In this document: positions 1-64,000 of the stretch, in pieces
How positions within the stretch are numbered: the first letter of the stretch is position 1
Layout of the letters: each line of letters begins with the position of its first letter
From: Tangfeifania diversioriginum
GTDB lineage: Bacteria; Bacteroidota; Bacteroidia; Bacteroidales; Prolixibacteraceae
DNA: 64,000 nucleotides
Assembly: GCA_945873105.1 (NCBI GenBank)
Contig: CAMCBW010000030.1
Span: forward strand, 1-64,000
Direction: 5' to 3'
Translations under genes and position numbers: made by a program
Notes under the pieces: model-generated
Seen by the model: the letters and a program-made list of their open reading frames with translations, nothing else
Told to the model about the DNA's origin: nothing
Database searches by the model: none

Positions 1-5
1 TCCCA

Positions 6-155
6 CAGTATTGAATCAATAAAGTCCGTTTATGAATAACAAAAATGTTTCACGCAAAACACGCAAAGAAAGACGCAAAGAATTCCAAAATGAACTTTGC
101 GGTACTTTGCAATTTTACTTGGCGCCCTTTGCGTGCAATTTGGTAGTTATATAAG
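6..155. repeat. Dispersed 150-bp repeat, copy A
   Basis: This stretch is nearly the same as 5358-5507. It opens with CAGTATTGAATCAATA, contains CACGCAAAGAAAGACGCAAAG-like direct repeats, and closes with GGCGCCCTTTGCGTG, so CACGCAAA on the left pairs with TTTGCGTG on the right. It has no open frame of its own. A non-autonomous mobile repeat (MITE-like) or a folded intergenic element are both possible. Confidence 0.75.
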
Positions 156-250
156 AGAAGATGATAGTAATCGAAGATCAGTGTTAGCTAAATCGCCCGC
201 AATCCGCCCCTGCGTGTAGCTTACTAAATTAACAGTTAGGGACAACCCTC

Positions 251-661
251 ATGAGTAAACTTGAAGAAAGAATAGAGCATGAATTGAGGCGAAATCACCT
301 TAATTTTGAGATTCAGAAACCAGTGCCACTCGATCATTATCCTTGGAAAACCAACAGGACAGCCACGGCCCCTAAATGTGACATTTACCTGAATGATTTT
401 GATCTTTACATTGAAGTCAAAGGTTTTATGACCTACCAGGCTGTATCCAAGCTCTCTTTCCTTTCCAGACAAGATTTCAAATACTATATTTTTCAAGGAA
501 CTGAACACGAATGGGATCCATTCATTGGCACCAACATTTCAACAAACAATCACACCGGAAGCAACAGTCACAGTGCAAGACTTGAGAACAATATCAGGCA
601 TCAGTTGGACGAGCTTACAAACTTAAAGACAGATTCAGACTTTTACAGTAGGATTTCTTAG
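251..661 (+). CDS. Small PD-(D/E)XK nuclease-like protein
   Basis: A 136-residue protein I do not recognise as a named family. After an N-terminal helix rich in Glu (residues 4-12) it carries Asp44 in a strand (CDIYL) and Glu55-Val-Lys57 in the next strand (YIEVKG), the D...ExK arrangement of restriction-endonuclease-like folds. The C-terminal part is Asn/Ser/His-rich and looks less ordered. The length is short for an active nuclease but in range for single-domain members such as Holliday-junction or VRR-like proteins. It stands alone between the 150-bp repeat and the Crp-like regulator, with no methyltransferase beside it. Nuclease fold is inferred from the motif only. Confidence 0.6.
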   Translation: MSKLEERIEHELRRNHLNFEIQKPVPLDHYPWKTNRTATAPKCDIYLNDFDLYIEVKGFMTYQAVSKLSFLSRQDFKYYIFQGTEHEWDPFIGTNISTNNHTGSNSHSARLENNIRHQLDELTNLKTDSDFYSRIS

Positions 662-834
662 ATAACTTTATCCCGGTTAAAGCATTATATGTCAGTCAAG
701 ATAAGCGAATACGAAAATTGGAATGGCGAGTGGTATTGAAAAAAGATACAAACATGCCATGAAAACTTCTTACCAGCACTGGAGGTCACAGTACCAATGA
801 CGAAATGAAATCAAATGGACAATAACCTTTTAAA

Positions 835-1392
835 ATGAACGATCAACTAAAAAACATGCTTCCGGCCGATCGCATCGATGCGTGGCTTTCCATCTCAAGG
901 GAAAAACAGGTTTCAGCGGGTGAATATTTTATCAAAGCAGGAGAAGTGCCCAGTAAAATTGCATTGGTAAGCTCGGGGCTTTTCAGGTATGTGTATGTCA
1001 ACAACAAAGGGGATGAATTCACAAAGGGAATCATTGCCGAAAACTTCTTCCTGAGTTCATACTCCGCCATGATTACGGGTAAGCCATCCTATTTCTCCAT
1101 AGAAGCTTTGGAAAATTCACAATTGCTGGAGATTAACTGGTCAGATTTCAACCGATTGAAAGAGAAGGATATTTTTTGGCTTAATTTTCAGCTGAAATTT
1201 GTTGAAAAGGGATTCATGATCAAGGAAAAACGGGAACGCGATTTGTTGTTGCTCGGCGCCGAAACAAGATACAGGAACTTTCTTGCCGAATTTCCCGGCA
1301 TGGATCAACGGATAAAACAGGGAATCATCGCTTCCTATTTGGGCATCAAACCGGAAACATTGAGCAGGATTCGCAGAAAATTTGTTTTTTGA
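835..1392 (+). CDS. Crp/Fnr-family transcriptional regulator
   Basis: A 185-residue regulator. Residues 1-115 have the jelly-roll pattern of the cyclic-nucleotide-binding domain (EYFIKAGEVPSKIALVSSG, then a glycine-rich turn), followed by a long dimerisation helix and a C-terminal helix-turn-helix (IASYLGIKPETLSRIRR, about residues 161-177). Bacteroidota have many such Crp-like proteins that lack the residues for cAMP binding, and the effector cannot be read here. The gene lies 67 bp upstream of an SDR enzyme on the same strand, a common pairing, so control of that enzyme is a reasonable inference. Length and fold are normal for the family. Confidence 0.88.
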   Translation: MNDQLKNMLPADRIDAWLSISREKQVSAGEYFIKAGEVPSKIALVSSGLFRYVYVNNKGDEFTKGIIAENFFLSSYSAMITGKPSYFSIEALENSQLLEINWSDFNRLKEKDIFWLNFQLKFVEKGFMIKEKRERDLLLLGAETRYRNFLAEFPGMDQRIKQGIIASYLGIKPETLSRIRRKFVF

Positions 1393-1459
1393 CTTAGGTC
1401 AATGCACATGAAATTCTGACAGTGTAGTTTTAGGGTATTGTATCACTAACAAATATTTG

Positions 1460-2203
1460 ATGATGAAACTCAGGAACAATACTGTTTTAATTACAGGAGG
1501 CAGTTCGGGCATCGGACTCGAACTAAGCAAAGTACTTATTCAAAAAGGGAACAAGGTGATTATTTGCGGAAAATCGAACGAAAAGCTTGAAGCTGCAAAG
1601 AAAATTCTGCCACAACTTGTTACTTACCAATGCGACCTTTCTGACGGACAACAATGTGCTGATTTTGCCCGAAGAATCACGGAAAATCATCCCGATTTGA
1701 ATATCCTGGTCAACAATGCCGCCATGGTCAGTAAAATTGACCTCTTCACCAATGAAAATGCAATGGAACTGGCTGAAAAAGAGTACCAGACCAACCTGTT
1801 GGCGCCAATCCGGTTAACCAAACTGCTCTATCCAACCATCAGCGCCAACGAGGCTCCGGCCATCATCAACGTCACGACAGGACTGATCTACGCACCCAGG
1901 GTGATTTATCCGTTTTACAATTCATCAAAGGCAGCCCTGCACTCGTTTACACAAACCCTCAGAATTCGCCTGAAAGAGGAGAAAACCAAAGTGGTCGAAG
2001 TGATGTTTCCGGCAGTTGACACGCCTTGGCACCAGGGTAATCCACCAAAGATTGCCATCAGTGTCGAAACGGCAGTATCGGAAATGATCCATGGACTTGA
2101 AAAAGGAAAAACAGAAATCAGGGTTGGCGGGGCAAAAATTCTCCACCTGATTTCAAGAATAGCTCCGGCATTTGCACTTAAAAAAGTGAATGAAATAAAA
2201 TAA
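1460..2203 (+). CDS. SDR-family NAD(P)-dependent oxidoreductase (DltE-like)
   Basis: A 247-residue classical short-chain dehydrogenase. The cofactor loop TGGSSGIG lies near residue 13, the NNAA motif near residue 90, and the catalytic Tyr/Lys in YNSSK near residue 155. The usual catalytic serine is in a Thr-rich strand (NVTTGL). The substrate cannot be told; this subgroup is often annotated DltE although it has nothing to do with teichoic acid in Gram-negatives. Two ATG codons sit in a row (1460 and 1463) behind a TTG; I use the first ATG. It follows the Crp-like regulator on the same strand. Confidence 0.9.
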   Translation: MMKLRNNTVLITGGSSGIGLELSKVLIQKGNKVIICGKSNEKLEAAKKILPQLVTYQCDLSDGQQCADFARRITENHPDLNILVNNAAMVSKIDLFTNENAMELAEKEYQTNLLAPIRLTKLLYPTISANEAPAIINVTTGLIYAPRVIYPFYNSSKAALHSFTQTLRIRLKEEKTKVVEVMFPAVDTPWHQGNPPKIAISVETAVSEMIHGLEKGKTEIRVGGAKILHLISRIAPAFALKKVNEIK

Positions 2204-2357
2204 GAGGCTGCAGGTTGGCTTTTCCGCAAGCGTGGCAGCAGTGGGATTTCAATAAAAATGGGAATAAATAAAACCGCGCCAGCTGGGAACATTAAAGCAA
2301 AGTCAAAATGCTAGTCTGATTATTAGTGATTTGGCCTCTTTTTTTTTATCTTTGAGT

Positions 2358-2444
2358 ATGAAACGAGCACGGACTAAGTCAGCAAAAGGCGATGTAAATG
2401 CACTTGCGAGTTCCATGAGTACTTACAGATATTCAATAATTTAA
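2358..2444 (+). CDS. 28-residue mini-ORF, first tandem copy
   Basis: ATG at 2358, stop TAA at 2442. It encodes a basic 28-residue peptide starting MKRARTKSAKGDVN and ending STYRYSII. The next 102-bp unit (from 2460, GTG start) encodes the same peptide with three substitutions, and the following gene begins exactly one further period downstream with GTGAAA. Conservation of the frame over both copies suggests translation, either as a small protein or as a leader/upstream ORF for the gene at 2562. A TATCTTTG box lies just before it (2347-2354). No known family recognised. Confidence 0.45.
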   Translation: MKRARTKSAKGDVNALASSMSTYRYSII

Positions 2445-2562
2445 CAATTATATTTGCGAGTGAAACGAGCACGGACTAAGTCAACAAAAGGCGATGTAAA
2501 TCAATTTGCGAGTTCCATGAGTACTTACAGATATTCAATAATTTAACAATTATAATTACGAG
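2359..2562 (+). repeat. Two tandem copies of a 102-bp unit
   Basis: Units 2359-2460 and 2461-2562 match along almost the whole length, including the AT-rich tail ATTCAATAATTTAACAATTA. The period of 102 is a multiple of three and each unit holds one complete mini-ORF. The first bases of a third unit (TGAAAAGG) are the start of the next gene, so the repeat grew directly at its 5' end. Confidence 0.9.
2460..2546 (+). CDS. 28-residue mini-ORF, second tandem copy
   Basis: GTG at 2460, TAA at 2544. It differs from the first copy at the start codon and at three residues (Ser to Thr, and Ala-Leu to Gln-Phe in the middle); all other codons, including the STYRYSII end, are kept. It ends 15 bp before the GTG of the acetyltransferase-like gene, so it would be translated immediately upstream of it. 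A TATATTTG box lies at 2449-2456. Unknown function. Confidence 0.42.
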   Translation: MKRARTKSTKGDVNQFASSMSTYRYSII

Positions 2563-3089
2563 TGAAAAGGCAGGAGCTATTAGGACTTGATTTTGAAGTT
2601 GATAAACTGACCAACTCAATTGAAAATATTATTACTGGCGATAGTTTTGCAACGGAAATCTCCATTATTTCACCAATTGATCTCAAGAAAGTCACCAATA
2701 AGAATGGTTGGCAATTTGATTGGAAACTTGAGTTCATTCAGCCTCAAAAGGATGTTTACAAGTTGACAATTGCAAATAATCAATCAATTATTCAAGGACT
2801 TATCAGCCTTGAAGTCAAAACAGATCATGTATACATGCATTTAGTTGAAAGTGCTCCGTTCAACAAAGGGAAAAGTAAAGTTTATGCTGGAGTTCCAGGG
2901 AACTTGGTGGCATTCGCCTGTAAACTAGCATTTCAGCGAGGGTTTGATGGAAACGTTTCGTTTTTCTCCAAATCGCTATTAGTTCAGCACTATATTGACA
3001 CACTAGGTGCTACCCATGTTGGAGGACGAATTATGGTAATTGACACAGTAGCAGCATTAAAACTCATCAATAAATATTTCCCAAAATGA
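2562..3089 (+). CDS. Putative GNAT-like acetyltransferase fold protein
   Basis: A 175-residue protein with GTG start fixed by the repeat period. The central strand pattern followed by GNLVAFACKLAFQRGFDG and a C-terminal HYIDTLGATHVGGRIMVI resembles the GNAT fold: acetyl-CoA loop/helix, then the terminal Y...G segment. No catalytic residue can be assigned, so the family call is tentative. It overlaps the next small gene by ATGA (3086-3089), which implies translational coupling. The region is A/T-rich compared with the genes after 5.5 kb. A two-gene toxin-antitoxin-like or modification module is conceivable, but nothing in the sequence proves it. Confidence 0.5.
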   Translation: MKRQELLGLDFEVDKLTNSIENIITGDSFATEISIISPIDLKKVTNKNGWQFDWKLEFIQPQKDVYKLTIANNQSIIQGLISLEVKTDHVYMHLVESAPFNKGKSKVYAGVPGNLVAFACKLAFQRGFDGNVSFFSKSLLVQHYIDTLGATHVGGRIMVIDTVAALKLINKYFPK

Positions 3090-3256
3090 AACCAAAGATA
3101 AAAGAACTTGATGTAGACTTTATTGGTGGACAAGAAGCTATGAGTAAGGAAGAAGAACTGGTGATCAGCGAATTTATAACCGCCAGAAAAATGGCTTTAG
3201 CAAAGAAAAACGTACGAAATGCTAAGGCAACTCAACCCAAAAAAGTTAGTGCTTAA
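3086..3256 (+). CDS. 56-residue partner protein, translationally coupled
   Basis: ATG at 3086 overlaps the TGA of the upstream gene (ATGA); stop TAA at 3254. The product starts MKPKIKELDVDFIGGQ, has an acidic stretch (SKEEEL) and a Lys/Arg-rich tail. It has no signal peptide or membrane segment. I know of no characterised homologue. The overlap says that it is made together with the acetyltransferase-like protein and probably acts with it. Confidence 0.62.
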   Translation: MKPKIKELDVDFIGGQEAMSKEEELVISEFITARKMALAKKNVRNAKATQPKKVSA

Positions 3257-3382
3257 TATTTGATATTGATTCTCGACACCACTCATCGCATGCCACTAAC
3301 CAACACCAAATCCGCGCCAGCGGGAGAAATAGTGAGTGACTTTGATGTATTTTATTGATTAAATTTCAAATAAATACAGACC

Positions 3383-3568
3383 ATGAATCATTTAAAAAAA
3401 GCTTTAATCGACACAGTTATTATGAGTGGCATATTGTTGTTAATAGCAGCCTTTCAAAAAACACCTGAATCTATAACGAGAGCTTTCATCCCAATTGCAG
3501 GAATTGCATGTTACAATTTTATTAAAGCTGCTTTTAAAATATATGGGAATAAGAAAAATACGATTTGA
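3383..3568 (+). CDS. Small membrane protein, unknown
   Basis: A 61-residue protein with two hydrophobic stretches (about residues 10-25 and 33-50), basic at both ends, typical of a small inner-membrane protein with both termini in the cytoplasm. Nothing identifies a function. It lies alone between the coupled small-gene pair and the YARHG-domain gene. Confidence 0.5.
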   Translation: MNHLKKALIDTVIMSGILLLIAAFQKTPESITRAFIPIAGIACYNFIKAAFKIYGNKKNTI

Positions 3569-3694
3569 AATAAAAACGATCAAAGGACTGTTCTTTATCC
3601 ATTGACCTCTGATGGCTCCGATGGCGCTTATAGGTAATCCGTGCCCTCACCACGATCCCGGTAGGGTGATAATGAATAAAATTCCAAACTTGTG

Positions 3695-4435
3695 ATGAAA
3701 ACCAACCTACTTTCTGCAGCACTTATCTTCTTGAGCCTGTCGCTCCCGGCCCAGGACAAAAAGGGAGAGGTCCTGGTGGAGGATGCCAAAATCAAAGCCT
3801 GGAAACAGGCGGAGGCAGCCGAATACCAATCGTTGTACCACTTCAGCAACTCCGAGTTGGAATCCACCCTGCTCCTGGTCGTCGACAACGACAGTTGCTA
3901 CGCCCAGATCCAATCCGGCGAATGGGGTAAAAAGGAGGGCAAGGATATTTGGGTGTGGAAGTTTGAGAACCTCCGGAATGTCAGGATAGAGGGGAACAAG
4001 TTCTTTTCGGACAAGACAGATGGCGAGTTTGTCACCTTTGACCACGAAAACAGGCAGTTGAAAGGGTTGATGGTCTACAAACCCTGGAGTAGCTGGCTTT
4101 TCTATGCCAACAGCAGGGGACATGAACTGGGCGCCACCTGTGGTACTGTTACTACCCACTTCCCGGGCAGGTTTCCCTACGCCTCGTGGCGGCAATTGAA
4201 CAAGGCAGAGCTGGAAAAGATGACCCAATCAGACCGGCAAATCATGAAGAACGAAATATTTGCCCGCTACGGATACATTTTCAAACCGCAGGGAGAGATG
4301 GACCGCTACTTTCGGAAACAATCCTGGTACCAGCCTCAAAAACCACAGGTCAATGATTACCTGACGGGATTGGAAAAACTGAACATTGAGCTCATTCAAA
4401 CCATCGATAAAAACCCATGGCAACCAACGAAGTAA
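3695..4435 (+). CDS. Secreted YARHG-domain protein
   Basis: A 246-residue exported protein: signal peptide MKTNLLSAALIFLSLSLPAQ, a middle region of beta strands without recognisable motif, and a C-terminal YARHG domain (about residues 165-235) with its landmark NEIFARYGY..F and the WYQP turn. YARHG domains are extracellular modules of unknown, possibly peptidoglycan- or ligand-binding, function. I take the ATG at 3695 rather than the GTG one codon earlier because the signal peptide begins there. Downstream is a perfect 20-bp palindrome (4480-4499). Confidence 0.78.
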   Translation: MKTNLLSAALIFLSLSLPAQDKKGEVLVEDAKIKAWKQAEAAEYQSLYHFSNSELESTLLLVVDNDSCYAQIQSGEWGKKEGKDIWVWKFENLRNVRIEGNKFFSDKTDGEFVTFDHENRQLKGLMVYKPWSSWLFYANSRGHELGATCGTVTTHFPGRFPYASWRQLNKAELEKMTQSDRQIMKNEIFARYGYIFKPQGEMDRYFRKQSWYQPQKPQVNDYLTGLEKLNIELIQTIDKNPWQPTK

Positions 4436-4479
4436 GACTCATGCGCTCCACCCCCACACATCCGTGCCAGCCGGGGCTG

Positions 4480-4499
4480 GGAAATCGCATGCGATTTCC
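4480..4499. repeat. Perfect 20-bp palindrome
   Basis: GGAAATCGCATGCGATTTCC is its own reverse complement. It is preceded by CCGTGCCAGCCGGGGCTGG, which resembles CCGCGCCAGCTGGGAA at about 2271 and CCGCGCCAGCGGGAG at about 3311. All three lie after the end of a gene, so this is probably a dispersed intergenic repeat family; it has no U-run like a standard terminator. Confidence 0.6.
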
Positions 4500-4638
4500 G
4501 CTCTGTGCACTCTTTTTTACCTCAGGAAACTCTGCAGCAAGCATCAATTTCAATGCTAGTTGTAATTTTGCTGTGGAGTTATAAATCCTCTGTGTAAGAA
4601 TTTCAAACAACTTTTTAGTTAAATTCGATTAGATACCT

Positions 4639-4893
4639 ATGGCAACCAACGAAATAATCCTATTGCTCTCCACCGAAGACCGCGTCGTTGCAGAGGATAT
4701 CCAGCACCGGCTGGAAAAATCCGGGATCTTTACACTGCTGGTCTCAGACCATCCGGCTTCCTCCTACATGAGTGCCTATTTCGGACTGAATCCCGCAGAG
4801 GGCATCAACATCCAGATCAATTCGGACGACTGTCCACAGGCCATTGAAATTTTAAAGGATAGCCCGTATGGGGAGCTGTTTGACAACGCATAG
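4639..4893 (+). CDS. DUF2007-domain protein
   Basis: An 84-residue soluble protein with the pattern of the DUF2007 (putative signal-transducing) family: a first strand with ILLLSTEDRVVAEDIQHRLE, a second strand, the conserved I.IQINSDDCPQAIEIL segment and a C-terminal acidic end. Members are small ferredoxin-like alpha/beta proteins of unknown role, often fused to or next to regulators. It lies 26 bp before a lipoprotein-like small gene on the same strand, possibly one transcript. Confidence 0.78.
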   Translation: MATNEIILLLSTEDRVVAEDIQHRLEKSGIFTLLVSDHPASSYMSAYFGLNPAEGINIQINSDDCPQAIEILKDSPYGELFDNA

Positions 4894-4919
4894 ACCATCC
4901 AAAAAATTAATAATAAAAA

Positions 4920-5342
4920 ATGAAGTACAAACCAGCTCCCCTCCAATCGTTTATTGGATTAGCCGTGATATTCTCCGTGCTATTTATGCTAAAAAAGTGC
5001 GATCAGGAGGGGAATCCGGAAACCCTGAATTTTACCACCCGCATGGGTGCAAGCAGCACCAACCTTGCCAACCGGTGGCATTACAAGTTTGGCTACATGA
5101 ATGGAGGCGTACAGGGATCCTTCACGGCCAGGAGCGATGCCGCCCGGCTCGTCTATTCCGGAAACATCGAAGAGGGAACCATCCTTTTCCAGGTCTATGG
5201 ACCCTCCGATACCCAGATCTTCACCTTTCCGGAGCAGAATGCGCTCGATACGCTGGCCGGTGTCTTCAGAAGCGGCCAGCGGTATACCGTCCGCGCCACT
5301 GCCACCGGGGCCAAAGGAGAATTTGAGTTCAGGATGGAGTAA
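4920..5342 (+). CDS. Hypothetical membrane-anchored protein
   Basis: A 140-residue protein with one N-terminal hydrophobic helix (about residues 9-25, ending LFMLKKCDQEG) and a periplasmic beta-rich remainder. The Cys after the helix lacks a proper lipobox (LKKC), so a membrane anchor fits better than a lipoprotein. No family recognised. It follows the DUF2007 gene by 26 bp and is followed by the second copy of the 150-bp repeat. Confidence 0.6.
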   Translation: MKYKPAPLQSFIGLAVIFSVLFMLKKCDQEGNPETLNFTTRMGASSTNLANRWHYKFGYMNGGVQGSFTARSDAARLVYSGNIEEGTILFQVYGPSDTQIFTFPEQNALDTLAGVFRSGQRYTVRATATGAKGEFEFRME

Positions 5343-5357
5343 AAGTAAATAGTACCT

Positions 5358-5507
5358 CAGTATTGAATCAATAGAGTCCGTATATTGACAACAACAATGA
5401 TTCACGCAAAACACGCAATGAAAGACGCAAAGAATTCCATAATGAACTTTGCGGTACTTTGCGATTTTACTTGGCGCCCTTTGCGTGAAATATTGTAGTT
5501 ACATAAT
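5358..5507. repeat. Dispersed 150-bp repeat, copy B
   Basis: Second copy of the element at 6-155, same orientation, about nine in ten bases identical by eye, with the same CACGCAAA/TTTGCGTG ends. It fills the whole gap upstream of the GH99-like gene, whose ATG lies 15 bp after it, so it will affect or form that gene's 5' leader. Confidence 0.78.
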
Positions 5508-5521
5508 AGAAATAAATAGAA

Positions 5522-6733
5522 ATGAAAAAATTTGGAAAGAAATTTAAACTGGCGCTCCTGCTGGTGCTCCTCCTGACAGGCAGTTTCAGCCTGCAGGCAC
5601 AACCCAAAAAGAAAGCCGCAAAAAATGACTACCTGGTGGCCGCCTACATCTGGCCCTCTTGCCACGACGATTCGCTGGCGCGGAAAAAACTATGGTCGGA
5701 AGGTATCGGCGAATGGGAGGTGATCAAAAAGGGGAATCCCCGTTACGAGGGACATTACCAGCCCCGCCAGCCGCTGTGGGGTTACGAGCTCGACAACGAC
5801 CCGAAGGTGGTGGAAAAGTGGATCGATGTGGCCACCGACCACGGGGTGAATGTCTTTGTCTACGACTGGTATTGGTACGAGGAGGGTCCCTACCTGGAAA
5901 GCGCCCTGAACGACGGTTTCCTCAAGGCAAAGAACAATTCAAAAATGAATTTTTACATCATGTGGGCCAACCACGATGTGAAACGTAACTACTGGAACTA
6001 CCACCGCTACGGCGATGATACCTCCATCCTTTGGGATGCCAAAGTAGACTGGAAAAACTACAAGATCATTGTCGACAGGGTCATTAACCAGTACTTCAAA
6101 CGCCCCAACTACCTGAAGTTTAACGGTGAGCCGGTCTTCTCCATCTACAGCATTGACAAACTGCTGGAAAGCTTTGGTGGAAGTCTGGAAGAGACCCGCA
6201 AGGCGCTGGATTATTTGCGCGATGAAGTGAAAAAAGCCGGTTTCCCCGGCTTGCACATCCAATGGAACCAGGGGGGCGGCTCCATGATGTCGGAAGCAAG
6301 GGCCAAACAGTTTCAGGAACGGGTGAAGGCATTGGGCTTCAACAGTGTGGCCCTGTACAACATGGGCGGGCGTTCGGAGGACTACCTCACCTATGGAACC
6401 AACTCCATCAAAATCAGGGAGCACATGGATGCCCTTTTGGAGGTGCCGTTGTTCCCCTGTGTCTCCATCGGCTGGGACGACACCCCGCGCTTCCCGGCCA
6501 AGGGGATCAAGGATGTGGTCCATTTCAACAACTCCCCCCGGAGTTTTGCAACGCTCCTCTCCAAGGCGAAGAAATATGCCGACAGCCATCCCGAACAGCC
6601 CAAACTGATCACCATCAACGCCTGGAACGAATGGGTGGAGGGAAGTTACCTGCTGCCCGACATGCTCAACGGGTTCGACTACCTGGAGGCGGTCAAGTCG
6701 GTGATGATCAGCGGCCACTACAACCGGTATTGA
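5522..6733 (+). CDS. Secreted GH99-like (WbsX-type) protein
   Basis: A 403-residue protein with a signal peptide (through about residue 26, FSLQAQ). The rest is a TIM-barrel of the glycoside-hydrolase-99-like/WbsX group: an opening AAYIWPSCHDD strand, the FVYDWYWYE motif near residue 118, and the closing NAWNEWVEGSYLLPD motif near residue 373 with its conserved Trp-Asn-Glu-Trp. GH99 enzymes act on mannose-containing glycans; WbsX-like proteins were first noted in O-antigen clusters. Export suggests polysaccharide degradation rather than lipopolysaccharide synthesis, but no SusCD pair or other glycosidase is adjacent. Activity is inferred from fold only. Confidence 0.82.
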   Translation: MKKFGKKFKLALLLVLLLTGSFSLQAQPKKKAAKNDYLVAAYIWPSCHDDSLARKKLWSEGIGEWEVIKKGNPRYEGHYQPRQPLWGYELDNDPKVVEKWIDVATDHGVNVFVYDWYWYEEGPYLESALNDGFLKAKNNSKMNFYIMWANHDVKRNYWNYHRYGDDTSILWDAKVDWKNYKIIVDRVINQYFKRPNYLKFNGEPVFSIYSIDKLLESFGGSLEETRKALDYLRDEVKKAGFPGLHIQWNQGGGSMMSEARAKQFQERVKALGFNSVALYNMGGRSEDYLTYGTNSIKIREHMDALLEVPLFPCVSIGWDDTPRFPAKGIKDVVHFNNSPRSFATLLSKAKKYADSHPEQPKLITINAWNEWVEGSYLLPDMLNGFDYLEAVKSVMISGHYNRY

Positions 6734-6741
6734 GAGAGTTC

Positions 6742-6993
6742 GGGACCCTCCGGTTCACGTCAATGATCGTCCGGTTAATGTAAGGGATCGTCCGGCTCAC
6801 GTCAGTAATCGTCCGGGTAATTTTAGGGATCGTCCGGCTCACGTCAGTAATCGTCTGGGTAATTTTAGGGATCGTCCGGCTCACGTCAGTAATCGTCCGG
6901 GTAATGTAAGGGATCGTCCGGCTCACGTCAGTAATCGTCCGGGTAATGTAAGGGATTGTCCGGCTCCTGTCAGTAATCGTCCGGAGGAGGTAA
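6742..6993. repeat. Six exact-length 42-bp tandem repeats
   Basis: Units start at 6742, 6784, 6826, 6868, 6910 and 6952, with no spacer. Each unit is two related 21-bp halves that share ATCGTCCGG (GGGATCGTCCGGCTCACGTCA type, then GTAATCGTCCGGGTAATGTAA type). Units 4 and 5 are identical; 1 and 6 are the most diverged, as in a minisatellite that grows from the middle. It begins 8 bp after the stop of the GH99-like gene. Confidence 0.93.
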
Positions 6994-7089
6994 AGGATGC
7001 CCCCATTGCAGCTATTTTTGCCATCATTTGGTTCGGTTTACCTGCGATTTTCCCAAATAGATTTTTAGTTTTGTGGAAAATCTGACAAC

Positions 7090-9147
7090 ATGCTTCCACT
7101 GCACCATTCCCGCAGGGTTTTTACCACCCTTTTCCTCCTTTCTTTCGCGCTCCTCCTTGCGGCCCAGGAGAACTTTCCCGCTGAGGTTCCGGATACACTT
7201 ACCAGGCAAACCATTCCCGAGGTGGTGGTGACCGCCAACCGCCACGGCTTTCTCCAGCTGGAAACCCCGGAGGCGATCGGCTCACTGGGGAGCGTTACCA
7301 TTCAGAAATACCAGCTGCGCTCGGCTCCCGAGGCGCTGCTGCTCGCTCCCGGCGTCTTCGTACAGAAGACCAACCACGGCGGAGGCTCCCCTTTCCTGCG
7401 CGGACTTACCGGCAACCAGACCCTCCAGCTGGTGGATGGCATCCGGTTGAGCAACGCAGTGGTGCGCTATGGCCCCAACCAGTATTTCAACACCATCGAC
7501 CTCTTCAGCATCGGGAGGGTGGAGGTGCTGCGGGGCGGAGGATCCGTCCAGTACGGTTCGGATGCCATCGGCGGTACCATCCAGAGCTTCAGCCACGAGG
7601 TGGAGACTTCCGAACAACCCAAATGGGGCAGCACTCTCCTGACCCGGTTCATGACCCATGGGATGGAGCAGACCGCCAACGGCAGGGTCAACTACAGCGG
7701 CAAGAAGATGGCAATCACCGCCGGCGCCACCTGGCGCAATTTCGGCGACCTGGTGGGGGGCGATAGTACCGGAAGGCAGTCACCCACCGGCTACAGGGAG
7801 TTCGACTTCGACCTCAAGGGCAAGATCCTGCTCACCGAATCGGCCTCCCTCACCATGGCCTACCAGCGGGTGAACCAAAGCGGGGTGCCGGTCTACCACA
7901 AGGTAGCCCTGGAGAACTATGCGGTCAACGAGATGGATCCGCAGCTCCGGAACCTGGCCTATATCCGGCTCAACAAGGAGCATCGGGCAGGGATCCTGAA
8001 ATCCTCGGCCTACACCGTCTCCTTCCAGCACAACGAAGAGGGGAGGAACCTGCGGAAGAATGGCTCCTCCACGCTGCGGGTCGAGAACGACAAGGTGCGG
8101 ACGCTGGCCTTTTCGGCGGAGGCCTTTACCTCGAATGACAAGGCCTGGTCGGCCAGCAATGGCGTGGAGATCTACAACGACCGGGTGAGCAGCAGCCGTA
8201 GCGACCAGGATCTGAAAACCGGAACGGCGCTCTCCAAACGCGGCTTGTACCCCGATGGCGCCACCATGACCAGTCTGGCACTCTTCAGCCTCCACACGCT
8301 GGAGCTGCCCTCGTGGGTCGTCAACGCCGGCACCAGGTTCAATACCTACGTCAACAAGGTAGAGGATGTGAATCTGGGCACCACTACCCTGACCCCTTCT
8401 GCACTGGTGGGCAACCTCGGATTGCTGCGGAAGCTGGGCGAATCATCCAACCTCTTTGCCTCGCTCAGCTCCGGTTTCAGGGCACCCAACATCGACGACC
8501 TGGGTACCCTTGGCATCGTGGATTTCAGGTACGAGACGCCCAATTTCAACCTGAAACCCGAGCACTCCCTGCAATACCAGATCGGCTACAAATTGCAGAA
8601 CCACCGGTTGAAGGGGGAGTTTTACCTCTACCGCAATGAGTTGTACGACCTGATCGTGCGCCAGAAGGTGCCGGGAGATACCCTCGAGGGATACCCCGTC
8701 TACCAAAAGGAGAATGTCGAGCGTGCCTTCGTGCAGGGAGCCGAGACGGCCTGGTCGCTGGAGCTGAACAAGATCTGGAAGGTGAGCGGAACCCTGACCT
8801 ATACCTATGGCCAAAACATCACCAGGGATGAGCCCATGCGCAGGATACCGCCGCTCTTTGGCCGTCTGGCACTGGATGGCCAGTGGGAGAGGCTCTGGTT
8901 GAACCTGGAGTGGCAGGCCGCCGGTAAACAGAGCCGCCTGGCCGCTGGCGACATTGACGACAACCGCATTCCCAAAGGGGGCACCCCGGGATGGAACATC
9001 GTCAACCTCTGTGCCCGTTATGCCCTGCAGCTATTCACCTTCGACCTGAGTCTGCAAAACCTCTTCAACGCGGATTACCGGTACCACGGGTCGGGTGTGA
9101 ACGGTTATGGCCGGTCAGCCATCTTGTCGGTGATCTTCAAGATATAG
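7090..9147 (+). CDS. TonB-dependent outer-membrane receptor
   Basis: A 685-residue receptor: signal peptide (about 1-26), TonB box-like segment IPEVVVTANR, plug domain (about 40-160) with the APGVFVQKTNHGGGSPFLRGL and VEVLRGGGSVQYGSDAIGG motifs, then a 22-strand barrel ending in a C-terminal aromatic/hydrophobic strand (SVIFKI). It lacks the N-terminal carboxypeptidase-regulatory domain of SusC proteins and has no SusD partner, so a metal-chelate, vitamin or small-ligand receptor is more likely than a glycan importer. Base composition is clearly G+C-richer than the first 5 kb. Its energy source is probably the TonB system at 51.7-54.6 kb. Confidence 0.92.
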   Translation: MLPLHHSRRVFTTLFLLSFALLLAAQENFPAEVPDTLTRQTIPEVVVTANRHGFLQLETPEAIGSLGSVTIQKYQLRSAPEALLLAPGVFVQKTNHGGGSPFLRGLTGNQTLQLVDGIRLSNAVVRYGPNQYFNTIDLFSIGRVEVLRGGGSVQYGSDAIGGTIQSFSHEVETSEQPKWGSTLLTRFMTHGMEQTANGRVNYSGKKMAITAGATWRNFGDLVGGDSTGRQSPTGYREFDFDLKGKILLTESASLTMAYQRVNQSGVPVYHKVALENYAVNEMDPQLRNLAYIRLNKEHRAGILKSSAYTVSFQHNEEGRNLRKNGSSTLRVENDKVRTLAFSAEAFTSNDKAWSASNGVEIYNDRVSSSRSDQDLKTGTALSKRGLYPDGATMTSLALFSLHTLELPSWVVNAGTRFNTYVNKVEDVNLGTTTLTPSALVGNLGLLRKLGESSNLFASLSSGFRAPNIDDLGTLGIVDFRYETPNFNLKPEHSLQYQIGYKLQNHRLKGEFYLYRNELYDLIVRQKVPGDTLEGYPVYQKENVERAFVQGAETAWSLELNKIWKVSGTLTYTYGQNITRDEPMRRIPPLFGRLALDGQWERLWLNLEWQAAGKQSRLAAGDIDDNRIPKGGTPGWNIVNLCARYALQLFTFDLSLQNLFNADYRYHGSGVNGYGRSAILSVIFKI

Positions 9148-9174
9148 GCTAATCAGAACAACTATAAAACCTGT

Positions 9175-9182
9175 TATATTTG
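9175..9182 (+). promoter_or_regulatory. Bacteroidota -7 promoter box
   Basis: TATATTTG matches the TAnnTTTG consensus 25 bp before the ATG of the L,D-transpeptidase gene. No TTTG is seen at the usual 19-21 bp upstream, so this is a half-match. Confidence 0.45.
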
Positions 9183-9207
9183 CATCAGTCAACCTAAAAC
9201 CTGCTAC

Positions 9208-10797
9208 ATGGGTAAATATTCAATTCTTTTTTTCTTTCTCCTGGCAGCAATGACCATCGGCTCCTGTCAGCAAAAGAAAGGCATTCCCGCCCAACCCGAG
9301 TTGCCTGCACACCTGCAGGGAACCATCAACCAAAATAGCCCCATTGTCTTCGACAGCATTGGGGTGGCCACCTTTTTTCAATCCCATCCGGAGCTGTCAA
9401 AATACCAGAAAGAGGTCACGCTCATCTACCGGAAATACAACTTCCACACCATCTGGTTCGATGGAAACGGGGTGGTTGAATTCGGCCAATCGCTCTACAG
9501 CAAGATCAGGGAGCTCGACAGGGAGGGGGTAGCGGCCGTTTTCCCTTACCAGGATCAGGTAGCAGGGATTTTCGAGACGGAGATACCCAATTTACTTAGC
9601 AATGCTGATACCGACCTGATGCTCACCAGCCTCTTCCTCTTTTATGCGGAAAAGGTCTACAAGGGAGTCGACGAAAAGACCTCTGCTGCCCTGGAGTGGC
9701 TGCTTCCCCGAAAGGAGCTCTCCTACGAAAACCTGCTTGACTCCATCATGCTCAAGCCAAGCCTGCTGGACCGGGACGAGAAGGTGCTGTTCCGGCAATA
9801 CTACAAGCTGCGGGAGGTGCTTCAGAAATACAGAAACATCGAGAAGGCCGGAGGGTGGAAGCCCATTGTCGTGGATCCCAAATTGAAGGCCTATAAACCG
9901 GGTGACAGCTGCCTGGCCATCCGGCAGATCCGCGAACATCTCTATCTGACAGGTGACCTGCAGGAGAACAGCGGAAGCAACCGCTACGACTCCGAAATGA
10001 TGACTGCCGTCAGGAAGTACCAGTCGCAGAATGGGAAGACGATACAGAACAGCATCACCCCGGCACTCATCCTGGAGATGAACATCCCGGTAGGCGAACG
10101 AATCAAGAAAATCATCATCAACATGGAGCGTTGCCGGTGGATCACCCCGGAGGTGGTGAATGCCAAAGAGTTGGTTTTCGTCAACATCCCGTCGTTCAAA
10201 CTGGTCGTTTTCCGGGAGGGGAAAAATGATTTTGACTCGCCGGTGGTGGTGGGCAAATCCATGACCAAGACCGTCATCTTCAGCGGAAACATGAGCCACA
10301 TCGTCTTCAGCCCCTATTGGGTGCTGCCCGAGAGCATCATCCGGAGTGAGGTGAAGCCGGGCATGGCCAAAAACCCCAATTACCTCGAATCGCACAACAT
10401 GGAGTGGAACGGTGGCCAAATCCGGCAGAAACCCGGGAAGCGGAATTCATTGGGACTCGTCAAGTTCATCTTCCCCAATTCCAACAACATCTACCTGCAC
10501 GATACCCCTTCCAAGAGCCTCTTTGCCAGGGAGAACAGGGCCTTCAGCCACGGCTGTATCCGGGTGGCCAAACCAAGGGACCTGGCCGTCAATTTGCTGA
10601 AGGATGATCCGGCCTGGACTCCCGAAAAGATTGATGCTGCCATGAATGCAGGGAAGGAGAATTGGTATACGCTGAAGCAAAAGATCCCTGTCTACATCGG
10701 ATACTTTACGGCTTATGTAGACCAGCAGGGCGCGGTGAATTTTTACCAGGATGTCTACAAACGGGATGAGCAGTTGTACGAAATATTGGTGAAATGA
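9208..10797 (+). CDS. L,D-transpeptidase, YcbB/LdtD-like lipoprotein
   Basis: A 529-residue murein enzyme that would form 3-3 cross-links or attach proteins in the periplasm. It has a lipoprotein signal (IGSC, Cys at about residue 20), a long N-terminal scaffold typical of YcbB, a peptidoglycan-binding segment (about 225-290), and the YkuD catalytic domain (about 315-480) with the SHGCIRV signature: His448 and nucleophile Cys450. The YcbB capping subdomain insert is present. It converges with the NlpC/P60 gene, with one base between the two stop codons. Two more wall enzymes follow, so 9.2-12.3 kb is a small wall-remodelling group. Confidence 0.92.
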   Translation: MGKYSILFFFLLAAMTIGSCQQKKGIPAQPELPAHLQGTINQNSPIVFDSIGVATFFQSHPELSKYQKEVTLIYRKYNFHTIWFDGNGVVEFGQSLYSKIRELDREGVAAVFPYQDQVAGIFETEIPNLLSNADTDLMLTSLFLFYAEKVYKGVDEKTSAALEWLLPRKELSYENLLDSIMLKPSLLDRDEKVLFRQYYKLREVLQKYRNIEKAGGWKPIVVDPKLKAYKPGDSCLAIRQIREHLYLTGDLQENSGSNRYDSEMMTAVRKYQSQNGKTIQNSITPALILEMNIPVGERIKKIIINMERCRWITPEVVNAKELVFVNIPSFKLVVFREGKNDFDSPVVVGKSMTKTVIFSGNMSHIVFSPYWVLPESIIRSEVKPGMAKNPNYLESHNMEWNGGQIRQKPGKRNSLGLVKFIFPNSNNIYLHDTPSKSLFARENRAFSHGCIRVAKPRDLAVNLLKDDPAWTPEKIDAAMNAGKENWYTLKQKIPVYIGYFTAYVDQQGAVNFYQDVYKRDEQLYEILVK

Positions 10798-10798
10798 G

Positions 10799-11314
10799 TT
10801 ATTTCCCCTCCAGCACATCCACGCATCTGTAAAATCTTTTGGTGTAGGTTTTAGATCCCAAATCACTGATGATGACTCCTTTGGTCTTTCCGGAGGAGGA
10901 ATGGATAAATTTCGATTTCATGCCATCTGCCTCATAGACAATGCCCACATGACCGATCCGGGTTTTGCTCCTGAAGCTGTAAAACACCAATACATCACCA
11001 GGCTTAAAATTTTTGGGTTTGACATCCTTGCCCATTTTCTTGAACTCGGAGGAGCTTCTGGGCAGCTCGATGTTGAATTTTTTGAAGACGAAACTGACGA
11101 AGCCGGAACAATCAAATCCCTTTTTCGGATCTGAACTTCCATACCTGTAGGGAGCGCCGAGCAGGGATTCGGCGAAGGCCAGGATCTTTGCCCGGTCTAT
11201 GGTCCCCGGAGCATCTGTCCGATCCTGCGTTTCAGTTTTGGGCAACCTGCCATGACTCTTGGGAGAGATAGCAAGCAACAGCAAGAGGGTCAAAAGGGTG
11301 ATCGGTCTGAACAT
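10799..11314 (-). CDS. NlpC/P60 (C40) cell-wall peptidase
   Basis: A 171-residue exported cysteine peptidase, probably a gamma-D-Glu-DAP endopeptidase. Signal peptide about 1-22, then the C40 domain with catalytic Cys69 in DCSGF and His122 in GHVGI; the third polar residue should be the His in KFIHSSS near residue 140. No SH3 or LysM domain is attached. I use the ATG at 11314, two codons inside a TTG at 11320, because the hydrophobic signal begins there. A well-formed promoter lies 60 bp upstream. It converges on the L,D-transpeptidase gene. Confidence 0.92.
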   Translation of the reverse strand: MFRPITLLTLLLLLAISPKSHGRLPKTETQDRTDAPGTIDRAKILAFAESLLGAPYRYGSSDPKKGFDCSGFVSFVFKKFNIELPRSSSEFKKMGKDVKPKNFKPGDVLVFYSFRSKTRIGHVGIVYEADGMKSKFIHSSSGKTKGVIISDLGSKTYTKRFYRCVDVLEGK

Positions 11315-11373
11315 TTTCAAATTGTATTAAACATACCTTTTACAAAGTCAAAGGCGGATCCACCGGATGGGGG

Positions 11374-11405
11374 CAAAGGTAAGCAACCCTGAAGATATCA
11401 CCAAA
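11374..11405 (-). promoter_or_regulatory. Bacteroidota-type promoter for the NlpC/P60 gene
   Basis: On the minus strand TTTG (11405-11402), a 20-bp spacer, and TACCTTTG (11381-11374), which fits the TTTG-N19-21-TAnnTTTG consensus exactly. It lies 60 bp from the ATG at 11314. Confidence 0.7.
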
Positions 11406-11650
11406 AGGCGCCACCCGGACGTAATGGGAGGGATATTTCATGCCGGCTCTATCGTATGTTGCACTTATTATCCAGGTAACAAAGACTTGATTTTATGGCG
11501 CCAGAAGTTTGTTAAATAATTGCTGGTAAGCGGTTTGTCTGTCCATGCCTCCGCTCTTTTGTGAGAGTTCTTGCCGGAATTAGGATAATTTAACCTATGG
11601 AAAGATGTCCAATGGCCGGTGTTGTGGATTATAAACCCTAACTTCGCGTC

Positions 11651-12328
11651 ATGTTGAAAAAACTCTTTATACTCCTGTTGGTGCTTTTGCCGGTGCTCAA
11701 CAAGGCAGAATCCGGACTGTTTACTGGACCTGACGAGGAGAACAATATCTATGCGGTATTGAATTTGTCCTTCTATGGATTGTCCAGCGAGGCCTACCAG
11801 CTCGCCTTGAAAGGCTTCCAGAGACTGAAGGCCGAAGGAAAATTGCTGAATTCTTCCATTTTGACCATTATCGATTTCTCTCAATCCAGCAGCAAAAAGC
11901 GGCTTTACGTAATCGATCTCTACAAGAAGACCTTGTTGTACAATACCTACGTGGCCCATGGGCGCAACACCGGGGAGGAGTATGCGGATAAATTTTCAAA
12001 CGAATCGGGGACATTTAAGAGCAGTCTGGGTTTTTACATCACCAAAAATATGGCCGTTGGCGCCAAGGTCGGATTGTCGCTCATCCTGCAGGGCATAGAG
12101 AAAGGGTTCAACGACAAGGCCTTGCAGCGGGAGATCATCATCCATGGTGCCGATTATGCGACAGAAAAGTTCATCCAGAAAAACGGAAGATTGGGCAGAA
12201 GCCTGGGTTGCCCCTCCTTGCCCCCCGACCAGATCAAGCCGGTGGCTGAGACCATCAAAGAGGGGACCTGCCTCTTCATCTACCACCACGACGACGATTA
12301 CCTCCGGAAATCAGCGGTGTTGAATTAA
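11651..12328 (+). CDS. Murein L,D-transpeptidase catalytic-domain protein (YkuD_2)
   Basis: A 225-residue exported protein with signal peptide about 1-19. The catalytic region has IIIHGADY with His165 and GRSLGCPSLP with the nucleophile Cys187, the arrangement of the short YkuD_2 branch, which differs from the HGCIRV form of its neighbour at 9208. The VAHGRNTGEEYADKFSN segment (about 102-117) and GFYIT strand are also typical. Function in peptidoglycan is inferred from the family. It is transcribed away from the NlpC/P60 gene, from the other side of a 336-bp gap that holds that gene's promoter and otherwise nothing I can name. Confidence 0.9.
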   Translation: MLKKLFILLLVLLPVLNKAESGLFTGPDEENNIYAVLNLSFYGLSSEAYQLALKGFQRLKAEGKLLNSSILTIIDFSQSSSKKRLYVIDLYKKTLLYNTYVAHGRNTGEEYADKFSNESGTFKSSLGFYITKNMAVGAKVGLSLILQGIEKGFNDKALQREIIIHGADYATEKFIQKNGRLGRSLGCPSLPPDQIKPVAETIKEGTCLFIYHHDDDYLRKSAVLN

Positions 12329-12370
12329 CACACTGAAAATAAATATTTTCCGAACACCAAAAGCTCAGTT

Positions 12371-12533
12371 AACTCCGCAGGAGTTACCCATCAATAACCT
12401 CCGGTTTCACGACAGTTAGGATCGTCTGTGGTCTAAGAATTCTTACAACTCCGCTGGAGTTACCCATCAATAACCTCCGGTTTTAACCGGAGGGGAAAGC
12501 AGCGCACACTGTCCTCCAACTCCAAAGGAGTTG
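12371..12533. repeat. Cluster of short palindromic repeats
   Basis: A 37-bp unit beginning AACTCCGC(A/T)GGAGTTACCC occurs at 12371-12407 and 12447-12483. Each carries AACTCC..GGAGTT as a stem. CCTCCGGTTTTAACCGGAGG (12474-12493) is a second palindrome and CAACTCCAAAGGAGTTG (12518 on) a third. This looks like a REP-type intergenic repeat cluster; no frame is open across it. Confidence 0.75.
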
Positions 12534-12768
12534 CCCACTCCTCTAAAACAGATACCTTTCATCCACCAGTACACCATTCTGCATCAATAGTGCTTTGTAC
12601 TCATCCTCAAAGGTTATTTTACGATAATGCTCTTTTCAGCTCATTTTAGGCTGGGATAATCGACCTTCTAAAGATATTCTTTACCTTTAAAAACGATTTG
12701 CCAGATATCTCTGAAATTGATTCTGACATTTCTGACAATCGGGATGTACCTCCCAACGACCAATTGTT

Positions 12769-12912
12769 AACAATGGGGTGGCTGTAACTGCCAGTTTGGA
12801 CCTGGGTTTTGCTAAGCAGATGGAGTGGTAGTTTCCGTCCCTATGAGATCAAGACGCTAGCATGAGTGCCAAATCAGGCAATATCAAGGAGGTGAATTTG
12901 CTGGAGGAGTAA
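12769..12912 (+). pseudogene. Possible remnants of a GH38-like C-terminus
   Basis: Broken reading frames give ASLDLGFAKQMEW, then after a frame change SFRPYEIKTLA, then SGNIKEVNLLEE before a stop. PYEIKTL and VNLLEE are phrases typical of the C-terminal beta domain of alpha-mannosidases and related glycosidases. Stops and shifts separate them and there is no upstream body, so if the reading is right this is decayed sequence. The rest of 12329-13018 holds the palindromic repeats above and a promoter for the next gene, with nothing else that I can name. Confidence 0.25.
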
Positions 12913-12963
12913 AAGTAACAATGGTGTATTCCAGGAATAGAATGGTCGTGTACAATTGCTTTA

Positions 12964-12995
12964 TTTGTAAGCATGATCTAAATTTGCTAATATTG
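12964..12995 (+). promoter_or_regulatory. Bacteroidota-type promoter for the antitoxin-like gene
   Basis: TTTG at 12964-12967, a 20-bp spacer, and TAATATTG at 12988-12995 (one mismatch to TAnnTTTG), 23 bp before the ATG at 13019. Confidence 0.55.
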
Positions 12996-13018
12996 TTACG
13001 TTAGAAATCACCAATATT

Positions 13019-13288
13019 ATGAGCACAAAGCTCACATTGAACATTGAAAAAACGGTGTTAGATAATGCCAGGCAATATGCGAGGCAAAAGGGAACCAGTT
13101 TGTCAAAAATGGTTGAAAGCTATTTGATAATTGTCAATTCTGAGTCCGTTTTTGTGGAGCCTGAGCTTTATACGGTAGTTAAATCTTTGAGAGGTTCTTT
13201 CAAGGCACCTGCTGATTATATTTCTGAAAGAGAGTTGTCTAAGAGCCTGTCCAAAAAATATTTGGAAGATGTGAAATATTCAGGTTAG
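13019..13288 (+). CDS. DUF6364-like antitoxin (ribbon-helix-helix)
   Basis: An 89-residue protein with the N-terminal pattern STKLTLNIEKTVLDNARQYA (beta strand followed by a helix) of small ribbon-helix-helix DNA-binding proteins, then GTSLSKMVESYL as the second helix and a charged tail. DUF6364-type antitoxins normally precede a PIN-domain ribonuclease gene. Here the next gene, 39 bp away, is a fucosidase and no PIN toxin is present on either side, so this appears to be an orphan. It has its own promoter. Autoregulation would be expected by family, but no operator was identified. Confidence 0.7.
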   Translation: MSTKLTLNIEKTVLDNARQYARQKGTSLSKMVESYLIIVNSESVFVEPELYTVVKSLRGSFKAPADYISERELSKSLSKKYLEDVKYSG

Positions 13289-13327
13289 TACTTAATGTAT
13301 ATATTCCCAAAACTAAAATTAATACCA

Positions 13328-14686
13328 ATGAGAAAGCTATTGAAAATAAGCATGGTGGGCTTGTTGTTACTGAGTTTGTGCCTTCAGACCATGGCGCAAT
13401 CCAACTACAAGACTGAAACTCCTGACCAAAAGAGCAAACGGATGTCCTGGTGGACGGATGCCCGCTTCGGGATGTTTATCCATTGGGGGCTTTATGCCTT
13501 GCCTGCCCGTCACGAATGGGTGAAGAATTACGAGAAGATGACCAACGAGCAGTACCAGAAGTATTTCGAAGAGTACAATCCCGACCTTTACAATCCCAAA
13601 GAGTGGGCCCGTATGGCCAAAGAGGCAGGGATGAAATATGTGGTTCTGACCGCCAAGCACCACGAAGGGTTCTGTAATTTCGATTCCAAATACACGGATT
13701 ACAAATCCACCAAGACCCAGTTTGGCAGGGATGTCATCAAAGAGTATGTCGAGGCCCTGCGGGGGGAGGGACTAAGGGTCGGATTTTACTACTCCCTGAT
13801 CGACTGGCACCACCCGGATTATACCATCGACAGGGTCCATCCGCAACGTCAGGAGTCAGACTCTGCCTATGCCAGACTGAACAAGGGGAAGGATATGGCC
13901 AAGTACCGCGAGTACATGAAGAACCAGGTTCGGGAGCTCCTGACCAATTACGGTCAGATCGATGTCATCTGGTTTGACTTCTCTTTTCCCGGCAAAAATG
14001 GGAAAGGTGCCGAGGATTGGGGTTCTGAGGAGCTGCTTAAAATGGTGCGCCAGCTTCAGCCCAACATCATCATCGATGATCGTCTCGACTTGAAGGACAA
14101 GGATTATGGCTGGGATTTTGAATCACCCGAACAATACAAGGTGGAAAAGTGGCCGGAGCGCAACGGACAGAAAGTCTATTGGGAGACCTGCCAGACCTTC
14201 TCCGGATCGTGGGGATACTACCGGGATGAGACCAGCTGGAAGAGTCCTGCCCAACTGCTGGAACTGCTGATCGAATCGGTTAGCAAGGGTGGAAACCTGC
14301 TGTTGAATGTGGGCCCAACTGCCCGTGGCCTGTTCGATTACAGGGCCCAGGATCGTTTGAAAGCGATGGGAGAGTGGATGAAATACAACAACAGGTCAGT
14401 CTACGGATGTACCGAGGCACCTGCCGAATTTGTTGCTCCGGACAATACCCTGCTTACCTACAATACCAAAACAAAGCGGATGTACATTCACCTGCTGGCT
14501 TATCCGATGGGCAATCTGAAGATGAAGAACATGGCCGACAAGGTAAAATATGTTCAATTTTTGCACGATGCCTCCGAAATTAAATACAGGAAAGGTAGTG
14601 GAGATGACAGCCAAAGCCTGAATTTCACGCTTCCGGTATTGAAGCCCTGGACGGAGATTCCGGTGATAGAGGTGATTCTGAAGTAG
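13328..14686 (+). CDS. Alpha-L-fucosidase, GH29
   Basis: A 452-residue secreted glycosidase that hydrolyses terminal alpha-L-fucose. Signal peptide about 1-23 (LQTMAQ). The GH29 barrel shows RFGMFIHWGLYALPA (47-60), AKHHEGFCNFDS (109-120) and the nucleophile Asp217 in WFDFSFP; the acid/base Glu lies further on, in the variable region, and I cannot fix it. A short C-terminal beta domain ends the protein. I use the ATG at 13328 rather than 13295, since the leader peptide starts there. No other glycosidase or SusCD is adjacent. Its stop codon abuts the first of two inverted repeats that flank the glycerol facilitator gene. Confidence 0.95.
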   Translation: MRKLLKISMVGLLLLSLCLQTMAQSNYKTETPDQKSKRMSWWTDARFGMFIHWGLYALPARHEWVKNYEKMTNEQYQKYFEEYNPDLYNPKEWARMAKEAGMKYVVLTAKHHEGFCNFDSKYTDYKSTKTQFGRDVIKEYVEALRGEGLRVGFYYSLIDWHHPDYTIDRVHPQRQESDSAYARLNKGKDMAKYREYMKNQVRELLTNYGQIDVIWFDFSFPGKNGKGAEDWGSEELLKMVRQLQPNIIIDDRLDLKDKDYGWDFESPEQYKVEKWPERNGQKVYWETCQTFSGSWGYYRDETSWKSPAQLLELLIESVSKGGNLLLNVGPTARGLFDYRAQDRLKAMGEWMKYNNRSVYGCTEAPAEFVAPDNTLLTYNTKTKRMYIHLLAYPMGNLKMKNMADKVKYVQFLHDASEIKYRKGSGDDSQSLNFTLPVLKPWTEIPVIEVILK

Positions 14687-14799
14687 AAGAAGTGCCTAGA
14701 GTGAACTAAAGTGCCTAAAGTACTTTGCTCTTGGAGAATTTTTCTGGAGTCCATAACTCTAGGCACTTTAGTCACTCTAGCGCACTTTAGGCACTTTCT
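14687..14799. repeat. Inverted-repeat element, left copy
   Basis: It runs from the stop codon of the fucosidase to the stop codon of the glycerol facilitator. It is made of AGTGCCTA(A/G)AGTG-type units at the left end, a core with GAGAATTTTTC...AGTCCATAACTCTAG, and the complement GCACTTTAGGCACTTTC at the right end, so the element is itself a long imperfect hairpin. The reverse complement of 15549-15665 aligns to it over its full length. Confidence 0.85.
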
Positions 14800-14800
14800 A

Positions 14801-15514
14801 CTAAAGGCTCTTAAGTACCAGGAAAAGCACTGCTGCCGAAACGGCTCCAAGTATTGGCCCGACAATGGGAACCCAGGCATATTTCCAGTCGCTGTCGCTC
14901 TTGTTTGGAATGGGAAGGAAATGGTATACAATTCTAGGCCCGAGGTCACGGGCAGGGTTGATGGCATAGCCTGTAGCACCACCCAGTGAAAGGCCAATTC
15001 CCAGGACTACCAGGGCCACCGGAAGTGCATTGAGGGCACCCAGTCCTACTTCAGGTTGGGCCATGTAGAGAACGGCCATGGTCAGCATATGGGTGCCAAT
15101 CAACTCGGTTAAGATGTTGTAGCCATAGCTGCGGATACTGGGAGCAGTACAGAAGACATTTTTTTTTGCATCTCCGTCGGCAGTGGCATCGAAATGCTTC
15201 TTGTAGGCCAGCCAAACCAGTCCGGCACCAAACATAGCCCCCAGCAATTGTGCCGTGACATAGAGTGGCACCAGCTCCGGTGAAAATTTGTCAACCAGCA
15301 CCAATGCCAGTGTCACGGCAGGGTTTAGGTGTGCTCCGCTGATGGGTGCTGCCAGTAATACTCCGCAGAATACAGCAATAGCCCAACCGAAAGTAATCAC
15401 GATCCAGCCTCCGTTGTGGCCGTAAGTCTTGTTGAGCGCTACATTGGCAACCACTCCACCCCCCAGCAGGATGATGATAGCCGTACCGAAGAATTCTCCG
15501 AAAAATGGACTCAT
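14801..15514 (-). CDS. glpF: Aquaglyceroporin / glycerol facilitator (MIP family)
   Basis: A 237-residue inner-membrane channel with six membrane spans and two pore half-helices: AHLNPAV (Asn64) and YAINPARD (Asn186). The Asp after the second NPAR is the mark of glycerol-conducting members, which fits its place next to glycerol kinase on the same strand, 152 bp downstream of that gene's end. It would let glycerol enter by diffusion, trapped by phosphorylation. The gene is enclosed by inverted copies of a ~115-bp repeat, one on each side. Confidence 0.93.
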   Translation of the reverse strand: MSPFFGEFFGTAIIILLGGGVVANVALNKTYGHNGGWIVITFGWAIAVFCGVLLAAPISGAHLNPAVTLALVLVDKFSPELVPLYVTAQLLGAMFGAGLVWLAYKKHFDATADGDAKKNVFCTAPSIRSYGYNILTELIGTHMLTMAVLYMAQPEVGLGALNALPVALVVLGIGLSLGGATGYAINPARDLGPRIVYHFLPIPNKSDSDWKYAWVPIVGPILGAVSAAVLFLVLKSL

Positions 15515-15548
15515 TAGCTGTCGTATTAGATTTGTTTTTATTATTACA

Positions 15549-15665
15549 AGTGCCTAAAGTGACTAGAGTGAACTAAAGTGACTAGAGTTATGGACTTCGG
15601 AAAAATTCTCCGGGAGGGAAGTACTTTAGGCACTTTAGTTCACTCTAGTGCACTTTAGGCACTTC
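15549..15665. repeat. Inverted-repeat element, right copy
   Basis: It fills the gap between the start of the glycerol facilitator gene and the stop codon of glycerol kinase. It reads AAGTGCCTAAAGTGACTAGAG at the left and CTAGTGCACTTTAGGCACTTC at the right, with core TTATGGACTTCGGAAAAATTC. It is the reverse-oriented counterpart of 14687-14799, with substitutions at roughly one base in six. Confidence 0.85.
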
Positions 15666-15666
15666 T

Positions 15667-17160
15667 TCATTCATCTTCCGCCCAGGCGGTTGCAGCTTTC
15701 ACTGCCCTGTGCCATCCCTTGATAAGCTCCGTCGTTTCATCCCGGTGGATTTCCGGAAGGAAGGTGCGGTCCAGTTTCCATTGTTGCCTGATATCGTGGA
15801 TGTCGCTCCAGTAATCTACTGCCAATCCGGCCAGGTAGGCGGCTCCGAGTGCTGTTGTTTCAGTGATTTGGGGTCTTACTACATTGGTTTGCAGCAGATC
15901 GGCCTGGAATTGCAGCAGGGCGTTGTTGACGGTGGCACCCCCATCGACCCTTAATTCGCGGATGGTAACTCCGGAGTCCTTTTGCATGGCCAGCAATACC
16001 TCAAAGGTCTGGTAGGCAATGCTGTCGACGGCAGCCCTTGCAATGTGTGCTGCAGTTGATCCACGGGTAATTCCGGTCAGCGTTCCGCGGGCATGCTGGT
16101 TCCAGTAGGGTGCACCCAGGCCGGCAAAGGCGGGAACAAAATAGACTCCTTCGCTGCTCTTTACTTTGGCTGCCAATTTTTCCACATCTTCAGATTTGCG
16201 GATGATACCCAGGCTGTCGCGCAGCCATTGTACCACTGCACCGCCAATGAAGATACTGCCTTCCAGGGCATAGGTGGTTTGGTCTCCGATTTTCCAGGCT
16301 ACTGTGGTGAGCAACTGGCTTTTGGATTCGATGGGTTTGTCGCCGATGTTCATCATCATGAAACAACCGGTTCCATAGGTGTTTTTGACCATTCCCGGCT
16401 CGATGCACATCTGTCCGAAAAGGGCAGACTGCTGATCGCCGGCAATCCCTGAAATCGGAATAGGAGAGGGAAACTGACCGATGGTATTTCCATACTTCTC
16501 GCTGGATGACCTTACTTCGGGCAACATGGAGCGGGGTATCCCGAAAAGATCGAGCAGTTCACTGTCCCACTGCAGCGTGTGAATGTTGAAAAGCATGGTT
16601 CGGGATGCGTTGGAGACATCCGTGATGTGAAGTTTTCCGCTGGTCAGGTGCCAGATCAACCAACTGTCGATGGTGCCAAATGCCAGTTTGCCCTTTGCCG
16701 CCAACTCGCTTGCTCCTTCCACATGGTCGAGGATCCATCTGATTTTGGTGGCAGAGAAATAGGCATCCGGGATCAATCCTGTTTTGTCCCTGATCATTTT
16801 GCCAAATCCTTCATCTTTCAGCTGGTCGCAATAATCGGCGGTACGCCGATCCTGCCAGACGATGGCATTGTAGATGGGTCTACCGGTTTTTCTGTTCCAG
16901 ACGACCGCTGTCTCCCGTTGGTTGGTGATCCCTATCCCGGCGATTTGATGGCCGGTGATGCCGGCTTTGAAAATGGCTTCCATCCCAACGCCAGCCTGGG
17001 TGGACCAGATCTCCTCCGGGTCGTGCTCAACCCAGCCCGGATTGGGGTAGATCTGGGTAAATTCCTTTTGCGCCATGGCTACTGGTAATCCATTGTGGTC
17101 AAAGACAATGGCGCGCGAGCTTGTTGTACCCTGATCGAATGCCAGAATGTATTTCTTCAT
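15667..17160 (-). CDS. glpK: Glycerol kinase
   Basis: A 497-residue FGGY-family kinase that phosphorylates glycerol to glycerol-3-phosphate with ATP. It starts with [19 protein letters not shown] (phosphate-1 loop), has [29 protein letters not shown] near residue 80-110, the conserved [10 protein letters not shown] near 245, and the FGGY signature segment [12 protein letters not shown] near 410. Length and motifs are standard. The glycerol facilitator gene lies downstream on the same strand; no glycerol-3-phosphate dehydrogenase is present nearby. Cytoplasmic. Confidence 0.97.
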
Positions 17161-17179
17161 AAGTTAGCTTCTTGGATCA

Positions 17180-17207
17180 AACCTGACAGGTTCATTACCT
17201 GACAGGT
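17180..17207. repeat. Two short palindromes in the glpK upstream gap
   Basis: AACCTGACAGGTT (17180-17192) and ACCTGACAGGT (17197-17207) are palindromes around a central A and lie side by side between the SDR stop and glpK start. This may be a regulator site upstream of glpK or a member of a dispersed intergenic repeat. Confidence 0.45.
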
Positions 17208-17214
17208 TTAAAAC

Positions 17215-18024
17215 CTATTTAATCCCGTAATGACCCCTTAAAATCTTGCCAAAGAGCCTTCCCGGTAGGATTCGCTTCAGCAGTACTGCCAGCTTTTGAT
17301 CGGGGGATGCCATGATGTAGCGGTTGGCGGGCTTTTTGCATGCAACGATACTTACCAGCTTCTTCGCCAGTACCAGTGGATCCCATCCTTTGGTTTCGTC
17401 TTTTTCAAGGATGGTTAGTGTTTTGTCGTATTGATCCCTGTATGGATCGTTATCCCCGGTAGGAGCGAGGTAGGCCTTCCGGTTGGCCGTATTGTTGGTG
17501 CGGAAATCTCCCGGATTGATGACCACTACCTTTATATTGAATTGTTTAACCTCCATCCGGAGTGCTTCGCTAAAGCCCTCCATGGCAAATTTTCCGGCAG
17601 AATAGATGCCCTGGTAGGGGAGTCCCATCAATCCTCCGATGGAGCTGATGTTGAGGATGGTACCACCTCCTTGTTTCCGCATCATGGGCAGTACCTCCTG
17701 GACAAGCTGCACCACTCCCAGGAAATTGGTCTGCATCTGGAGCCTGACATACTCCAGTGGAAGGGTTTCGATGGGACCGCCGGTGTGCATTCCAGCGTTG
17801 TTGATCAATACATCAATTCGTCCTTCCTTTTTTACAATGGTTTGAACGGCAGCGGAGATCGATTCACCATCAGTCAGATCCATGGGCAATTCATTTACGA
17901 TTGGATCCAAACCACACTTCCTGCGTACCGTGCCATAGACCGTGTGTCCGGCTTTTGCCAGCAACAGTGCAGTCTCTTTGCCGAAGCCTGAGGATATGCC
18001 TGTGATGAAGATTACTTTTTGCAT
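17215..18024 (-). CDS. SDR oxidoreductase, candidate 3-ketosphinganine reductase
   Basis: A 269-residue classical short-chain dehydrogenase: cofactor loop TGISSGFG (8-15), NNAG (75-78), catalytic Ser127/128, Tyr141 and Lys145 in YSAGK, and C-terminal hydrophobic extension ending in RGHYGIK. By family it reduces a keto group with NAD(P)H. It lies 152 bp downstream of serine palmitoyltransferase on the same strand; the next step in sphingolipid synthesis is reduction of 3-ketosphinganine, usually done by an SDR. That assignment is from context and is not proved. A general SDR of glycolipid or ketone metabolism is the alternative. Confidence 0.85.
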   Translation of the reverse strand: MQKVIFITGISSGFGKETALLLAKAGHTVYGTVRRKCGLDPIVNELPMDLTDGESISAAVQTIVKKEGRIDVLINNAGMHTGGPIETLPLEYVRLQMQTNFLGVVQLVQEVLPMMRKQGGGTILNISSIGGLMGLPYQGIYSAGKFAMEGFSEALRMEVKQFNIKVVVINPGDFRTNNTANRKAYLAPTGDNDPYRDQYDKTLTILEKDETKGWDPLVLAKKLVSIVACKKPANRYIMASPDQKLAVLLKRILPGRLFGKILRGHYGIK

Positions 18025-18176
18025 AGGAATTGGAAAATGTGAAAATGTGCAAATGTGAAAATTAAAGAACGATGTCGGTCGGAATTAATTATCCACTCTT
18101 TTTCTTTCAGTTCATGATTTCAGGCCACTCTCCCAGTCCCCTAGTCTCCCAGTCCACAAGTCATTATTAATTCGGA

Positions 18177-19388
<1,212 letters not shown>

Positions 19389-19396
19389 TCAGTTGT

Positions 19397-19430
19397 CAAA
19401 TATAAGAAAAATGAAATCCTATTGAGCAAA
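19397..19430 (-). promoter_or_regulatory. Bacteroidota-type promoter for spt
   Basis: On the minus strand TTTG (19430-19427), a 22-bp spacer and TATATTTG (19404-19397), 33 bp from the GTG at 19364. The spacer is one base longer than the usual 19-21. Confidence 0.5.
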
Positions 19431-19575
19431 ATTTAACCAATGAAGGTGAATAAACAATCGGTCGTCTGACAAAGCAAAGAAGTAAAATACTTTTAACTAA
19501 AAAGTTGCGTAGATCAATTTGTGGATGTTCTATTCATTTCCCTGCTTTGCAACTTCTTATTTAGTTTGGTTCTAG

Positions 19576-21324
19576 TTAAAGTTTTGTGCTTTTGGTAAGA
19601 TTACCCGCCTTTGTTGAACTGTATCCAATGGTTATCTCCCCTTTTCCTTCGACAAGGAATTGATATTCAGTGTAGCCGTAGCTGGGTACACTGGTGTAGA
19701 CAACCTCCGGTTTGTATTTCTGGTAGCTGATTTTGTTGTTTCTCAGATCTGTGATTCTACCGGATGCTATCACTTTAGCCCCTGACAGCTTCAGCATATC
19801 CTGGGTATAAAGTTTGCTGGCTGCCGCTTTGTAGGACATGCTGGGAAGTCCTTTTGCATTTTGGAGCCGAACCCTTACCTGGTGAAGATCTTTTCCGATC
19901 TCTTTTACCTCAAAAATATCCATGCTGATTTCCGGGGTCTGTTCAGCGGCATAGAGCACCACCATGGCGTTGCGGTGTACCAGTTCGGGAAGCATGAAGG
20001 GATGTGGCAAACGGGAGCTTAGTTTGACCCAACCACCAATTTCAATATCCCCGTAGGTCGGATGTTTGAAGGATTTCCAGGGTTTGTAGAGTTCATTCAG
20101 CCCAAGGTTATCGTTGAATTTCAGTAGCTCCCTGCTTTCGTCGGGATTGCTCCCGCGCCTGCCGCTGCCCGATTCACTTTCGGTGGATGGTGTCAAAGGC
20201 TTGTTGACATTTTCACGATAGGTCTCCTGACTCCGCATGAACAGCTCACCAACAAACGTATAGGAGCCTTCCAGGTTAAACATATGAGAATCGGTATCGC
20301 CAAAGGTGTCGTAGAGGTCGTAGGAGGGTTGGTAAACATAGCCCGGAGTTATTTTGAGTGCATTTTTACCAATTAGATCATAGACAGTTACATCCCTGGG
20401 GTCGAGCCGCTCATCCTTGTGGGAGGGGGCTCTCAGCCACATTCCTCCTGAATTGTGAAAGGCAAAATTGACAATGATGTTGGGGCGCTGGTGGATGTAG
20501 TCGGCAATGGCTTTTACCCCCATGGCCGAGAGCGGAAAATCTCCGGCGCCGGTTTGAACATAGGGTGGTTGCCAGTCGGAACCCCAGTTTCTGTTGGCAT
20601 CGAAATAACCTTCGCTGTCTTCGTTGATCCTGCCATCACTGTCATTGTCGGTACCTTCCTGGTTCAGGATGGTCCATTCGCCTTTCTCTCCGGGTTTGAC
20701 AGGCACCATCAACCTGTTGTCTTCAGGGTCGGTCTTGTAATCTCCCAGCGGATCCTTGATGCGCATCATGCAGATGTTGCCGTCTCCGTCGAGGTCATCG
20801 GGCCCGTCTTCGTCCAGCAATCCGTCACGATCGTCATCTTTGGGAACCCTGAAGCTGCGTGATGAGCTGGAGGTATGGGCATCCTTGAGAAAATGAAATC
20901 TGCCGTCAACATTCACTACCGGGATGATGTAATAGGCATTCTTGTCGACCACTTTGGTGATCTTCTCGTTTTCTCCATATTTGGTCAAAAGCAGATTGGC
21001 AAAGTAGAGGCAGACTTCCCCAGCCTGTATTTCATTGCCATGGATGTTGCCATCGACATATACTCCGGGTTTTGAAAGTGCCTCTCCTGTTTTTGGATTG
21101 TTGATGGTGAGGCTGTAAATGTCGCGTCCCTCTTCGCTTTTTCCCACGAGGTCGAGTTTGGTAAGTTGCGGATAGGTGGCGTGCAGCAACTTCATGGCCT
21201 CAACCACCTCATCATAGGAATAGTAACGATCGAAACGAAGTGGTATTTCGATTTTTCCCTTGCTTTCAGCCACTACCGTGAAGGTTAAAAGGCATATTGT
21301 CAACAGTGTGAATATCTTTCTCAT
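19576..21324 (-). CDS. Secreted M14 zinc carboxypeptidase
   Basis: A 582-residue exported metallocarboxypeptidase. Signal peptide about 1-20; zinc ligands His95 and Glu98 in GNIHGNEIQAGE, and the third His in NFAFHNSGG near residue 292. Two acidic loops with DRDGLLDEDGPDDLDGDG (about 168-185) and NDSDGRINEDSEG resemble calcium-binding DxDxDG repeats inserted in the domain. The C-terminal third is a beta-rich non-peptidase region. I use the ATG at 21324, not the TTG at 21330; it lies two bases after the stop of the upstream M14 gene. It probably trims peptides or wall fragments in the periplasm or outside; substrate unknown. Confidence 0.88.
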   Translation of the reverse strand: MRKIFTLLTICLLTFTVVAESKGKIEIPLRFDRYYSYDEVVEAMKLLHATYPQLTKLDLVGKSEEGRDIYSLTINNPKTGEALSKPGVYVDGNIHGNEIQAGEVCLYFANLLLTKYGENEKITKVVDKNAYYIIPVVNVDGRFHFLKDAHTSSSSRSFRVPKDDDRDGLLDEDGPDDLDGDGNICMMRIKDPLGDYKTDPEDNRLMVPVKPGEKGEWTILNQEGTDNDSDGRINEDSEGYFDANRNWGSDWQPPYVQTGAGDFPLSAMGVKAIADYIHQRPNIIVNFAFHNSGGMWLRAPSHKDERLDPRDVTVYDLIGKNALKITPGYVYQPSYDLYDTFGDTDSHMFNLEGSYTFVGELFMRSQETYRENVNKPLTPSTESESGSGRRGSNPDESRELLKFNDNLGLNELYKPWKSFKHPTYGDIEIGGWVKLSSRLPHPFMLPELVHRNAMVVLYAAEQTPEISMDIFEVKEIGKDLHQVRVRLQNAKGLPSMSYKAAASKLYTQDMLKLSGAKVIASGRITDLRNNKISYQKYKPEVVYTSVPSYGYTEYQFLVEGKGEITIGYSSTKAGNLTKSTKL

Positions 21325-21326
21325 GA

Positions 21327-23180
21327 TCAACCTCCAATTTTAATTTGTTTGACAGCAGGAGTTAGTAGGGGCGACTCCAGGTATGCTTTCACGACTTTCT
21401 TCCCCGGTTTAATGGTCCAGGTAAGTTTTTTTACCTGATTTCCTCCGATATCTCCCAGCGGTGTCCGCGGGTAACCTTCCAGAAACTCCAGGTTTTCACC
21501 CTCCAGGATCACCACTACCGGTGCGGGTTGCCTGTTCTTGGTCCCCATGGCGATTGGATAGGCAAGGGCACCCCTGTTTTCAACGAACAGTTCCAGCCTG
21601 TAAATGCCCGCTCCCAGATCTGTGATCACCTCCTTCATCAGCTGCAGATCCGGTAGCTTCGTGGAGAGTGTCAGCAGCCAGGGAAGCTGCATCCTGCAGA
21701 GTGAATCAATCTGTGCTGCAGGGGGGGTAGAGTTGAGGAAGGGGGCAAAGCCTCCAATTTCAGCCTTCCCCAAAGTGGGATGGTTGAAAGGCTGCCATTT
21801 GACAAAGCCGGCGCCTCCCGTATTTTTATCCAGGTATGCGAGTATACCCTTCTCCTTGTCGTCTGCCTCTGTGGATTTGGATGGACCCTCCTTTGTTCCG
21901 GCTTCTTTGCCTTTTGCCTCAGCCGCTTTGGGGTCAGCGGATTTGGGCAGGGTAAAAAGGTTCATGGCAAAGGAGGGAACACCGAGCTGGTAATAGGCCC
22001 AAAGCTCAAAGGAGCCATCCTTGTCGGGTTCCGCGCTCATTCGCTCTGTTGAAAAGCCTTTGGCTTTGAGGAACGCCTTGTATTTTTCGGAAAAGGCGGT
22101 GTAAAATTTCAGGTCCTCCTCCAGGGGATTGACCGCCGCTCCCAATCCGAACATTTCCGCCACACTCTCAGCGGTAACAGCGCTTCCACCGCGGCCGGGC
22201 ATGGCAACTTTCATCATTTCAATTACTTCAGTCATGGAATAGGTCTTTTCAGGATTGGCCCCAATGCGTGTGGCGAACCTGGCCGGGACTTTGAGACTCT
22301 CCATATTTGCTCCCCCTTTGCGACCTCCGCGCGGAGGTGCCAGACAGAAATCTGAGGTTCCGAGGGTAAAAACCATGGCAATCTCCGGATGACCAAAGAT
22401 GAACTTCATGGTGCCATAGACTTCAGGGGATTCACCGGGCCAAAGACCCGTCTCCTTTGCATTGGTCTTGAACAGGTGTGGAAAATTTATGCCGACATTG
22501 ATCCCGCCAGGGCCATCTTCATTGATCTCTCCATCCCCATCGTTGTCGATACCTTCAGGGTATATTTTGTATTTTCCCCTTTCTCCCTTCGATGGGTCGG
22601 CTTTGACCATCAGGCGTGGCTCTTTTTCCGAAATCAAATAGCTCCCTTCGGGATCTTCTACCCTGATTTGGGTGATCATTCCATCCTTGTTCAGGTCCTC
22701 TGGACCATCCTCGTTGCGTTGATCGTCTTTGTCGTCGTTGATCTCTGCATTGTTGACACTTCTTTCCCATCTTAAACCGGCGAAATAGCCCGATGTAGCA
22801 TCCGGATTGGGCAATGGGAGGATGTACCATTTGGTTTTTCCGGTGTATTTGGCTGAATCAAGCAGCATCTTTGCCAGGTAGAGTGCTCCTTCGGTGGAGA
22901 TCGGTGTTTTGCCCTCGAAATTTGCTCCCACAAAAATTGCAGGTACATTTTTCAACTCTTTTCCTATTTCGAGGAGATAGACTGGTTCCCCCCCCGGGCT
23001 CACAGCAATTTTGTGCAACGAAACGCGGCTGGGAGCCTTCTGTTGCAGCATATTCAGGGTTTTCTGAACTTCAGCGTTGGTCTTGTACTTGTCGAAGGTA
23101 ATACCATTTTGTGCCTGAAGGTCGTTAAAGGATACCAAAAATAGTAGGACCAGCAGGAAAACAGGTGCATTTTTTGCCAT
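21327..23180 (-). CDS. M14-like protein without zinc ligands
   Basis: A 617-residue exported paralogue of the downstream M14 gene: same order of signal peptide, peptidase-like domain with two acidic DxDxDG loops (DDKDDQRNEDGPEDLNKDG and NDGDGEINEDGPGG), and beta-rich C-terminus. The zinc motif is gone: where the neighbour has HGNE this one has FEGK (88-91), and the third His position reads TLGTSDF. It is thus probably a non-catalytic partner, chaperone or substrate-binding subunit of the active enzyme. The stop codon and the next ATG are separated by two bases, so the two are co-translated. A Lys/Glu/Ala-rich linker (about 425-450) is an insertion. Confidence 0.85.
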   Translation of the reverse strand: MAKNAPVFLLVLLFLVSFNDLQAQNGITFDKYKTNAEVQKTLNMLQQKAPSRVSLHKIAVSPGGEPVYLLEIGKELKNVPAIFVGANFEGKTPISTEGALYLAKMLLDSAKYTGKTKWYILPLPNPDATSGYFAGLRWERSVNNAEINDDKDDQRNEDGPEDLNKDGMITQIRVEDPEGSYLISEKEPRLMVKADPSKGERGKYKIYPEGIDNDGDGEINEDGPGGINVGINFPHLFKTNAKETGLWPGESPEVYGTMKFIFGHPEIAMVFTLGTSDFCLAPPRGGRKGGANMESLKVPARFATRIGANPEKTYSMTEVIEMMKVAMPGRGGSAVTAESVAEMFGLGAAVNPLEEDLKFYTAFSEKYKAFLKAKGFSTERMSAEPDKDGSFELWAYYQLGVPSFAMNLFTLPKSADPKAAEAKGKEAGTKEGPSKSTEADDKEKGILAYLDKNTGGAGFVKWQPFNHPTLGKAEIGGFAPFLNSTPPAAQIDSLCRMQLPWLLTLSTKLPDLQLMKEVITDLGAGIYRLELFVENRGALAYPIAMGTKNRQPAPVVVILEGENLEFLEGYPRTPLGDIGGNQVKKLTWTIKPGKKVVKAYLESPLLTPAVKQIKIGG

Positions 23181-23327
23181 CTGGATGAAGATTGAATGGA
23201 AAACTTGGAATCAGTTTCTATTTAACAAAAGTGTGAAAATAGATGATAATTTTCATACAATGGTCTAACAAGCCAAGTTTTTTCAAAAATAAGGATGGAC
23301 TATGCGCTATGCACTAAATTTCAGGAA

Positions 23328-23984
23328 TTATTTTTTTGTTTGGACGGGCGATTTTAGGTTGACTTCCAACCATTTGCTTACCAATTGCAGCCCATTGAGC
23401 GCAGAACTGTCGTTTGGACGGATGATAAGTGCCTGCTGGAACAAGATTCTTGCATCTGCATGACTGCTGTTGTACAACTTGGACCATGCCAGCATAATCA
23501 CAGAATCATAATCCAGGGGAAATAGATTTACTACTTTTTCGAACAATGTCGTAGCCGATTTGTACTCCTTACGGTTGTAGTAAATCACTCCGAGCCAATA
23601 ATTAGCTGTGGTATTCAATGGATCCACCTTGAGGATCTCGAGGTATTGTTCCTTCACTTTTTCCCAGTTTTCGATGGCGCTGAGGGGTTTCACACAACCC
23701 AATCTTGCTTCAATGGCGTAGGGTTTCAGTGCAATTGCCAGTTGGTAAAAGGCGATAGATTCGTTGTATTGCTTGGCCAGGTAGTTCAACCAGCCCAACC
23801 TGATGTTGGAGATGTAATCATCCTTCTGGTAAATGGGTTTCATTTCGTCGATTGCCAGTTGGTAATTACTTTGATTTTCAGCGATATAGCTTTTGCTAAA
23901 TGCGGATTGTAATACAGTAATATTCTGAGCTTGTGCCGTCACAGCCAGAAGAAAGAGGGCCGTTAAAATTCTGAATTTTTTCAT
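23328..23984 (-). CDS. Exported TPR protein
   Basis: A 218-residue protein with signal peptide (about 1-19, TAQAQ) and four to five tetratricopeptide repeats over residues 35-205, for example ANYWLGVIYYNRKEYKSATTLFEKV. TPRs make a protein-binding scaffold; here probably in the periplasm. The ATG at 23984 overlaps the TGA of the barrel gene as ATGA; another ATG lies 9 bp upstream. This is the last gene of the PqqD/ATP-grasp operon, and it would be made in fixed ratio with the barrel, whose own N-terminus is also TPR-like. Confidence 0.82.
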   Translation of the reverse strand: MKKFRILTALFLLAVTAQAQNITVLQSAFSKSYIAENQSNYQLAIDEMKPIYQKDDYISNIRLGWLNYLAKQYNESIAFYQLAIALKPYAIEARLGCVKPLSAIENWEKVKEQYLEILKVDPLNTTANYWLGVIYYNRKEYKSATTLFEKVVNLFPLDYDSVIMLAWSKLYNSSHADARILFQQALIIRPNDSSALNGLQLVSKWLEVNLKSPVQTKK

Positions 23985-25126
23985 AGTCTCCATTTTATTC
24001 CTGCTGAATATGAATATTGATAATAGTAGCTGTTGCCTGAAGTGCTTTCAATTTGTTGCTGGTCGAAGGTGAAATTACCTACCAGTGAGAGGTGTGGACC
24101 TAAAAAGCAGGAAAGCGTGCATCCTGTTCTGAAGATGGACGGGTCTACCGAATTGTAAATATAGAGTCCGTTAAAGGTATTGTAATTCTTTAGGTTACCC
24201 AGTGTAATGTAACCTTCAGCCCATAGTTTATCCGTGCATTTTAGTCCGGCACTCTGCGAAAAGATGGCCCTGGAAGCACCCTCTTCAGCGATACCTGTCA
24301 CAGCGCTTGTCAGGTAGATATTGGATCTGCCGGGAAATACCACTCCAGCCTTTAACCCATACTGTCTGGTCGTTGCAAATGTTGATTTCAGTATGGAACC
24401 ATTGGCCTCCAGGTTAAACCTGTTCAGTTGCCTGGAGATCGCCAGTAAACCGAGATTGCCGGGATAGGCCGTGTATCCGTCGTTGGTATTGAGAAAATGG
24501 TAGGTGCCTTTGAATTGCCATTTCGGTGAAAGGTTATAGTTCAGCATGGCGATGTATTCTGGTTGCCTGGTTGAAACCCCGCTGACAGTTTGCCTAAAAT
24601 AGGCTACTGCCTGGTAGAGTGTGAGCCGGTATCCCAACTCTGTACCAATGCCAGCTCTGTAGTAGATCTGGTTGGAGCGGCTATCTGACTTGTTGGTCTT
24701 GAGGTTGAATTCGTTGTCAATCAAACTGACAGGATTAAATGGAAGAATCCCGAGTTTGTTTCGAACCTCTTCCGACAGGTATCCGGCATAGAACCGCCGG
24801 TTTTCAGAACCCCTGTTCAACGCCGCATAGTAGAGGTAGGTCTGGGTAAATTCATCTGCCCGGTCAAATTCAAATGCCTTCTGGAATTGGATCTCAGCAG
24901 CGGTATAGTCGCCTGTCATTAAGTAGGCATATCCTGCGCGTTGCCGCATAAATTTGGAATCAATATTTTGATGAAAGGCCGCTTTGCTCAATTCGATCAA
25001 ATTTTTCCAATCTCCCTTCAAATAATACTGGTAGGTGAGACTGTCTGACTGCTGGAATCCCATTTTTTCCTGCGAAAAACTGATGAGGGGGATAAGGAGC
25101 AAAAGGCTGACTAAATATTTGTGCAT
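23981..25126 (-). CDS. Outer-membrane beta-barrel with TPR-like N-terminus (YaiO-like)
   Basis: A 381-residue protein: signal peptide about 1-18, a TPR-like helical part (about 28-105), then alternating-residue strands from residue 150 to the end, closing with SYSAGIKWRL, as in outer-membrane barrels. It resembles the YaiO family, whose function is not settled. It overlaps the urea-transporter/M23 gene by 16 bp and the TPR gene by 4 bp, so the three are tightly coupled. In this operon it could be the outer-membrane exit or anchor for the product or for the M23 protein. Role inferred from position. Confidence 0.75.
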   Translation of the reverse strand: MHKYLVSLLLLIPLISFSQEKMGFQQSDSLTYQYYLKGDWKNLIELSKAAFHQNIDSKFMRQRAGYAYLMTGDYTAAEIQFQKAFEFDRADEFTQTYLYYAALNRGSENRRFYAGYLSEEVRNKLGILPFNPVSLIDNEFNLKTNKSDSRSNQIYYRAGIGTELGYRLTLYQAVAYFRQTVSGVSTRQPEYIAMLNYNLSPKWQFKGTYHFLNTNDGYTAYPGNLGLLAISRQLNRFNLEANGSILKSTFATTRQYGLKAGVVFPGRSNIYLTSAVTGIAEEGASRAIFSQSAGLKCTDKLWAEGYITLGNLKNYNTFNGLYIYNSVDPSIFRTGCTLSCFLGPHLSLVGNFTFDQQQIESTSGNSYYYQYSYSAGIKWRL

Positions 25127-27321
25127 GTTGCTTCAATTTTAGTTTTTTTGTTTCGGAAGGTGAATTGATGAATCCGGTTATCCTTTAGCACGATTGTTCC
25201 ATGACTCTCAAGTTCTGGTTTTCCAAAAATTGAAAGATCTATTTGTGAAACTAGCGTGAGTGATTGCGGATGATAGGCATCATCGCCATACAACTGTCTG
25301 ACCGAGTAATTGGCTCGCACCCTGTTGGTAAATGGGGCAATAAAGTCGTGCAGCCAGATCAGGCCTTTCTTGTTTTGAAGGCTGTTCAGTGGCAGGGTAT
25401 CGGTGATGGTTAGTTCCGGGTAAAATCCCAAAAGGAGCTTGAAGGCTGTAAGGTAGAAGTAATAGAGCAAGGATTTTTTACTCCCGTAAAAGGTAGTAAA
25501 GTAAAACATGATACCGTCGTTAACATAGTATGCTGTGCTTTTTGATTGGCTGCAATAGAGATAGCTGTTGTTGAACGAGTCTGTAAATGCCTCCCACCGC
25601 TCCACCTGTTCAGTGCCTTTGTCATCGTTGTATCGAAATTCAAATACACTGTTGGGCGGGATGTCAAAGGATTTCTTTAACAAGGTCAAGGTTCTGACCC
25701 CTGATACAGTATCGCCTTCTGCAGGATTGTCAAAAGAGGCAAGGGTGAGGCTGTTGAGCTCTGCCTTGAGATAATAGGAAAATGGGTAGTCGATGGTTTT
25801 GGAACCAGGTTTAGGCGAGGTTTGTACTTGAAAATGCAAATGGGGATGTGAGGAACGGCCCGAATTTCCGCAGTTTGCCAGCACATCTCCGCACTTTACC
25901 TGATCTCCTTTACCGACCTTGAAGGTTCCCTTCCGCAAGTGGGAAAGCTGTGTATACAATCCCGGCAAGTGACGTATGGTGATGGTATTTCCCCAGTTGT
26001 TGCGGGTATCCATGGTCCCTATTTCATTGTCCTCCACCTGATCGATGATCTCTTCCACAAAACCATCAGCAGGTGCCAGTACAGGTTTGTTGTAGCAATA
26101 ATAATCTTCACAGCGCAAACCGTCGGAACTGTAGCTTTTCATCTCCTCATCCAGCAGAATAAAATCGTAGGCGTTGCTCCACTCTCCCTTGTGCGTATAA
26201 ATCCCGTTGTGCCCCTGGTTGATCATCCATTCTCCCCAGAAAGGGAGCTGAATTGGGTGGTAGTACAGTTGTGAGAGTCTGGTTTTGTTGTTGGCATAAC
26301 TGTATAGATTCGATTCCGGTGTATAATGCTGGATAGGCGTAAGAACCAGTCCTGAGGCTTTTTTTCGCATCATCAGGAAGTACAGGAAAAGTATTACCAC
26401 CACGGAGAAGGGAAGAGAAAAAACAGGCAGTTGCATGAAACCCAAAAGTTTGGTCATGAACAGCAATACCACGGAGGTAAGGGGAACCAAAAGAAAGGTC
26501 CAGAGATAGGATTTGCCCGATGGGATCACGAAAAATCCCCCAATTGCCAAAGCCGTCATGATATAATTGGCACCTATGTTGTAGTAGGAGAAGCCTGTCG
26601 TATCGGATCCTGTAAAGGAGGCAAAGAAGGAGGCTGAAAGAAATCCCAGGATAGAGAGGGAAAAGGCAATTCTGGAGGTGATCAGCAACAGGAGAGCAAT
26701 GATCATTCCTGAGATAAGGTTGTTTTGGAAGAGAACTGAACTCAGCGCTCTCAGGTAGGTATCTGCCATCTGGTGGATGGTAATTCCATCGATGGCCTGC
26801 AGGAAATTGACCAATTCACTGCCACCTACGGAATAGGCCGTATTGATCCAGTAGATGTTCCGGTGGGTAAGCCCCAGGTTTTCAAAAGTGGAGGAGGGGA
26901 GAACGATCAGCCAAAAGCCGATTACAAAAGGAATGCTCAGATGTGGCAATCCATATTTTCCCAGCCATCCCCCCAGTGTCACGGATAATATTAATGTCAG
27001 CAATACTGCAAGCAGAAGCAAACTAAAGTAGACGAATCCCGGATCAAAGAAGGTACCCATGCCAAGTCCGATCAGTAGGGCATTGAAACTGTAGAGCCCC
27101 TTTCTGAGCTGCTCTTTCTCAAATCCCATGGAGTCGGCAATCAGCACTGTGGCTAAAATGGCAATCAATCCACTCAATCCGGCATAAAAATTGAAAAAGG
27201 TGATCAGCAGCATGCCTGCCGAAAACAGTCTGTTGTTCAGAAAGAACACAACAGAATAGCTGTTCAGCGTTGCTGGCAGGATATCCTCTTTCCAGGCTAT
27301 GGTAAGTCGATTAATATTCAT
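25111..27321 (-). CDS. Urea-transporter domain fused to M23 peptidase
   Basis: A 736-residue two-domain membrane protein. Residues 25-318 are hydrophobic with about ten spans and the internal duplication of the urea transporter (UT) family (LYSFNALLIGLGMGTFF; YYNIGANYIMTALAIGGFF). Residues 360-505 are an M23 metallopeptidase domain: THKG (His377), AYDF (Asp386), LSHL (His461) and HPHLHF (His494, His496). The His377-Asp386 spacing is longer than the HxxxD of LytM, so zinc binding needs checking. A beta-rich tail of about 230 residues follows. The peptidase would lie in the periplasm. It may move a small urea- or amide-like compound and process wall or peptide substrate. Confidence 0.85.
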   Translation of the reverse strand: MNINRLTIAWKEDILPATLNSYSVVFFLNNRLFSAGMLLITFFNFYAGLSGLIAILATVLIADSMGFEKEQLRKGLYSFNALLIGLGMGTFFDPGFVYFSLLLLAVLLTLILSVTLGGWLGKYGLPHLSIPFVIGFWLIVLPSSTFENLGLTHRNIYWINTAYSVGGSELVNFLQAIDGITIHQMADTYLRALSSVLFQNNLISGMIIALLLLITSRIAFSLSILGFLSASFFASFTGSDTTGFSYYNIGANYIMTALAIGGFFVIPSGKSYLWTFLLVPLTSVVLLFMTKLLGFMQLPVFSLPFSVVVILFLYFLMMRKKASGLVLTPIQHYTPESNLYSYANNKTRLSQLYYHPIQLPFWGEWMINQGHNGIYTHKGEWSNAYDFILLDEEMKSYSSDGLRCEDYYCYNKPVLAPADGFVEEIIDQVEDNEIGTMDTRNNWGNTITIRHLPGLYTQLSHLRKGTFKVGKGDQVKCGDVLANCGNSGRSSHPHLHFQVQTSPKPGSKTIDYPFSYYLKAELNSLTLASFDNPAEGDTVSGVRTLTLLKKSFDIPPNSVFEFRYNDDKGTEQVERWEAFTDSFNNSYLYCSQSKSTAYYVNDGIMFYFTTFYGSKKSLLYYFYLTAFKLLLGFYPELTITDTLPLNSLQNKKGLIWLHDFIAPFTNRVRANYSVRQLYGDDAYHPQSLTLVSQIDLSIFGKPELESHGTIVLKDNRIHQFTFRNKKTKIEATCTNI

Positions 27322-27336
27322 TTTTTCAGCATTTAT

Positions 27337-27412
27337 TTATTCCGTCCCTCTGTCCCTAAGTCTATAAGTCCCTAAGTCCCTCCGTCCCTCCGTCCTTTCT
27401 CCTTCCCCTCTT
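27337..27412. repeat. Pyrimidine-rich short tandem repeat
   Basis: Irregular units of GTCCCTAA, GTCCCTCC and CCGTCCCTC fill most of the gap between the decarboxylase stop and the urea-transporter gene start. On the transcribed strand it reads as a purine-rich leader (GGGAC repeats), just upstream of the transporter gene. Confidence 0.6.
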
Positions 27413-27427
27413 CCGCTCCCTGCTTAC

Positions 27428-28789
27428 CTAACTCAGGCTGCTCTTGGCCAGATGTTCGGGAACCAGCTCTCCGCTTTGGAGGTAGTTCAGTGTTTCCGCC
27501 TGGCGGATCACATGCGGATGACTGTTCTGGTCCAGCAGGAGGATATTGGGGCGCAAAGTGATGAACTGCATCCACTGCGTCATGTTGTAGGCTCCGACTT
27601 TGTGAACCACAACGTGATCCCCTCGTTTCAGCAGTGGCAGGGATATATTTTCCCGGATAATGTCTATGTTCATGCAAAGCGGACCATAGAGCACGGTCTC
27701 CTCTGTATATTGTCCTCCCTCCTGGGCAGGGGTCACCTTGTGGTCGTACCAGAAGGCCGTAAAGAGTGAGTTGACACCAATGTCAAGTATGGTGGAACTC
27801 CTGCCATCCGAGAGTCGTTTGTTGGCAAGTACAGTGCCCAGCAGAAATCCTGCGTCATCCACCAATGCCCTTCCGGTTTCCAGTATCAACAATGGCAGCT
27901 CCTCCTGGTCGAAACCGGCACCCAGTATGGCTTCAGAGATTGTATCTGCAAATTGGTCGATGGTCGGAACAGTGTCAGTACCCGGCAGATAGGATCCTTT
28001 TAAGGTATTGGTGGAGGGAAATCCACCACCCAGATCCAGGTACTGAACGGCCAAACCAAAATTGGCCTTGATTTTATGCGCCAGCTCACTGAGCTTAGTT
28101 GCAGCAATTCCATAGGCGGCTGTCTCCAGCATGAAGGTGCCTATGTGGCAGTGTAGACCAACCAGTGAGAGCAATCCGCTGTGGATGATCTTCGTAACGG
28201 CACTCCAGGCCTGGCCATTTTCGTAGTTGAAACCGAAGCGGTCCCATTTTGGGTAGATCCCGGTATCCATGTTGACACGGATGGCCACCCTGGGCTTGAG
28301 GCTGAACTCTTCACTCACTTTGATCAACATATACAGTTCATCAAAATGGTCGATGTGGATGAGCGAATTGTTTTGCGCAGCCAGGATCAATTGTTCCTCC
28401 GTCTTATCGGGACCATTGAAGATAATCTTGTTCCCGGGAACACCGTTCCCCAGCGCCTTTTCGTATTCAAAACCTGAAACTACCTCAGCCCAGGATCCCT
28501 CCTGGTGAAATACCCGGCAAACAGCATTGAGGTAGTTCGTTTTGTAGGACCACGCAAACTGCACCTTGGGATAGCGGGTTTTAAATACCCGCGAGGCATG
28601 CTGGAAGTTCCGGCGGATCTGCTTTTCAGAGATGACGAAAAGCGGAGATCCGTACTGATGGATCAGCTCTTTTACACTCGCTCCTTCCAGGTGACTTACC
28701 ACCTCGTTTTTGGTTTGAGTTCCAAATTTGTTGACAAATCCGGTATTCAATTTTTTGATGATGGGACGTTCGTATCTTAATTTTTCCAT
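27428..28789 (-). CDS. Fold-type III PLP decarboxylase, substrate unknown
   Basis: A 453-residue enzyme related to diaminopimelate, ornithine/lysine and carboxynorspermidine decarboxylases. The PLP lysine is Lys83 in SYKTN; His215 in HCHIG, the GGGFP phosphate loop (254-258), ETGR (304-307) and the cross-subunit Cys372 in GPLCMNID follow in the family order, and a final barrel closes the protein. LysA normally has GP.CE(S/G).D at the Cys and EPGR; the Met-Asn after Cys372 and ETGR suggest another substrate. An N-terminal extension of about 40 residues precedes the barrel. Context with an ATP-grasp ligase and PqqD-like protein suggests a tailoring or precursor-making step. Confidence 0.82.
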   Translation of the reverse strand: MEKLRYERPIIKKLNTGFVNKFGTQTKNEVVSHLEGASVKELIHQYGSPLFVISEKQIRRNFQHASRVFKTRYPKVQFAWSYKTNYLNAVCRVFHQEGSWAEVVSGFEYEKALGNGVPGNKIIFNGPDKTEEQLILAAQNNSLIHIDHFDELYMLIKVSEEFSLKPRVAIRVNMDTGIYPKWDRFGFNYENGQAWSAVTKIIHSGLLSLVGLHCHIGTFMLETAAYGIAATKLSELAHKIKANFGLAVQYLDLGGGFPSTNTLKGSYLPGTDTVPTIDQFADTISEAILGAGFDQEELPLLILETGRALVDDAGFLLGTVLANKRLSDGRSSTILDIGVNSLFTAFWYDHKVTPAQEGGQYTEETVLYGPLCMNIDIIRENISLPLLKRGDHVVVHKVGAYNMTQWMQFITLRPNILLLDQNSHPHVIRQAETLNYLQSGELVPEHLAKSSLS

Positions 28790-28842
28790 TTTGTCATTGT
28801 TTTATATTGTGGCAGGTCCGGCACAAATAATCAACCCAACCT

Positions 28843-28950
28843 CCTTTAACCTTTCCCCTTTAACCTTTCCCCTTTAACCTTTCCCCTTTAACCTTTCCCC
28901 TTTATCCTTTATCCTTTAACCTTTATCCTTTAACCTTTATCCTTTCCCCC
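28843..28950. repeat. Tandem repeat of ~14 bp (CCCCTTTAACCTTT type)
   Basis: About four near-perfect CCCCTTTAACCTTT units, then shorter TTTATCC/TTTAACC units, fill the 162-bp gap between the ATP-grasp gene and the decarboxylase. As RNA it reads AAAGGTTAAAGGGG over and over: several strong Shine-Dalgarno-like stretches in the leader of the decarboxylase, where copy-number change could tune translation. Confidence 0.85.
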
Positions 28951-28951
28951 T

Positions 28952-30022
28952 TCACAACTCCCCCTTCACCGATATCTGTTGAAATTCACTTACATCGGTC
29001 ACCAGATCCCATGCGTAGCGGATGAACATTTTGCCTACCGTATAGTGTTTAAATGGTTCTACCTTTTCACCCAGGGCCATTTTTACAAGTGTTGCCGGTT
29101 GGTTTTGCCCGGCCCCCGCCGTTAGGTAGATCCAGGCAGGGAAGCGAGGATTAACCTCCATGATGTAGGAGATGCCTTCGGTGGTTTGCATGATCTCCAA
29201 TTCACATCCACCCCTCCAATTGGTAGCTTTCACAAATTTGTCGGCCAGTTCCAGGTAGGAGGCATCTTCGATGGTAATTCCTGCCCATGCTTTGCCCTTG
29301 TCGGTGATGTAAAGCTTCCGCATGGGGATGACACTGATGGTATTTCCTTTTCCATCTCCAAGTACTGCAATGTTGATCTCTGTCCCGGTGATAAATTTTT
29401 GCGCAATCACCGGAAGACCCCATTTCGCCTGTAATTTGTAAAATGCTTTTTGTGCCTCCTCCTTGGTGTTGACGATCATGGCATCGTAATATTTTCCTTT
29501 TACCACCAGCGGAAAGTCCAAATCATCTGCGGCCTTGTTCAATTCATTCACCTGGTTGACAATCCGGTCCTCCGGCACCATCAGGTGGTGTTTCTTTCCA
29601 AATTTGTAGAGCGATATCTTGTGGCGAGCTTCAAACTGTTCGAGGTCGGGTAAAAAGGTTCGAATGCCCATCTCCTTTAACCTTTCACTTAATTTGATGA
29701 AACTGAACAGCTCTGCATCAAAATTGGGAATGATCAGGTCGATTTTTTCTATCTCATGAATGCGTGTCAACCGGTGCATCAGGTTTTCAACCCCTGCAGA
29801 GGGATAGGGAATCTGGTAGGTTTTGTCTACCAGATCATGCAAGTAGATTCCCGGTTCAAGCGCCTCGTAACTAAGTCCGATGATCCTTAATTCATACTCG
29901 TTGGATTCCCGTATAGCCCTAATGACAGCCACTCCGGGACCGGGACTGTCGATGGCATTGAGCCCGGTTACGGCAATTACCAGTTTCCGCTTTGGGTTTT
30001 GAAGTGAGCCAGAGAGATTCAT
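28952..30022 (-). CDS. ATP-grasp ligase (PylC/CPSase-like)
   Basis: A 356-residue protein with an N-terminal Rossmann-like domain (VTGLNAIDSPGPGVAVIRAIR, about 19-39), a lid region with VVKGKYYDA near residue 174, and the catalytic strand-loop ending in the metal-binding MEVNPRF near residue 290. It resembles the ATP-grasp enzymes of the PylC/carbamoyl-phosphate synthase branch, which activate a carboxylate as acyl phosphate and join it to an amine. No biotin or carbamoyl domain is attached. It lies 47 bp after the PqqD-like gene. The expected reaction is amide bond formation on a small amino acid or on a peptide; substrate unknown. Confidence 0.82.
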   Translation of the reverse strand: MNLSGSLQNPKRKLVIAVTGLNAIDSPGPGVAVIRAIRESNEYELRIIGLSYEALEPGIYLHDLVDKTYQIPYPSAGVENLMHRLTRIHEIEKIDLIIPNFDAELFSFIKLSERLKEMGIRTFLPDLEQFEARHKISLYKFGKKHHLMVPEDRIVNQVNELNKAADDLDFPLVVKGKYYDAMIVNTKEEAQKAFYKLQAKWGLPVIAQKFITGTEINIAVLGDGKGNTISVIPMRKLYITDKGKAWAGITIEDASYLELADKFVKATNWRGGCELEIMQTTEGISYIMEVNPRFPAWIYLTAGAGQNQPATLVKMALGEKVEPFKHYTVGKMFIRYAWDLVTDVSEFQQISVKGEL

Positions 30023-30069
30023 ACTTTGATTAGTTTTGGTGAGTTATATCCGACTTGGTTCTGTAAAGT

Positions 30070-30312
30070 TTATTCTTCCAGCAGGTTATGCTCCCTGAGC
30101 TGGGTGAGAAAATCCTCCAGGTCCTTCTCCAGCTGGTTTCTTTCCACATCATATTTGTCACTTATCAGTTCAATGATCTCCTGCCGTGATTTGTCTTCTT
30201 TGAAACAGGCGATGATATCGGTGCCAATTTGATTGGAGGAGAAGGAGTCGCCGGAACCTGGATTGAAGACGAATCCGGTGTCGCTGGTGGCTATGTTTTT
30301 TTTGAATTTCAT
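30070..30312 (-). CDS. PqqD-family peptide-binding protein (RRE-like)
   Basis: An 80-residue PqqD-like protein: a beta hairpin (GFVFNPGSGDSFSSNQIG, residues 13-30) followed by three helices (IIELISDKYDVERNQLEKD) and a final helix ending EHNLLEE. PqqD-fold domains bind leader peptides of ribosomal natural products for modifying enzymes. Free-standing PqqD-like proteins in Bacteroidota also occur without a known peptide. None of the small frames close by is a clear precursor. It is the first gene after the two-component pair, 44 bp past the response regulator stop. Confidence 0.85.
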   Translation of the reverse strand: MKFKKNIATSDTGFVFNPGSGDSFSSNQIGTDIIACFKEDKSRQEIIELISDKYDVERNQLEKDLEDFLTQLREHNLLEE

Positions 30313-30356
30313 GGGTGATATGTTTTTGTTAATTTAAGTAATTGTTTATCAGTATT

Positions 30357-31076
30357 TTAAACATAAAAAGTCCTGTCAAGGAATTTTTGAAAGTTTTCCT
30401 TGTACTGTTCACCTACCGGGATGTATATTTTTTCATCAAAGACAATCCGGTTGCGTTCAATCACTTTGACATGGTTGAGGTTGACAATAAATGAGCGGTG
30501 TATCCTCATAAAATGCGTGGCGGGAAGCATCTGCTCTATGTTTTTCATCCGCATCAGCGTGGTAAGGGGTTTGTCTTTGGTGAGATGGATGATGATGTAT
30601 TCATTGGAGCCCTCAATGTATTTGATTTCTGACAATTGAATCCTTATTAACCTGTGTTCAGCCTTCACAAAAATGTACTCATTCTGGGTTTGAACAGGTT
30701 CTTCCGTACGTTGGTTTAAATCAAACCAGGCCTTGGCCTTGTTGGCCGACTTCAGGAACATGGCATAGCTGATAGGTTTCAGCAGGTAGTCCAGTGCATC
30801 GACCTGGAAACCCTCAAAGGCATACTCACTGTAAGCAGTCGTAAAGATGACAGGAATCTTTTTCTCAAGCGACTTTACAAAATCCAATCCGTTCAAATCA
30901 GGCATGTTGATATCCGCAAATAGCAGGTCTGCCTTTTCATCCCTTACGAATTGCAAGGCTTCAAATGCGCTTGAACAGAGTGCAACAGTTTCAAGAAAGG
31001 GAGTTCTTTCCAGATAGGCACCGATCTGCTTCAACGCAAGAGGTTCATCGTCTATGGCAACGCATCGTATTTTCAT
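30357..31076 (-). CDS. LytTR-family response regulator
   Basis: A 239-residue regulator: receiver domain (1-120) with acidic pair Asp9/Asp10, phospho-acceptor Asp55 in FADINMPDLNG and Lys near 105, then a LytTR DNA-binding domain (about 138-238) with RIHRSFIVNLNHVKVIE. The partner histidine kinase lies directly upstream on the same strand. The PqqD-like operon begins 44 bp downstream, so it may be read from the same transcript and also be the target. No LytTR operator could be recognised with confidence. Confidence 0.93.
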   Translation of the reverse strand: MKIRCVAIDDEPLALKQIGAYLERTPFLETVALCSSAFEALQFVRDEKADLLFADINMPDLNGLDFVKSLEKKIPVIFTTAYSEYAFEGFQVDALDYLLKPISYAMFLKSANKAKAWFDLNQRTEEPVQTQNEYIFVKAEHRLIRIQLSEIKYIEGSNEYIIIHLTKDKPLTTLMRMKNIEQMLPATHFMRIHRSFIVNLNHVKVIERNRIVFDEKIYIPVGEQYKENFQKFLDRTFYV

Positions 31077-31158
31077 TTTCTGTTGTTCCGGATTAATATT
31101 GTTGATCTATTTTTCTGCTTAAACTGGTAATGTGACTTCCTGACGGGTTAACTACTGG

Positions 31159-32292
31159 TCAATTTTTGAGCACTGCCCCATCAATGGGTACGTTCAGGTC
31201 AACCTGGTATTCTGTCTCAGTCTCGCCTATTTCATATTGGTAGGCCTTTCCATAAAGCAGGTCAAGGCTTTTCCTGATATTACTTAATCCAATACCGGAA
31301 TAACGGTTGTCTGATGCCGGGAGTTTGAAGTGCTTACTGTTCCTTAAGGTACAGTGAAGTCTGTTTCCTGTTACACCGATGGTGAAGAGAACAAAGGATT
31401 CCTGCTGGTAGCTTACACCATGTTTGAAAGCATTCTCCAAGAGGGAGATAAAGAGCATGGGAGGTATCTGGATGTCTGGAATATTTTCAGGTATCTCCAG
31501 TTTCACCATGACATGCTTCGAAAACCGCAATTGCATCAGTGAAATGTAGCTTTCGATAAACCCTATCTCCTTTTTAAGGCTTGTTTGACCCTGGGAGGTG
31601 TCGTAAAGGAGATACCGCATCATGGTAGAGAGACGGATAACTGCATCTTTTGCATCCTCCTGGTTGAGGTCAATCAGGGAGTGTATGTTGTTCAGCGTGT
31701 TCATAAAAAAATGGGGACTGACCTGGTGCCTGAGCAGGGCCAGTTCGGTCCGTAGTTGTTCTTTCTCCAAATCCTTGCGGTGGTCATCGGCTACCAGCCA
31801 CTGTCCGATGACCTTGAAAGTGGTGCTGGTTCCAACAATTAAAAAGGAAATAAGCAGGTTGGCAACAATCTGCAGGGTGGTGGTATCGTAAGCCGTTTTT
31901 TGTTCAGGTTTGAAACCGATGGGAGCCGGCATGCCGGATCCCAATTCCATCGGAATTCCTGAACCCAGGTTCATGGGGGGCATCTTCAATGGAGCCGGGA
32001 AAAGGATCGAATTCAGGAACATTCCAGTCAATGGAATGATCACTATGAGCGCAACGGCCGAAAAAATATAGCGTTTGTAACTCTTGGCCAAAAGAAATTT
32101 TGGAACAAGGATGAGGATATTGAACAGAAAAAGCAGAAAGAAACAGAAGATTCTGAACCATTCTGAAAATAGCTTCTCCCAGTCAGGAACATTGAATCCC
32201 CATTGGTTGAAAAATGGAATGGAAAAAATTCCAAGCCAAATTACCCCGTAAAGCAGGTACTCAATGACCGTTATTTTGAATGATTTGTTCAT
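31159..32292 (-). CDS. Sensor histidine kinase, LytS/YehU family
   Basis: A 377-residue inner-membrane kinase with four spans (about 10-30, 48-66, 76-97, 140-160), a Met/Pro/Gly-rich extracellular loop between spans 3 and 4 (about 101-128, with PLKMPPMNLG repeats), and the His_kinase domain with His194 in SPHFFMNTLNN. The ATPase G-box region is near 340 (YSGIGLSNIRKSLDLLYG). The Met-rich loop might sense a metal or hydrophobic ligand, which is speculation. It pairs with the LytTR regulator downstream. Confidence 0.92.
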   Translation of the reverse strand: MNKSFKITVIEYLLYGVIWLGIFSIPFFNQWGFNVPDWEKLFSEWFRIFCFFLLFLFNILILVPKFLLAKSYKRYIFSAVALIVIIPLTGMFLNSILFPAPLKMPPMNLGSGIPMELGSGMPAPIGFKPEQKTAYDTTTLQIVANLLISFLIVGTSTTFKVIGQWLVADDHRKDLEKEQLRTELALLRHQVSPHFFMNTLNNIHSLIDLNQEDAKDAVIRLSTMMRYLLYDTSQGQTSLKKEIGFIESYISLMQLRFSKHVMVKLEIPENIPDIQIPPMLFISLLENAFKHGVSYQQESFVLFTIGVTGNRLHCTLRNSKHFKLPASDNRYSGIGLSNIRKSLDLLYGKAYQYEIGETETEYQVDLNVPIDGAVLKN

Positions 32293-32321
32293 CTTTGATA
32301 TTATCCTCAGTGAATCAAAGA

Positions 32322-32329
32322 CAAAGATA
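32322..32329 (-). promoter_or_regulatory. -7 box upstream of the histidine kinase
   Basis: TATCTTTG on the minus strand, 29 bp before the ATG at 32292. No TTTG at 19-21 bp upstream, so only a half-match. It would serve the kinase, regulator and possibly the PqqD-like operon. Confidence 0.4.
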
Positions 32330-32482
32330 AATTTCCCTGAAGAGAATCAGTCCCGAATCAGTAAAAAGGTTATTCCCTTCAGTAGAATGCTGAAATGAAT
32401 CAGTGATTGGTGAAGGAACTCAATGACAGAGCTCAAGGGGCATGGGGCATAGTGCTAGGGGCATGGAGCAGTGTTGAAAGAA

Positions 32483-32680
32483 TTAAGGGTTCTTCAGCGC
32501 TTCCAGGCACTTTTTGCAGAGACAATCTTCGTATTTGACAGCAAGATCATCCAGCATCTCAGCAGTAATGCCCACATCAAAACATTCGCAATTGGAGCCC
32601 CCTGTGCAAACATGGCTATTGTTGCACCTTTCGCAGGTTTTGGGCTCATACTTTGAAACCCAATTGTAAGAATTGGCCAT
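32483..32680 (-). CDS. Cysteine-rich CWC-family protein
   Basis: A 65-residue protein with eight cysteines in paired spacing: CERC, C..G..C.C (SHVCTGGSNCECF) and CLCKKCL at the end, as in the small CWC family. These probably bind a metal or a cluster; function unknown. I use the ATG at 32680, which lies 4 bp after the stop of the ferredoxin-reductase-like gene, so it is the last gene of the long operon that begins at 46 kb. Both products are redox/metal-type, which may link them. Confidence 0.8.
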   Translation of the reverse strand: MANSYNWVSKYEPKTCERCNNSHVCTGGSNCECFDVGITAEMLDDLAVKYEDCLCKKCLEALKNP

Positions 32681-32684
32681 TTGG

Positions 32685-33341
32685 TTAGAAGAATACCTCG
32701 GTGCGAATATTTTCCGGCTTAACTCCTTCCAGCTCCAGGTATCCGGACAATTCATTCACCATGCTTGAATTTCCACAGATGTAATAGATAGAATCCCTGT
32801 TGATTTTCTGCTCTTTGAGGAAATGTGTTACACGTCCATGGTAATGAATCCCCTGCTCCTTTGAAGTACAAGCCTTGTAGGAGCCAGCCGGGTAATCCGT
32901 TGCATGGTAGGCTTCTTCGTCGAACTTGATCCCATGGATTACATCACACCTGAGTTGAGGATTGGACAAAACCATGCTGTGGAATGGCGATATGCCTGTG
33001 CCTGTTGCAACAAAGGTGTAGTGGTTGTCCTGCACCGACTCACGGTCTCTCAAAACAAAGAATCCAAAGGGACCGGAGATTTCCACCCGTGTGCCGATTT
33101 TCATGTATTTCAGTTCTTTGGATAATTTCCCATCGGTAACCTCCTTGATGAGCAGGTCGATGGTAGCTCCGTTTTCAGGACTGTAAATGGAGTATTCGCG
33201 GGCGATGTTTTCGCCCGGGATGTTCAAAACCAGGTATTGGCCTGCCTTGAATTCAAAATTGTTTTTCTCCAGTTTAACCAGGTAAGTGGAGTCAGTTAAA
33301 TTTATAATATCCAGTATTTTACTGTAGGTTATCTTTTTCAT
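32685..33341 (-). CDS. Ferredoxin-NADP reductase-like FAD oxidoreductase
   Basis: A 218-residue flavoprotein. The FAD site is REYSIYS near residue 53 and the NAD(P) loop is ATGTGISPFHS near residue 110; the C-terminal CGNSSMVNELS and final aromatic EVFF are usual for ferredoxin/flavodoxin-NADP reductases. The start at ATG 33341 leaves 82 bp after lipA; the longer frame would overlap lipA and starts badly. Downstream of lipoyl synthase, a radical SAM enzyme that needs electrons, a role as reductase for a ferredoxin or flavodoxin serving LipA is conceivable. Confidence 0.85.
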   Translation of the reverse strand: MKKITYSKILDIINLTDSTYLVKLEKNNFEFKAGQYLVLNIPGENIAREYSIYSPENGATIDLLIKEVTDGKLSKELKYMKIGTRVEISGPFGFFVLRDRESVQDNHYTFVATGTGISPFHSMVLSNPQLRCDVIHGIKFDEEAYHATDYPAGSYKACTSKEQGIHYHGRVTHFLKEQKINRDSIYYICGNSSMVNELSGYLELEGVKPENIRTEVFF

Positions 33342-33423
33342 TCGTGAATAATAGGAATTTTTTTTGTGACGCAGTTTGGTGGATTGGGTCACAAGATATT
33401 GGTTCTTTTGCATTGTAAAATTT

Positions 33424-34275
33424 TTAGGCGTTGATATGTCTCTCTGCATGGTAGCTAGAACGAACGAGCGGACTGCTTTCCACCATGGTGAATCCTTTTT
33501 CAAGGGCAATCTCCCGGTACCTGATAAAAACTTCGGGTTTGATGAATTCGACCATCTGCAGGTGATGGGCGGAGGGTTGAAGGTATTGACCGATGGTCAG
33601 TACCCTGCAACCGGCCCGAAGCAGGTCATCCATGGTTTCAAGGACTTCCGCTTCTGTTTCACCCAACCCAACCATGATGCCTGATTTGGGGACAATCCTG
33701 GAGGCAGAGATGATCTCAATGACCTTCAGACTCCTGTCGTACCTGGCCGTATCCCTCACTTGGGGGGTAAGCCTCCTGACAGTTTCCAGGTTGTGGGAAA
33801 TCACCTCCGGTTGTGCATCAATGACCTTCTGAATGAGGATTGTATTGCCATAAAAATCCGGAATCAGGGTCTCCATCGTGATGCCGGGATTGATCTCCTT
33901 GATGGTTCTGATGGTCAGGGCCCAAAAATCGGCACCTCCATCCGGTAGATCATCACGGGTCACGGAGGTGATCACGCAATGCTTGATCCTTAGCGCCTTT
34001 ATGGTTTCTGCCAAACGCAGTGGTTCATCGCTGTCAACCGGATCAGGAATCATGTTCTTTACATCGCAAAAACGGCAGTTCCGGGTACATTTTTCGCCCA
34101 GTATCATGAAACTGGCAGTCGAAGCGCCCCAGCATTCTGCTTTGTTCGGACAATTTCCACTCACGCAGATGGTGTTTAATTGTTGATGGACTGCCAGGTT
34201 TTTCAGTGCGATGTATTCTTTTCCGGATGGGAGGGGGGTCTTCATCCAGTCAGGCAATCTGCGGGTTCTAAGCAT
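33424..34275 (-). CDS. lipA: Lipoyl synthase
   Basis: A 283-residue radical SAM enzyme that inserts two sulfurs into protein-bound octanoyl groups. The auxiliary cluster cysteines are Cys37, Cys42 and Cys48 (CVSGNCPNKAEC), the radical SAM cluster Cys63, Cys67 and Cys70 (CTRNCRFC), and the C-terminal serine ligand is in RSSYHAE. The ATG at 34275 lies 7 bp after the prenyltransferase stop. Lipoate is needed by pyruvate, oxoglutarate and branched-chain ketoacid dehydrogenases; the last makes isovaleryl-CoA, the entry to the pathway encoded upstream in this operon, so the placement is probably meaningful. Confidence 0.95.
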   Translation of the reverse strand: MLRTRRLPDWMKTPLPSGKEYIALKNLAVHQQLNTICVSGNCPNKAECWGASTASFMILGEKCTRNCRFCDVKNMIPDPVDSDEPLRLAETIKALRIKHCVITSVTRDDLPDGGADFWALTIRTIKEINPGITMETLIPDFYGNTILIQKVIDAQPEVISHNLETVRRLTPQVRDTARYDRSLKVIEIISASRIVPKSGIMVGLGETEAEVLETMDDLLRAGCRVLTIGQYLQPSAHHLQMVEFIKPEVFIRYREIALEKGFTMVESSPLVRSSYHAERHINA

Positions 34276-34282
34276 CTTTTCG

Positions 34283-35227
34283 TTAAATAAGGGTGATGAA
34301 GATGGCCAGTGCCAGCAAGGCATCCGTCAGTAGTACAGTCACGATGTTTGCGCCAAGTGCCGGAATCAGTTTTTCCATGTTGTTGTAAAACTTCAGCGTT
34401 TTCGCGGTTGCAGTGAAGATGACCGGAAGCGGAAGCAATCCAAGGTAGAGCCAGTAGGAGGATATTCCTGCCAGTGGCAGCACCAGTATGAGGACAAAGG
34501 TGGCAATTACACCTGCTGTATAGATGTAGGCAGCTCCCTTGTATCCCAAGGTGATGACCAGGTGCTTGCGTCCTCCCAGCCTGTCTGCTTCTGAATCCGG
34601 AAACTGGTTGAGCAGGAGTAGCAACGCGGTAAGAATTCCCGGAGGAATGGATACCATGATCGCTTCCAGCGGCAGCAGGGTATTTATTGGCTGGCCGGGT
34701 GTAGCAGTCAGGGATATAAATGTTCCAAGTACCACCAGTGTTCCAAGGGTCAAACCGGAGAAAAGTTCCCCCAGCATCAATTTTGTCAGCAAAGGAGTGT
34801 AAAAAACAATGGAAAAGGCTCCGGTAAGCATGATGGCAAAGAGCGTCCAGTGGGCCGTGATCCCAAAATAGATGCCGATTGAACCGGCAATTAGCAGCGT
34901 GGATATGGCTGCAATCAGCACAGAGGAGGGTTCAATCCATCCGGATTTCATCATCCCGCTTCCACCGCTGAAAGGGGTTCTTTTCGTGTGCTGATCTATC
35001 CCCGACAGGTGATCCGAGTATTCATTGAAAAGGTTGACAGAAGCATGTGCCATGACAGTACCAAAGATGATGAGCAATGAATCAACCCAATTAATTGAAT
35101 GGTTTTCAGGCAAATATTTGTAGGCGAGCGCAACGCCTATCAACACAAGAAGCACTGCAAGAACTAAAAAGTTGGCCCGGATCTGATTGAGCCAAATCAC
35201 TAATTTATTTGGATGTTGCATGATCAT
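34283..35227 (-). CDS. UbiA-family prenyltransferase (MenA-like)
   Basis: A 314-residue inner-membrane protein with about eight to nine spans and both aspartate motifs of UbiA enzymes: NLFNEYSDHLSGID (Asn68, Asp72, Asp78) and FPDSEADRLGGRKHL near residue 213. It transfers a prenyl diphosphate to an acceptor. MenA (dihydroxynaphthoate polyprenyltransferase) is the likely role in a menaquinone-using Bacteroidota, but no men genes are adjacent and another acceptor is possible. As part of the mevalonate operon it would use the isoprenoid product. 53 bp after mevalonate kinase. Confidence 0.85.
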   Translation of the reverse strand: MIMQHPNKLVIWLNQIRANFLVLAVLLVLIGVALAYKYLPENHSINWVDSLLIIFGTVMAHASVNLFNEYSDHLSGIDQHTKRTPFSGGSGMMKSGWIEPSSVLIAAISTLLIAGSIGIYFGITAHWTLFAIMLTGAFSIVFYTPLLTKLMLGELFSGLTLGTLVVLGTFISLTATPGQPINTLLPLEAIMVSIPPGILTALLLLLNQFPDSEADRLGGRKHLVITLGYKGAAYIYTAGVIATFVLILVLPLAGISSYWLYLGLLPLPVIFTATAKTLKFYNNMEKLIPALGANIVTVLLTDALLALAIFITLI

Positions 35228-35280
35228 TGAATTTTTAATGGTTAATAACGGATGGAGTTTTTTAGGTTCCTTCCTTACTG

Positions 35281-36186
35281 TTAAACGATGGTGTAGTCGA
35301 GATGATTCAATTTAAAGTAGTTTTCAGCAGAAGTACGATTTGTCCCCAATGCCAACAGGTAGCCACCTCCTCCTGATCCACAGATCTTTAGATGGAAATC
35401 TCCGGTTTCAATTCCATGGAAAAAATATTTTTTCATGGCTGGAGGGATTATCCATTCAAAATGATCCAGCTGAAATTGCGAATAGTTGGCAATGGATTTG
35501 AAGAAAGTAGCCGGATCATTGCCTGTTGCTGCTTCAATGGTGCGATTGACAAGTGGAATATACTCCCCACTGATTTTTTCCCAGAATGGTTGATGACCGC
35601 ATCGTTCCATGAATTGGGAGACGAGCTCACCAGTATTGGCACGGATGTGGGTGTCGATCAGATAAAGTGAACAGTTTTCCAAAAATGGAGAGAGGTCAGG
35701 AGTAGTGATCCGTTTTGGATCATTTTCCAGCAATACGGCCCTTCCCAAAAGTGAGGTGAGTGGGTCTATCCCGGAACTTACCCCGTGGAAACAGGATTCA
35801 ATGGCAGCAAGCTGGGATTGAATGGTTGCAGGACCATCAGTTTGAGGGTCGGTTGCAAACATTCTGTAGATGGCAGCTGTCAGGGCACCTGAACTTCCAA
35901 GTCCAAAACCCGCTGGAATGGAGGAATCAAAGTACAATCCATTGAAAACTGCTGCTTCGAATCGTTCCAGTTGAAGGAAGTTAAATTTTTCCTTGTTGGA
36001 TTTGAGACAAAGCAGCAACCGCATCAGGGATGCATTGGATTCGGCCTCCTTTACAGATACTTTTCCGGACACCCTGTCCATATAGCGCAACCCTCCTGAA
36101 AAGCGTTCGTAGGGAATGCAAAGGGCCATGGAATTCATCAAAATCCCATACTCCCCAAACAGTAAGATCTTTGCCGGAAAATTCAT
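35281..36186 (-). CDS. mvk: Mevalonate kinase
   Basis: A 301-residue GHMP kinase. The substrate strand AKILLFGEYG (5-14), the ATP loop PAGFGLGSSGA (91-101) and ESCFHGVSSGIDPL with catalytic Asp near residue 150, plus CGSGGGGYLLAL near 280, are typical for mevalonate kinases of Bacteroidota. It converts mevalonate to 5-phosphomevalonate. The gene starts one base after the stop of diphosphomevalonate decarboxylase. Of the two GHMP kinases in the operon this is the more standard one. Confidence 0.87.
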   Translation of the reverse strand: MNFPAKILLFGEYGILMNSMALCIPYERFSGGLRYMDRVSGKVSVKEAESNASLMRLLLCLKSNKEKFNFLQLERFEAAVFNGLYFDSSIPAGFGLGSSGALTAAIYRMFATDPQTDGPATIQSQLAAIESCFHGVSSGIDPLTSLLGRAVLLENDPKRITTPDLSPFLENCSLYLIDTHIRANTGELVSQFMERCGHQPFWEKISGEYIPLVNRTIEAATGNDPATFFKSIANYSQFQLDHFEWIIPPAMKKYFFHGIETGDFHLKICGSGGGGYLLALGTNRTSAENYFKLNHLDYTIV

Positions 36187-36187
36187 A

Positions 36188-37255
36188 TCAGTGCACTATT
36201 TCAGGTGTAATTAACAAAGGACCTGTGCCAATTTTGTCGTCAATCCACAATCCGTTTTCACAGTAAGGCAGCAGTCTCTCCTGCACAAACGGAACTACCT
36301 GCTCCCGCTGTTCTTCGTAATAGATCAGGTGAACATTGGGACCCGCATCAATGGTGAAAAAGAGATCCATACCGGTTGATTCCCTGAACAACTTGATTTC
36401 AGCTAAAATTCCCAGGGTATTGGGCTGTAGCAATAGTCCAGCCGGCAAGGAGGTCATCAGCAACGCATGCAGCGAAAGGGCTTCATTTTCTGCTATTTCT
36501 GCAATCAACCGAAAGTTGTCCGCTTCTATGGCAGTGGTCATTTTTGCCAGATTACTTTTTGCCTGTACTCTTCGGCCTTCCCGGTAGGGATGGTCGACCA
36601 TCATGGCATGACCGGTACTGCTTGGAATTGGCTTTTCTGTTGTACTGACTACCAGTATGATATCCCTGATTTGGTGCAATCGACTCTGCTTTTTCAGGGG
36701 ATAGGGTGTGGCAAAATAGTCGGAACTGTTGGCCATGAAAGGGATCTCCCCCCAGGTAACAACTCCTCCGTAGACGGAGCGTGATGCGCTTCCGGAACCG
36801 AGCCTGGCAATGCCGGAGGCCCTTCTGTAAAAATCATCTTTGCTCATTTTGGAGCCGCTGACCTGCTCTTCCATGCTGGTCAGACAGAGCGCCAATGCTG
36901 CCATGGAGGAGGCAGAAGAGGCAATTCCAGCAGAATGGGGGAAATTATTTTCACTGGTAATAACCATTTGATAATATGAGATAAACGGCATTTCCAGCTT
37001 CAGACGATGCAGCAATTTTAAGATCTTGCCTTCGAATGCTGGATGTCGTTGGCCGTGAAAGTAATATTCCAAGGATAGCTCATCCGTTTCATTGATTTTT
37101 TCCCGGAAAGAGATTCGGGTAGTGGTGACGGAGCGATCCAGGGTAATGCTCAAAGAGCCGTTTTCAGGAAGCTGTTCCTCCCTTTTCCCCCAATACTTGA
37201 TCAGTGCAATATTTGCAGGCGCTTTCCACCCGATTTCTATTGTTTTGTGGCTCAT
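36188..37255 (-). CDS. mvaD: Diphosphomevalonate decarboxylase
   Basis: A 355-residue GHMP-superfamily enzyme that makes IPP from 5-diphosphomevalonate with ATP. The N-terminal APANIALIKYWGKRE (12-26), the HSAGIASSASSMAALA loop (107-122) and the catalytic Asp in FTIDAGPNVHLI near residue 290 are diagnostic. I use the ATG at 37255, which has a purine-rich AGGGGGGAGG stretch 6 bp upstream, rather than the GTG at 37294. The gap to the GYDIA kinase is 45 bp. Confidence 0.93.
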   Translation of the reverse strand: MSHKTIEIGWKAPANIALIKYWGKREEQLPENGSLSITLDRSVTTTRISFREKINETDELSLEYYFHGQRHPAFEGKILKLLHRLKLEMPFISYYQMVITSENNFPHSAGIASSASSMAALALCLTSMEEQVSGSKMSKDDFYRRASGIARLGSGSASRSVYGGVVTWGEIPFMANSSDYFATPYPLKKQSRLHQIRDIILVVSTTEKPIPSSTGHAMMVDHPYREGRRVQAKSNLAKMTTAIEADNFRLIAEIAENEALSLHALLMTSLPAGLLLQPNTLGILAEIKLFRESTGMDLFFTIDAGPNVHLIYYEEQREQVVPFVQERLLPYCENGLWIDDKIGTGPLLITPEIVH

Positions 37256-37300
37256 TTGAACCTCCCCCCTTTTGCGGTTTTCATCCAATTTCACTGATTA

Positions 37301-38254
37301 TCAAGTTCCGGATTGACCTGAACTAGCGGTTAATACAACTTCGTGGAATGGGAAAATTGTCTGTAGTCCTTTCCCATGAAAATAGTTGCGGACATATGCT
37401 TCGGAGGCTGAAGAGGCCACAAGGACAAAGTCGCCACCCCAGGCTCCAAGTGATTTGATCGACCCATTGAAATCATCGAAAAAGAGTTGCCTGACAGGAA
37501 TCTTCCGGATGGTTCTACCAACCAGCTCTTCATGCTGATCCATCAGTAGCCGAAAAGTGCCTAGATCTTGTGCCAACTCCATGCCGATGGTAAGCGATGA
37601 AATTTCAGCGGTATCCCTTGGAGAGAACCTTGTCGGATCGAGGTTGCTGATGCTTTTTTGGGAGTTTTGTTTTCGGTTGAGGTAGACAAAATAGAGCTGT
37701 TGGACGAACAATGGATAAAAATTTGCATTCCTGTAGGTAGATTCCCCATTTTTGAGTTCATATACAATGGGAGATGCGGATCTTGCACAGGCAATGTCAT
37801 ACCCTGACCCCTGAAATATCCTGTAATTCAGTTCAAAGGGATCACAGGAGGCCCAGTAGGCAACATTGGAGATCAAAGTACTGCTGGAACCCATGCCCCA
37901 GTCTGGTAGAAAATCCATGAACGAATAGACATGGTATTCCATGTCAGGAGCGAGAAAACTGGGCTGGAGTGACCTGGCTGCCGCAAGGATGTTGGAAATT
38001 CTCGAAGATATTTCAGGTGAATTGCTTTCCAGTACCCTGAAATCGGTTACGCGTAAAGTGGCTGTAAACCAGACATCGTCGTGGATGGCAGATTTCCAGT
38101 AAATCAGCGGTTTTCCCTCCATGGAATCTATTGTCAGTGATTGTCCGTATTTCAGGGGCAAAGCCAGCGAGAGCGCCCCCTTCAATACAAAGTACTCACC
38201 GGAGACCATCAGTTTCGCGCGGGATTCATAGCAGTTTTTTGTGGTCAGACTCAT
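37301..38254 (-). CDS. GYDIA-family GHMP kinase, candidate phosphomevalonate kinase
   Basis: A 317-residue GHMP-fold protein with SRAKLMVSGEYFVLKGALSL (11-30), the ATP loop DWGMGSSSTL (118-127) and the literal GYDIA segment (151-155). It matches the GYDIA group of Bacteroidota GHMP kinases. The pathway needs a phosphomevalonate kinase, and this is the only unassigned kinase in an otherwise complete set, so that role is inferred. It overlaps the HMG-CoA reductase gene by ATGA. The alternative is a second mevalonate kinase, or a different small-molecule kinase. Confidence 0.82.
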   Translation of the reverse strand: MSLTTKNCYESRAKLMVSGEYFVLKGALSLALPLKYGQSLTIDSMEGKPLIYWKSAIHDDVWFTATLRVTDFRVLESNSPEISSRISNILAAARSLQPSFLAPDMEYHVYSFMDFLPDWGMGSSSTLISNVAYWASCDPFELNYRIFQGSGYDIACARSASPIVYELKNGESTYRNANFYPLFVQQLYFVYLNRKQNSQKSISNLDPTRFSPRDTAEISSLTIGMELAQDLGTFRLLMDQHEELVGRTIRKIPVRQLFFDDFNGSIKSLGAWGGDFVLVASSASEAYVRNYFHGKGLQTIFPFHEVVLTASSGQSGT

Positions 38255-39561
38255 AGTGTTCTCCTAATTTCATTGATGTAGGCCTCTACAGCACTGTAGG
38301 TTACTGTTTTACCCCTAAAATGGTGTTGGGCTTTTTCCCGTTCCGGCAGATCTGCCTGAAGCTGGTTGAGTACATTGGACAAGTGCATGCGCATGTGCCC
38401 ACGCTGAATACCAGTGGTTACCAGAGAGGCGATGGCGGAGAAATTGCTGGCCATTCCTGAAGCTGCGGCAATCATCATCAGCTGCCGGGCGTCAGGATTG
38501 TTCATAACGGTAAGTGCCTTTTTTACCATTGGGTGGATCCTGGTGATTCCACCTGCAGTGCCGACTGACAATGGAAGCGTTATTTCATACCGGAACATGT
38601 TTTCTGTCAATTGGATGGTAGAGAGGCTTTTATAGGTACCACTCCTTGCAGCATAGGAATGAACAGCTGCGGCTGTTGCCCGACAATCGTTGCCCGTTGC
38701 CAGCAGTAAAGCATCCACCCCATTCATGATTCCCTTGTTGTGGGTAACTGCCCTGGGAATGTCAAGGTTGGCAATGTCGACTGCCTGTTTGAACTTGGTG
38801 GCAAATGCCTGACCGGTTAGTTCTTTGCCCCATCCTGAAAGTTCTTCAACCGGGCATTCTACCTTGCATTTTACGGTACAATCCGGGGTGTAATTGGAAA
38901 GGATGGCCATGATCACCTCCACCTTGCTCTCCCCTGAATTCAGTTCAGGAAGTTTTTGCAGTGCTGCAGCGATGGTCTCGAGGCAGCTGTTGATAAAATT
39001 GGCTCCCATTGCGTCTGCCGTTTCAAAGGAGAGATCCAATTGGTAATAGTCAGTCAATTCAGCACGCTTGTCAAGGAGTTGAATCGCCGTGATTCCTCCT
39101 CCTCTTTGGTTCATTTGCTTCGTTAAGGCCTCGGTTTCCTGCAGTAATTTCAATTGGATATTCGGAAATAGCGCTTGAATAAGATGAGGAGCTCCATTCC
39201 AGGTGAAATGAACCTGCCCTTTTTTGGTCATGGAGACAACTTCGGCCCTGAATCCGCCCCTTGTGGCCCAAAATTTGGCAGCCTTTGCTGCGGCTGCCAC
39301 GACGGAACTCTCTTCCGTCACGAAAGGTACCATGAAGCGCTCCCCATTGATCAGCAGCTGCGGCAGGATACCCATTGGCAAAGGAAAATTGCCAATGTAA
39401 TTTTCGATCATCTCCCCAAACACTTGCTGAACCAGTGGCTCACCGGCATCGTAACTGTAAAGGCCCGTGGCCTCTTCAGTGGTCAACGAGCCATTGTCTG
39501 TGATGTATTTGATGCGTTGTGACCGGTCAAATTTCGAGAAGCCGGTATTGTAGGTAGCCAT
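38251..39561 (-). CDS. mvaA: HMG-CoA reductase, class II
   Basis: A 436-residue cytoplasmic enzyme that reduces HMG-CoA to mevalonate. Class II marks are ENYIG (catalytic Glu53), NKGIMNGVDALLLATGND near residue 265-285 with the catalytic Lys and Asp, and GIQRGHMRMHL near residue 390 with the catalytic His. No membrane anchor or sterol-sensing region. It starts one base after the IPP isomerase stop and overlaps the next kinase by 4 bp. In this operon its substrate could come directly from methylglutaconyl-CoA hydratase. Confidence 0.95.
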   Translation of the reverse strand: MATYNTGFSKFDRSQRIKYITDNGSLTTEEATGLYSYDAGEPLVQQVFGEMIENYIGNFPLPMGILPQLLINGERFMVPFVTEESSVVAAAAKAAKFWATRGGFRAEVVSMTKKGQVHFTWNGAPHLIQALFPNIQLKLLQETEALTKQMNQRGGGITAIQLLDKRAELTDYYQLDLSFETADAMGANFINSCLETIAAALQKLPELNSGESKVEVIMAILSNYTPDCTVKCKVECPVEELSGWGKELTGQAFATKFKQAVDIANLDIPRAVTHNKGIMNGVDALLLATGNDCRATAAAVHSYAARSGTYKSLSTIQLTENMFRYEITLPLSVGTAGGITRIHPMVKKALTVMNNPDARQLMMIAAASGMASNFSAIASLVTTGIQRGHMRMHLSNVLNQLQADLPEREKAQHHFRGKTVTYSAVEAYINEIRRTL

Positions 39562-39562
39562 G

Positions 39563-40630
39563 TCAGTGCGCTCTTTTAATTGGCTGATCTCTCAGCGTGA
39601 GATAGCTCCTGGCCATGTGGTATCCTTCGATCTGGTCGAGGATGCATTGCCGCAGTTCATCATAGCTTCCCCTGCTGTGCTGAAGGAAGAGGGAAGCCTG
39701 CGCATAGATGGCCGGGACCAAAGATTTTTGGGTAAGGTAATAGCCATCCAGGTAGTTGCGTATCCCCCCGGAGATGATCAGCTGGTTGCATGCGAACTCC
39801 TCCCCGCGATGGTGAAGATCGTTGATGATATCGACCATCTCTTCCGCAGTAACTCCCACATGCACGAATGGATGGGATTTTTCGCTTCGGAGAGATGAAG
39901 TACGGCTGTTTTCAACTTTTGAAAAATTGGTGCCTCCAAAAGCGCCAAATTCAATCGCTGCGAGTGGAAGCTGCAACAGCCGGCCCAGGCTACGCGGCCC
40001 GAAACCCTGACCTACCTCCTTGACAATTACTTTGAAATCAATGAATTTTAATAGCTTTTCAATGGTATCGACAGGGGCATGGTGGATGATATTTCCTTCC
40101 GGTTGAATCCACTCCTGCAACGGATTTACATGGATGATCAATCCGTCTGCCTTCAACCGGTTAACCAGGCGACGCAGCGAGTCTGTCTCCTTTTTTGCCA
40201 GGATCTCCTCTACCTGGGCAATCCCCAGGTTGGCAAAGAAGGGAGATTTGTCCCCTATGATGGGTCGCATATTGAAATCTTCGAATAGCGTATCGTCAGC
40301 CAGTAGCCCTCTGCAGGAGCCAAGTCCCATTCCCAACCCGAATTCATGGCAGGCCATCGCCAAATTTCTGTTGATGGTGCCTGAGAGGGCATGGCCTCCC
40401 GTCATACTGGAGACCCATATGGGTACCTTCATCCATTTGCCGGCAAATGAAATCGGCTCAGGGTCTGATTTTGGAAAAGCGGCCATCATCGGTTCATAGA
40501 AAAATCTATTGTCCAATTCACGGGCCGTTGTTTGAGAGTGAATGGCCAGGTTGATATGATCCAATTTCCGGTCCATGGTTTCATAGGCACCGTTGCTTTC
40601 AACCTCTTTTCCCTGGTAGGGTATCTTCAT
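39563..40630 (-). CDS. fni: Type II isopentenyl-diphosphate isomerase
   Basis: A 355-residue FMN- and NADPH-dependent isomerase (IDI-2) that balances IPP and DMAPP. RKLDHI (21-26), SSMTGGHALSGTINRNLA near 75-92, VNPLQEW near 167 and the FMN-phosphate region EFGAFGGTNF near 225 are family marks. I take the ATG at 40630, 18 bp after the acyl-CoA dehydrogenase stop; the TTG at 40642 is less likely. It joins the catabolic half of the operon to the mevalonate half. Confidence 0.94.
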   Translation of the reverse strand: MKIPYQGKEVESNGAYETMDRKLDHINLAIHSQTTARELDNRFFYEPMMAAFPKSDPEPISFAGKWMKVPIWVSSMTGGHALSGTINRNLAMACHEFGLGMGLGSCRGLLADDTLFEDFNMRPIIGDKSPFFANLGIAQVEEILAKKETDSLRRLVNRLKADGLIIHVNPLQEWIQPEGNIIHHAPVDTIEKLLKFIDFKVIVKEVGQGFGPRSLGRLLQLPLAAIEFGAFGGTNFSKVENSRTSSLRSEKSHPFVHVGVTAEEMVDIINDLHHRGEEFACNQLIISGGIRNYLDGYYLTQKSLVPAIYAQASLFLQHSRGSYDELRQCILDQIEGYHMARSYLTLRDQPIKRAH

Positions 40631-40648
40631 GATGGTTTTCAATTTGAA

Positions 40649-41791
40649 CTAGGTTATGTGGCGTGCGATAACCATTTTGAGAATTTCCGAGGTTCCTTCA
40701 CCAATTTGCAGCAAACGCTGGTCACGGTAGAACCGCTCGATATGGTTTTTGCGCAGGAATCCAACCGCCCCATGAATCTGCAAAGATTCATCGGCCACCT
40801 CCCTGGCAATTTCTGAACAGTAGAGTTTCGAGATCGCAGCCTGTTTGCCAAAAGGGAGGCCGGCATCTTTTAATCTGCAGGCATGGTAAAGGGTGTTCCT
40901 GGCCAGCTCAATTTTCGTGGCCATTTCTGCCAGTTTGAAGGAGATGGCCTGAAATTCTGCCAATTTCTTTCCAAATTGTTTTCTGCTGTTGGCATATTCA
41001 ACGGCCATTTCAAAGGCTCCCTGGGCGAGTCCGAGCCCCATTGCTGCAATGGAAAGCCTACCGGCATCAAGGGTCGAAAGCATGATCTTCATCCCTTCCC
41101 CCCGTTTTCCGAGCAAATTGGCTGCAGGAACAATGCAGTTGTCAAAAGTTAGCTTGCCATTGTCAACAGCCCTCCACATCAACTTTCCCTTGATGGGCTC
41201 TGCAGAATATCCTGGGGTAGTGCGATCCACCAAAACAACAGATAGCTCCTTCTCTCCGTTTTGAAGATCCGTGATGGCCTGAAGGGTAATTCCTGCAGCA
41301 ATGGAGGAGGAGCTATTGGTAATGAATAGTTTGGTGCCGTTGATGACCCAATGATCATCGGTCAGTCTGGCACGGGTTTCTACTCCTTTGGCATCTGAAC
41401 CTGCATTGGTTTCCGTTAGTCCAAACGCCCAAATCTTCTCCCCGGTGCAAAGGGAAGGCAGCCTGCTTAACCGTTGCACTTCGGTCCCGTAATGGTATAT
41501 CGGCGCAATACCCAGTGAATTGTGGGCAGCAATGGTGGCAGCAGGTGAGCTGTCGATGCGGGCCATCTCTTCGATGGCTACAATGTAGGAGAGGTAGTCA
41601 AGCCCCTGACCACCATATTCCACCGGCAGGGTAATACCAAAAAGGCCTGCCGCCCCCATTTTTCGGGCCAGATCCACAGGAAATTCCTCCTTTTCATCCT
41701 GTTCAATGGCAATTGGTTTGAGCTCGAGCTCCGAAAATGCCCGAATCCTTTTCCGGTATTCTATCGTTTTCTGATCCAGTAATTCATTCAT
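40649..41791 (-). CDS. Acyl-CoA dehydrogenase, probably isovaleryl-CoA
   Basis: A 380-residue flavoprotein that forms a 2,3-enoyl-CoA and passes electrons to ETF. The middle domain has WAFGLTETNAGSDA, and the C-terminal helix domain has GLAQGAFEMAVEYANSRKQFG. Position between the two carboxylase genes suggests isovaleryl-CoA to 3-methylcrotonyl-CoA. However, the catalytic Glu appears to be that of IGEGTSEI near residue 367, as in butyryl/short-branched-chain enzymes, and the LDLER position used by true isovaleryl-CoA dehydrogenases reads LDAGR. Specificity is therefore uncertain. The start is one base after the biotin carboxylase stop. Confidence 0.9.
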   Translation of the reverse strand: MNELLDQKTIEYRKRIRAFSELELKPIAIEQDEKEEFPVDLARKMGAAGLFGITLPVEYGGQGLDYLSYIVAIEEMARIDSSPAATIAAHNSLGIAPIYHYGTEVQRLSRLPSLCTGEKIWAFGLTETNAGSDAKGVETRARLTDDHWVINGTKLFITNSSSSIAAGITLQAITDLQNGEKELSVVLVDRTTPGYSAEPIKGKLMWRAVDNGKLTFDNCIVPAANLLGKRGEGMKIMLSTLDAGRLSIAAMGLGLAQGAFEMAVEYANSRKQFGKKLAEFQAISFKLAEMATKIELARNTLYHACRLKDAGLPFGKQAAISKLYCSEIAREVADESLQIHGAVGFLRKNHIERFYRDQRLLQIGEGTSEILKMVIARHIT

Positions 41792-41792
41792 G

Positions 41793-43787
41793 TTAATCCT
41801 CCAATAATATTAGGGGCATGCGGTCGGTAACCTGCGTCCCCACACGTACGGAAATCTTTCTTACCCACGCATCTTTGTGCGACAGGATTTTGTTCTCTGT
41901 TTTCATTGCTTCAATCACCAGCAACGGATCATCCTTTTTAATCCATTGGTTCTCCTTCACCAGGATCTCCATGATCTTCCCATGCATTGGGGAGATTACC
42001 TCTGCTTTCTCTTCCCTGGTTGCCGGATTCCCGGCTTCAAATGATTCAGCAAGATTCTCAGCCAATCCTGGAAAACCGATGCTGTGGCATTTGCTTCCGC
42101 AACTTACCCGGAACCTCCCGGATGGATCAGATTGGTAGTAGATTTTCCTGCCTGTTTGATGGATGAATATCTCTAAACAAGTAGCTGACCATTCCTTCAT
42201 GTGAAAAGATGTGTAGATCCCTTCAGATAAAAATCCTGGGTTGGACTTGTCGTTTACATTTACGCCAAGCTGGTACGATAACCCATCAATGGAAATGGGA
42301 ATATACGGCGTATTGACTCTCCAAAATCCAAGGTAATCCCATGGATTCCTGTTTGTTTGCTTAAAATGTGCAAGGTACCGCAATGCAACCGCCATGGCAA
42401 ATAGATAGGCCTGATCCAATGAATCTGGCTTTTCGTTTTGGTATTCAATCAATTCAACATGGTTCGCAGCGCAGAATTCGACCGAGATATTGTTTTGAAG
42501 GTATTTGGGATGGCACAGAATACGCTCCAGGTATTGTACATTGGTCGGAGGACCGATCACATTTAACTCATGAATCGTCTTGCTTAACAATCCTACCGCC
42601 TGCAAGCGATCTGATCCATGGGCAATCAATTTTAACAACAGGGGATCGAACTGATTACCTGTTGGTCTTTCCAGGTTAATATCTGCCTCCATCCGGAGGT
42701 TCGGATGGTTGGGCAGGTTGATATGCACCAATTCGGCCGATGAAGGGATAAATCCATTTGCCGGATCTTCTGCGTAGACCCGTACCTCGATGGCATGGCC
42801 TTTCAGTTTAATATCCTCCTGTGTAAAGGATAGCGGCAATCCGGCGGCAATTTTAAGCTGTTCTGCAACAATGTCTATGCCTGTGACCTCTTCTGTAACT
42901 GCATGTTCCACCTGGATTCTTGGGTTCATCTCCATAAAGTAGTAGTTTCCGTTTTGGTCAACCAAAAATTCAACGGTTCCTGCTCCGGTGTAATGCACTG
43001 CAACCCCCATTTTCAAGGCAGCTGCCAATATATCGGCACGCAATTGCGGATTTAAGCAGAGCGCAGGCGCCTCTTCCACAATTTTTTGATGATTCCGCTG
43101 AATGGAGCACTCCCGCTCAAACAGGTGAACAAGTTGCCCGTGCTGGTCTCCCAACAGCTGGACCTCCACATGCCGTGCATCTTTGAGGAGTTTTTCAACA
43201 AAGATGGCTCCATTCCCAAAATAGTTCAGGGCAGCGCGCGAAGAGGACAGTGCTAAAGCGGAAAGTTCAGCCTGGTTGTGCACTATTTGCATTCCTTTCC
43301 CGCCGCCACCATGCGATGCTTTTATCAGGAGCGGGAATTCCAGCGATTCAAAGGTGATGATATCAGAAAATTCAATGTTATGGCCTGCAATTACAGGTAT
43401 GCCAAGTTTTGCTGCCAGTTTTTTCGCCGCAGGTTTGTCCCCCATCAGTTCCAGCACGGATGAATCTGGTCCGACAAATGCAATGCGATTCTTCTCACAC
43501 GCCCTTGCGAAATCAGCATTTTCGGATAGAAATCCATATCCCGGATGGATTGCAGTCGACCCGGTTGTCAAGGCAATTTCTATGATCCTTTCCATGTTCA
43601 AAAAGGTCGAATTCAGTCCATCCATGCCAAGTGAAACAGCCTCATCTGCCAATGCAACATAGCCAGAATCTTTTTCTGCCTCTGCGTAGAGGACAACGGT
43701 TTTAATTCCCAGTTGTTTTGCAGACTTCACAATGCGAAGTGCTATTTCACCCCTGTTCGCTACCAACAATTTTTCCGGCAAGGCCAT
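41793..43787 (-). CDS. Acyl-CoA carboxylase alpha subunit (3-methylcrotonyl-CoA carboxylase type)
   Basis: A 664-residue biotin enzyme: biotin carboxylase domain (1-445) starting LPEKLLVANRGEIALRI, with the ATP loop HGGGGKGMQIV near 163 and MNPRIQVEHAVTE near 287; a linker BT domain; and a C-terminal biotin-carrier domain with EAMKTENK, whose Lys carries biotin. With the carboxyltransferase at 44674 it should convert 3-methylcrotonyl-CoA, bicarbonate and ATP to 3-methylglutaconyl-CoA. I use the ATG at 43787, not the TTG at 43805. The substrate call rests on the neighbours and on the beta subunit. Confidence 0.92.
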   Translation of the reverse strand: MALPEKLLVANRGEIALRIVKSAKQLGIKTVVLYAEAEKDSGYVALADEAVSLGMDGLNSTFLNMERIIEIALTTGSTAIHPGYGFLSENADFARACEKNRIAFVGPDSSVLELMGDKPAAKKLAAKLGIPVIAGHNIEFSDIITFESLEFPLLIKASHGGGGKGMQIVHNQAELSALALSSSRAALNYFGNGAIFVEKLLKDARHVEVQLLGDQHGQLVHLFERECSIQRNHQKIVEEAPALCLNPQLRADILAAALKMGVAVHYTGAGTVEFLVDQNGNYYFMEMNPRIQVEHAVTEEVTGIDIVAEQLKIAAGLPLSFTQEDIKLKGHAIEVRVYAEDPANGFIPSSAELVHINLPNHPNLRMEADINLERPTGNQFDPLLLKLIAHGSDRLQAVGLLSKTIHELNVIGPPTNVQYLERILCHPKYLQNNISVEFCAANHVELIEYQNEKPDSLDQAYLFAMAVALRYLAHFKQTNRNPWDYLGFWRVNTPYIPISIDGLSYQLGVNVNDKSNPGFLSEGIYTSFHMKEWSATCLEIFIHQTGRKIYYQSDPSGRFRVSCGSKCHSIGFPGLAENLAESFEAGNPATREEKAEVISPMHGKIMEILVKENQWIKKDDPLLVIEAMKTENKILSHKDAWVRKISVRVGTQVTDRMPLILLED

Positions 43788-43871
43788 TTTATCGTTTTGA
43801 ATCAATTTTTACCTGTTTTCTGATTTATGCTTTCCTAAGCTCGTTGCACGTTTCCCTTTTTATTCCAATGG

Positions 43872-44654
43872 TTACCAAACAGGTTTTCGCTTCTCCAAGA
43901 AGGCAGAAAAGCCCTCCTGTGCCTCGGATGAGACCCTTATGCGGGTTAACAATCCGGGGATTTGCTCCATTGTTTCTAGGCTAGTCTCCTGTGAAAGTTG
44001 ATTGATCAACTGTTTGGAGGCTACGATGGCTCTCTTTCCGTTTGCAACGATCTGGGTCAAAACCTCCTTTATATAGGCTTCAGCAGTTTCAATGGTGGGA
44101 AAGGATCGGTTCAGGATACCATATTCCCTGGCTTCATCACCATCGAACTTTTTAGCAGTAAAAATAAGCTCCTTCAACGTGGGTGAATTCATTTTTTGAA
44201 GCAAATAGGGAGTGATCGTTGCTGCAGCCATACCAATCCTGGTCTCACTGAGGCAGAAGGAAGCACTTGAAATGCCATATGCCAGGTCACAAACGGCCAG
44301 TAACCCGATGCCACCTCCGAAAATATTGCCATGGGCTATTGCTATCACTACCTTTGAACTGTAGAAGATTGCGCTGAACATTTGGGCAAGTGCCTCACTC
44401 TCCCTTAAGTTCTCCTCATTGCTGAGTGCAAAGGCGTTTTTCATCCATTGAAGATCAGCCCCCGAACAGAATGATTCTCCTGAACCTTTGATGACCACTA
44501 CCCTCAAATCATCATTCCCCTCAATTTGCTTGAAAAACGCAGCTATTTCTTGGATCATTTTGCCATTGAGGGCATTGTGAACCTCCGGTCGAGAGAGCCA
44601 AAGAGTCGCAACTGATCCGTCATATCCCGTCTGAATCGTTTGATAGTTGTCCAT
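43872..44654 (-). CDS. Enoyl-CoA hydratase, probably methylglutaconyl-CoA hydratase
   Basis: A 260-residue crotonase-fold enzyme. The oxyanion-hole segments are GSGESFCSGADLQWMKNA near 60-75 and GNIFGGGIGLLAVCD near 110-124; the acid Glu is in LSETRIGM near 138. GGGIGL replaces the GGGxEL of ordinary crotonases, as in the hydratases of leucine breakdown that lack the second Glu. The expected reaction is hydration of 3-methylglutaconyl-CoA to HMG-CoA. The ATG at 44654 lies 19 bp after the carboxyltransferase stop; an upstream ATG at 44693 would overlap that gene. Confidence 0.88.
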   Translation of the reverse strand: MDNYQTIQTGYDGSVATLWLSRPEVHNALNGKMIQEIAAFFKQIEGNDDLRVVVIKGSGESFCSGADLQWMKNAFALSNEENLRESEALAQMFSAIFYSSKVVIAIAHGNIFGGGIGLLAVCDLAYGISSASFCLSETRIGMAAATITPYLLQKMNSPTLKELIFTAKKFDGDEAREYGILNRSFPTIETAEAYIKEVLTQIVANGKRAIVASKQLINQLSQETSLETMEQIPGLLTRIRVSSEAQEGFSAFLEKRKPVW

Positions 44655-44673
44655 GTTCAATTCATATCGAGGT

Positions 44674-46233
44674 TTACATTCTAAAAATTCCATTTCGCGG
44701 AGGCATAATTTTTTTGTTGGAAGCAATGGAGATGGAGAGTCCAACTACTGCACGGGTATCGACCGGATCAATGATGCCATCGTCCCAGAGTCTGGAAGTA
44801 CTGTAATAGGCACTGCTTTCATCTTCGAATTTCTCCACGAGATCCTTTTGGTTGCCACCCTTGATGGAGTTGAGTACATCCTGGGCCTGTTGCCCTCCCA
44901 TTACCCCGATTCTGGCGTTGGGCCACATGAAAAGAAAATTAGGATTGAAGGCTCTTCCTGACATTGCATAATTTCCTGCACCATAGGATCCGCCGATAAT
45001 CACCGTGATCTTTGGAACGCTTGCCGTTGCCACTGCATGGATGAACTTGGCTCCATGCCTAGCAATCCCCTCGTGCTCATGTCTCTTCCCAACAATAAAT
45101 CCTGAGATATTCTGAAGGAAGAGAATCGGAATTTTTCTGAAATTGCAGAGCTCAACAAAGTGGGCCCCTTTGAGGGATGCCTCTGAGGTTAGGTAACCAT
45201 TGTTGGCAATGATTCCGACTGGAAAACCCATCATCCTTGCATAACCTGTGACAAGGGTCGGTCCATAATTTTGTTTAAACTCCCTGAATTTACTCCCGTC
45301 CGTTATTCTTGCAACAATTTCAAGAATATCAACCGGCTTCTTGAGGTCGATAGGGGCAAATCCATACAATTCTGACGGAGGATAGGCAGGTTCTTCGATG
45401 CTGCTCTTTTCATATTCCTGGGCATCACCTGCAGGTATCAACTCCAGGATGTCCCTGCAAATTTTGATAGCATCCAATTCATTTTCAGCCAGGTGGTCGG
45501 CGACTCCGGAGATGCCGGTGTGCACCATGGCACCTCCAAGTTCTTCTGCTGTAACTTCTTCCCCGGTAGCAGCTTTTACCAAAGGAGGGCCTCCAATGAA
45601 AATAGTCCCCTGATTCCGGACAATGATGGTTTCATCGCTCATGGCCGGAACATAGGCACCACCCGCTGTACAAGATCCCATCACAATGGATATTTGGGGT
45701 ATGCCATTGGCCGACATTTGCGCCTGGTTGTAAAAGATCTTGCCAAAACCATCCCGGTCCGGGAAGATATTGGCCTGTTCTGGCAAGAAAATCCCTCCCG
45801 AATCTACCAGGTAGATGCAGGGCAGGTGGTTCTGAAGGGCTATTTCCTGGGCACGAAGATGCTTTTTTACAGTCTCCTTTACATAGGTGCCACCTTTTAC
45901 CGTCGCATCATTGGCAATGATCATGCACATCTTGCCATGTACCTGACCAATGCCCGTAACCAGGCCTGCAGCAGGAAACTGATCTTCATATTGACCAAAG
46001 GCAGCCATGGGTGAAAGCTCAAGGTAGGGTGAATGCTCATCCAGCAACAGCTCAACCCTTCTGCGGGCATCCATTTTCCCGCGCGACCGGTGCCTGGTAA
46101 CAGCCGCATCGTTGTCGCGCATGGTGATCCTGAACATTCCGGATCGAAAGGTATTCATTACCTCCTGGTAGGCTTTTACCCTAAAACTGTGCTGTTCCTT
46201 GTTATTTATGATAGTTGATACGAGTCGTTCCAA
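44674..46233 (-). CDS. Acyl-CoA carboxyltransferase beta subunit (3-methylcrotonyl-CoA carboxylase type)
   Basis: A carboxyltransferase of about 519 residues with the CT signature [57 protein letters not shown] and [15 protein letters not shown], ending NGIFRM as methylcrotonyl-CoA carboxylases do. The start is unclear: in-frame choices are TTG 46308, TTG 46233 and ATG 46158 (with AGGAGG just before it). I chose 46233 because known beta subunits extend about 50 residues ahead of the RGK motif. A TATTTTTG box at 46313-46306 covers the 46308 codon. It is the first gene of the long operon. Confidence 0.92.
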
Positions 46234-46570
46234 TTCGAATATTATTATCCAGTCTTCCTGAAATTCCTGCGAATGCAGGTAGAAGGGCAGGAGCTTTTCA
46301 GCCTCCAAAAATAGATAAAATTAATTTAGACTTAATAATGATAATAAAAAGATTTGTGATCCCACCAGGAAGCTGGCACACATTTAAACTTCAAGTTCTG
46401 GTTGGTTGAGCTTTTTTTTGAGACAAACAATCCTCATTCCACGGGAAAATGGAGGATTATAAATTGTTAGAATAGCAAATTCCTGCCATTGGGCGAATGG
46501 CTTTTTGATGGTTTTCCCGGAAATGAAATGCTTTATCAGATTGTGCTATCCTCTGTTCAAGTCTGATGGT

Positions 46571-47194
46571 TTATTCTTTTCCCAGATACAGGTATTTTTC
46601 TGAATTCGATTTGAAGTCCTTAAAATCCATCACTTTGGCATATCCACCGGCTACCAGCGTAGCAAGGACAGTGGTATGCACATCTTCCGCTTTGACTACC
46701 TTTTCACCGTACTTCATATCTTTTGTGGCACAGGCATCCTGAATAACCAGGCATTCAAACCCAAAGTCATGGGCAGCCCTGACCGCAGCCTCCAGGCACA
46801 TATGGGTCTGCATACCAATGATGACGAGCTGTTTTACCCCGTTCTCGCGGAGATATTCGAGGAGTTCTGTCTTGTAAAAACTGTTCACCTCCTGTTTGGT
46901 GACCACTTTTTCGGATGGGAGTGGAGATACGGATGGATGAATTTCAAATCCCTTTTTTGCATGGTGTCGTACATGAACGATGAGCTGCTGCTGTTCCCTG
47001 AAGAGCGCTAGCAGCTCTTTGGCTACGAGGGATGCCTCTTCTGCCTTTGCCAGTCCAGGACCCTCTCCGGGGAAGTAAAAATTTTGAATATCAACGATCA
47101 ACAGGGCTGTTTTCATGGGGTTACTCTTTTGTTGAGACATGACATTGTGAATGGAGAGTATGGCCAGTAGGAGAAAAGTTAGGATACGTCTCAT
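46571..47194 (-). CDS. Exported isochorismatase-like cysteine hydrolase
   Basis: A 207-residue protein with an N-terminal signal-like peptide (about 1-20, LLAILSIHNVMSQ), then an isochorismatase-fold domain: catalytic Asp in LLIVDIQNFYF, Lys in KQEVNSFYKT, and Cys in IGMQTHMCLEAAVRAA. Family members hydrolyse nicotinamide, carbamoyl groups or similar amides; the T.MC segment fits the cysteine-hydrolase branch. Most are cytoplasmic, so the leader peptide is unusual. It is separated from the long operon by 263 bp that contain the latter's promoter region and nothing else I can name. Confidence 0.85.
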   Translation of the reverse strand: MRRILTFLLLAILSIHNVMSQQKSNPMKTALLIVDIQNFYFPGEGPGLAKAEEASLVAKELLALFREQQQLIVHVRHHAKKGFEIHPSVSPLPSEKVVTKQEVNSFYKTELLEYLRENGVKQLVIIGMQTHMCLEAAVRAAHDFGFECLVIQDACATKDMKYGEKVVKAEDVHTTVLATLVAGGYAKVMDFKDFKSNSEKYLYLGKE

Positions 47195-47284
47195 GATGCG
47201 ATATTTTAATTTTTTCCTGGACTCAATTTTTATGTGTGAATTTACATAAAAATAAGACGGCGAAATCTGGATTGGACCTGTTGC

Positions 47285-48079
47285 CTATTTGAAGAAGATG
47301 TCGTAACCATACCTTGCGATCATCAATGTCACTATCACCAGGAAGAGGATCCGGATATAGCTGTTTCCTTTTTTTAGTGCCAATCTGCTGCCTATGACAT
47401 TTCCCAGGATGTTGCTTGCCGACATCAGGATGGCTATTCCCAAGAGGTAGTTCCCTTGCCTGACAAATACAAACAGGGCTGATACATTGGTCATACAGTT
47501 GATCACTTTGGCATAGGCCGAGGCAGTGACAAATTCAAATCCCAATATCACAACGAATCCAAGGACCAGAAAGCTACCGGTACCAGGACCAAAGAATCCA
47601 TCATAGAATCCCACGATGGCACCGATCAAAGAGCCATAAACAAGCTGTTTTGCCAATGAAAGCGTTTTGGTCTGAACGTGTCCCAGCTCTTTTTTGAAGA
47701 AAGTATAGACGGCAATCAGGATGAGAATGACCAGAATGATCGGTTTTAATGCATTGACATTGACATGACTGACTACTTTCGCCCCCATATAGGAGGCCGC
47801 AAAGGCGAAAAGTGCAATCACTACCAGCAATTTGAAATTGAATCGGATCCGTTTGGAATACTGGTAGGCCGCTACAGAGGTCCCAGAAAGTGCCGCAATC
47901 TTGTTGGTTCCAAAGAGGGTAGGCAAGGGAGTATCATGGAATTGTATCAGCAGGGCTGGCAATTGAATCAATCCGCCTCCACCCACAGCAGCATCAATAA
48001 AACCTGCCAGGAAGGCGAAAACCGTGAGTAGTAGCAGGGTTACTGCCGAATAATCTGAGAAAAGGTCAAGTAGTACCAT
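47285..48079 (-). CDS. TSUP-family exporter (TauE/SafE)
   Basis: A 264-residue inner-membrane protein with about eight spans and the duplicated TauE/SafE pattern: GFIDAAVGGGGLIQLPALL (about 26-44) in the first half and GFYDGFFGPGTGSFLVLGF (about 158-176) in the second. TSUP proteins move sulfite, sulfoacetate or other small organic anions, usually outward. Nothing beside it tells the substrate. Confidence 0.9.
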   Translation of the reverse strand: MVLLDLFSDYSAVTLLLLTVFAFLAGFIDAAVGGGGLIQLPALLIQFHDTPLPTLFGTNKIAALSGTSVAAYQYSKRIRFNFKLLVVIALFAFAASYMGAKVVSHVNVNALKPIILVILILIAVYTFFKKELGHVQTKTLSLAKQLVYGSLIGAIVGFYDGFFGPGTGSFLVLGFVVILGFEFVTASAYAKVINCMTNVSALFVFVRQGNYLLGIAILMSASNILGNVIGSRLALKKGNSYIRILFLVIVTLMIARYGYDIFFK

Positions 48080-48148
48080 CTGGAGTTGTTGGCTCTCCCG
48101 TTTCAGGAGAGTAGGCCTATTATTTTAGCCTGCCAAATGTATGGAAAA

Positions 48149-48586
48149 TTACTTTTTCAAACCCGATTCTGCCACCTTTTTAAAATTATTGAGTATTGCT
48201 TGCCAGCCGAATTGTTGCAATTCAAGGGGGTTTTCACTTTCGGCTTCAAATGTCTCTGTTATTTTTGTGTTTGACCCATCTTCGCGAAAGTGCACCTGAA
48301 CTTTTCGCTCATCACCAAGTGTTATCTCAATGAGCTGCTCCGTGATGATGTTGTCGTAGGTCCCATAAAAATCAAAACCAAAGGAGCCATCTTTGGCCTC
48401 CATCCTGTAAAGAAAGCTGCCTCCTGCTTTTAGGTCATTTTCTGCATGGGTGGAGTGCCAGTCATCAGAGGCATGGTTCCACTGCAGGATATCTTCAGGC
48501 GTAGTCCATGCCTTCCAGGCTTTTGCCCTGGGTACTGCGACCACCACTTCAACGGTAATAATTGGTTTTTTGTCTGCTTCCATCAT
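48149..48586 (-). CDS. SRPBCC/AHSA1-family protein
   Basis: A 145-residue START-like fold protein of the AHSA1 group: PIITVEVVVAVPRAKAWKAWTTPEDILQWN at the start is the helix-grip N-terminus, and QFGWQAILNNFKKVAESG forms the long C-terminal helix. Such proteins bind small hydrophobic ligands; the exact role is unknown. Two ATG codons start the gene (48586, 48583). No signal peptide. Confidence 0.88.
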   Translation of the reverse strand: MMEADKKPIITVEVVVAVPRAKAWKAWTTPEDILQWNHASDDWHSTHAENDLKAGGSFLYRMEAKDGSFGFDFYGTYDNIITEQLIEITLGDERKVQVHFREDGSNTKITETFEAESENPLELQQFGWQAILNNFKKVAESGLKK

Positions 48587-48770
48587 GCTTCATTCATTAA
48601 CTTGGTTTAAACTTTCCGGCCTTTGATTTTGTTGTGTTCTTTTTTCTTAACATGCTATTTACGACAGAAGTCGGGGTTAGGTTTCTATTGCCAGCGTAAC
48701 ACCGGTGGTTGCATTTCGTATAGGTGCATAAATAACAGGATATCCACAATTACTTCTAAAAGCAGACCAA

Positions 48771-49232
48771 ATGAGACCACTACTGTTACTTCCATTTTTT
48801 CTCTTTGCAGTCTTTGCTGCCAAAGGGCAAGAGGTCAACCCAAATTATGACCCTTCCCTGGCCCGCCAATTGGGGGCAGATGATTATGGCATGAAATCCT
48901 ATGTCCTGGTAATTCTCAAAACCGGCAGTAATACCACAGAGGTGAAAGCCATTCGGGACAGTCTCTTTGCCGGACATATGAACAACATTGGCAGGTTGGC
49001 TAAATTGGGGAAATTGGTGGTTGCAGGACCGCTGGGTAAAAACGAGAAGAGCTACCGCGGAATATTCATCCTCAGCGCTGCCACCTTTGAGGAGGCCAAC
49101 GAACTCTTGATGACAGATCCTGCCATCAGGGAAAAAATCTTTGAAACAGAATTGTACAAATGGTATGGATCGGCTGCCCTTCCCGAGTATCTCAAATCTC
49201 ACGAGAAAATAGAGAAGCTGAAGATTAAGTAG
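48771..49232 (+). CDS. Exported YCII-domain protein
   Basis: A 153-residue protein with signal peptide about 1-19 (FAAKGQ) and a YCII-related ferredoxin-like domain (about 40-130) with YVLVILKTG, HMNNIGRLAKLGKLVVAGPLG and LLMTDPAIREKIFETELYKWYG. The His in HMNNI and the Asp in TDP sit where the YCII active-site pair is expected. The family includes dienelactone-type lyases, but few are characterised. An exported YCII protein is uncommon. It converges with malQ, 12 bp between the stops. Confidence 0.85.
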   Translation: MRPLLLLPFFLFAVFAAKGQEVNPNYDPSLARQLGADDYGMKSYVLVILKTGSNTTEVKAIRDSLFAGHMNNIGRLAKLGKLVVAGPLGKNEKSYRGIFILSAATFEEANELLMTDPAIREKIFETELYKWYGSAALPEYLKSHEKIEKLKIK

Positions 49233-49244
49233 TTATTGATAATG

Positions 49245-50735
49245 CTACCCCAACCTACCGTACAATTCAGTTAAACGTCGAAGTCTAGCTGCTACTTGTT
49301 TGTCGGACTGATTTGATTTCATCCGCCAGATCCAGTTGTTCTTGATGGTGCCAGGTTTGTTCATGCGGGCGGAGGAGGGGAGTCCAAGCAGATCCTGCAT
49401 CGGCAGGATGGTTAGTTGGGCAACAGATGCTTCCGCTTCCCGGATCAGATGCCAGGCATCTGGTATCGCCTGGCCCAGGTATTCCTGCACCTTTAGCTTC
49501 TCCTCATTATTAAGGGAGTTCAGCCATCCAATGGTGGTGTCGTTATCGTGGGTACCGCTATAGGCCACAAAATCCCTTGCATGGTTGTGCGGCAGATGGG
49601 TATTTTCGGCTTCATCTGAAAAGGCAAATTGGAGTACCTTCATCCCGGGAAGGTCGAATTTTTTTCGAAGTTGATCAACCTCCGGAGTTATTAGTCCCAG
49701 ATCTTCTGCCACAATTGGGAGTGAACCAATTTGGTTTTGAAGGAGTTGCAGCATATCATCCCCATTGGCTTCCATCCAGCTCCCGTTCATGGCTGTCTTT
49801 TCCCCTGCAGGAATGGCCCAAAAGGATTCTAAACCACGGAAATGGTCGATGCGTACCAGATCATAAAGGCGAAGATTAAAATGCATGCGAGCCATCCACC
49901 ATTCATATCCTTGTTGTTTCATCCGGTTCCAGTCAAAGAGTGGATTCCCCCATAGCTGTCCTGTTTCGCTGAAATAGTCGGGAGGTACTCCTCCAACCAG
50001 CGTTGGCAGCCGCTCTTCGTCCAGGAGGAATAGGGATTGATTGCTCCACACATCGGAACTGTTGTAAGAGACATAAAGCGGAATATCTCCGAAAAGGGAG
50101 ATCCCTTTCCCGTTGGCGTAGCTTTTGAGGGCAAACCACTGACCAAAGAAGATGTATTGCAGGAACCGGCTGTAATTGACCTCCTCCCGGTACTGTGTAT
50201 AATAGGCCAGCAATGCCGCCTCTTGCCGTGATTGCAGCGACTCCTCCCAAGCGCTCCAGTCGGCACCGGGTAGTTTCGTCCTGCAGGCATCAAAGAGCGA
50301 CCATGACTCTAGCCACCACCAGTGCTGATCCCAAAACCGGAGATAATCGGCAGATTGAAAACCACCCACGGAGAGAAATTGCAGGTAGGCTGATTTCAAC
50401 AACTTCTCCCGCCAGGGTATGACTGTTTTATACTGGATCTTCCCGGTTGGAAATTTCGGGGGATTCAGTATAGATTCAAGGGGAAGCAGGCCTTGTGTCA
50501 CCAAAAGTTCAAGGTCTATTAGATCAGGATTTCCGGCAAATGCCGAATATGCCTGGTAAGGAGAGTGGCTCCAGTCAGTGGGTCCCAGGGGAAGCATCTG
50601 CCATACCCTTTGACCCGCCTCACTGAGCCAGTCGATGAACTGGAAGGCCTCAGCCCCCAGTGATCCAATTCCATATTTTCCCGGAAGGGAAGAGGGGTGC
50701 AACAGCACGCCGGAGAGACGTTGGTTGAATATCAT
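49245..50735 (-). CDS. malQ: 4-alpha-glucanotransferase (amylomaltase)
   Basis: A 496-residue GH77 enzyme that transfers alpha-1,4-glucan segments, used in maltodextrin and glycogen metabolism in the cytoplasm. It begins RLSGVLLHPSSLPGKYGIGSLG. The nucleophile Asp lies in VRIDHFRGLESFW near residue 294, the acid Glu in VAEDLGLI near 342, and the third acid in YSGTHDNDTT near 395. Length is that of the short bacterial form with no N-terminal carbohydrate-binding extension. No other mal gene is nearby. A 9-bp tandem repeat lies 32 bp upstream of its ATG. Confidence 0.95.
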   Translation of the reverse strand: MIFNQRLSGVLLHPSSLPGKYGIGSLGAEAFQFIDWLSEAGQRVWQMLPLGPTDWSHSPYQAYSAFAGNPDLIDLELLVTQGLLPLESILNPPKFPTGKIQYKTVIPWREKLLKSAYLQFLSVGGFQSADYLRFWDQHWWWLESWSLFDACRTKLPGADWSAWEESLQSRQEAALLAYYTQYREEVNYSRFLQYIFFGQWFALKSYANGKGISLFGDIPLYVSYNSSDVWSNQSLFLLDEERLPTLVGGVPPDYFSETGQLWGNPLFDWNRMKQQGYEWWMARMHFNLRLYDLVRIDHFRGLESFWAIPAGEKTAMNGSWMEANGDDMLQLLQNQIGSLPIVAEDLGLITPEVDQLRKKFDLPGMKVLQFAFSDEAENTHLPHNHARDFVAYSGTHDNDTTIGWLNSLNNEEKLKVQEYLGQAIPDAWHLIREAEASVAQLTILPMQDLLGLPSSARMNKPGTIKNNWIWRMKSNQSDKQVAARLRRLTELYGRLG

Positions 50736-50767
50736 TGATTTTTTTAGGATAAGAAGGAAATAAATAG

Positions 50768-50817
50768 TTTGAAATGTTTGAAATGTTTGAAATGTTTGAA
50801 ATGTTTGAAATGTTTGA
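50768..50817. repeat. 9-bp tandem repeat (TTTGAAATG)
   Basis: Five and a half perfect copies from 50768, in the gap between the divergent malQ and superoxide dismutase genes. Read from the malQ side it gives CATTTCAAA. Slippage-prone; it could alter spacing of promoter elements for malQ. Confidence 0.9.
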
Positions 50818-50945
50818 GCACTATTTATTTCTCTTCAAAAGTAAAAGTAATTTCCAAATGCTAAAAAATGTTTAAGTAGTAACAAAAAAATAGCTGCCTC
50901 GTAATAGAGACTGAATGTTTGTAATCATTCTAAATAAAATTTGTC

Positions 50946-51611
50946 ATGAAAAATTTACTATTCATTTTACTCTTTATTGTTATGGAAAACACTGTATCTG
51001 CCCAGTTTAGTCAGGATCCCCTACCATACGCATTCGATGCGCTTGAACCATCTATCGACAAGACCACCATGGAGATTCACTATGGAAGGCACCACAAGGC
51101 CTACGCCGACAATCTTAACAAGGCCGTAGCCGGAACACCGCAAGAGAAACTATCGCTTCTGGACTTGCAGAAATCTGTTACAGCCCAAACGCCACCGGCA
51201 ATTCGCAACAACGGCGGAGGTGTATGGAACCACAATTTTTTCTTCAACGGATTGGCCCCCAATGCGGGTGGTGAGCCCAAAGGGGCGCTTGGTGAAGCAA
51301 TCACTGCCACCTGGGGTAGTTTTACCCAGTTCAAGGAGGAGTTCAAGAAAGCTTCCCTGGGGCGTTTTGGATCAGGATGGGTCTGGCTTAGTGTTGCAGG
51401 AGGTAAGTTGGTTATCCAGTCTACCCCGAACCAGGACAATCCTTTGATGCCTGTTTCTGAAGTAAAGGGAACACCTGTTCTGAGTTTGGATGTATGGGAA
51501 CATGCTTACTACCTGAAATACCAGAACAAGCGTGCTGATTATACGGATTCATTTTGGAATGTGGTAAACTGGAATCTGGCCAACGAATTGTATGGCAAAG
51601 CACTGAAGTAA
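50946..51611 (+). CDS. Exported Fe/Mn superoxide dismutase
   Basis: A 221-residue superoxide dismutase with a signal peptide (about 1-20, ENTVSAQ). Metal ligands: His in [13 protein letters not shown], His in WNHNFFFNG, and Asp/His in [13 protein letters not shown]. Fe or Mn cannot be decided; in many Bacteroidota the enzyme is cambialistic. The common cytoplasmic form lacks the leader, so this copy probably protects the periplasm or surface. A strong terminator-like inverted repeat starts 4 bp after its stop. Confidence 0.94.
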
Positions 51612-51614
51612 AAA

Positions 51615-51673
51615 GTTCAATGATAAAAAAAAGGCCGTTCACAAAGTGGACGGCCTTTTTTTTATCATTGAAC
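51615..51673. terminator. Bidirectional terminator with 24-bp perfect stem
   Basis: GTTCAATGAT-A8-GGCCGT (51615-51638) is perfectly complementary to 51650-51673, around an 11-base loop TCACAAAGTGG. A8 on one side and T8 on the other give a U-run after the GGCCGT...ACGGCC core in either direction. It separates the convergent superoxide dismutase and tonB genes and would stop both transcripts. Confidence 0.92.
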
Positions 51674-51681
51674 CTGAAGTT

Positions 51682-52458
51682 CTATTGCAATTTGAAGCTA
51701 ATTGGAACGGTATAGGAAACCCTTACCGGGACACCACGTTGTTTACCTGGTTTCCATTTTGGAAGGGTTGACACAACCCGAAGGGCTTCAGCATCCAGTG
51801 ATGGGTCAACACCACGGGCAATTTTGGCGTTGGATACAGAGCCGTCCTTGTTTACCACGAAAGTAACAAAAACCTTTCCCTGAATACCATTTTCCTGAGC
51901 TACAGTCGGATAAACGATAGCCTTGCCGATGAATGTTCGCAGGGCCAATTCGCCACCGGGGAATTCCGGCATCTCCTCAACCACAACAAACACTTGTTGT
52001 TCCTCTTTTTCCTGAACCTCTTCCTGTTTGGTCTCCACAACTTCCACAACCTCCTTGTTAACAGTCGTTTCAATCTGCTCATCAGAGATCAGCAATTTGC
52101 TTTGATCTTCCACTTTCACAGAGTCAACAACTACAGGGGCAACGTATTTAACCACTGTTTGTTGCTCAGCCGGTGGTGGAGGTGGGGGTGGTGGAGGTGG
52201 GGCTACTTCCTCGTTTTGAAGGTCGTTGGCCATCTCTGCGATTACATCATTGGCATCCCTCATTTTGTGCGCTGCCGCACTTTTCGCCTGAAGATAGGGG
52301 ACAATGATCATCGTAGAAAGGACAAATATGCCGATCAGCGTAGAGATTAGAACAACACGGTTGTACTTTTTCCTCAACTGATATGCTCCATATTCCTTGT
52401 TTCGATGTTCGAAGACTACGTCGTCGAACGTGGGAATGAACTGTTTATCTTGTACCAT
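51682..52458 (-). CDS. tonB: Energy transducer TonB
   Basis: A 258-residue inner-membrane protein: cytoplasmic N-terminus with the Bacteroidota motif FEHRNKEYGAYQLRKKY, one span (about 35-53), a Pro-rich stretch (VAPPPPPPPPPPAEQ, about 91-105), a Val/Glu-rich spacer, and the TonB C-terminal domain with GKVFVTFVVNKDGSVSN and LPKWKPGKQRG. It carries proton-motive energy to TonB-dependent receptors such as the one at 7090. Last gene of the TPR-ExbB-ExbD-ExbD-TonB operon, 12 bp after ExbD. Confidence 0.95.
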   Translation of the reverse strand: MVQDKQFIPTFDDVVFEHRNKEYGAYQLRKKYNRVVLISTLIGIFVLSTMIIVPYLQAKSAAAHKMRDANDVIAEMANDLQNEEVAPPPPPPPPPPAEQQTVVKYVAPVVVDSVKVEDQSKLLISDEQIETTVNKEVVEVVETKQEEVQEKEEQQVFVVVEEMPEFPGGELALRTFIGKAIVYPTVAQENGIQGKVFVTFVVNKDGSVSNAKIARGVDPSLDAEALRVVSTLPKWKPGKQRGVPVRVSYTVPISFKLQ

Positions 52459-52470
52459 ACGTGTCGATCT

Positions 52471-53133
52471 TTATTTTTGTGCTGTAGGTGAAACAGTTAC
52501 CGGCATTCCAAGTGCACGTTCTACCATGCCTTCTTCAAGCCAGTTGATGTCGGTGATAATGTACCGCGCAATTCCTACAATAGACATCTCATCAATGATA
52601 TCAACAAGATTTTTATACTTTGCTTTTTTGTAGAATTTGATCAGTACAATAGGACCGGTATCATCATCTTTCTTAAGCTGACGAATGGCAGATGCCACAG
52701 AATCCTGTTTGATCTCGAGTTTCCCAGTAATAACATCCTGTTGAAACTGTTCAATCTTCAGGAAGAGTGCACGGTTCCTGTCAAGAAGTATTTGCCTGAT
52801 TCCCGTAGCGCTGAAGTCGGTCTCTTGCAGTGGCACAAGTGCGGCAGGATCTGCTTTACCTGGATACCAGTACACTTTGTCGTTTGGACCAACTATGATG
52901 TTAAGCGTACGACTGTCAGCAATCTTTGGGGGTTCCACTTTTTCGTTTTTCTTGATCTTCTCAGGCAAAACGATTTCCATGACCTTGGGTTTGCTAAAAG
53001 CAGTCGTGAGCATGAAGAACGTGATCAATAGACACATAAGGTCTACCATCGGCGTCATGTCAATGTGGGTTGAATGCTTTTTAGCTTTCTTCTTCCCACC
53101 CTTGTGATTATCTCCTTGTATAATTTCTGCCAT
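52471..53133 (-). CDS. exbD: Biopolymer transport protein ExbD, second copy
   Basis: A 220-residue ExbD: cytoplasmic His/Lys-rich start (GGKKKAKKHSTHIDMTPM), one span carrying the proton-relay Asp in MVDLMCLLITFFML (about 28-41), and a periplasmic domain longer than in proteobacterial ExbD. It pairs with ExbB and the other ExbD. It lies 4 bp after the first exbD and 12 bp before tonB. Confidence 0.94.
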   Translation of the reverse strand: MAEIIQGDNHKGGKKKAKKHSTHIDMTPMVDLMCLLITFFMLTTAFSKPKVMEIVLPEKIKKNEKVEPPKIADSRTLNIIVGPNDKVYWYPGKADPAALVPLQETDFSATGIRQILLDRNRALFLKIEQFQQDVITGKLEIKQDSVASAIRQLKKDDDTGPIVLIKFYKKAKYKNLVDIIDEMSIVGIARYIITDINWLEEGMVERALGMPVTVSPTAQK

Positions 53134-53137
53134 GGTA

Positions 53138-53770
53138 CTACTTTTTTGCGTCTACTACTTCAACAACTTCAAGGCTGGTAATCAGGCTAAATCTGTTCAC
53201 ATTTTTATCCTGAAGGATATCCAGCACCTTTTTTACCAGAGGATACTCCACATTGTTGTCTCCTTTGATCAGACATTTGACAGCTGGATTTACCTGGCGG
53301 GCAAACAATACCCACAAGGCCATCTGGTTGTCTACGGAATCAATTGGAATTCCTTTTTCCAAGACTTCTCTCTCCTTGGAATCTGTAGCTGCTAGAAACT
53401 TCTGCATATCTTTGATGTTGACACCAAATGAGGCGCCGTATTTCTCAAATTTACGAAGTTCTGCATCTGTGAATACAATGTTATATCTCTTGCCCATTTC
53501 TGCTAATACTTTGGGTCTGAAATGCAAGATTGTATCCGGCCCATTGTCCAGATTGAAAAAGACCCTGTTGTCGGCCGACAATACCACTGTCATGATATTT
53601 GCATCCGGTGAGGGAGTTTCCGATACAGAAAATGGGGTATCAACAGGGGCCGGTTCCTGTGGCCTGAAGGTCGTTGTCAACATGAAGAATGTCAGCAGCA
53701 ACGCAAACAGGTCCACCATCGGCGTCATGTCGATATGGGGTGTTTTAGTTGGTAATTTAATCTTTGGCAT
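53138..53770 (-). CDS. exbD: Biopolymer transport protein ExbD, first copy
   Basis: A 210-residue ExbD: short cytoplasmic start (KLPTKTPHIDMTPM), span with the relay Asp in MVDLFALLLTFFMLTTTF, and a Pro-rich link (RPQEPAPVDTP) to the periplasmic domain. The two ExbD proteins share only the membrane region and a similar layout, so they may form a mixed dimer in the ExbB ring. 48 bp after exbB. Confidence 0.94.
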   Translation of the reverse strand: MPKIKLPTKTPHIDMTPMVDLFALLLTFFMLTTTFRPQEPAPVDTPFSVSETPSPDANIMTVVLSADNRVFFNLDNGPDTILHFRPKVLAEMGKRYNIVFTDAELRKFEKYGASFGVNIKDMQKFLAATDSKEREVLEKGIPIDSVDNQMALWVLFARQVNPAVKCLIKGDNNVEYPLVKKVLDILQDKNVNRFSLITSLEVVEVVDAKK

Positions 53771-53818
53771 GCGATTATTTTAATATTATTATAAACCAAA
53801 AGGATTAAACCCAGACGA

Positions 53819-54634
53819 TTATTTTCTGATCGATGCTGCAAATGTCTGAGTAAGGCTAAAACCGGCTTCATCAATTTTGAAAGTGAAAGCATCAGTTTTG
53901 GCTGAGAAATAGTTGTAGAAAATGATGGCCAGTGTGGAACCTGTGATACCGAAAGCTGTGTTGATCAAAGCTTCAGAGATACCGGTTGCCAATGCAAGTG
54001 CATCGGGAGCTCCGGCTTGTGCCAAAGCAGCAAATGCACGGATCATACCAAGTACCGTTCCAATCAAACCAATCAATACAGAGATCGAAGCAAGGGTGGA
54101 GAGAATAACCATGTTTTTTGACAACATAGGCAGTTCAAGGGCAGAAGCCTCTTCCAAAGCTTGTTTCATGGAGGTGATCTTTTGGTCTTTTTCCAGTGAT
54201 TTGTCGTTTTCGAGGTCCCTGTAACGAAGCAAACCTGCTTTCACAACATTGGCCAAAGATCCTTTTTGAACATCACATGCGTTGATGGCTTCTTCAATTT
54301 TATCTTTTGCAGTCAAAGCCTGAATATTGGCTACGAATGCATCCAAAGAACCTTTACCTTTTACTTTAGTCAAAGTGATGAATCTTTCCAAAACGAAAAT
54401 AAGGAGAACTAGAACGCAGGTCATCAGAATTGGAACAATCAGACCTCCCTTATAAATCATTGCCATGTAGTTGCCTGGAAGAGGGTGACCATTAGGGTTT
54501 CCACCTTCAAAGTTTACAGGACTACCCATTACGTTTGCATAAAGGTAATACGCTACTAAAAATGCAATAACAATTGCACCTGTTGCAAAAAGTGACTCAA
54601 ACACTTTTTTGAATGAACCTGAATTTTTACTCAT
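53819..54634 (-). CDS. exbB: MotA/TolQ/ExbB proton channel protein
   Basis: A 271-residue protein with an extra N-terminal span (about 15-33), the next at about 62-84 (VPILMTCVLVLLIFVLERF), and the long MotA_ExbB pair near 170-245, with GLIGTVLGMIRAF and TAFGITGSTLAIIFYNYFSAK. It forms the pentameric ring of the TonB motor. The N-terminal extra span is usual in Bacteroidota ExbB. It lies 73 bp after the TPR gene. Confidence 0.94.
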   Translation of the reverse strand: MSKNSGSFKKVFESLFATGAIVIAFLVAYYLYANVMGSPVNFEGGNPNGHPLPGNYMAMIYKGGLIVPILMTCVLVLLIFVLERFITLTKVKGKGSLDAFVANIQALTAKDKIEEAINACDVQKGSLANVVKAGLLRYRDLENDKSLEKDQKITSMKQALEEASALELPMLSKNMVILSTLASISVLIGLIGTVLGMIRAFAALAQAGAPDALALATGISEALINTAFGITGSTLAIIFYNYFSAKTDAFTFKIDEAGFSLTQTFAASIRK

Positions 54635-54707
54635 CTTTTTAATTGTTTTCGTGGTTAAATAAAACTTTTTTGAATCTCTATTTTTTTTCTGTTGATTCCA
54701 AATTTAA

Positions 54708-56921
54708 TTATTTGCTAAGCGTAGCATTGTATACCCTTGATTTTGTGACGGGTATTTCTTTGGTTTTGTAATCTTTCGCACTGATTACCAGTACTGCAGA
54801 TGCTTCAGGCATGGTGAATTTGAATTCTCCCTTGGCATTTGTCCATTGTTCTGCCGCAGTATCCTTTACCCTAACAGAGGCTCCGGCAATAGGTTGTCCC
54901 GAACTGTCTTTGATAACCCCTGTAATTTCATTGGGATGCGCCTTTGGTTTTGCGCTGGACTGAAGTGCCTGAATGTATTGAATGGATTGTTTGGCCTGAG
55001 CGTTTTCAGGGTCAATACCTATTATCTTGTTGTAGAATTCGGTTGCTCTGCTATACTCTCCAACAGACATATACAAGGTAGCCATCGAGCTGTAGGCCTT
55101 CGTTACTGCATCCTTGTTGTTGGGATCAAGGTTGGCCATCCGGTTGTAATAGGCTTTTGCCTGATCATAGTTTTCTGCCTGCAGTGCATTGTATCCCAGG
55201 TAACGAAGCGCATCGTAGATTTCATTGGCATTCTTGATAGAATCAATCTGAGCCTTGGAAATCATAGCGGTAAACTTCTGCTTGGCCAATCCAAGTTTGG
55301 AATCAGGATCTTTGGCTGATGCATTGTTGGCCGCCCAAAGATAGCCTTGCAGGTAATCAGGATATTTGAGCAACATTTCATTGAAAAAGGTATCTGCCTT
55401 GTCAAAGTCTTTTCCCTGATAGTATGCCTTGCCAATTTGAAGGTAAAACTCCTCACTGTCTTTACCTTTGTTAATCAGTCGTTTCCAGGTGTCTGCAGCA
55501 TCAGTATACCGCTTGTGCGTAAGGTAGGAATTTCCTTTTTCCATGATCAGGCTGGGGTCATCATCCTTTGCGGCATTGGCCTTTTCAAATGTGATGGCTT
55601 TTTCATACATCTCAAATGCTTTATCCAGCTCTTTGTTTGCAGCGTCAATGGTTTTTTGCAACTCATTTACCTTGGCCACATAGGGTGCTTCATTTACTTT
55701 CTCTTTCTCTTTGGCAGGACCCTTGAGCGATTCGTTCTTCTCTCTGATTTTGGACAGTTCGGCAACTGCCTTGTCTAAATCGGCCAAAACTTTCGGATTC
55801 CCCTGGTTTTTCTTCATCAGGATACGGGCGTAGTAGATGTAATCCTTTTTCAGGATTCTGTCTGCAGCGAGGGTTTCGAACAGTTTGTCCATGTAAGCCA
55901 GTGCACTCGCATAATCTTGCTTTTCATAACAGGAATACCCTGCAATTCTGTTCAGATAATTACGGGATTGATCAACAGCAAAAATATCTTCTACGTTCTT
56001 GATAACTTCAGCGTAGTTTTTGGAGTAGAACAATGCATTTACATAGCGGATCTTCGCCGGTATATTCTGATTGGTCAGTGTCAGGTAGGTCTCATAATAT
56101 TTTTTTGAGTCCGCATAACGACCTGCCAATGAATAAAGTTGTCCAAGTTCGCGGTAGGCAGGTGCATAATTCTTGTCAAGTGCGATGGCTTGTTCGTAAT
56201 AAGGGATGGCAGCCATTAAGTTACGACCTTTGAAGTAAATGCTTCCAATCTTCATGTTCGCCCTAGGGGAGTTCACATCAGCGTCCTGTGCCCTGTTGTA
56301 ATTTTTGATCGCGAGGGAGCCATTGTTTACCAACAGATAGATATCACCGGTAATGATATAGATGGCATCGTTTTTCTGGTCTATGGAGAGGGCTTCCCTG
56401 AGTAACGGCATCGCAAGGGTAGTGTCCACCTGCTCAAATACGATGTAGGATTCAGCAAGTTTTGCCAGGGTGTAGGCATATTCCTGCGGATTTGGGATTT
56501 TTGTTACTTTTTTGTAGGGTAACAGGAAACTTTTAGCCTTGGCTCTCAACTCCGCTGCTTTGGTATTATCCCCTAAATAGGCTGAAACTTTTGCCAGTCC
56601 GACATAATTTATTGGGTCATTCGGTGTAAGGGCAATGCCTTTTTCGAAATATCCGGAAGCCTCGGCTGCAACAATTTTTGGTGAGTTGGAAATGGTGTCG
56701 GAAAAGAAGTTCAGCAAGGTGTTTTCCCCCAGCCGATAGTAAACTTTACTTGTAGGTGCACTCTTGGTCAAATCCAGCAGAATCTGTTCTGCTTTGTCAT
56801 ACTGTTCATTTTGGGTGGCAGTAATTGCGGCTTCTATCGTTTGAGCCTTTAACCCGGAAGCACCACAAAGCACTACAACTGCCAGTACAACGAAGGTTCT
56901 CTTAAAAAAGTAAGAAATCAT
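54708..56921 (-). CDS. Large TPR protein with carboxypeptidase-regulatory-like end
   Basis: A 737-residue exported protein: signal peptide about 1-26 (CGASGLKAQ), TPRs over most of residues 28-640 with a charged coiled-coil interruption (about 375-440, EKEKVNEAP), and a C-terminal carboxypeptidase regulatory-like beta sandwich (about 660-737, GVIKDSSGQPIAGASVRVKD). It should be a periplasmic scaffold. The gene precedes exbB and follows a PstS-like lipoprotein gene by 20 bp; this grouping is common in the phylum and implies a link to the TonB motor, mechanism unknown. Confidence 0.9.
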   Translation of the reverse strand: MISYFFKRTFVVLAVVVLCGASGLKAQTIEAAITATQNEQYDKAEQILLDLTKSAPTSKVYYRLGENTLLNFFSDTISNSPKIVAAEASGYFEKGIALTPNDPINYVGLAKVSAYLGDNTKAAELRAKAKSFLLPYKKVTKIPNPQEYAYTLAKLAESYIVFEQVDTTLAMPLLREALSIDQKNDAIYIITGDIYLLVNNGSLAIKNYNRAQDADVNSPRANMKIGSIYFKGRNLMAAIPYYEQAIALDKNYAPAYRELGQLYSLAGRYADSKKYYETYLTLTNQNIPAKIRYVNALFYSKNYAEVIKNVEDIFAVDQSRNYLNRIAGYSCYEKQDYASALAYMDKLFETLAADRILKKDYIYYARILMKKNQGNPKVLADLDKAVAELSKIREKNESLKGPAKEKEKVNEAPYVAKVNELQKTIDAANKELDKAFEMYEKAITFEKANAAKDDDPSLIMEKGNSYLTHKRYTDAADTWKRLINKGKDSEEFYLQIGKAYYQGKDFDKADTFFNEMLLKYPDYLQGYLWAANNASAKDPDSKLGLAKQKFTAMISKAQIDSIKNANEIYDALRYLGYNALQAENYDQAKAYYNRMANLDPNNKDAVTKAYSSMATLYMSVGEYSRATEFYNKIIGIDPENAQAKQSIQYIQALQSSAKPKAHPNEITGVIKDSSGQPIAGASVRVKDTAAEQWTNAKGEFKFTMPEASAVLVISAKDYKTKEIPVTKSRVYNATLSK

Positions 56922-56941
56922 TTTTTCAATATATTAAAAAG

Positions 56942-57883
56942 TTACTTTTTGATCTGTATTAATCTTATGGGCATGGTGGCAGGCACAAGTCCAGATTTCA
57001 GTACGATTCGCTGACCCTGCTCTGCAGCTACCCACGATATGAATCCCGAACCCAGACCACTAAAACTCTCCCTGGAGATCAGATTGATTTTTCGGGTGAA
57101 TGGATAACTCTTGTCGTAGATGGATCCCTGAACTGGTTGAAAATAGGAACCAGCGTCCAATACCCGGTGGGATACCGCTGCAATCTTTATTTTATCTGCA
57201 AATGAACGGCTGGTGGAATCTTCCTTGTCGATGATCCAGTTTACACTTACCAGGCCAATGGCATTCTTGTTCTTGCTCACATAATCAATCACCTCCGTGT
57301 TGGTATTGACAGAGTAAAAGTTGGAAGGCAACTGATTCTCAAGTTTGAACTCTTCCTTGAAATAACGAATGTTGGCGGATTTTTCGTTGTCAAAAACAGC
57401 CACCATTTTTCCAAGCTTGGAGGCAGCATTGATCGCTTTCCATTCTGTTAGTTTACCAGTGAATATATCATTGACATTCTGGTAGGTAAACAAAGAATCC
57501 ATGTTTTCCTTGTTGAGCACCAATGCAATTGCATCGTAGGCAACAGTGGTTGATCTCAAAATCGTTTGGGCATCCAGCAGCACTTTCTTCTGTTCTTCGG
57601 TAGGTTCCCAGGAGGAGACGATCACCTTGACCGAATCTTTTAAAAATTCGGCTATCAGATCTTTCTCCGGTAAATAGACCGGTGTAATATGAGCGTATTT
57701 GTAGAGGGAGGTAAAGGTGAAAATTTCAGCATCTACAAGTGGTTGAAACGAAGCGTCGGCCATGATGCGGATGTCGCCTCTGGTCGGGGTCTCTGCAATG
57801 GCAGGAGCTTTCGGATTAGAGCATTGGATACCAAGCAATAACGCGAAAGTTACTACACCTAAAACGAGAATTCGTGACTTCAT
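56942..57883 (-). CDS. PstS-like substrate-binding lipoprotein
   Basis: A 313-residue lipoprotein (LLLGIQCSN, Cys near residue 21) with a PstS/periplasmic-binding fold: IRIMADASFQPLVDAEIFTF near the start, a hinge with VSSWEPTEEQ, and NAIGLVSVNWI in the second lobe. No PstC, PstA or PstB is nearby, so it is unlikely to feed a phosphate ABC transporter. It is the first gene of the TPR-ExbB-ExbD-TonB operon. I use the ATG at 57883, where the lipoprotein signal begins, not the one at 57958. Ligand unknown; phosphate or an anion is possible. Confidence 0.85.
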   Translation of the reverse strand: MKSRILVLGVVTFALLLGIQCSNPKAPAIAETPTRGDIRIMADASFQPLVDAEIFTFTSLYKYAHITPVYLPEKDLIAEFLKDSVKVIVSSWEPTEEQKKVLLDAQTILRSTTVAYDAIALVLNKENMDSLFTYQNVNDIFTGKLTEWKAINAASKLGKMVAVFDNEKSANIRYFKEEFKLENQLPSNFYSVNTNTEVIDYVSKNKNAIGLVSVNWIIDKEDSTSRSFADKIKIAAVSHRVLDAGSYFQPVQGSIYDKSYPFTRKINLISRESFSGLGSGFISWVAAEQGQRIVLKSGLVPATMPIRLIQIKK

Positions 57884-58109
57884 TGCCTTGTTAATTGAAT
57901 GCTGTCTCACTAAAATAGTTACAATGGTTAAAATTTCGTTGCAATAATAATAAATCAAATTTGTTATAGGGCAATAAAATATAACAATCTTATTTTTTTT
58001 TGGGTGAACTATTTAAATTTCAAACCAGAACAGTATAAAATAGTCTAAAATTTAGATTGAGTTTAAATAAAATCCTGATTAGATTGATTTTAGAAATAGA
58101 AATCACCTT

Positions 58110-58337
58110 TTATTCCTCCTCCTGATCGAAAAAATTCTCCTTGATCTTGTGGTATGCTACAAAGATCCGATAGAGACCATAAAGCAAAAGCGGAATGGAG
58201 AAAATGGCCCTCATTGCCACGTCTACATGACTGAATGCCGATGTGAAGAAAAGGACATATGCCAATCCAAGGTAAAAAAAGATCATCAATGTTCCGACGA
58301 TCGTCATTACTTTGTCATATAGTCTTCTGGTGCTCAT
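58110..58337 (-). CDS. Small two-span membrane protein
   Basis: A 75-residue protein with two hydrophobic helices (about 10-32 and 42-61) and an acidic C-terminal tail (NFFDQEEE). It matches no family that I recognise. It lies alone between the TonB operon and the S9 peptidase gene, same strand. Confidence 0.65.
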   Translation of the reverse strand: MSTRRLYDKVMTIVGTLMIFFYLGLAYVLFFTSAFSHVDVAMRAIFSIPLLLYGLYRIFVAYHKIKENFFDQEEE

Positions 58338-58482
58338 TTAAGGTGAATTTATTTGTCGTAAATATATACAAATTTGTTGAAAATATTATTTCATCCGCAA
58401 TTGGAGTTTTAATTTATTGAACTTTAGAACGTAGATATAAAACCTTCATCGGTATTTGACTCACTGTCTTGTGAACAATATT

Positions 58483-60585
58483 TTACAGGGGTTTGAGCCA
58501 ACGGTCTAACCACCCAAAAAATACGCGCTGCCAAAGTATCCCGTTTTGTGCCTGCAGGATCCAATGGTTTTCTTCCGGAAAGAGCAATATTTCGGCAGGT
58601 ATGTTTTTCAGCCTTGCCGAATTGAATGCACCCATCCCCTGGGTGTAGGGTATTCTGAAATCCTTTTCACCATGAATCACCAGCATGGGAGTATCCCAAT
58701 TTTGCACAAGTTTGTGGGGGGAGAAATTCTTGTAGGTATTTTGGGCGATGCTGTTTTTGGTATCCCAGTAGGATCCGCCATTGTCCCAGTTCACAAACCA
58801 CATCTCTTCTGTAGTGGAGTAGAGGGCTTCCATGTTGAAAATTCCGCTGTGCGAGATAAATGTCTTGAACCTTCCCTGGTGAATTCCTGCCAGGTAATAG
58901 ACAGAATAGCCGCCATAGCTGGCTCCAACCGCACCTAGCCTGTTCTTGTCAACATAAGGCTCTGCAGCCAGTGTATCGATGGCAGTGAGGTAGTCTTTCA
59001 TATTCTGACCCCCATAATCCCCGGAGATCTGTTCGTTCCAAGCTTGTCCAAAGCCAGGTAGGCCACGGCGGTTGGGGGCAATGATGATGTAACCCTTGGC
59101 TGCCATCATCTGAAAATTCCAGCGGTACGACCAGAATTGGCTGACCGTATTCTGCGGACCTCCCTCGCAGAACAGTAAGGCAGGATATTTTTTCGCCGGA
59201 TCAAAGTGGGGTGGATAGATCACCCAGGCCAGCATCTTTTTCTGGTCTGTAGTTGTAATCCACCTGCTCTCTACCTTTCCGATGGCCAACTGGTCAAGAA
59301 TCGCTTTGTTGACCGCGGTGACAGGCTTGTCTGTCCCGGTTTTTGGATCCACCAAATAGAGCTCCGCGGGCTGCGACATCGAGACTTTCGATGCAAGGAG
59401 AAGATCTCCTGCAGGGGCTACACTTTGGTAATTGTGAACCCCGTCGGTAACCCTTGCCATCTTTTTTGTGGCGATGTCAAGTTTGAATATCTCATCTGTT
59501 GCCCGAATATCAGAGATGAACCAAATTGTTTTGCTGTCGGCCGACCAGGTCAAACCCTGTACATTCTGATCAAATCCTGCAGAATAATCCACCCTCTTTC
59601 TGGTGGATAGTTCTGCCACGAACAACCTTACCTTGTCTGCCTCGTAACCATCCCGCTCCATGCTCTCCCATGCGATTTTCTTTCCATCCGGCGAAAAGGT
59701 TGGATTTTGATCGTAACCCATCATCCCATCCGTCAGGTTGGCGGTGTTGCCTGATCCGAGGCTGTAGAGGTAAATGTCAGAATTGGTCGAGACAGCATAC
59801 TCCTTGCCTGATTTTTTCTTACAGGTATAGGCCACTGTTTTTCCGTCAGGACTCCAGCAAATTTGCTCTGTACCGCCAAATGGCTTAAGGGGGGAGTCAA
59901 ATTTTTCTCCCTGAAGAAGATCCTTGTGGTTAGTGAGACCGGTTTCTCCATAGGTTGCAATGAATACATGCTGGTAGGTTCCATCACTCCAGCTGTCCCA
60001 ATGACGATACATGATGTCATCGTAAAGCCTGGCATTGGCCAAGGGAAGATCCGGATACTTGTCGTGCACATCCTGGTCCAGTTTTACATTTGCTATGTAG
60101 GCAAGGTGCTTCAGGTCCGGAGCATACTTGAATCCGGAAATTCCATCCTTTGTGGTGCTGATCTGTTTGGGAGAAGTCCCATCCGGATTGATCTCCCAAA
60201 GTTGGGGTTCCCCGGTAATGGTGGAAATATAGCCGATTTTTTTACCATCCGGCCGCCATACCGCCTCTGACTCTTTTTCAGGGGTATCCGTAATCCGAAC
60301 CGTTGGACCACCTTCCAGGGAGGCAAGGTAGAGGTCTTTGTAGGATTTGTTCTCCGCAATGTTGAACCAGGTTACATCGTACAAAACCTTTTTACCATCG
60401 GGCGAGACTTGGGCACTGCCGATCCTGCCAAACGACCAAAGCACCTCCGGGGTCATCAGGTCTGAATTTAACCTGGGTGTAACCGGCACATAGTTTTTTT
60501 TGACCTGCTGGATGGCAGTTTGAGGCTGCTCCGCCCAGATGGAGGTGGCTGTAAATAGTAAAATTGCTGTCAGTAAAGTTCTCAT
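58483..60585 (-). CDS. S9 family prolyl-oligopeptidase-like peptidase
   Basis: A 700-residue exported serine peptidase of the acylaminoacyl/dipeptidyl peptidase group. Signal peptide about 1-18; a beta-propeller built of WD40-like TolB repeats (GKKVLYDV, GKKIGYIS, GKTVAYTC, GKKIAWES; about 50-420); then the alpha/beta-hydrolase domain with Ser in GASYGGYSVYY near 558, Asp in HGEKDFRIPY near 645 and His in EENHWI near 678. It cleaves short peptides in the periplasm. The gene stands alone. Confidence 0.95.
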   Translation of the reverse strand: MRTLLTAILLFTATSIWAEQPQTAIQQVKKNYVPVTPRLNSDLMTPEVLWSFGRIGSAQVSPDGKKVLYDVTWFNIAENKSYKDLYLASLEGGPTVRITDTPEKESEAVWRPDGKKIGYISTITGEPQLWEINPDGTSPKQISTTKDGISGFKYAPDLKHLAYIANVKLDQDVHDKYPDLPLANARLYDDIMYRHWDSWSDGTYQHVFIATYGETGLTNHKDLLQGEKFDSPLKPFGGTEQICWSPDGKTVAYTCKKKSGKEYAVSTNSDIYLYSLGSGNTANLTDGMMGYDQNPTFSPDGKKIAWESMERDGYEADKVRLFVAELSTRKRVDYSAGFDQNVQGLTWSADSKTIWFISDIRATDEIFKLDIATKKMARVTDGVHNYQSVAPAGDLLLASKVSMSQPAELYLVDPKTGTDKPVTAVNKAILDQLAIGKVESRWITTTDQKKMLAWVIYPPHFDPAKKYPALLFCEGGPQNTVSQFWSYRWNFQMMAAKGYIIIAPNRRGLPGFGQAWNEQISGDYGGQNMKDYLTAIDTLAAEPYVDKNRLGAVGASYGGYSVYYLAGIHQGRFKTFISHSGIFNMEALYSTTEEMWFVNWDNGGSYWDTKNSIAQNTYKNFSPHKLVQNWDTPMLVIHGEKDFRIPYTQGMGAFNSARLKNIPAEILLFPEENHWILQAQNGILWQRVFFGWLDRWLKPL

Positions 60586-60776
60586 CGGCGTATTTTTTTG
60601 TAAAAATAGCAGATTTTTAACCTTGTGTGTATGATAAATTGCAGGAAATGCCCCGCAAAGGGTTATTTAGAAATCAAATGAATTCCGGTATTTCTGCGTA
60701 AAACAATGTGCCTTGCCGGCAGCAAGTTTGGCATCCCAAAGTGAAAGATTTGCACAAAACGCTGCCAGTGGCCAAG

Positions 60777-61481
60777 CTAATAGCTGATCGAATGTGGAAG
60801 ATCTATTCTTCTTCCTGCGTAATCCGTATAGCGGAGATAGAAATCAACCTTGTGCTGACCAGCCAGCCGGTATTTGTTCAGGTTGAAACTGACGTAACCG
60901 GAAGCTTTGTAGATTTGCTGGTCACCTCTGGCATGGTGCCTGAATTCAAAAACAAAGGGTTTCTGAATGCCATTGCCTTCTCCATTGTCAACCAGGTTGA
61001 TGTAGTGGACAGAACCTTCGGTGAAGAAGTTAAACCCAACGGTTAAAATACTGTCCCCTGTTACCCAGGTATCTTTAACCTGAATAGGATCATTGCCAAT
61101 ACTGTCATTAATGGCCGAATTCACTTGAATTACCTCCTTAAACAAAATGCTTTGTATCAGGTTTATTTTGCCAAAAATGGTTTTCGAATTGTCGGGATTT
61201 ATTTGGTCCTCATAAGGGGCAAAATTGACAAATACCCTTTGGCCTGCCTTGATCTCCCCCGAATTTACCGGTGTGGCAATCGTACTGAACCTGTTCCCGT
61301 CATCTAGACGAATCAGGTAATTTCCTTCTGACGTATCGGGAGCCTTTTCCACCACCCCAAAGGATACAATGAAATCACCAATGGAATAGTTGTCGTCCTC
61401 TTTGTCGCAGGCGGTGAGTAGTAACACCGCAATGGCTATGACAAACAGAAACTGAATAGGTTTGTATATATTTCGTTTCAT
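60777..61481 (-). CDS. NigD-like lipoprotein
   Basis: A 234-residue lipoprotein (VLLLTACDKEDD, Cys near residue 25). The rest is the two-part beta fold of NigD-like proteins: an N-terminal OB-like region with NYLIRLDDGNRF and AGQRVFVNF, and a C-terminal immunoglobulin-like region. NigD was named in a Bacteroides bacteriocin-linked cluster, but the family's function is not known. I use the ATG at 61481, where the leader begins. No nig operon partner is next to it. Confidence 0.85.
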   Translation of the reverse strand: MKRNIYKPIQFLFVIAIAVLLLTACDKEDDNYSIGDFIVSFGVVEKAPDTSEGNYLIRLDDGNRFSTIATPVNSGEIKAGQRVFVNFAPYEDQINPDNSKTIFGKINLIQSILFKEVIQVNSAINDSIGNDPIQVKDTWVTGDSILTVGFNFFTEGSVHYINLVDNGEGNGIQKPFVFEFRHHARGDQQIYKASGYVSFNLNKYRLAGQHKVDFYLRYTDYAGRRIDLPHSISY

Positions 61482-61916
61482 AATGATTGAAGCATTGGTT
61501 CTGTAATGAAGAATATACTTGATGCAAAAAGGTTGCGCCAAGTGCCCAATCATTGGACTAATTTAACTTTTTTTAATAGGAATTGCCTTGCAGACGGATT
61601 CACTGCCTTCGATCCCTGAGATACCTAGCCCGCATTTCTCCTTTTGTGGCATTTTTATTACAGGTTGATCCTCAAGAGTGTTCTTTGGTGGATGGCTTCC
61701 CAATGAGCTTTAGAAAGTGCAATTCACCCGGGAATGTCCATGTCACTATTTAAAATTGTTGGTATCTTTGCCATCATTTTTAAATTACCTGAGGTGGAAT
61801 TGGCTCTTCTGGACATATTTGTATGGGGAAATTGTGGGTGTTTAGCCGCTGCAAGTTACATCTCCCGGAGATTTGTGGTAGCGTCAATATGCATGGGTAA
61901 AATCTAGCTGATTAAG
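61482..61916. other. Intergenic region with one -7-like box
   Basis: 435 bp between divergent genes. TATCTTTG at 61763-61770 fits the -7 box on the plus strand, but lies 147 bp from the ATG at 61917 and its -33 region reads TTTA. No other structure or open frame found. Confidence 0.4.
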
Positions 61917-62612
61917 ATGGGGCGCGCATTTCTGGAAACCATATTTCTCTGTGGAATTGCACTGTTGGTGCTTCTCGAACTCTATTATTTTCAGAATTAT
62001 GAGTCTGACAGGAAGATCCTTGGCGCCCAGAAGAAAAAGCGAGTCTTCCTCTATCTCCTTTTAACAGGAATCCAGATCATCCCCTTCATCTATCTTCTCT
62101 CCGTTGATTTTGGTTCTACCGATTATCACCTTTGGGAATGGCTGGGTTTTCCGGTGCTGGTGGTCTACCTGTTTTGTATCTGGTTATTTATCAAATCCCT
62201 GGCTGATTTGGGCCGTTGGTGGACCCCCGGCCAGGAGCTGAAGGAGGATCTGGAGTTGGTCAAAAGCGGTGCCTACCGTTACGTAAGGCATCCCATGTAC
62301 CTTGCGCTATTGGGAATTTCAGTATGCCAGCTCTTTATGATCCAGAACTGGATTGCGGGTCCGATGGCTGCCCTGTTCGTTGTCCCTTTCATGATCTACC
62401 AAATACAGCGGGAGGAACGTTTGTTGGTAAAATATTTTGGGGACGATTACAGGGATTACCAGCAAAAGACCGGAATGTTGTGGCCAAAAGAGGATAAAAT
62501 GCCCATCTTCAGGAAAATAGTCCGGGAGTTGTACAAAAATATGAGGATCCTTTCTGAATATTTATGGGAGAAACTGGGTACGCTGGTTAAAAATGTCCGT
62601 CAGGGTCAGTGA
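61917..62612 (+). CDS. Isoprenylcysteine carboxyl methyltransferase-like membrane protein
   Basis: A 231-residue inner-membrane protein with about five spans and the ICMT/PEMT methyltransferase core: LVKSGAYRYVRHPMYLALLG (about 117-136), whose RHPMY binds S-adenosylmethionine, and REERLLVKYFGDDYRDYQQKTG near 180-200. Bacterial members methylate lipids or other hydrophobic acceptors; the acceptor is unknown. Its C-terminal tail extends 7 bp into the convergent clpS gene. Confidence 0.88.
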   Translation: MGRAFLETIFLCGIALLVLLELYYFQNYESDRKILGAQKKKRVFLYLLLTGIQIIPFIYLLSVDFGSTDYHLWEWLGFPVLVVYLFCIWLFIKSLADLGRWWTPGQELKEDLELVKSGAYRYVRHPMYLALLGISVCQLFMIQNWIAGPMAALFVVPFMIYQIQREERLLVKYFGDDYRDYQQKTGMLWPKEDKMPIFRKIVRELYKNMRILSEYLWEKLGTLVKNVRQGQ

Positions 62613-62881
62613 ATCGTCGCTTTCAAATCCCTGGCCGAAAGTGCACGTCTCATGGGCAGCAGATCACTCTTTGACCCACGCTTGACCTCACATTTTTCTT
62701 TGTAATGAACCAAATAGGTGCACTGTATGGCCTGCACGCGTTCCATGTTGCAGATCTCGACCAGTGCATCAATGACATAATTGAAGGTATGGTAGTCATC
62801 GTTGTGCAAGACGAGCGACTTCAACCGATCAACCCCGGCTGAATGATCACTCTTGTTGCGAACCGACTTGTCAGTTTCCAT
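62606..62881 (-). CDS. clpS: ATP-dependent Clp protease adaptor ClpS
   Basis: A 91-residue adaptor that brings N-degron substrates to ClpAP. The core LVLHNDDYHTFNYVIDALVEIC (about 26-47) has the Asn-Asp-Asp that binds the N-terminal residue, followed by QAIQCTYLVHYKEKCEVKRGS. A 20-residue N-terminal extension, as usual, precedes it. It converges with the methyltransferase gene, overlapping 7 bp. Confidence 0.95.
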   Translation of the reverse strand: METDKSVRNKSDHSAGVDRLKSLVLHNDDYHTFNYVIDALVEICNMERVQAIQCTYLVHYKEKCEVKRGSKSDLLPMRRALSARDLKATIH

Positions 62882-62932
62882 TTTTCAAACGGCTGTTTTA
62901 ATGTTTAGACCTGCAATAATAGGAAAAAAGTG

Positions 62933-64000
62933 TTAATCACCCTTGGAAAGTTTCAGTGCTTCACTCATTTTTATTCTGGTACCCTGGAGGAAAGCAGCTA
63001 CATAGGCATCCTTGAATCCCTCCTTTACCAATTGATCCTTTAGCTTTGTCGCCTCCTGGTAAGTTGCCAAATTTCCAACCGTGTAGATGAAATAATTTCT
63101 GGAATCTTTGTAACTGTCAACCTGTATGGTCTTACTGATTCTTGCCTTTGCCTTTCTAAAGGCAGTAGATTGAAGGTCGTTTTTGACGGAGCCTATCTGG
63201 ACCTTGAAAACGAGATTTTCGACTCCAGCGGATTGTCCTTGTTTAACATCGGAGGCTGCAACGGCTGGCATTTCTTCCTGCTGGACCACCTTCTTTACCG
63301 GCGCAGGTACGATTGGCTTGTAGGGTTTTCCGGTGGTTTTGTCGTAAGTTACCACAGTGGCACCCTTCATTCCTTCCCTGATCAGTTGATCTTTCATCTT
63401 CGCAGCGTCCGCTGGATTGGTGAAATTTCCAACCGTATAAACCACCTGCTTTTTTTCGTCAGTGTATTTTTCTATTTTCCGGAGTTTGCTGACTTTGGCA
63501 TAGGAGCTCCTGAAAGTAGGAGTCAATACCCCGTTTTTGAAGGTTCCGATCCTGACTTTGTAAACCAGGTTCTCCGTCCTGTTTTGTTCTTCCGCCTTCA
63601 AGTCTGATTCCTGGGCCAAAGGGTGGGGGGCAGGCAGGGTATCTTTGATTGCTACCGCGGATGCGACAGTTTCGCTGGAAGTCTCAGCTTGCTTCTTTGC
63701 CTCGGCTATTCTGTTTTCCCGCTCCTGAATCGAAGCACTGTAGGTTAAAGCTGCGGTTTTACCCTCTCTTTCCCAAAAAGCAGACTCTTTGGCCCTGGAT
63801 TGTTCAAGGAATTTTTCCCGCTCCTTCATGGTCTGATAGGATTTTTGCTCGCAATCAACAATTTGCTGCACAATGCCCAATCTGGTATCAACCCTCGCAA
63901 CGTTTTCGTGTGCCTTTCTCAGAGAGTCGGTTAACGCCAGAATGGAGTCGTTTTTGCCTGTACATATCCAGGCTTTGGTGAAGAGAATTTTGCTCGCTTC
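62933..64000 (-). CDS. SPOR-repeat protein, 5' end outside the window
   Basis: The frame is open from the window edge to the stop at 62933: at least 355 residues. A coiled helical part (KEREKFLEQSRAKES) is followed by an Ala/Glu linker, then two similar 80-residue SPOR-type repeats: NLVYKVRIGTFKNGV...YTVGNFTNPADAAKMKDQL and NLVFKVQIGSVKND...YTVGNLATYQEATKLKDQL. SPOR domains bind denuded peptidoglycan glycan. The TTG at 63880 is not a real start, since 40 more codons upstream are open and similar in style. Confidence 0.8.
   Translation of the reverse strand, partial: EASKILFTKAWICTGKNDSILALTDSLRKAHENVARVDTRLGIVQQIVDCEQKSYQTMKEREKFLEQSRAKESAFWEREGKTAALTYSASIQERENRIAEAKKQAETSSETVASAVAIKDTLPAPHPLAQESDLKAEEQNRTENLVYKVRIGTFKNGVLTPTFRSSYAKVSKLRKIEKYTDEKKQVVYTVGNFTNPADAAKMKDQLIREGMKGATVVTYDKTTGKPYKPIVPAPVKKVVQQEEMPAVAASDVKQGQSAGVENLVFKVQIGSVKNDLQSTAFRKAKARISKTIQVDSYKDSRNYFIYTVGNLATYQEATKLKDQLVKEGFKDAYVAAFLQGTRIKMSEALKLSKGD

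Follow-up and report, generated by a model that had tools for sequence, protein, structure and literature searches.

In the Liu (leucine/isovalerate utilisation) pathway, a single gene cluster encodes the dehydrogenase, two-subunit carboxylase and hydratase that lead to HMG-CoA. A flow of such carbon into isoprenoids is described for trypanosomatids, in which the leucine-to-sterol route is eukaryotic and not known to be encoded in one operon, and has been suggested for myxobacteria, which also possess HMG-CoA synthase. The available text on trypanosomatids describes leucine-derived HMG-CoA being used for sterols together with a bridge from acetyl-CoA to HMG-CoA that employs HMG-CoA synthase (PMC5993337). 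Label from dimethylacrylate enters a sesquiterpene in myxobacteria, and the authors, in the available part of their report, invoke the leucine degradation pathway (PMC7321100). The locus analysed here resembles the Liu cluster in its first genes; however, no HMG-CoA lyase was detected in its genome, and the genes next in line are those of HMG-CoA reductase (HMGR) and the lower mevalonate pathway.

The window, the whole stretch of DNA analysed, comprises 64,000 nt of contig CAMCBW010000030.1 of Tangfeifania diversioriginum. Within it, nine genes run from 46308 to 35281, all on the minus strand: methylcrotonyl-CoA carboxylase beta, crotonase, carboxylase alpha and acyl-CoA dehydrogenase, then five mevalonate-side genes (type 2 IPP/DMAPP isomerase, HMGR, GYDIA kinase, diphosphomevalonate decarboxylase and mevalonate kinase). 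The initial annotation had listed the nine in this order on one strand, with gaps of 1-84 bp or an ATGA overlap, and the ORF calls agree. They give intergenic distances of 1, 6, -4 (the ATGA overlap), 1, 6, 1 and 66 bp, the last becoming 84 bp if a later ATG of carboxylase alpha is the start. The crotonase probably begins at the ATG at 44654, 19 bp past the carboxylase beta stop. Scans for promoters and terminators gave results at chance level.

Carboxylase beta (44674..46308, minus strand, exact start uncertain) is of the LiuB/MCCB type by its scores against PDB sequences: methylcrotonyl-CoA carboxylase chains, so named in their entries, reach 560-615 bits (615 for the MCC beta chain 3u9r_B), AccD1 (4q0g) and the carboxyl transferase 9yx0 656-658 bits, geranyl-CoA carboxylase 5ikl_B 435 bits and the other listed carboxylases at most 280 bits. 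Carboxylase alpha (41793..43805, minus strand) combines biotin carboxylase and biotin carrier with an EAMKTE motif, and its best PDB match is mitochondrial methylcrotonoyl-CoA carboxylase alpha (446 bits). Judged by sequence, the two are the subunits of a methylcrotonyl-CoA carboxylase. For the crotonase (43872..44744, minus strand; PF00378, 158 bits) we propose the role of a LiuC-type methylglutaconyl-CoA hydratase; NF005675 (226 bits) and NF004227 (216 bits) both stay under their cut-offs and no specific hydratase model passes. In what we take, by comparison with LiuC, to be the catalytic Glu pair, the second residue is retained and the first is Gly. Carboxylase alpha and crotonase of the window were also considered as outliers, which was ruled out by equally fast divergence among other genomes. 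The acyl-CoA dehydrogenase (40649..41791, minus strand) is a proposed isovaleryl-CoA dehydrogenase, its substrate being assigned by inference. It is 57-63% identical to dehydrogenases of lyase-bearing leucine clusters, and its presumed catalytic Glu, in GEGTSE, is of the short-chain rather than the isovaleryl type, which counts against a leucine reading.

These features bear on the idea that the four leading enzymes have a different branched acyl-CoA as their substrate, such as one met in terpenoid breakdown, and are linked to the mevalonate genes by nothing more than a common operon. In its favour are the non-classical dehydrogenase, an under-cut-off match of the crotonase to a gamma-carboxygeranoyl-CoA hydratase model and the 622 bits that carboxylase beta scores to 9tps_A, a single chain whose deposited name is propionyl-CoA carboxylase beta. 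However, MCC beta 3u9r outscores geranyl-CoA carboxylase by about 180 bits as a match for carboxylase beta, and a dehydrogenase of the same type is found in leucine clusters that carry lyase-like genes and a CoA-transferase. We regard this idea as improbable.

The remaining genes, also on the minus strand, are consistent with a pathway from HMG-CoA to IPP. The isomerase (39563..40642) scores 183 bits with TIGR02151, under the cut-off of 281, and is conserved in position. The class II HMGR (38251..39561) passes PF00368 with 282 bits, narrowly misses TIGR00532 (258 bits, cut-off 260) and conserves motifs that we take to be catalytic. The GYDIA-family GHMP kinase (37301..38254) passes NF040656 with 324 bits. 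It found no useful match among PDB sequences, and its predicted structure (pLDDT 93.5) has mevalonate and phosphomevalonate kinases as best fold matches; we propose that it may act as the phosphomevalonate kinase. The decarboxylase (36188..37294) passes TIGR01240 with 180 bits. The putative mevalonate kinase (35281..36186), conserved in position, exceeds the PF00288 cut-off, and its best model is TIGR00549, though at 79 bits it lies under that cut-off of 163. A MenA-like prenyltransferase (34283..35227, minus strand; PF01040 over, MenA models under cut-off) follows 53 bp downstream, as it also comes after mevalonate kinase in three other loci (L036, L157 and L174), and is a possible consumer of the isoprenoid product.

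We envision a scenario in which leucine, its keto acid or isovalerate would replace acetoacetyl-CoA as the entry to the mevalonate pathway. Isovaleryl-CoA would be oxidised to methylcrotonyl-CoA, carboxylation would turn this into methylglutaconyl-CoA, and hydration of the latter would give HMG-CoA, which HMGR would convert to mevalonate; substrates, flux and direction are those we infer. Mevalonate kinase, GYDIA kinase and the decarboxylase would then yield IPP, with the isomerase balancing IPP and DMAPP. Since HMGR stands where a catabolic leucine cluster has its lyase, the branched skeleton would be kept uncleaved.

The T. diversioriginum genome is rated 100% complete, and the genome-wide searches envisaged in the initial annotation found no HMG-CoA synthase (PF08540, TIGR00748 and a profile of Bacteroidota synthases) and no HMG-CoA lyase. 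The lyase search relied on PF00682, with which the order's lyase-like proteins score 80-122 bits, and returned two matches only, LeuA and an oxaloacetate-decarboxylase-like (OadA/PycB-like) protein. DXR and IspH were both detected, a result unfavourable to the cluster as the only route; it is thus likely not the sole isoprenoid source here and would run parallel to a likely MEP pathway.

Conservation was assessed in 148 genomes of the order, 49 with HMGR (T. diversioriginum included) and 99 without. In 11 of the 49, no more than about 10 kb separates carboxylase beta from HMGR, a linkage that spans 10 family labels, and eight of these 11 genomes keep all nine genes in the same order, as do the MAG loci L065 and L081; the arrangement is therefore not due to chance. 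Loci L066 and L068 of Ancylomarina, a relative in culture, have a cluster of dehydrogenase, type 2 isomerase, HMGR, GYDIA kinase, decarboxylase and mevalonate kinase. Carboxylase beta occurs in 46/49 genomes with HMGR versus 20/99 without (Fisher p 8e-19), and a second count, of genomes with the window-type HMGR, gave 42/43. Three genomes with HMGR lack it (G036, G112 and G116) and two others have 46% matches only (G047 and G055); the proposed route does not account for the HMG-CoA of these five, which counts against a leucine reading. PF08540 found HMG-CoA synthase in 0/148 genomes. Because Bacteroidota synthases score poorly with this model (42-102 bits), the order was searched again with a profile of eight Bacteroidota synthases, which matched 2/148 genomes, both without HMGR, and 0/49 with it. 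TIGR00748 matched 139/148 genomes at any score and passed its cut-off only in the same two; from their scores, we take the weaker matches for KAS III-type relatives.

A comparison of leucine loci suggests an exchange between lyase and reductase. Among genomes with carboxylase beta and no HMGR, loci were fetched for 15/20, leaving out G042, G076, G092, G094 and G142. Lyase-like genes adjoin the leucine genes in 9/16 loci without HMGR, in 2/9 split loci with HMGR and in 0/12 fused loci (9/16 versus 2/21, p 0.0034); a partial fusion, L037 of G134, is without a lyase and stands outside the 12. For the other HMGR-bearing genomes these lyase counts cover the fetched stretches, the genome-wide search with an adequate model being that of T. 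diversioriginum. An apparent lack of lyase in all 148 genomes, 0/148 with NF004283 at E 1e-60, is void, as the order's lyase-like proteins lie at E 2e-51 to 7e-58, under the model cut-off. By the locus counts, HMGR seems to occupy the position of HMG-CoA lyase.

Relatives without HMGR have leucine clusters of catabolic appearance, in which lyase-like genes occur together with a 3-oxoacid CoA-transferase, and this would fit an ordinary leucine catabolic cluster that simply adjoins an ordinary mevalonate cluster, with HMG-CoA supplied by a synthase encoded elsewhere. However, a synthase was found neither in this genome nor in any of the 49, this genome has no detected lyase, and the linkage of carboxylase and HMGR recurs under 10 family labels, and we give this reading little credence. 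Trees of the two modules, built from the 16 of 20 genomes or loci with all six required genes (G011 and G118 among those left out), share 4/13 splits, a number reached by 4/2000 shuffles; three of the four are close pairs, and other splits conflict with strong support, which counts against a leucine reading. The weakest alternative, reverse flow from HMG-CoA to isovaleryl-CoA for iso-branched lipids, is highly improbable, since, although some steps are reversible in principle, biotin carboxylases spend ATP when carboxylating, the kinases and decarboxylase pull mevalonate towards IPP, and a separate source of HMG-CoA would be required and no synthase was found. Its model is the myxobacterial alternative pathway cited in the available part of PMC7321100.

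IspH was not found in 7/49 genomes with HMGR, all seven with carboxylase beta and six with both modules, against about 1.9 expected from incompleteness (P(>=7) 0.002). One genome without HMGR, G063, also lacks detected IspH, and DXR, so this loss is not confined to HMGR-bearing genomes. In one of the seven, G091, the three longest pieces of the locus are 93-94% identical to the MAG RUG11952, whose name leads us to guess a rumen origin. The cluster would probably be the only isoprenoid source in these relatives, which would then depend on leucine or isovalerate for isoprenoid synthesis.

The initial annotation had claimed that leucine-derived HMG-CoA feeds mevalonate, and gene content, order, conservation, co-occurrence of carboxylase and HMGR, the exchange of lyase for HMGR, the undetected synthase and lyase here and the relatives without IspH lend it support. 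We put at roughly 85% the probability that this operon is an upper mevalonate pathway fed by leucine, its keto acid or isovalerate, parallel to the MEP pathway here and probably the sole route where IspH is undetected. More tentatively, we lean towards the broader view that many Bacteroidales families have a synthase-free mevalonate pathway whose HMG-CoA comes only from leucine or isovalerate, an obligate source of all isoprenoids where IspH is also lost.

The proposed route shares with that of trypanosomatids the use of leucine-derived HMG-CoA for isoprenoids but differs from it in the synthase bridge, which the available text describes there as well (PMC5993337); for myxobacteria, the available part of PMC7321100 describes no fused operon. 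Other Bacteroidia (Flavobacteriia) likewise have HMGR followed by GYDIA kinase; however, HMG-CoA synthase was detected in at least 11/60 HMGR-bearing genomes of a class sample, a minimum in view of the low scores that these synthases obtain with PF08540. In the Flavobacteri-titled loci compared, nothing close to HMGR matches the carboxylase, the crotonase or the dehydrogenase. Our literature search found no description of an operon-encoded, synthase-free route from leucine to isoprenoids. One survey, in its available part, scores the mevalonate pathway as present at 2/4 genes (synthase, reductase, kinase and decarboxylase), a criterion that would hide synthase-free cases (PMC10663253). According to the available text of a 2026 review, most analysed Legionella species lack HMG-CoA synthase, and the authors ask whether alternative enzymes compensate (PMC13001223). 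The cluster described here provides a possible genetic explanation of how a synthase-free mevalonate pathway could operate in bacteria. If our broader view is true, it would represent a second upper mevalonate pathway, through which the synthesis of cell-wall and quinone lipids is tied to branched-chain metabolism.

Nine consecutive genes run on the minus strand from 46308 down to 35281, separated by at most 84 bp or overlapping by 4 bp: carboxylase beta, crotonase, carboxylase alpha and acyl-CoA dehydrogenase (the leucine module), followed by type 2 IPP isomerase, class II HMG-CoA reductase (HMGR), GYDIA kinase, diphosphomevalonate decarboxylase and mevalonate kinase (the mevalonate module). 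ORF calls upheld the gene order and spacing behind the initial annotation, which had described leucine and mevalonate genes as one tight same-strand cluster. Family models back these names; the GYDIA and decarboxylase models and PF00368 for HMGR are over cut-off, the isomerase and mevalonate kinase models are under it, and TIGR00532 for HMGR falls short by 2 bits. Among PDB sequences, carboxylase beta scores 560-615 bits against chains named methylcrotonyl-CoA carboxylase, compared with 435 bits for geranyl-CoA carboxylase and at most 280 for most propionyl-type chains. Three chains of other name outscore the best methylcrotonyl chain: AccD1 (658 bits), an unnamed carboxyl transferase (656 bits) and 9tps (622 bits), itself named propionyl-CoA carboxylase. 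The short-chain-type catalytic Glu is present in all 20 dehydrogenase sequences compared. Isovaleryl-CoA is still the likely substrate proposed for this dehydrogenase, because it is 57-63% identical to its counterparts in lyase-bearing leucine clusters. The GYDIA kinase, whose structural model (mean pLDDT 93.5) has mevalonate and phosphomevalonate kinases as nearest folds, is by elimination the candidate phosphomevalonate kinase.

Genes for a MenA-like prenyltransferase, lipoyl synthase (match over cut-off) and a BenC-like reductase (under cut-off) lie just after mevalonate kinase on the same strand (32685-35227, minus), and menA also follows mevalonate kinase in three other loci (L036, L157 and L174). 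Elsewhere in the window, a serine palmitoyltransferase gene (18177-19364, minus; NF047600, 691 bits, over cut-off) suggests that Tangfeifania diversioriginum may make sphingolipids.

The lack of HMG-CoA synthase and lyase that the initial annotation reported for the window extends to the whole genome, an assembly of 99 contigs totalling 5.36 Mb with a completeness rating of 100%. Neither PF08540 nor a profile of eight Bacteroidota synthases found a synthase there, and TIGR00748 gave one match below cut-off (E 6.4e-6). PF00682 has two matches, one to 2-isopropylmalate synthase (731 bits) and one to a protein resembling oxaloacetate decarboxylase/PycB, so no HMG-CoA lyase was found. An absence of DXP-pathway genes does not accompany this pattern: DXR and IspH, the two MEP genes looked for, are both there, each over cut-off. 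LeuA adjoins genes that by eye read like ilvBN, which makes leucine synthesis by this organism probable, and the proposed leucine-to-isoprenoid route could be fed by its own keto-isocaproate.

The association extends across the order. In a sample of 148 genomes from 128 genera, spread over about 109 family labels, 49 encode HMGR. Relatives of the HMGR stand in records titled Mariniphaga, Prolixibacteraceae, Ancylomarina and others. PF08540 finds HMG-CoA synthase in none of the 148; the Bacteroidota synthase profile matches two, G010 and G042, which are also the only genomes above the TIGR00748 cut-off, and both are without HMGR. Carboxylase beta (E 1e-120 or better) occurs in 46/49 genomes with HMGR versus 20/99 without (p 8e-19, a value that counts genomes of one order as independent, which they are not, in a sample spread over those family labels). 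Leaving out four matches of 44-47% identity gives 44/49 versus 18/99. The exceptions with HMGR are G036, G112 and G116, joined in the stricter count by G047 and G055; in G036 (locus L044) neither carboxylase beta nor HMG-CoA synthase was found despite an HMGR-GYDIA-decarboxylase-mevalonate kinase cluster. Six genomes (G009, G013, G031, G112, G116 and G147) carry other HMGR types, whose reading frames span roughly 520-534 and 745-787 aa, and no operon genes were found beside these in L003, L004, L010, L011, L013 and L014, save a weak HMGR match in L010.

Carboxylase beta lies within about 10 kb of HMGR on one contig in 11 of the 49 genomes, under 10 family labels (G000, G016, G028, G038, G046, G073, G084, G118, G123, G124 and G131). 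In eight the full set of nine genes is arranged as in the window; G046 (last kinase not seen), G118 (contig end) and G124 (no alpha subunit in place) fall short. The modules are partly joined in G011 and G134 and kept apart in others. From 585 matches, 80 titled loci were retained; of these, L065 and L081 carry all nine genes, L063, L064, L077 and L092 (the G134 locus) have partial forms, and no leucine genes were seen close to HMGR in those titled Flavobacteri. Trees of the two modules have 4/13 splits in common, against a mean of 0.38 after shuffling, and disagree with support at G016, at G121 and in the group G027/G041/G050/G143; joining, splitting or exchange of the modules has probably happened repeatedly. 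Compared in at most 20 genomes or loci, the operon genes diverge at unequal rates, carboxylase alpha and crotonase (mean identity to the window 37% and 35%) much faster than carboxylase beta and the dehydrogenase (62% and 61%).

What follows the leucine enzymes differs between loci, which were stretches of unequal length, some at contig ends, so that counts give what was seen. Sixteen leucine loci were fetched from 15 of the 20 genomes with carboxylase beta and without HMGR: nine contain lyase-like genes (NF004283 is their closest NCBIfam model, at 175-196 bits against a cut-off of 246), nine contain 3-oxoacid CoA-transferase genes, and ten have one or both. No lyase-like gene was seen in the 12 fused HMGR loci or in L037, which was kept out of that count; two of nine split ones (G121 and G100) have one. 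The same four leucine enzymes are thus continued either by lyase and CoA-transferase or by HMGR and the mevalonate enzymes. In G121 (L166) and G100 (L167), the lyase-like gene sits in a separate leucine cluster of a genome with HMGR, a setting in which pathways may branch at HMG-CoA. In three loci without HMGR (L184, L186 and L196), butyrate kinase-like genes adjoin carboxylase beta in place of lyase or HMGR.

IspH was searched for in 51 genomes, the 49 with HMGR plus G063 and G094 without it, and was not found in eight: G027, G028, G041, G050, G091, G131 and G143, all with HMGR, and G063. From incompleteness alone about 1.9 such losses would be expected among the 49, and at least seven would have a probability of 0.002 (ignoring kinship: G028 and G131 share a genus, G050 and G143 a family). 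All seven such HMGR genomes have carboxylase beta, and both modules were seen in six, fused in G028 and G131; the isomerase of G041 is cut by a contig end, and G091 yielded only HMGR, the GYDIA kinase, carboxylase beta, crotonase and a partial biotin carboxylase. DXR was not found in G041, G091 and G143 and is present in the other four (L179-L182). Should IspH truly be lost, these genomes would depend on leucine or isovalerate for their HMG-CoA.

Among the matches listed in the open-access literature, titles and abstract openings described no operon joining leucine degradation to HMGR and no synthase-free mevalonate pathway fed by leucine. Excerpts of PMC5993337 document the use of leucine for sterols in trypanosomatids, and in excerpts of PMC7321100 dimethylacrylate feeding of a myxobacterium points toward leucine use for isoprenoids.
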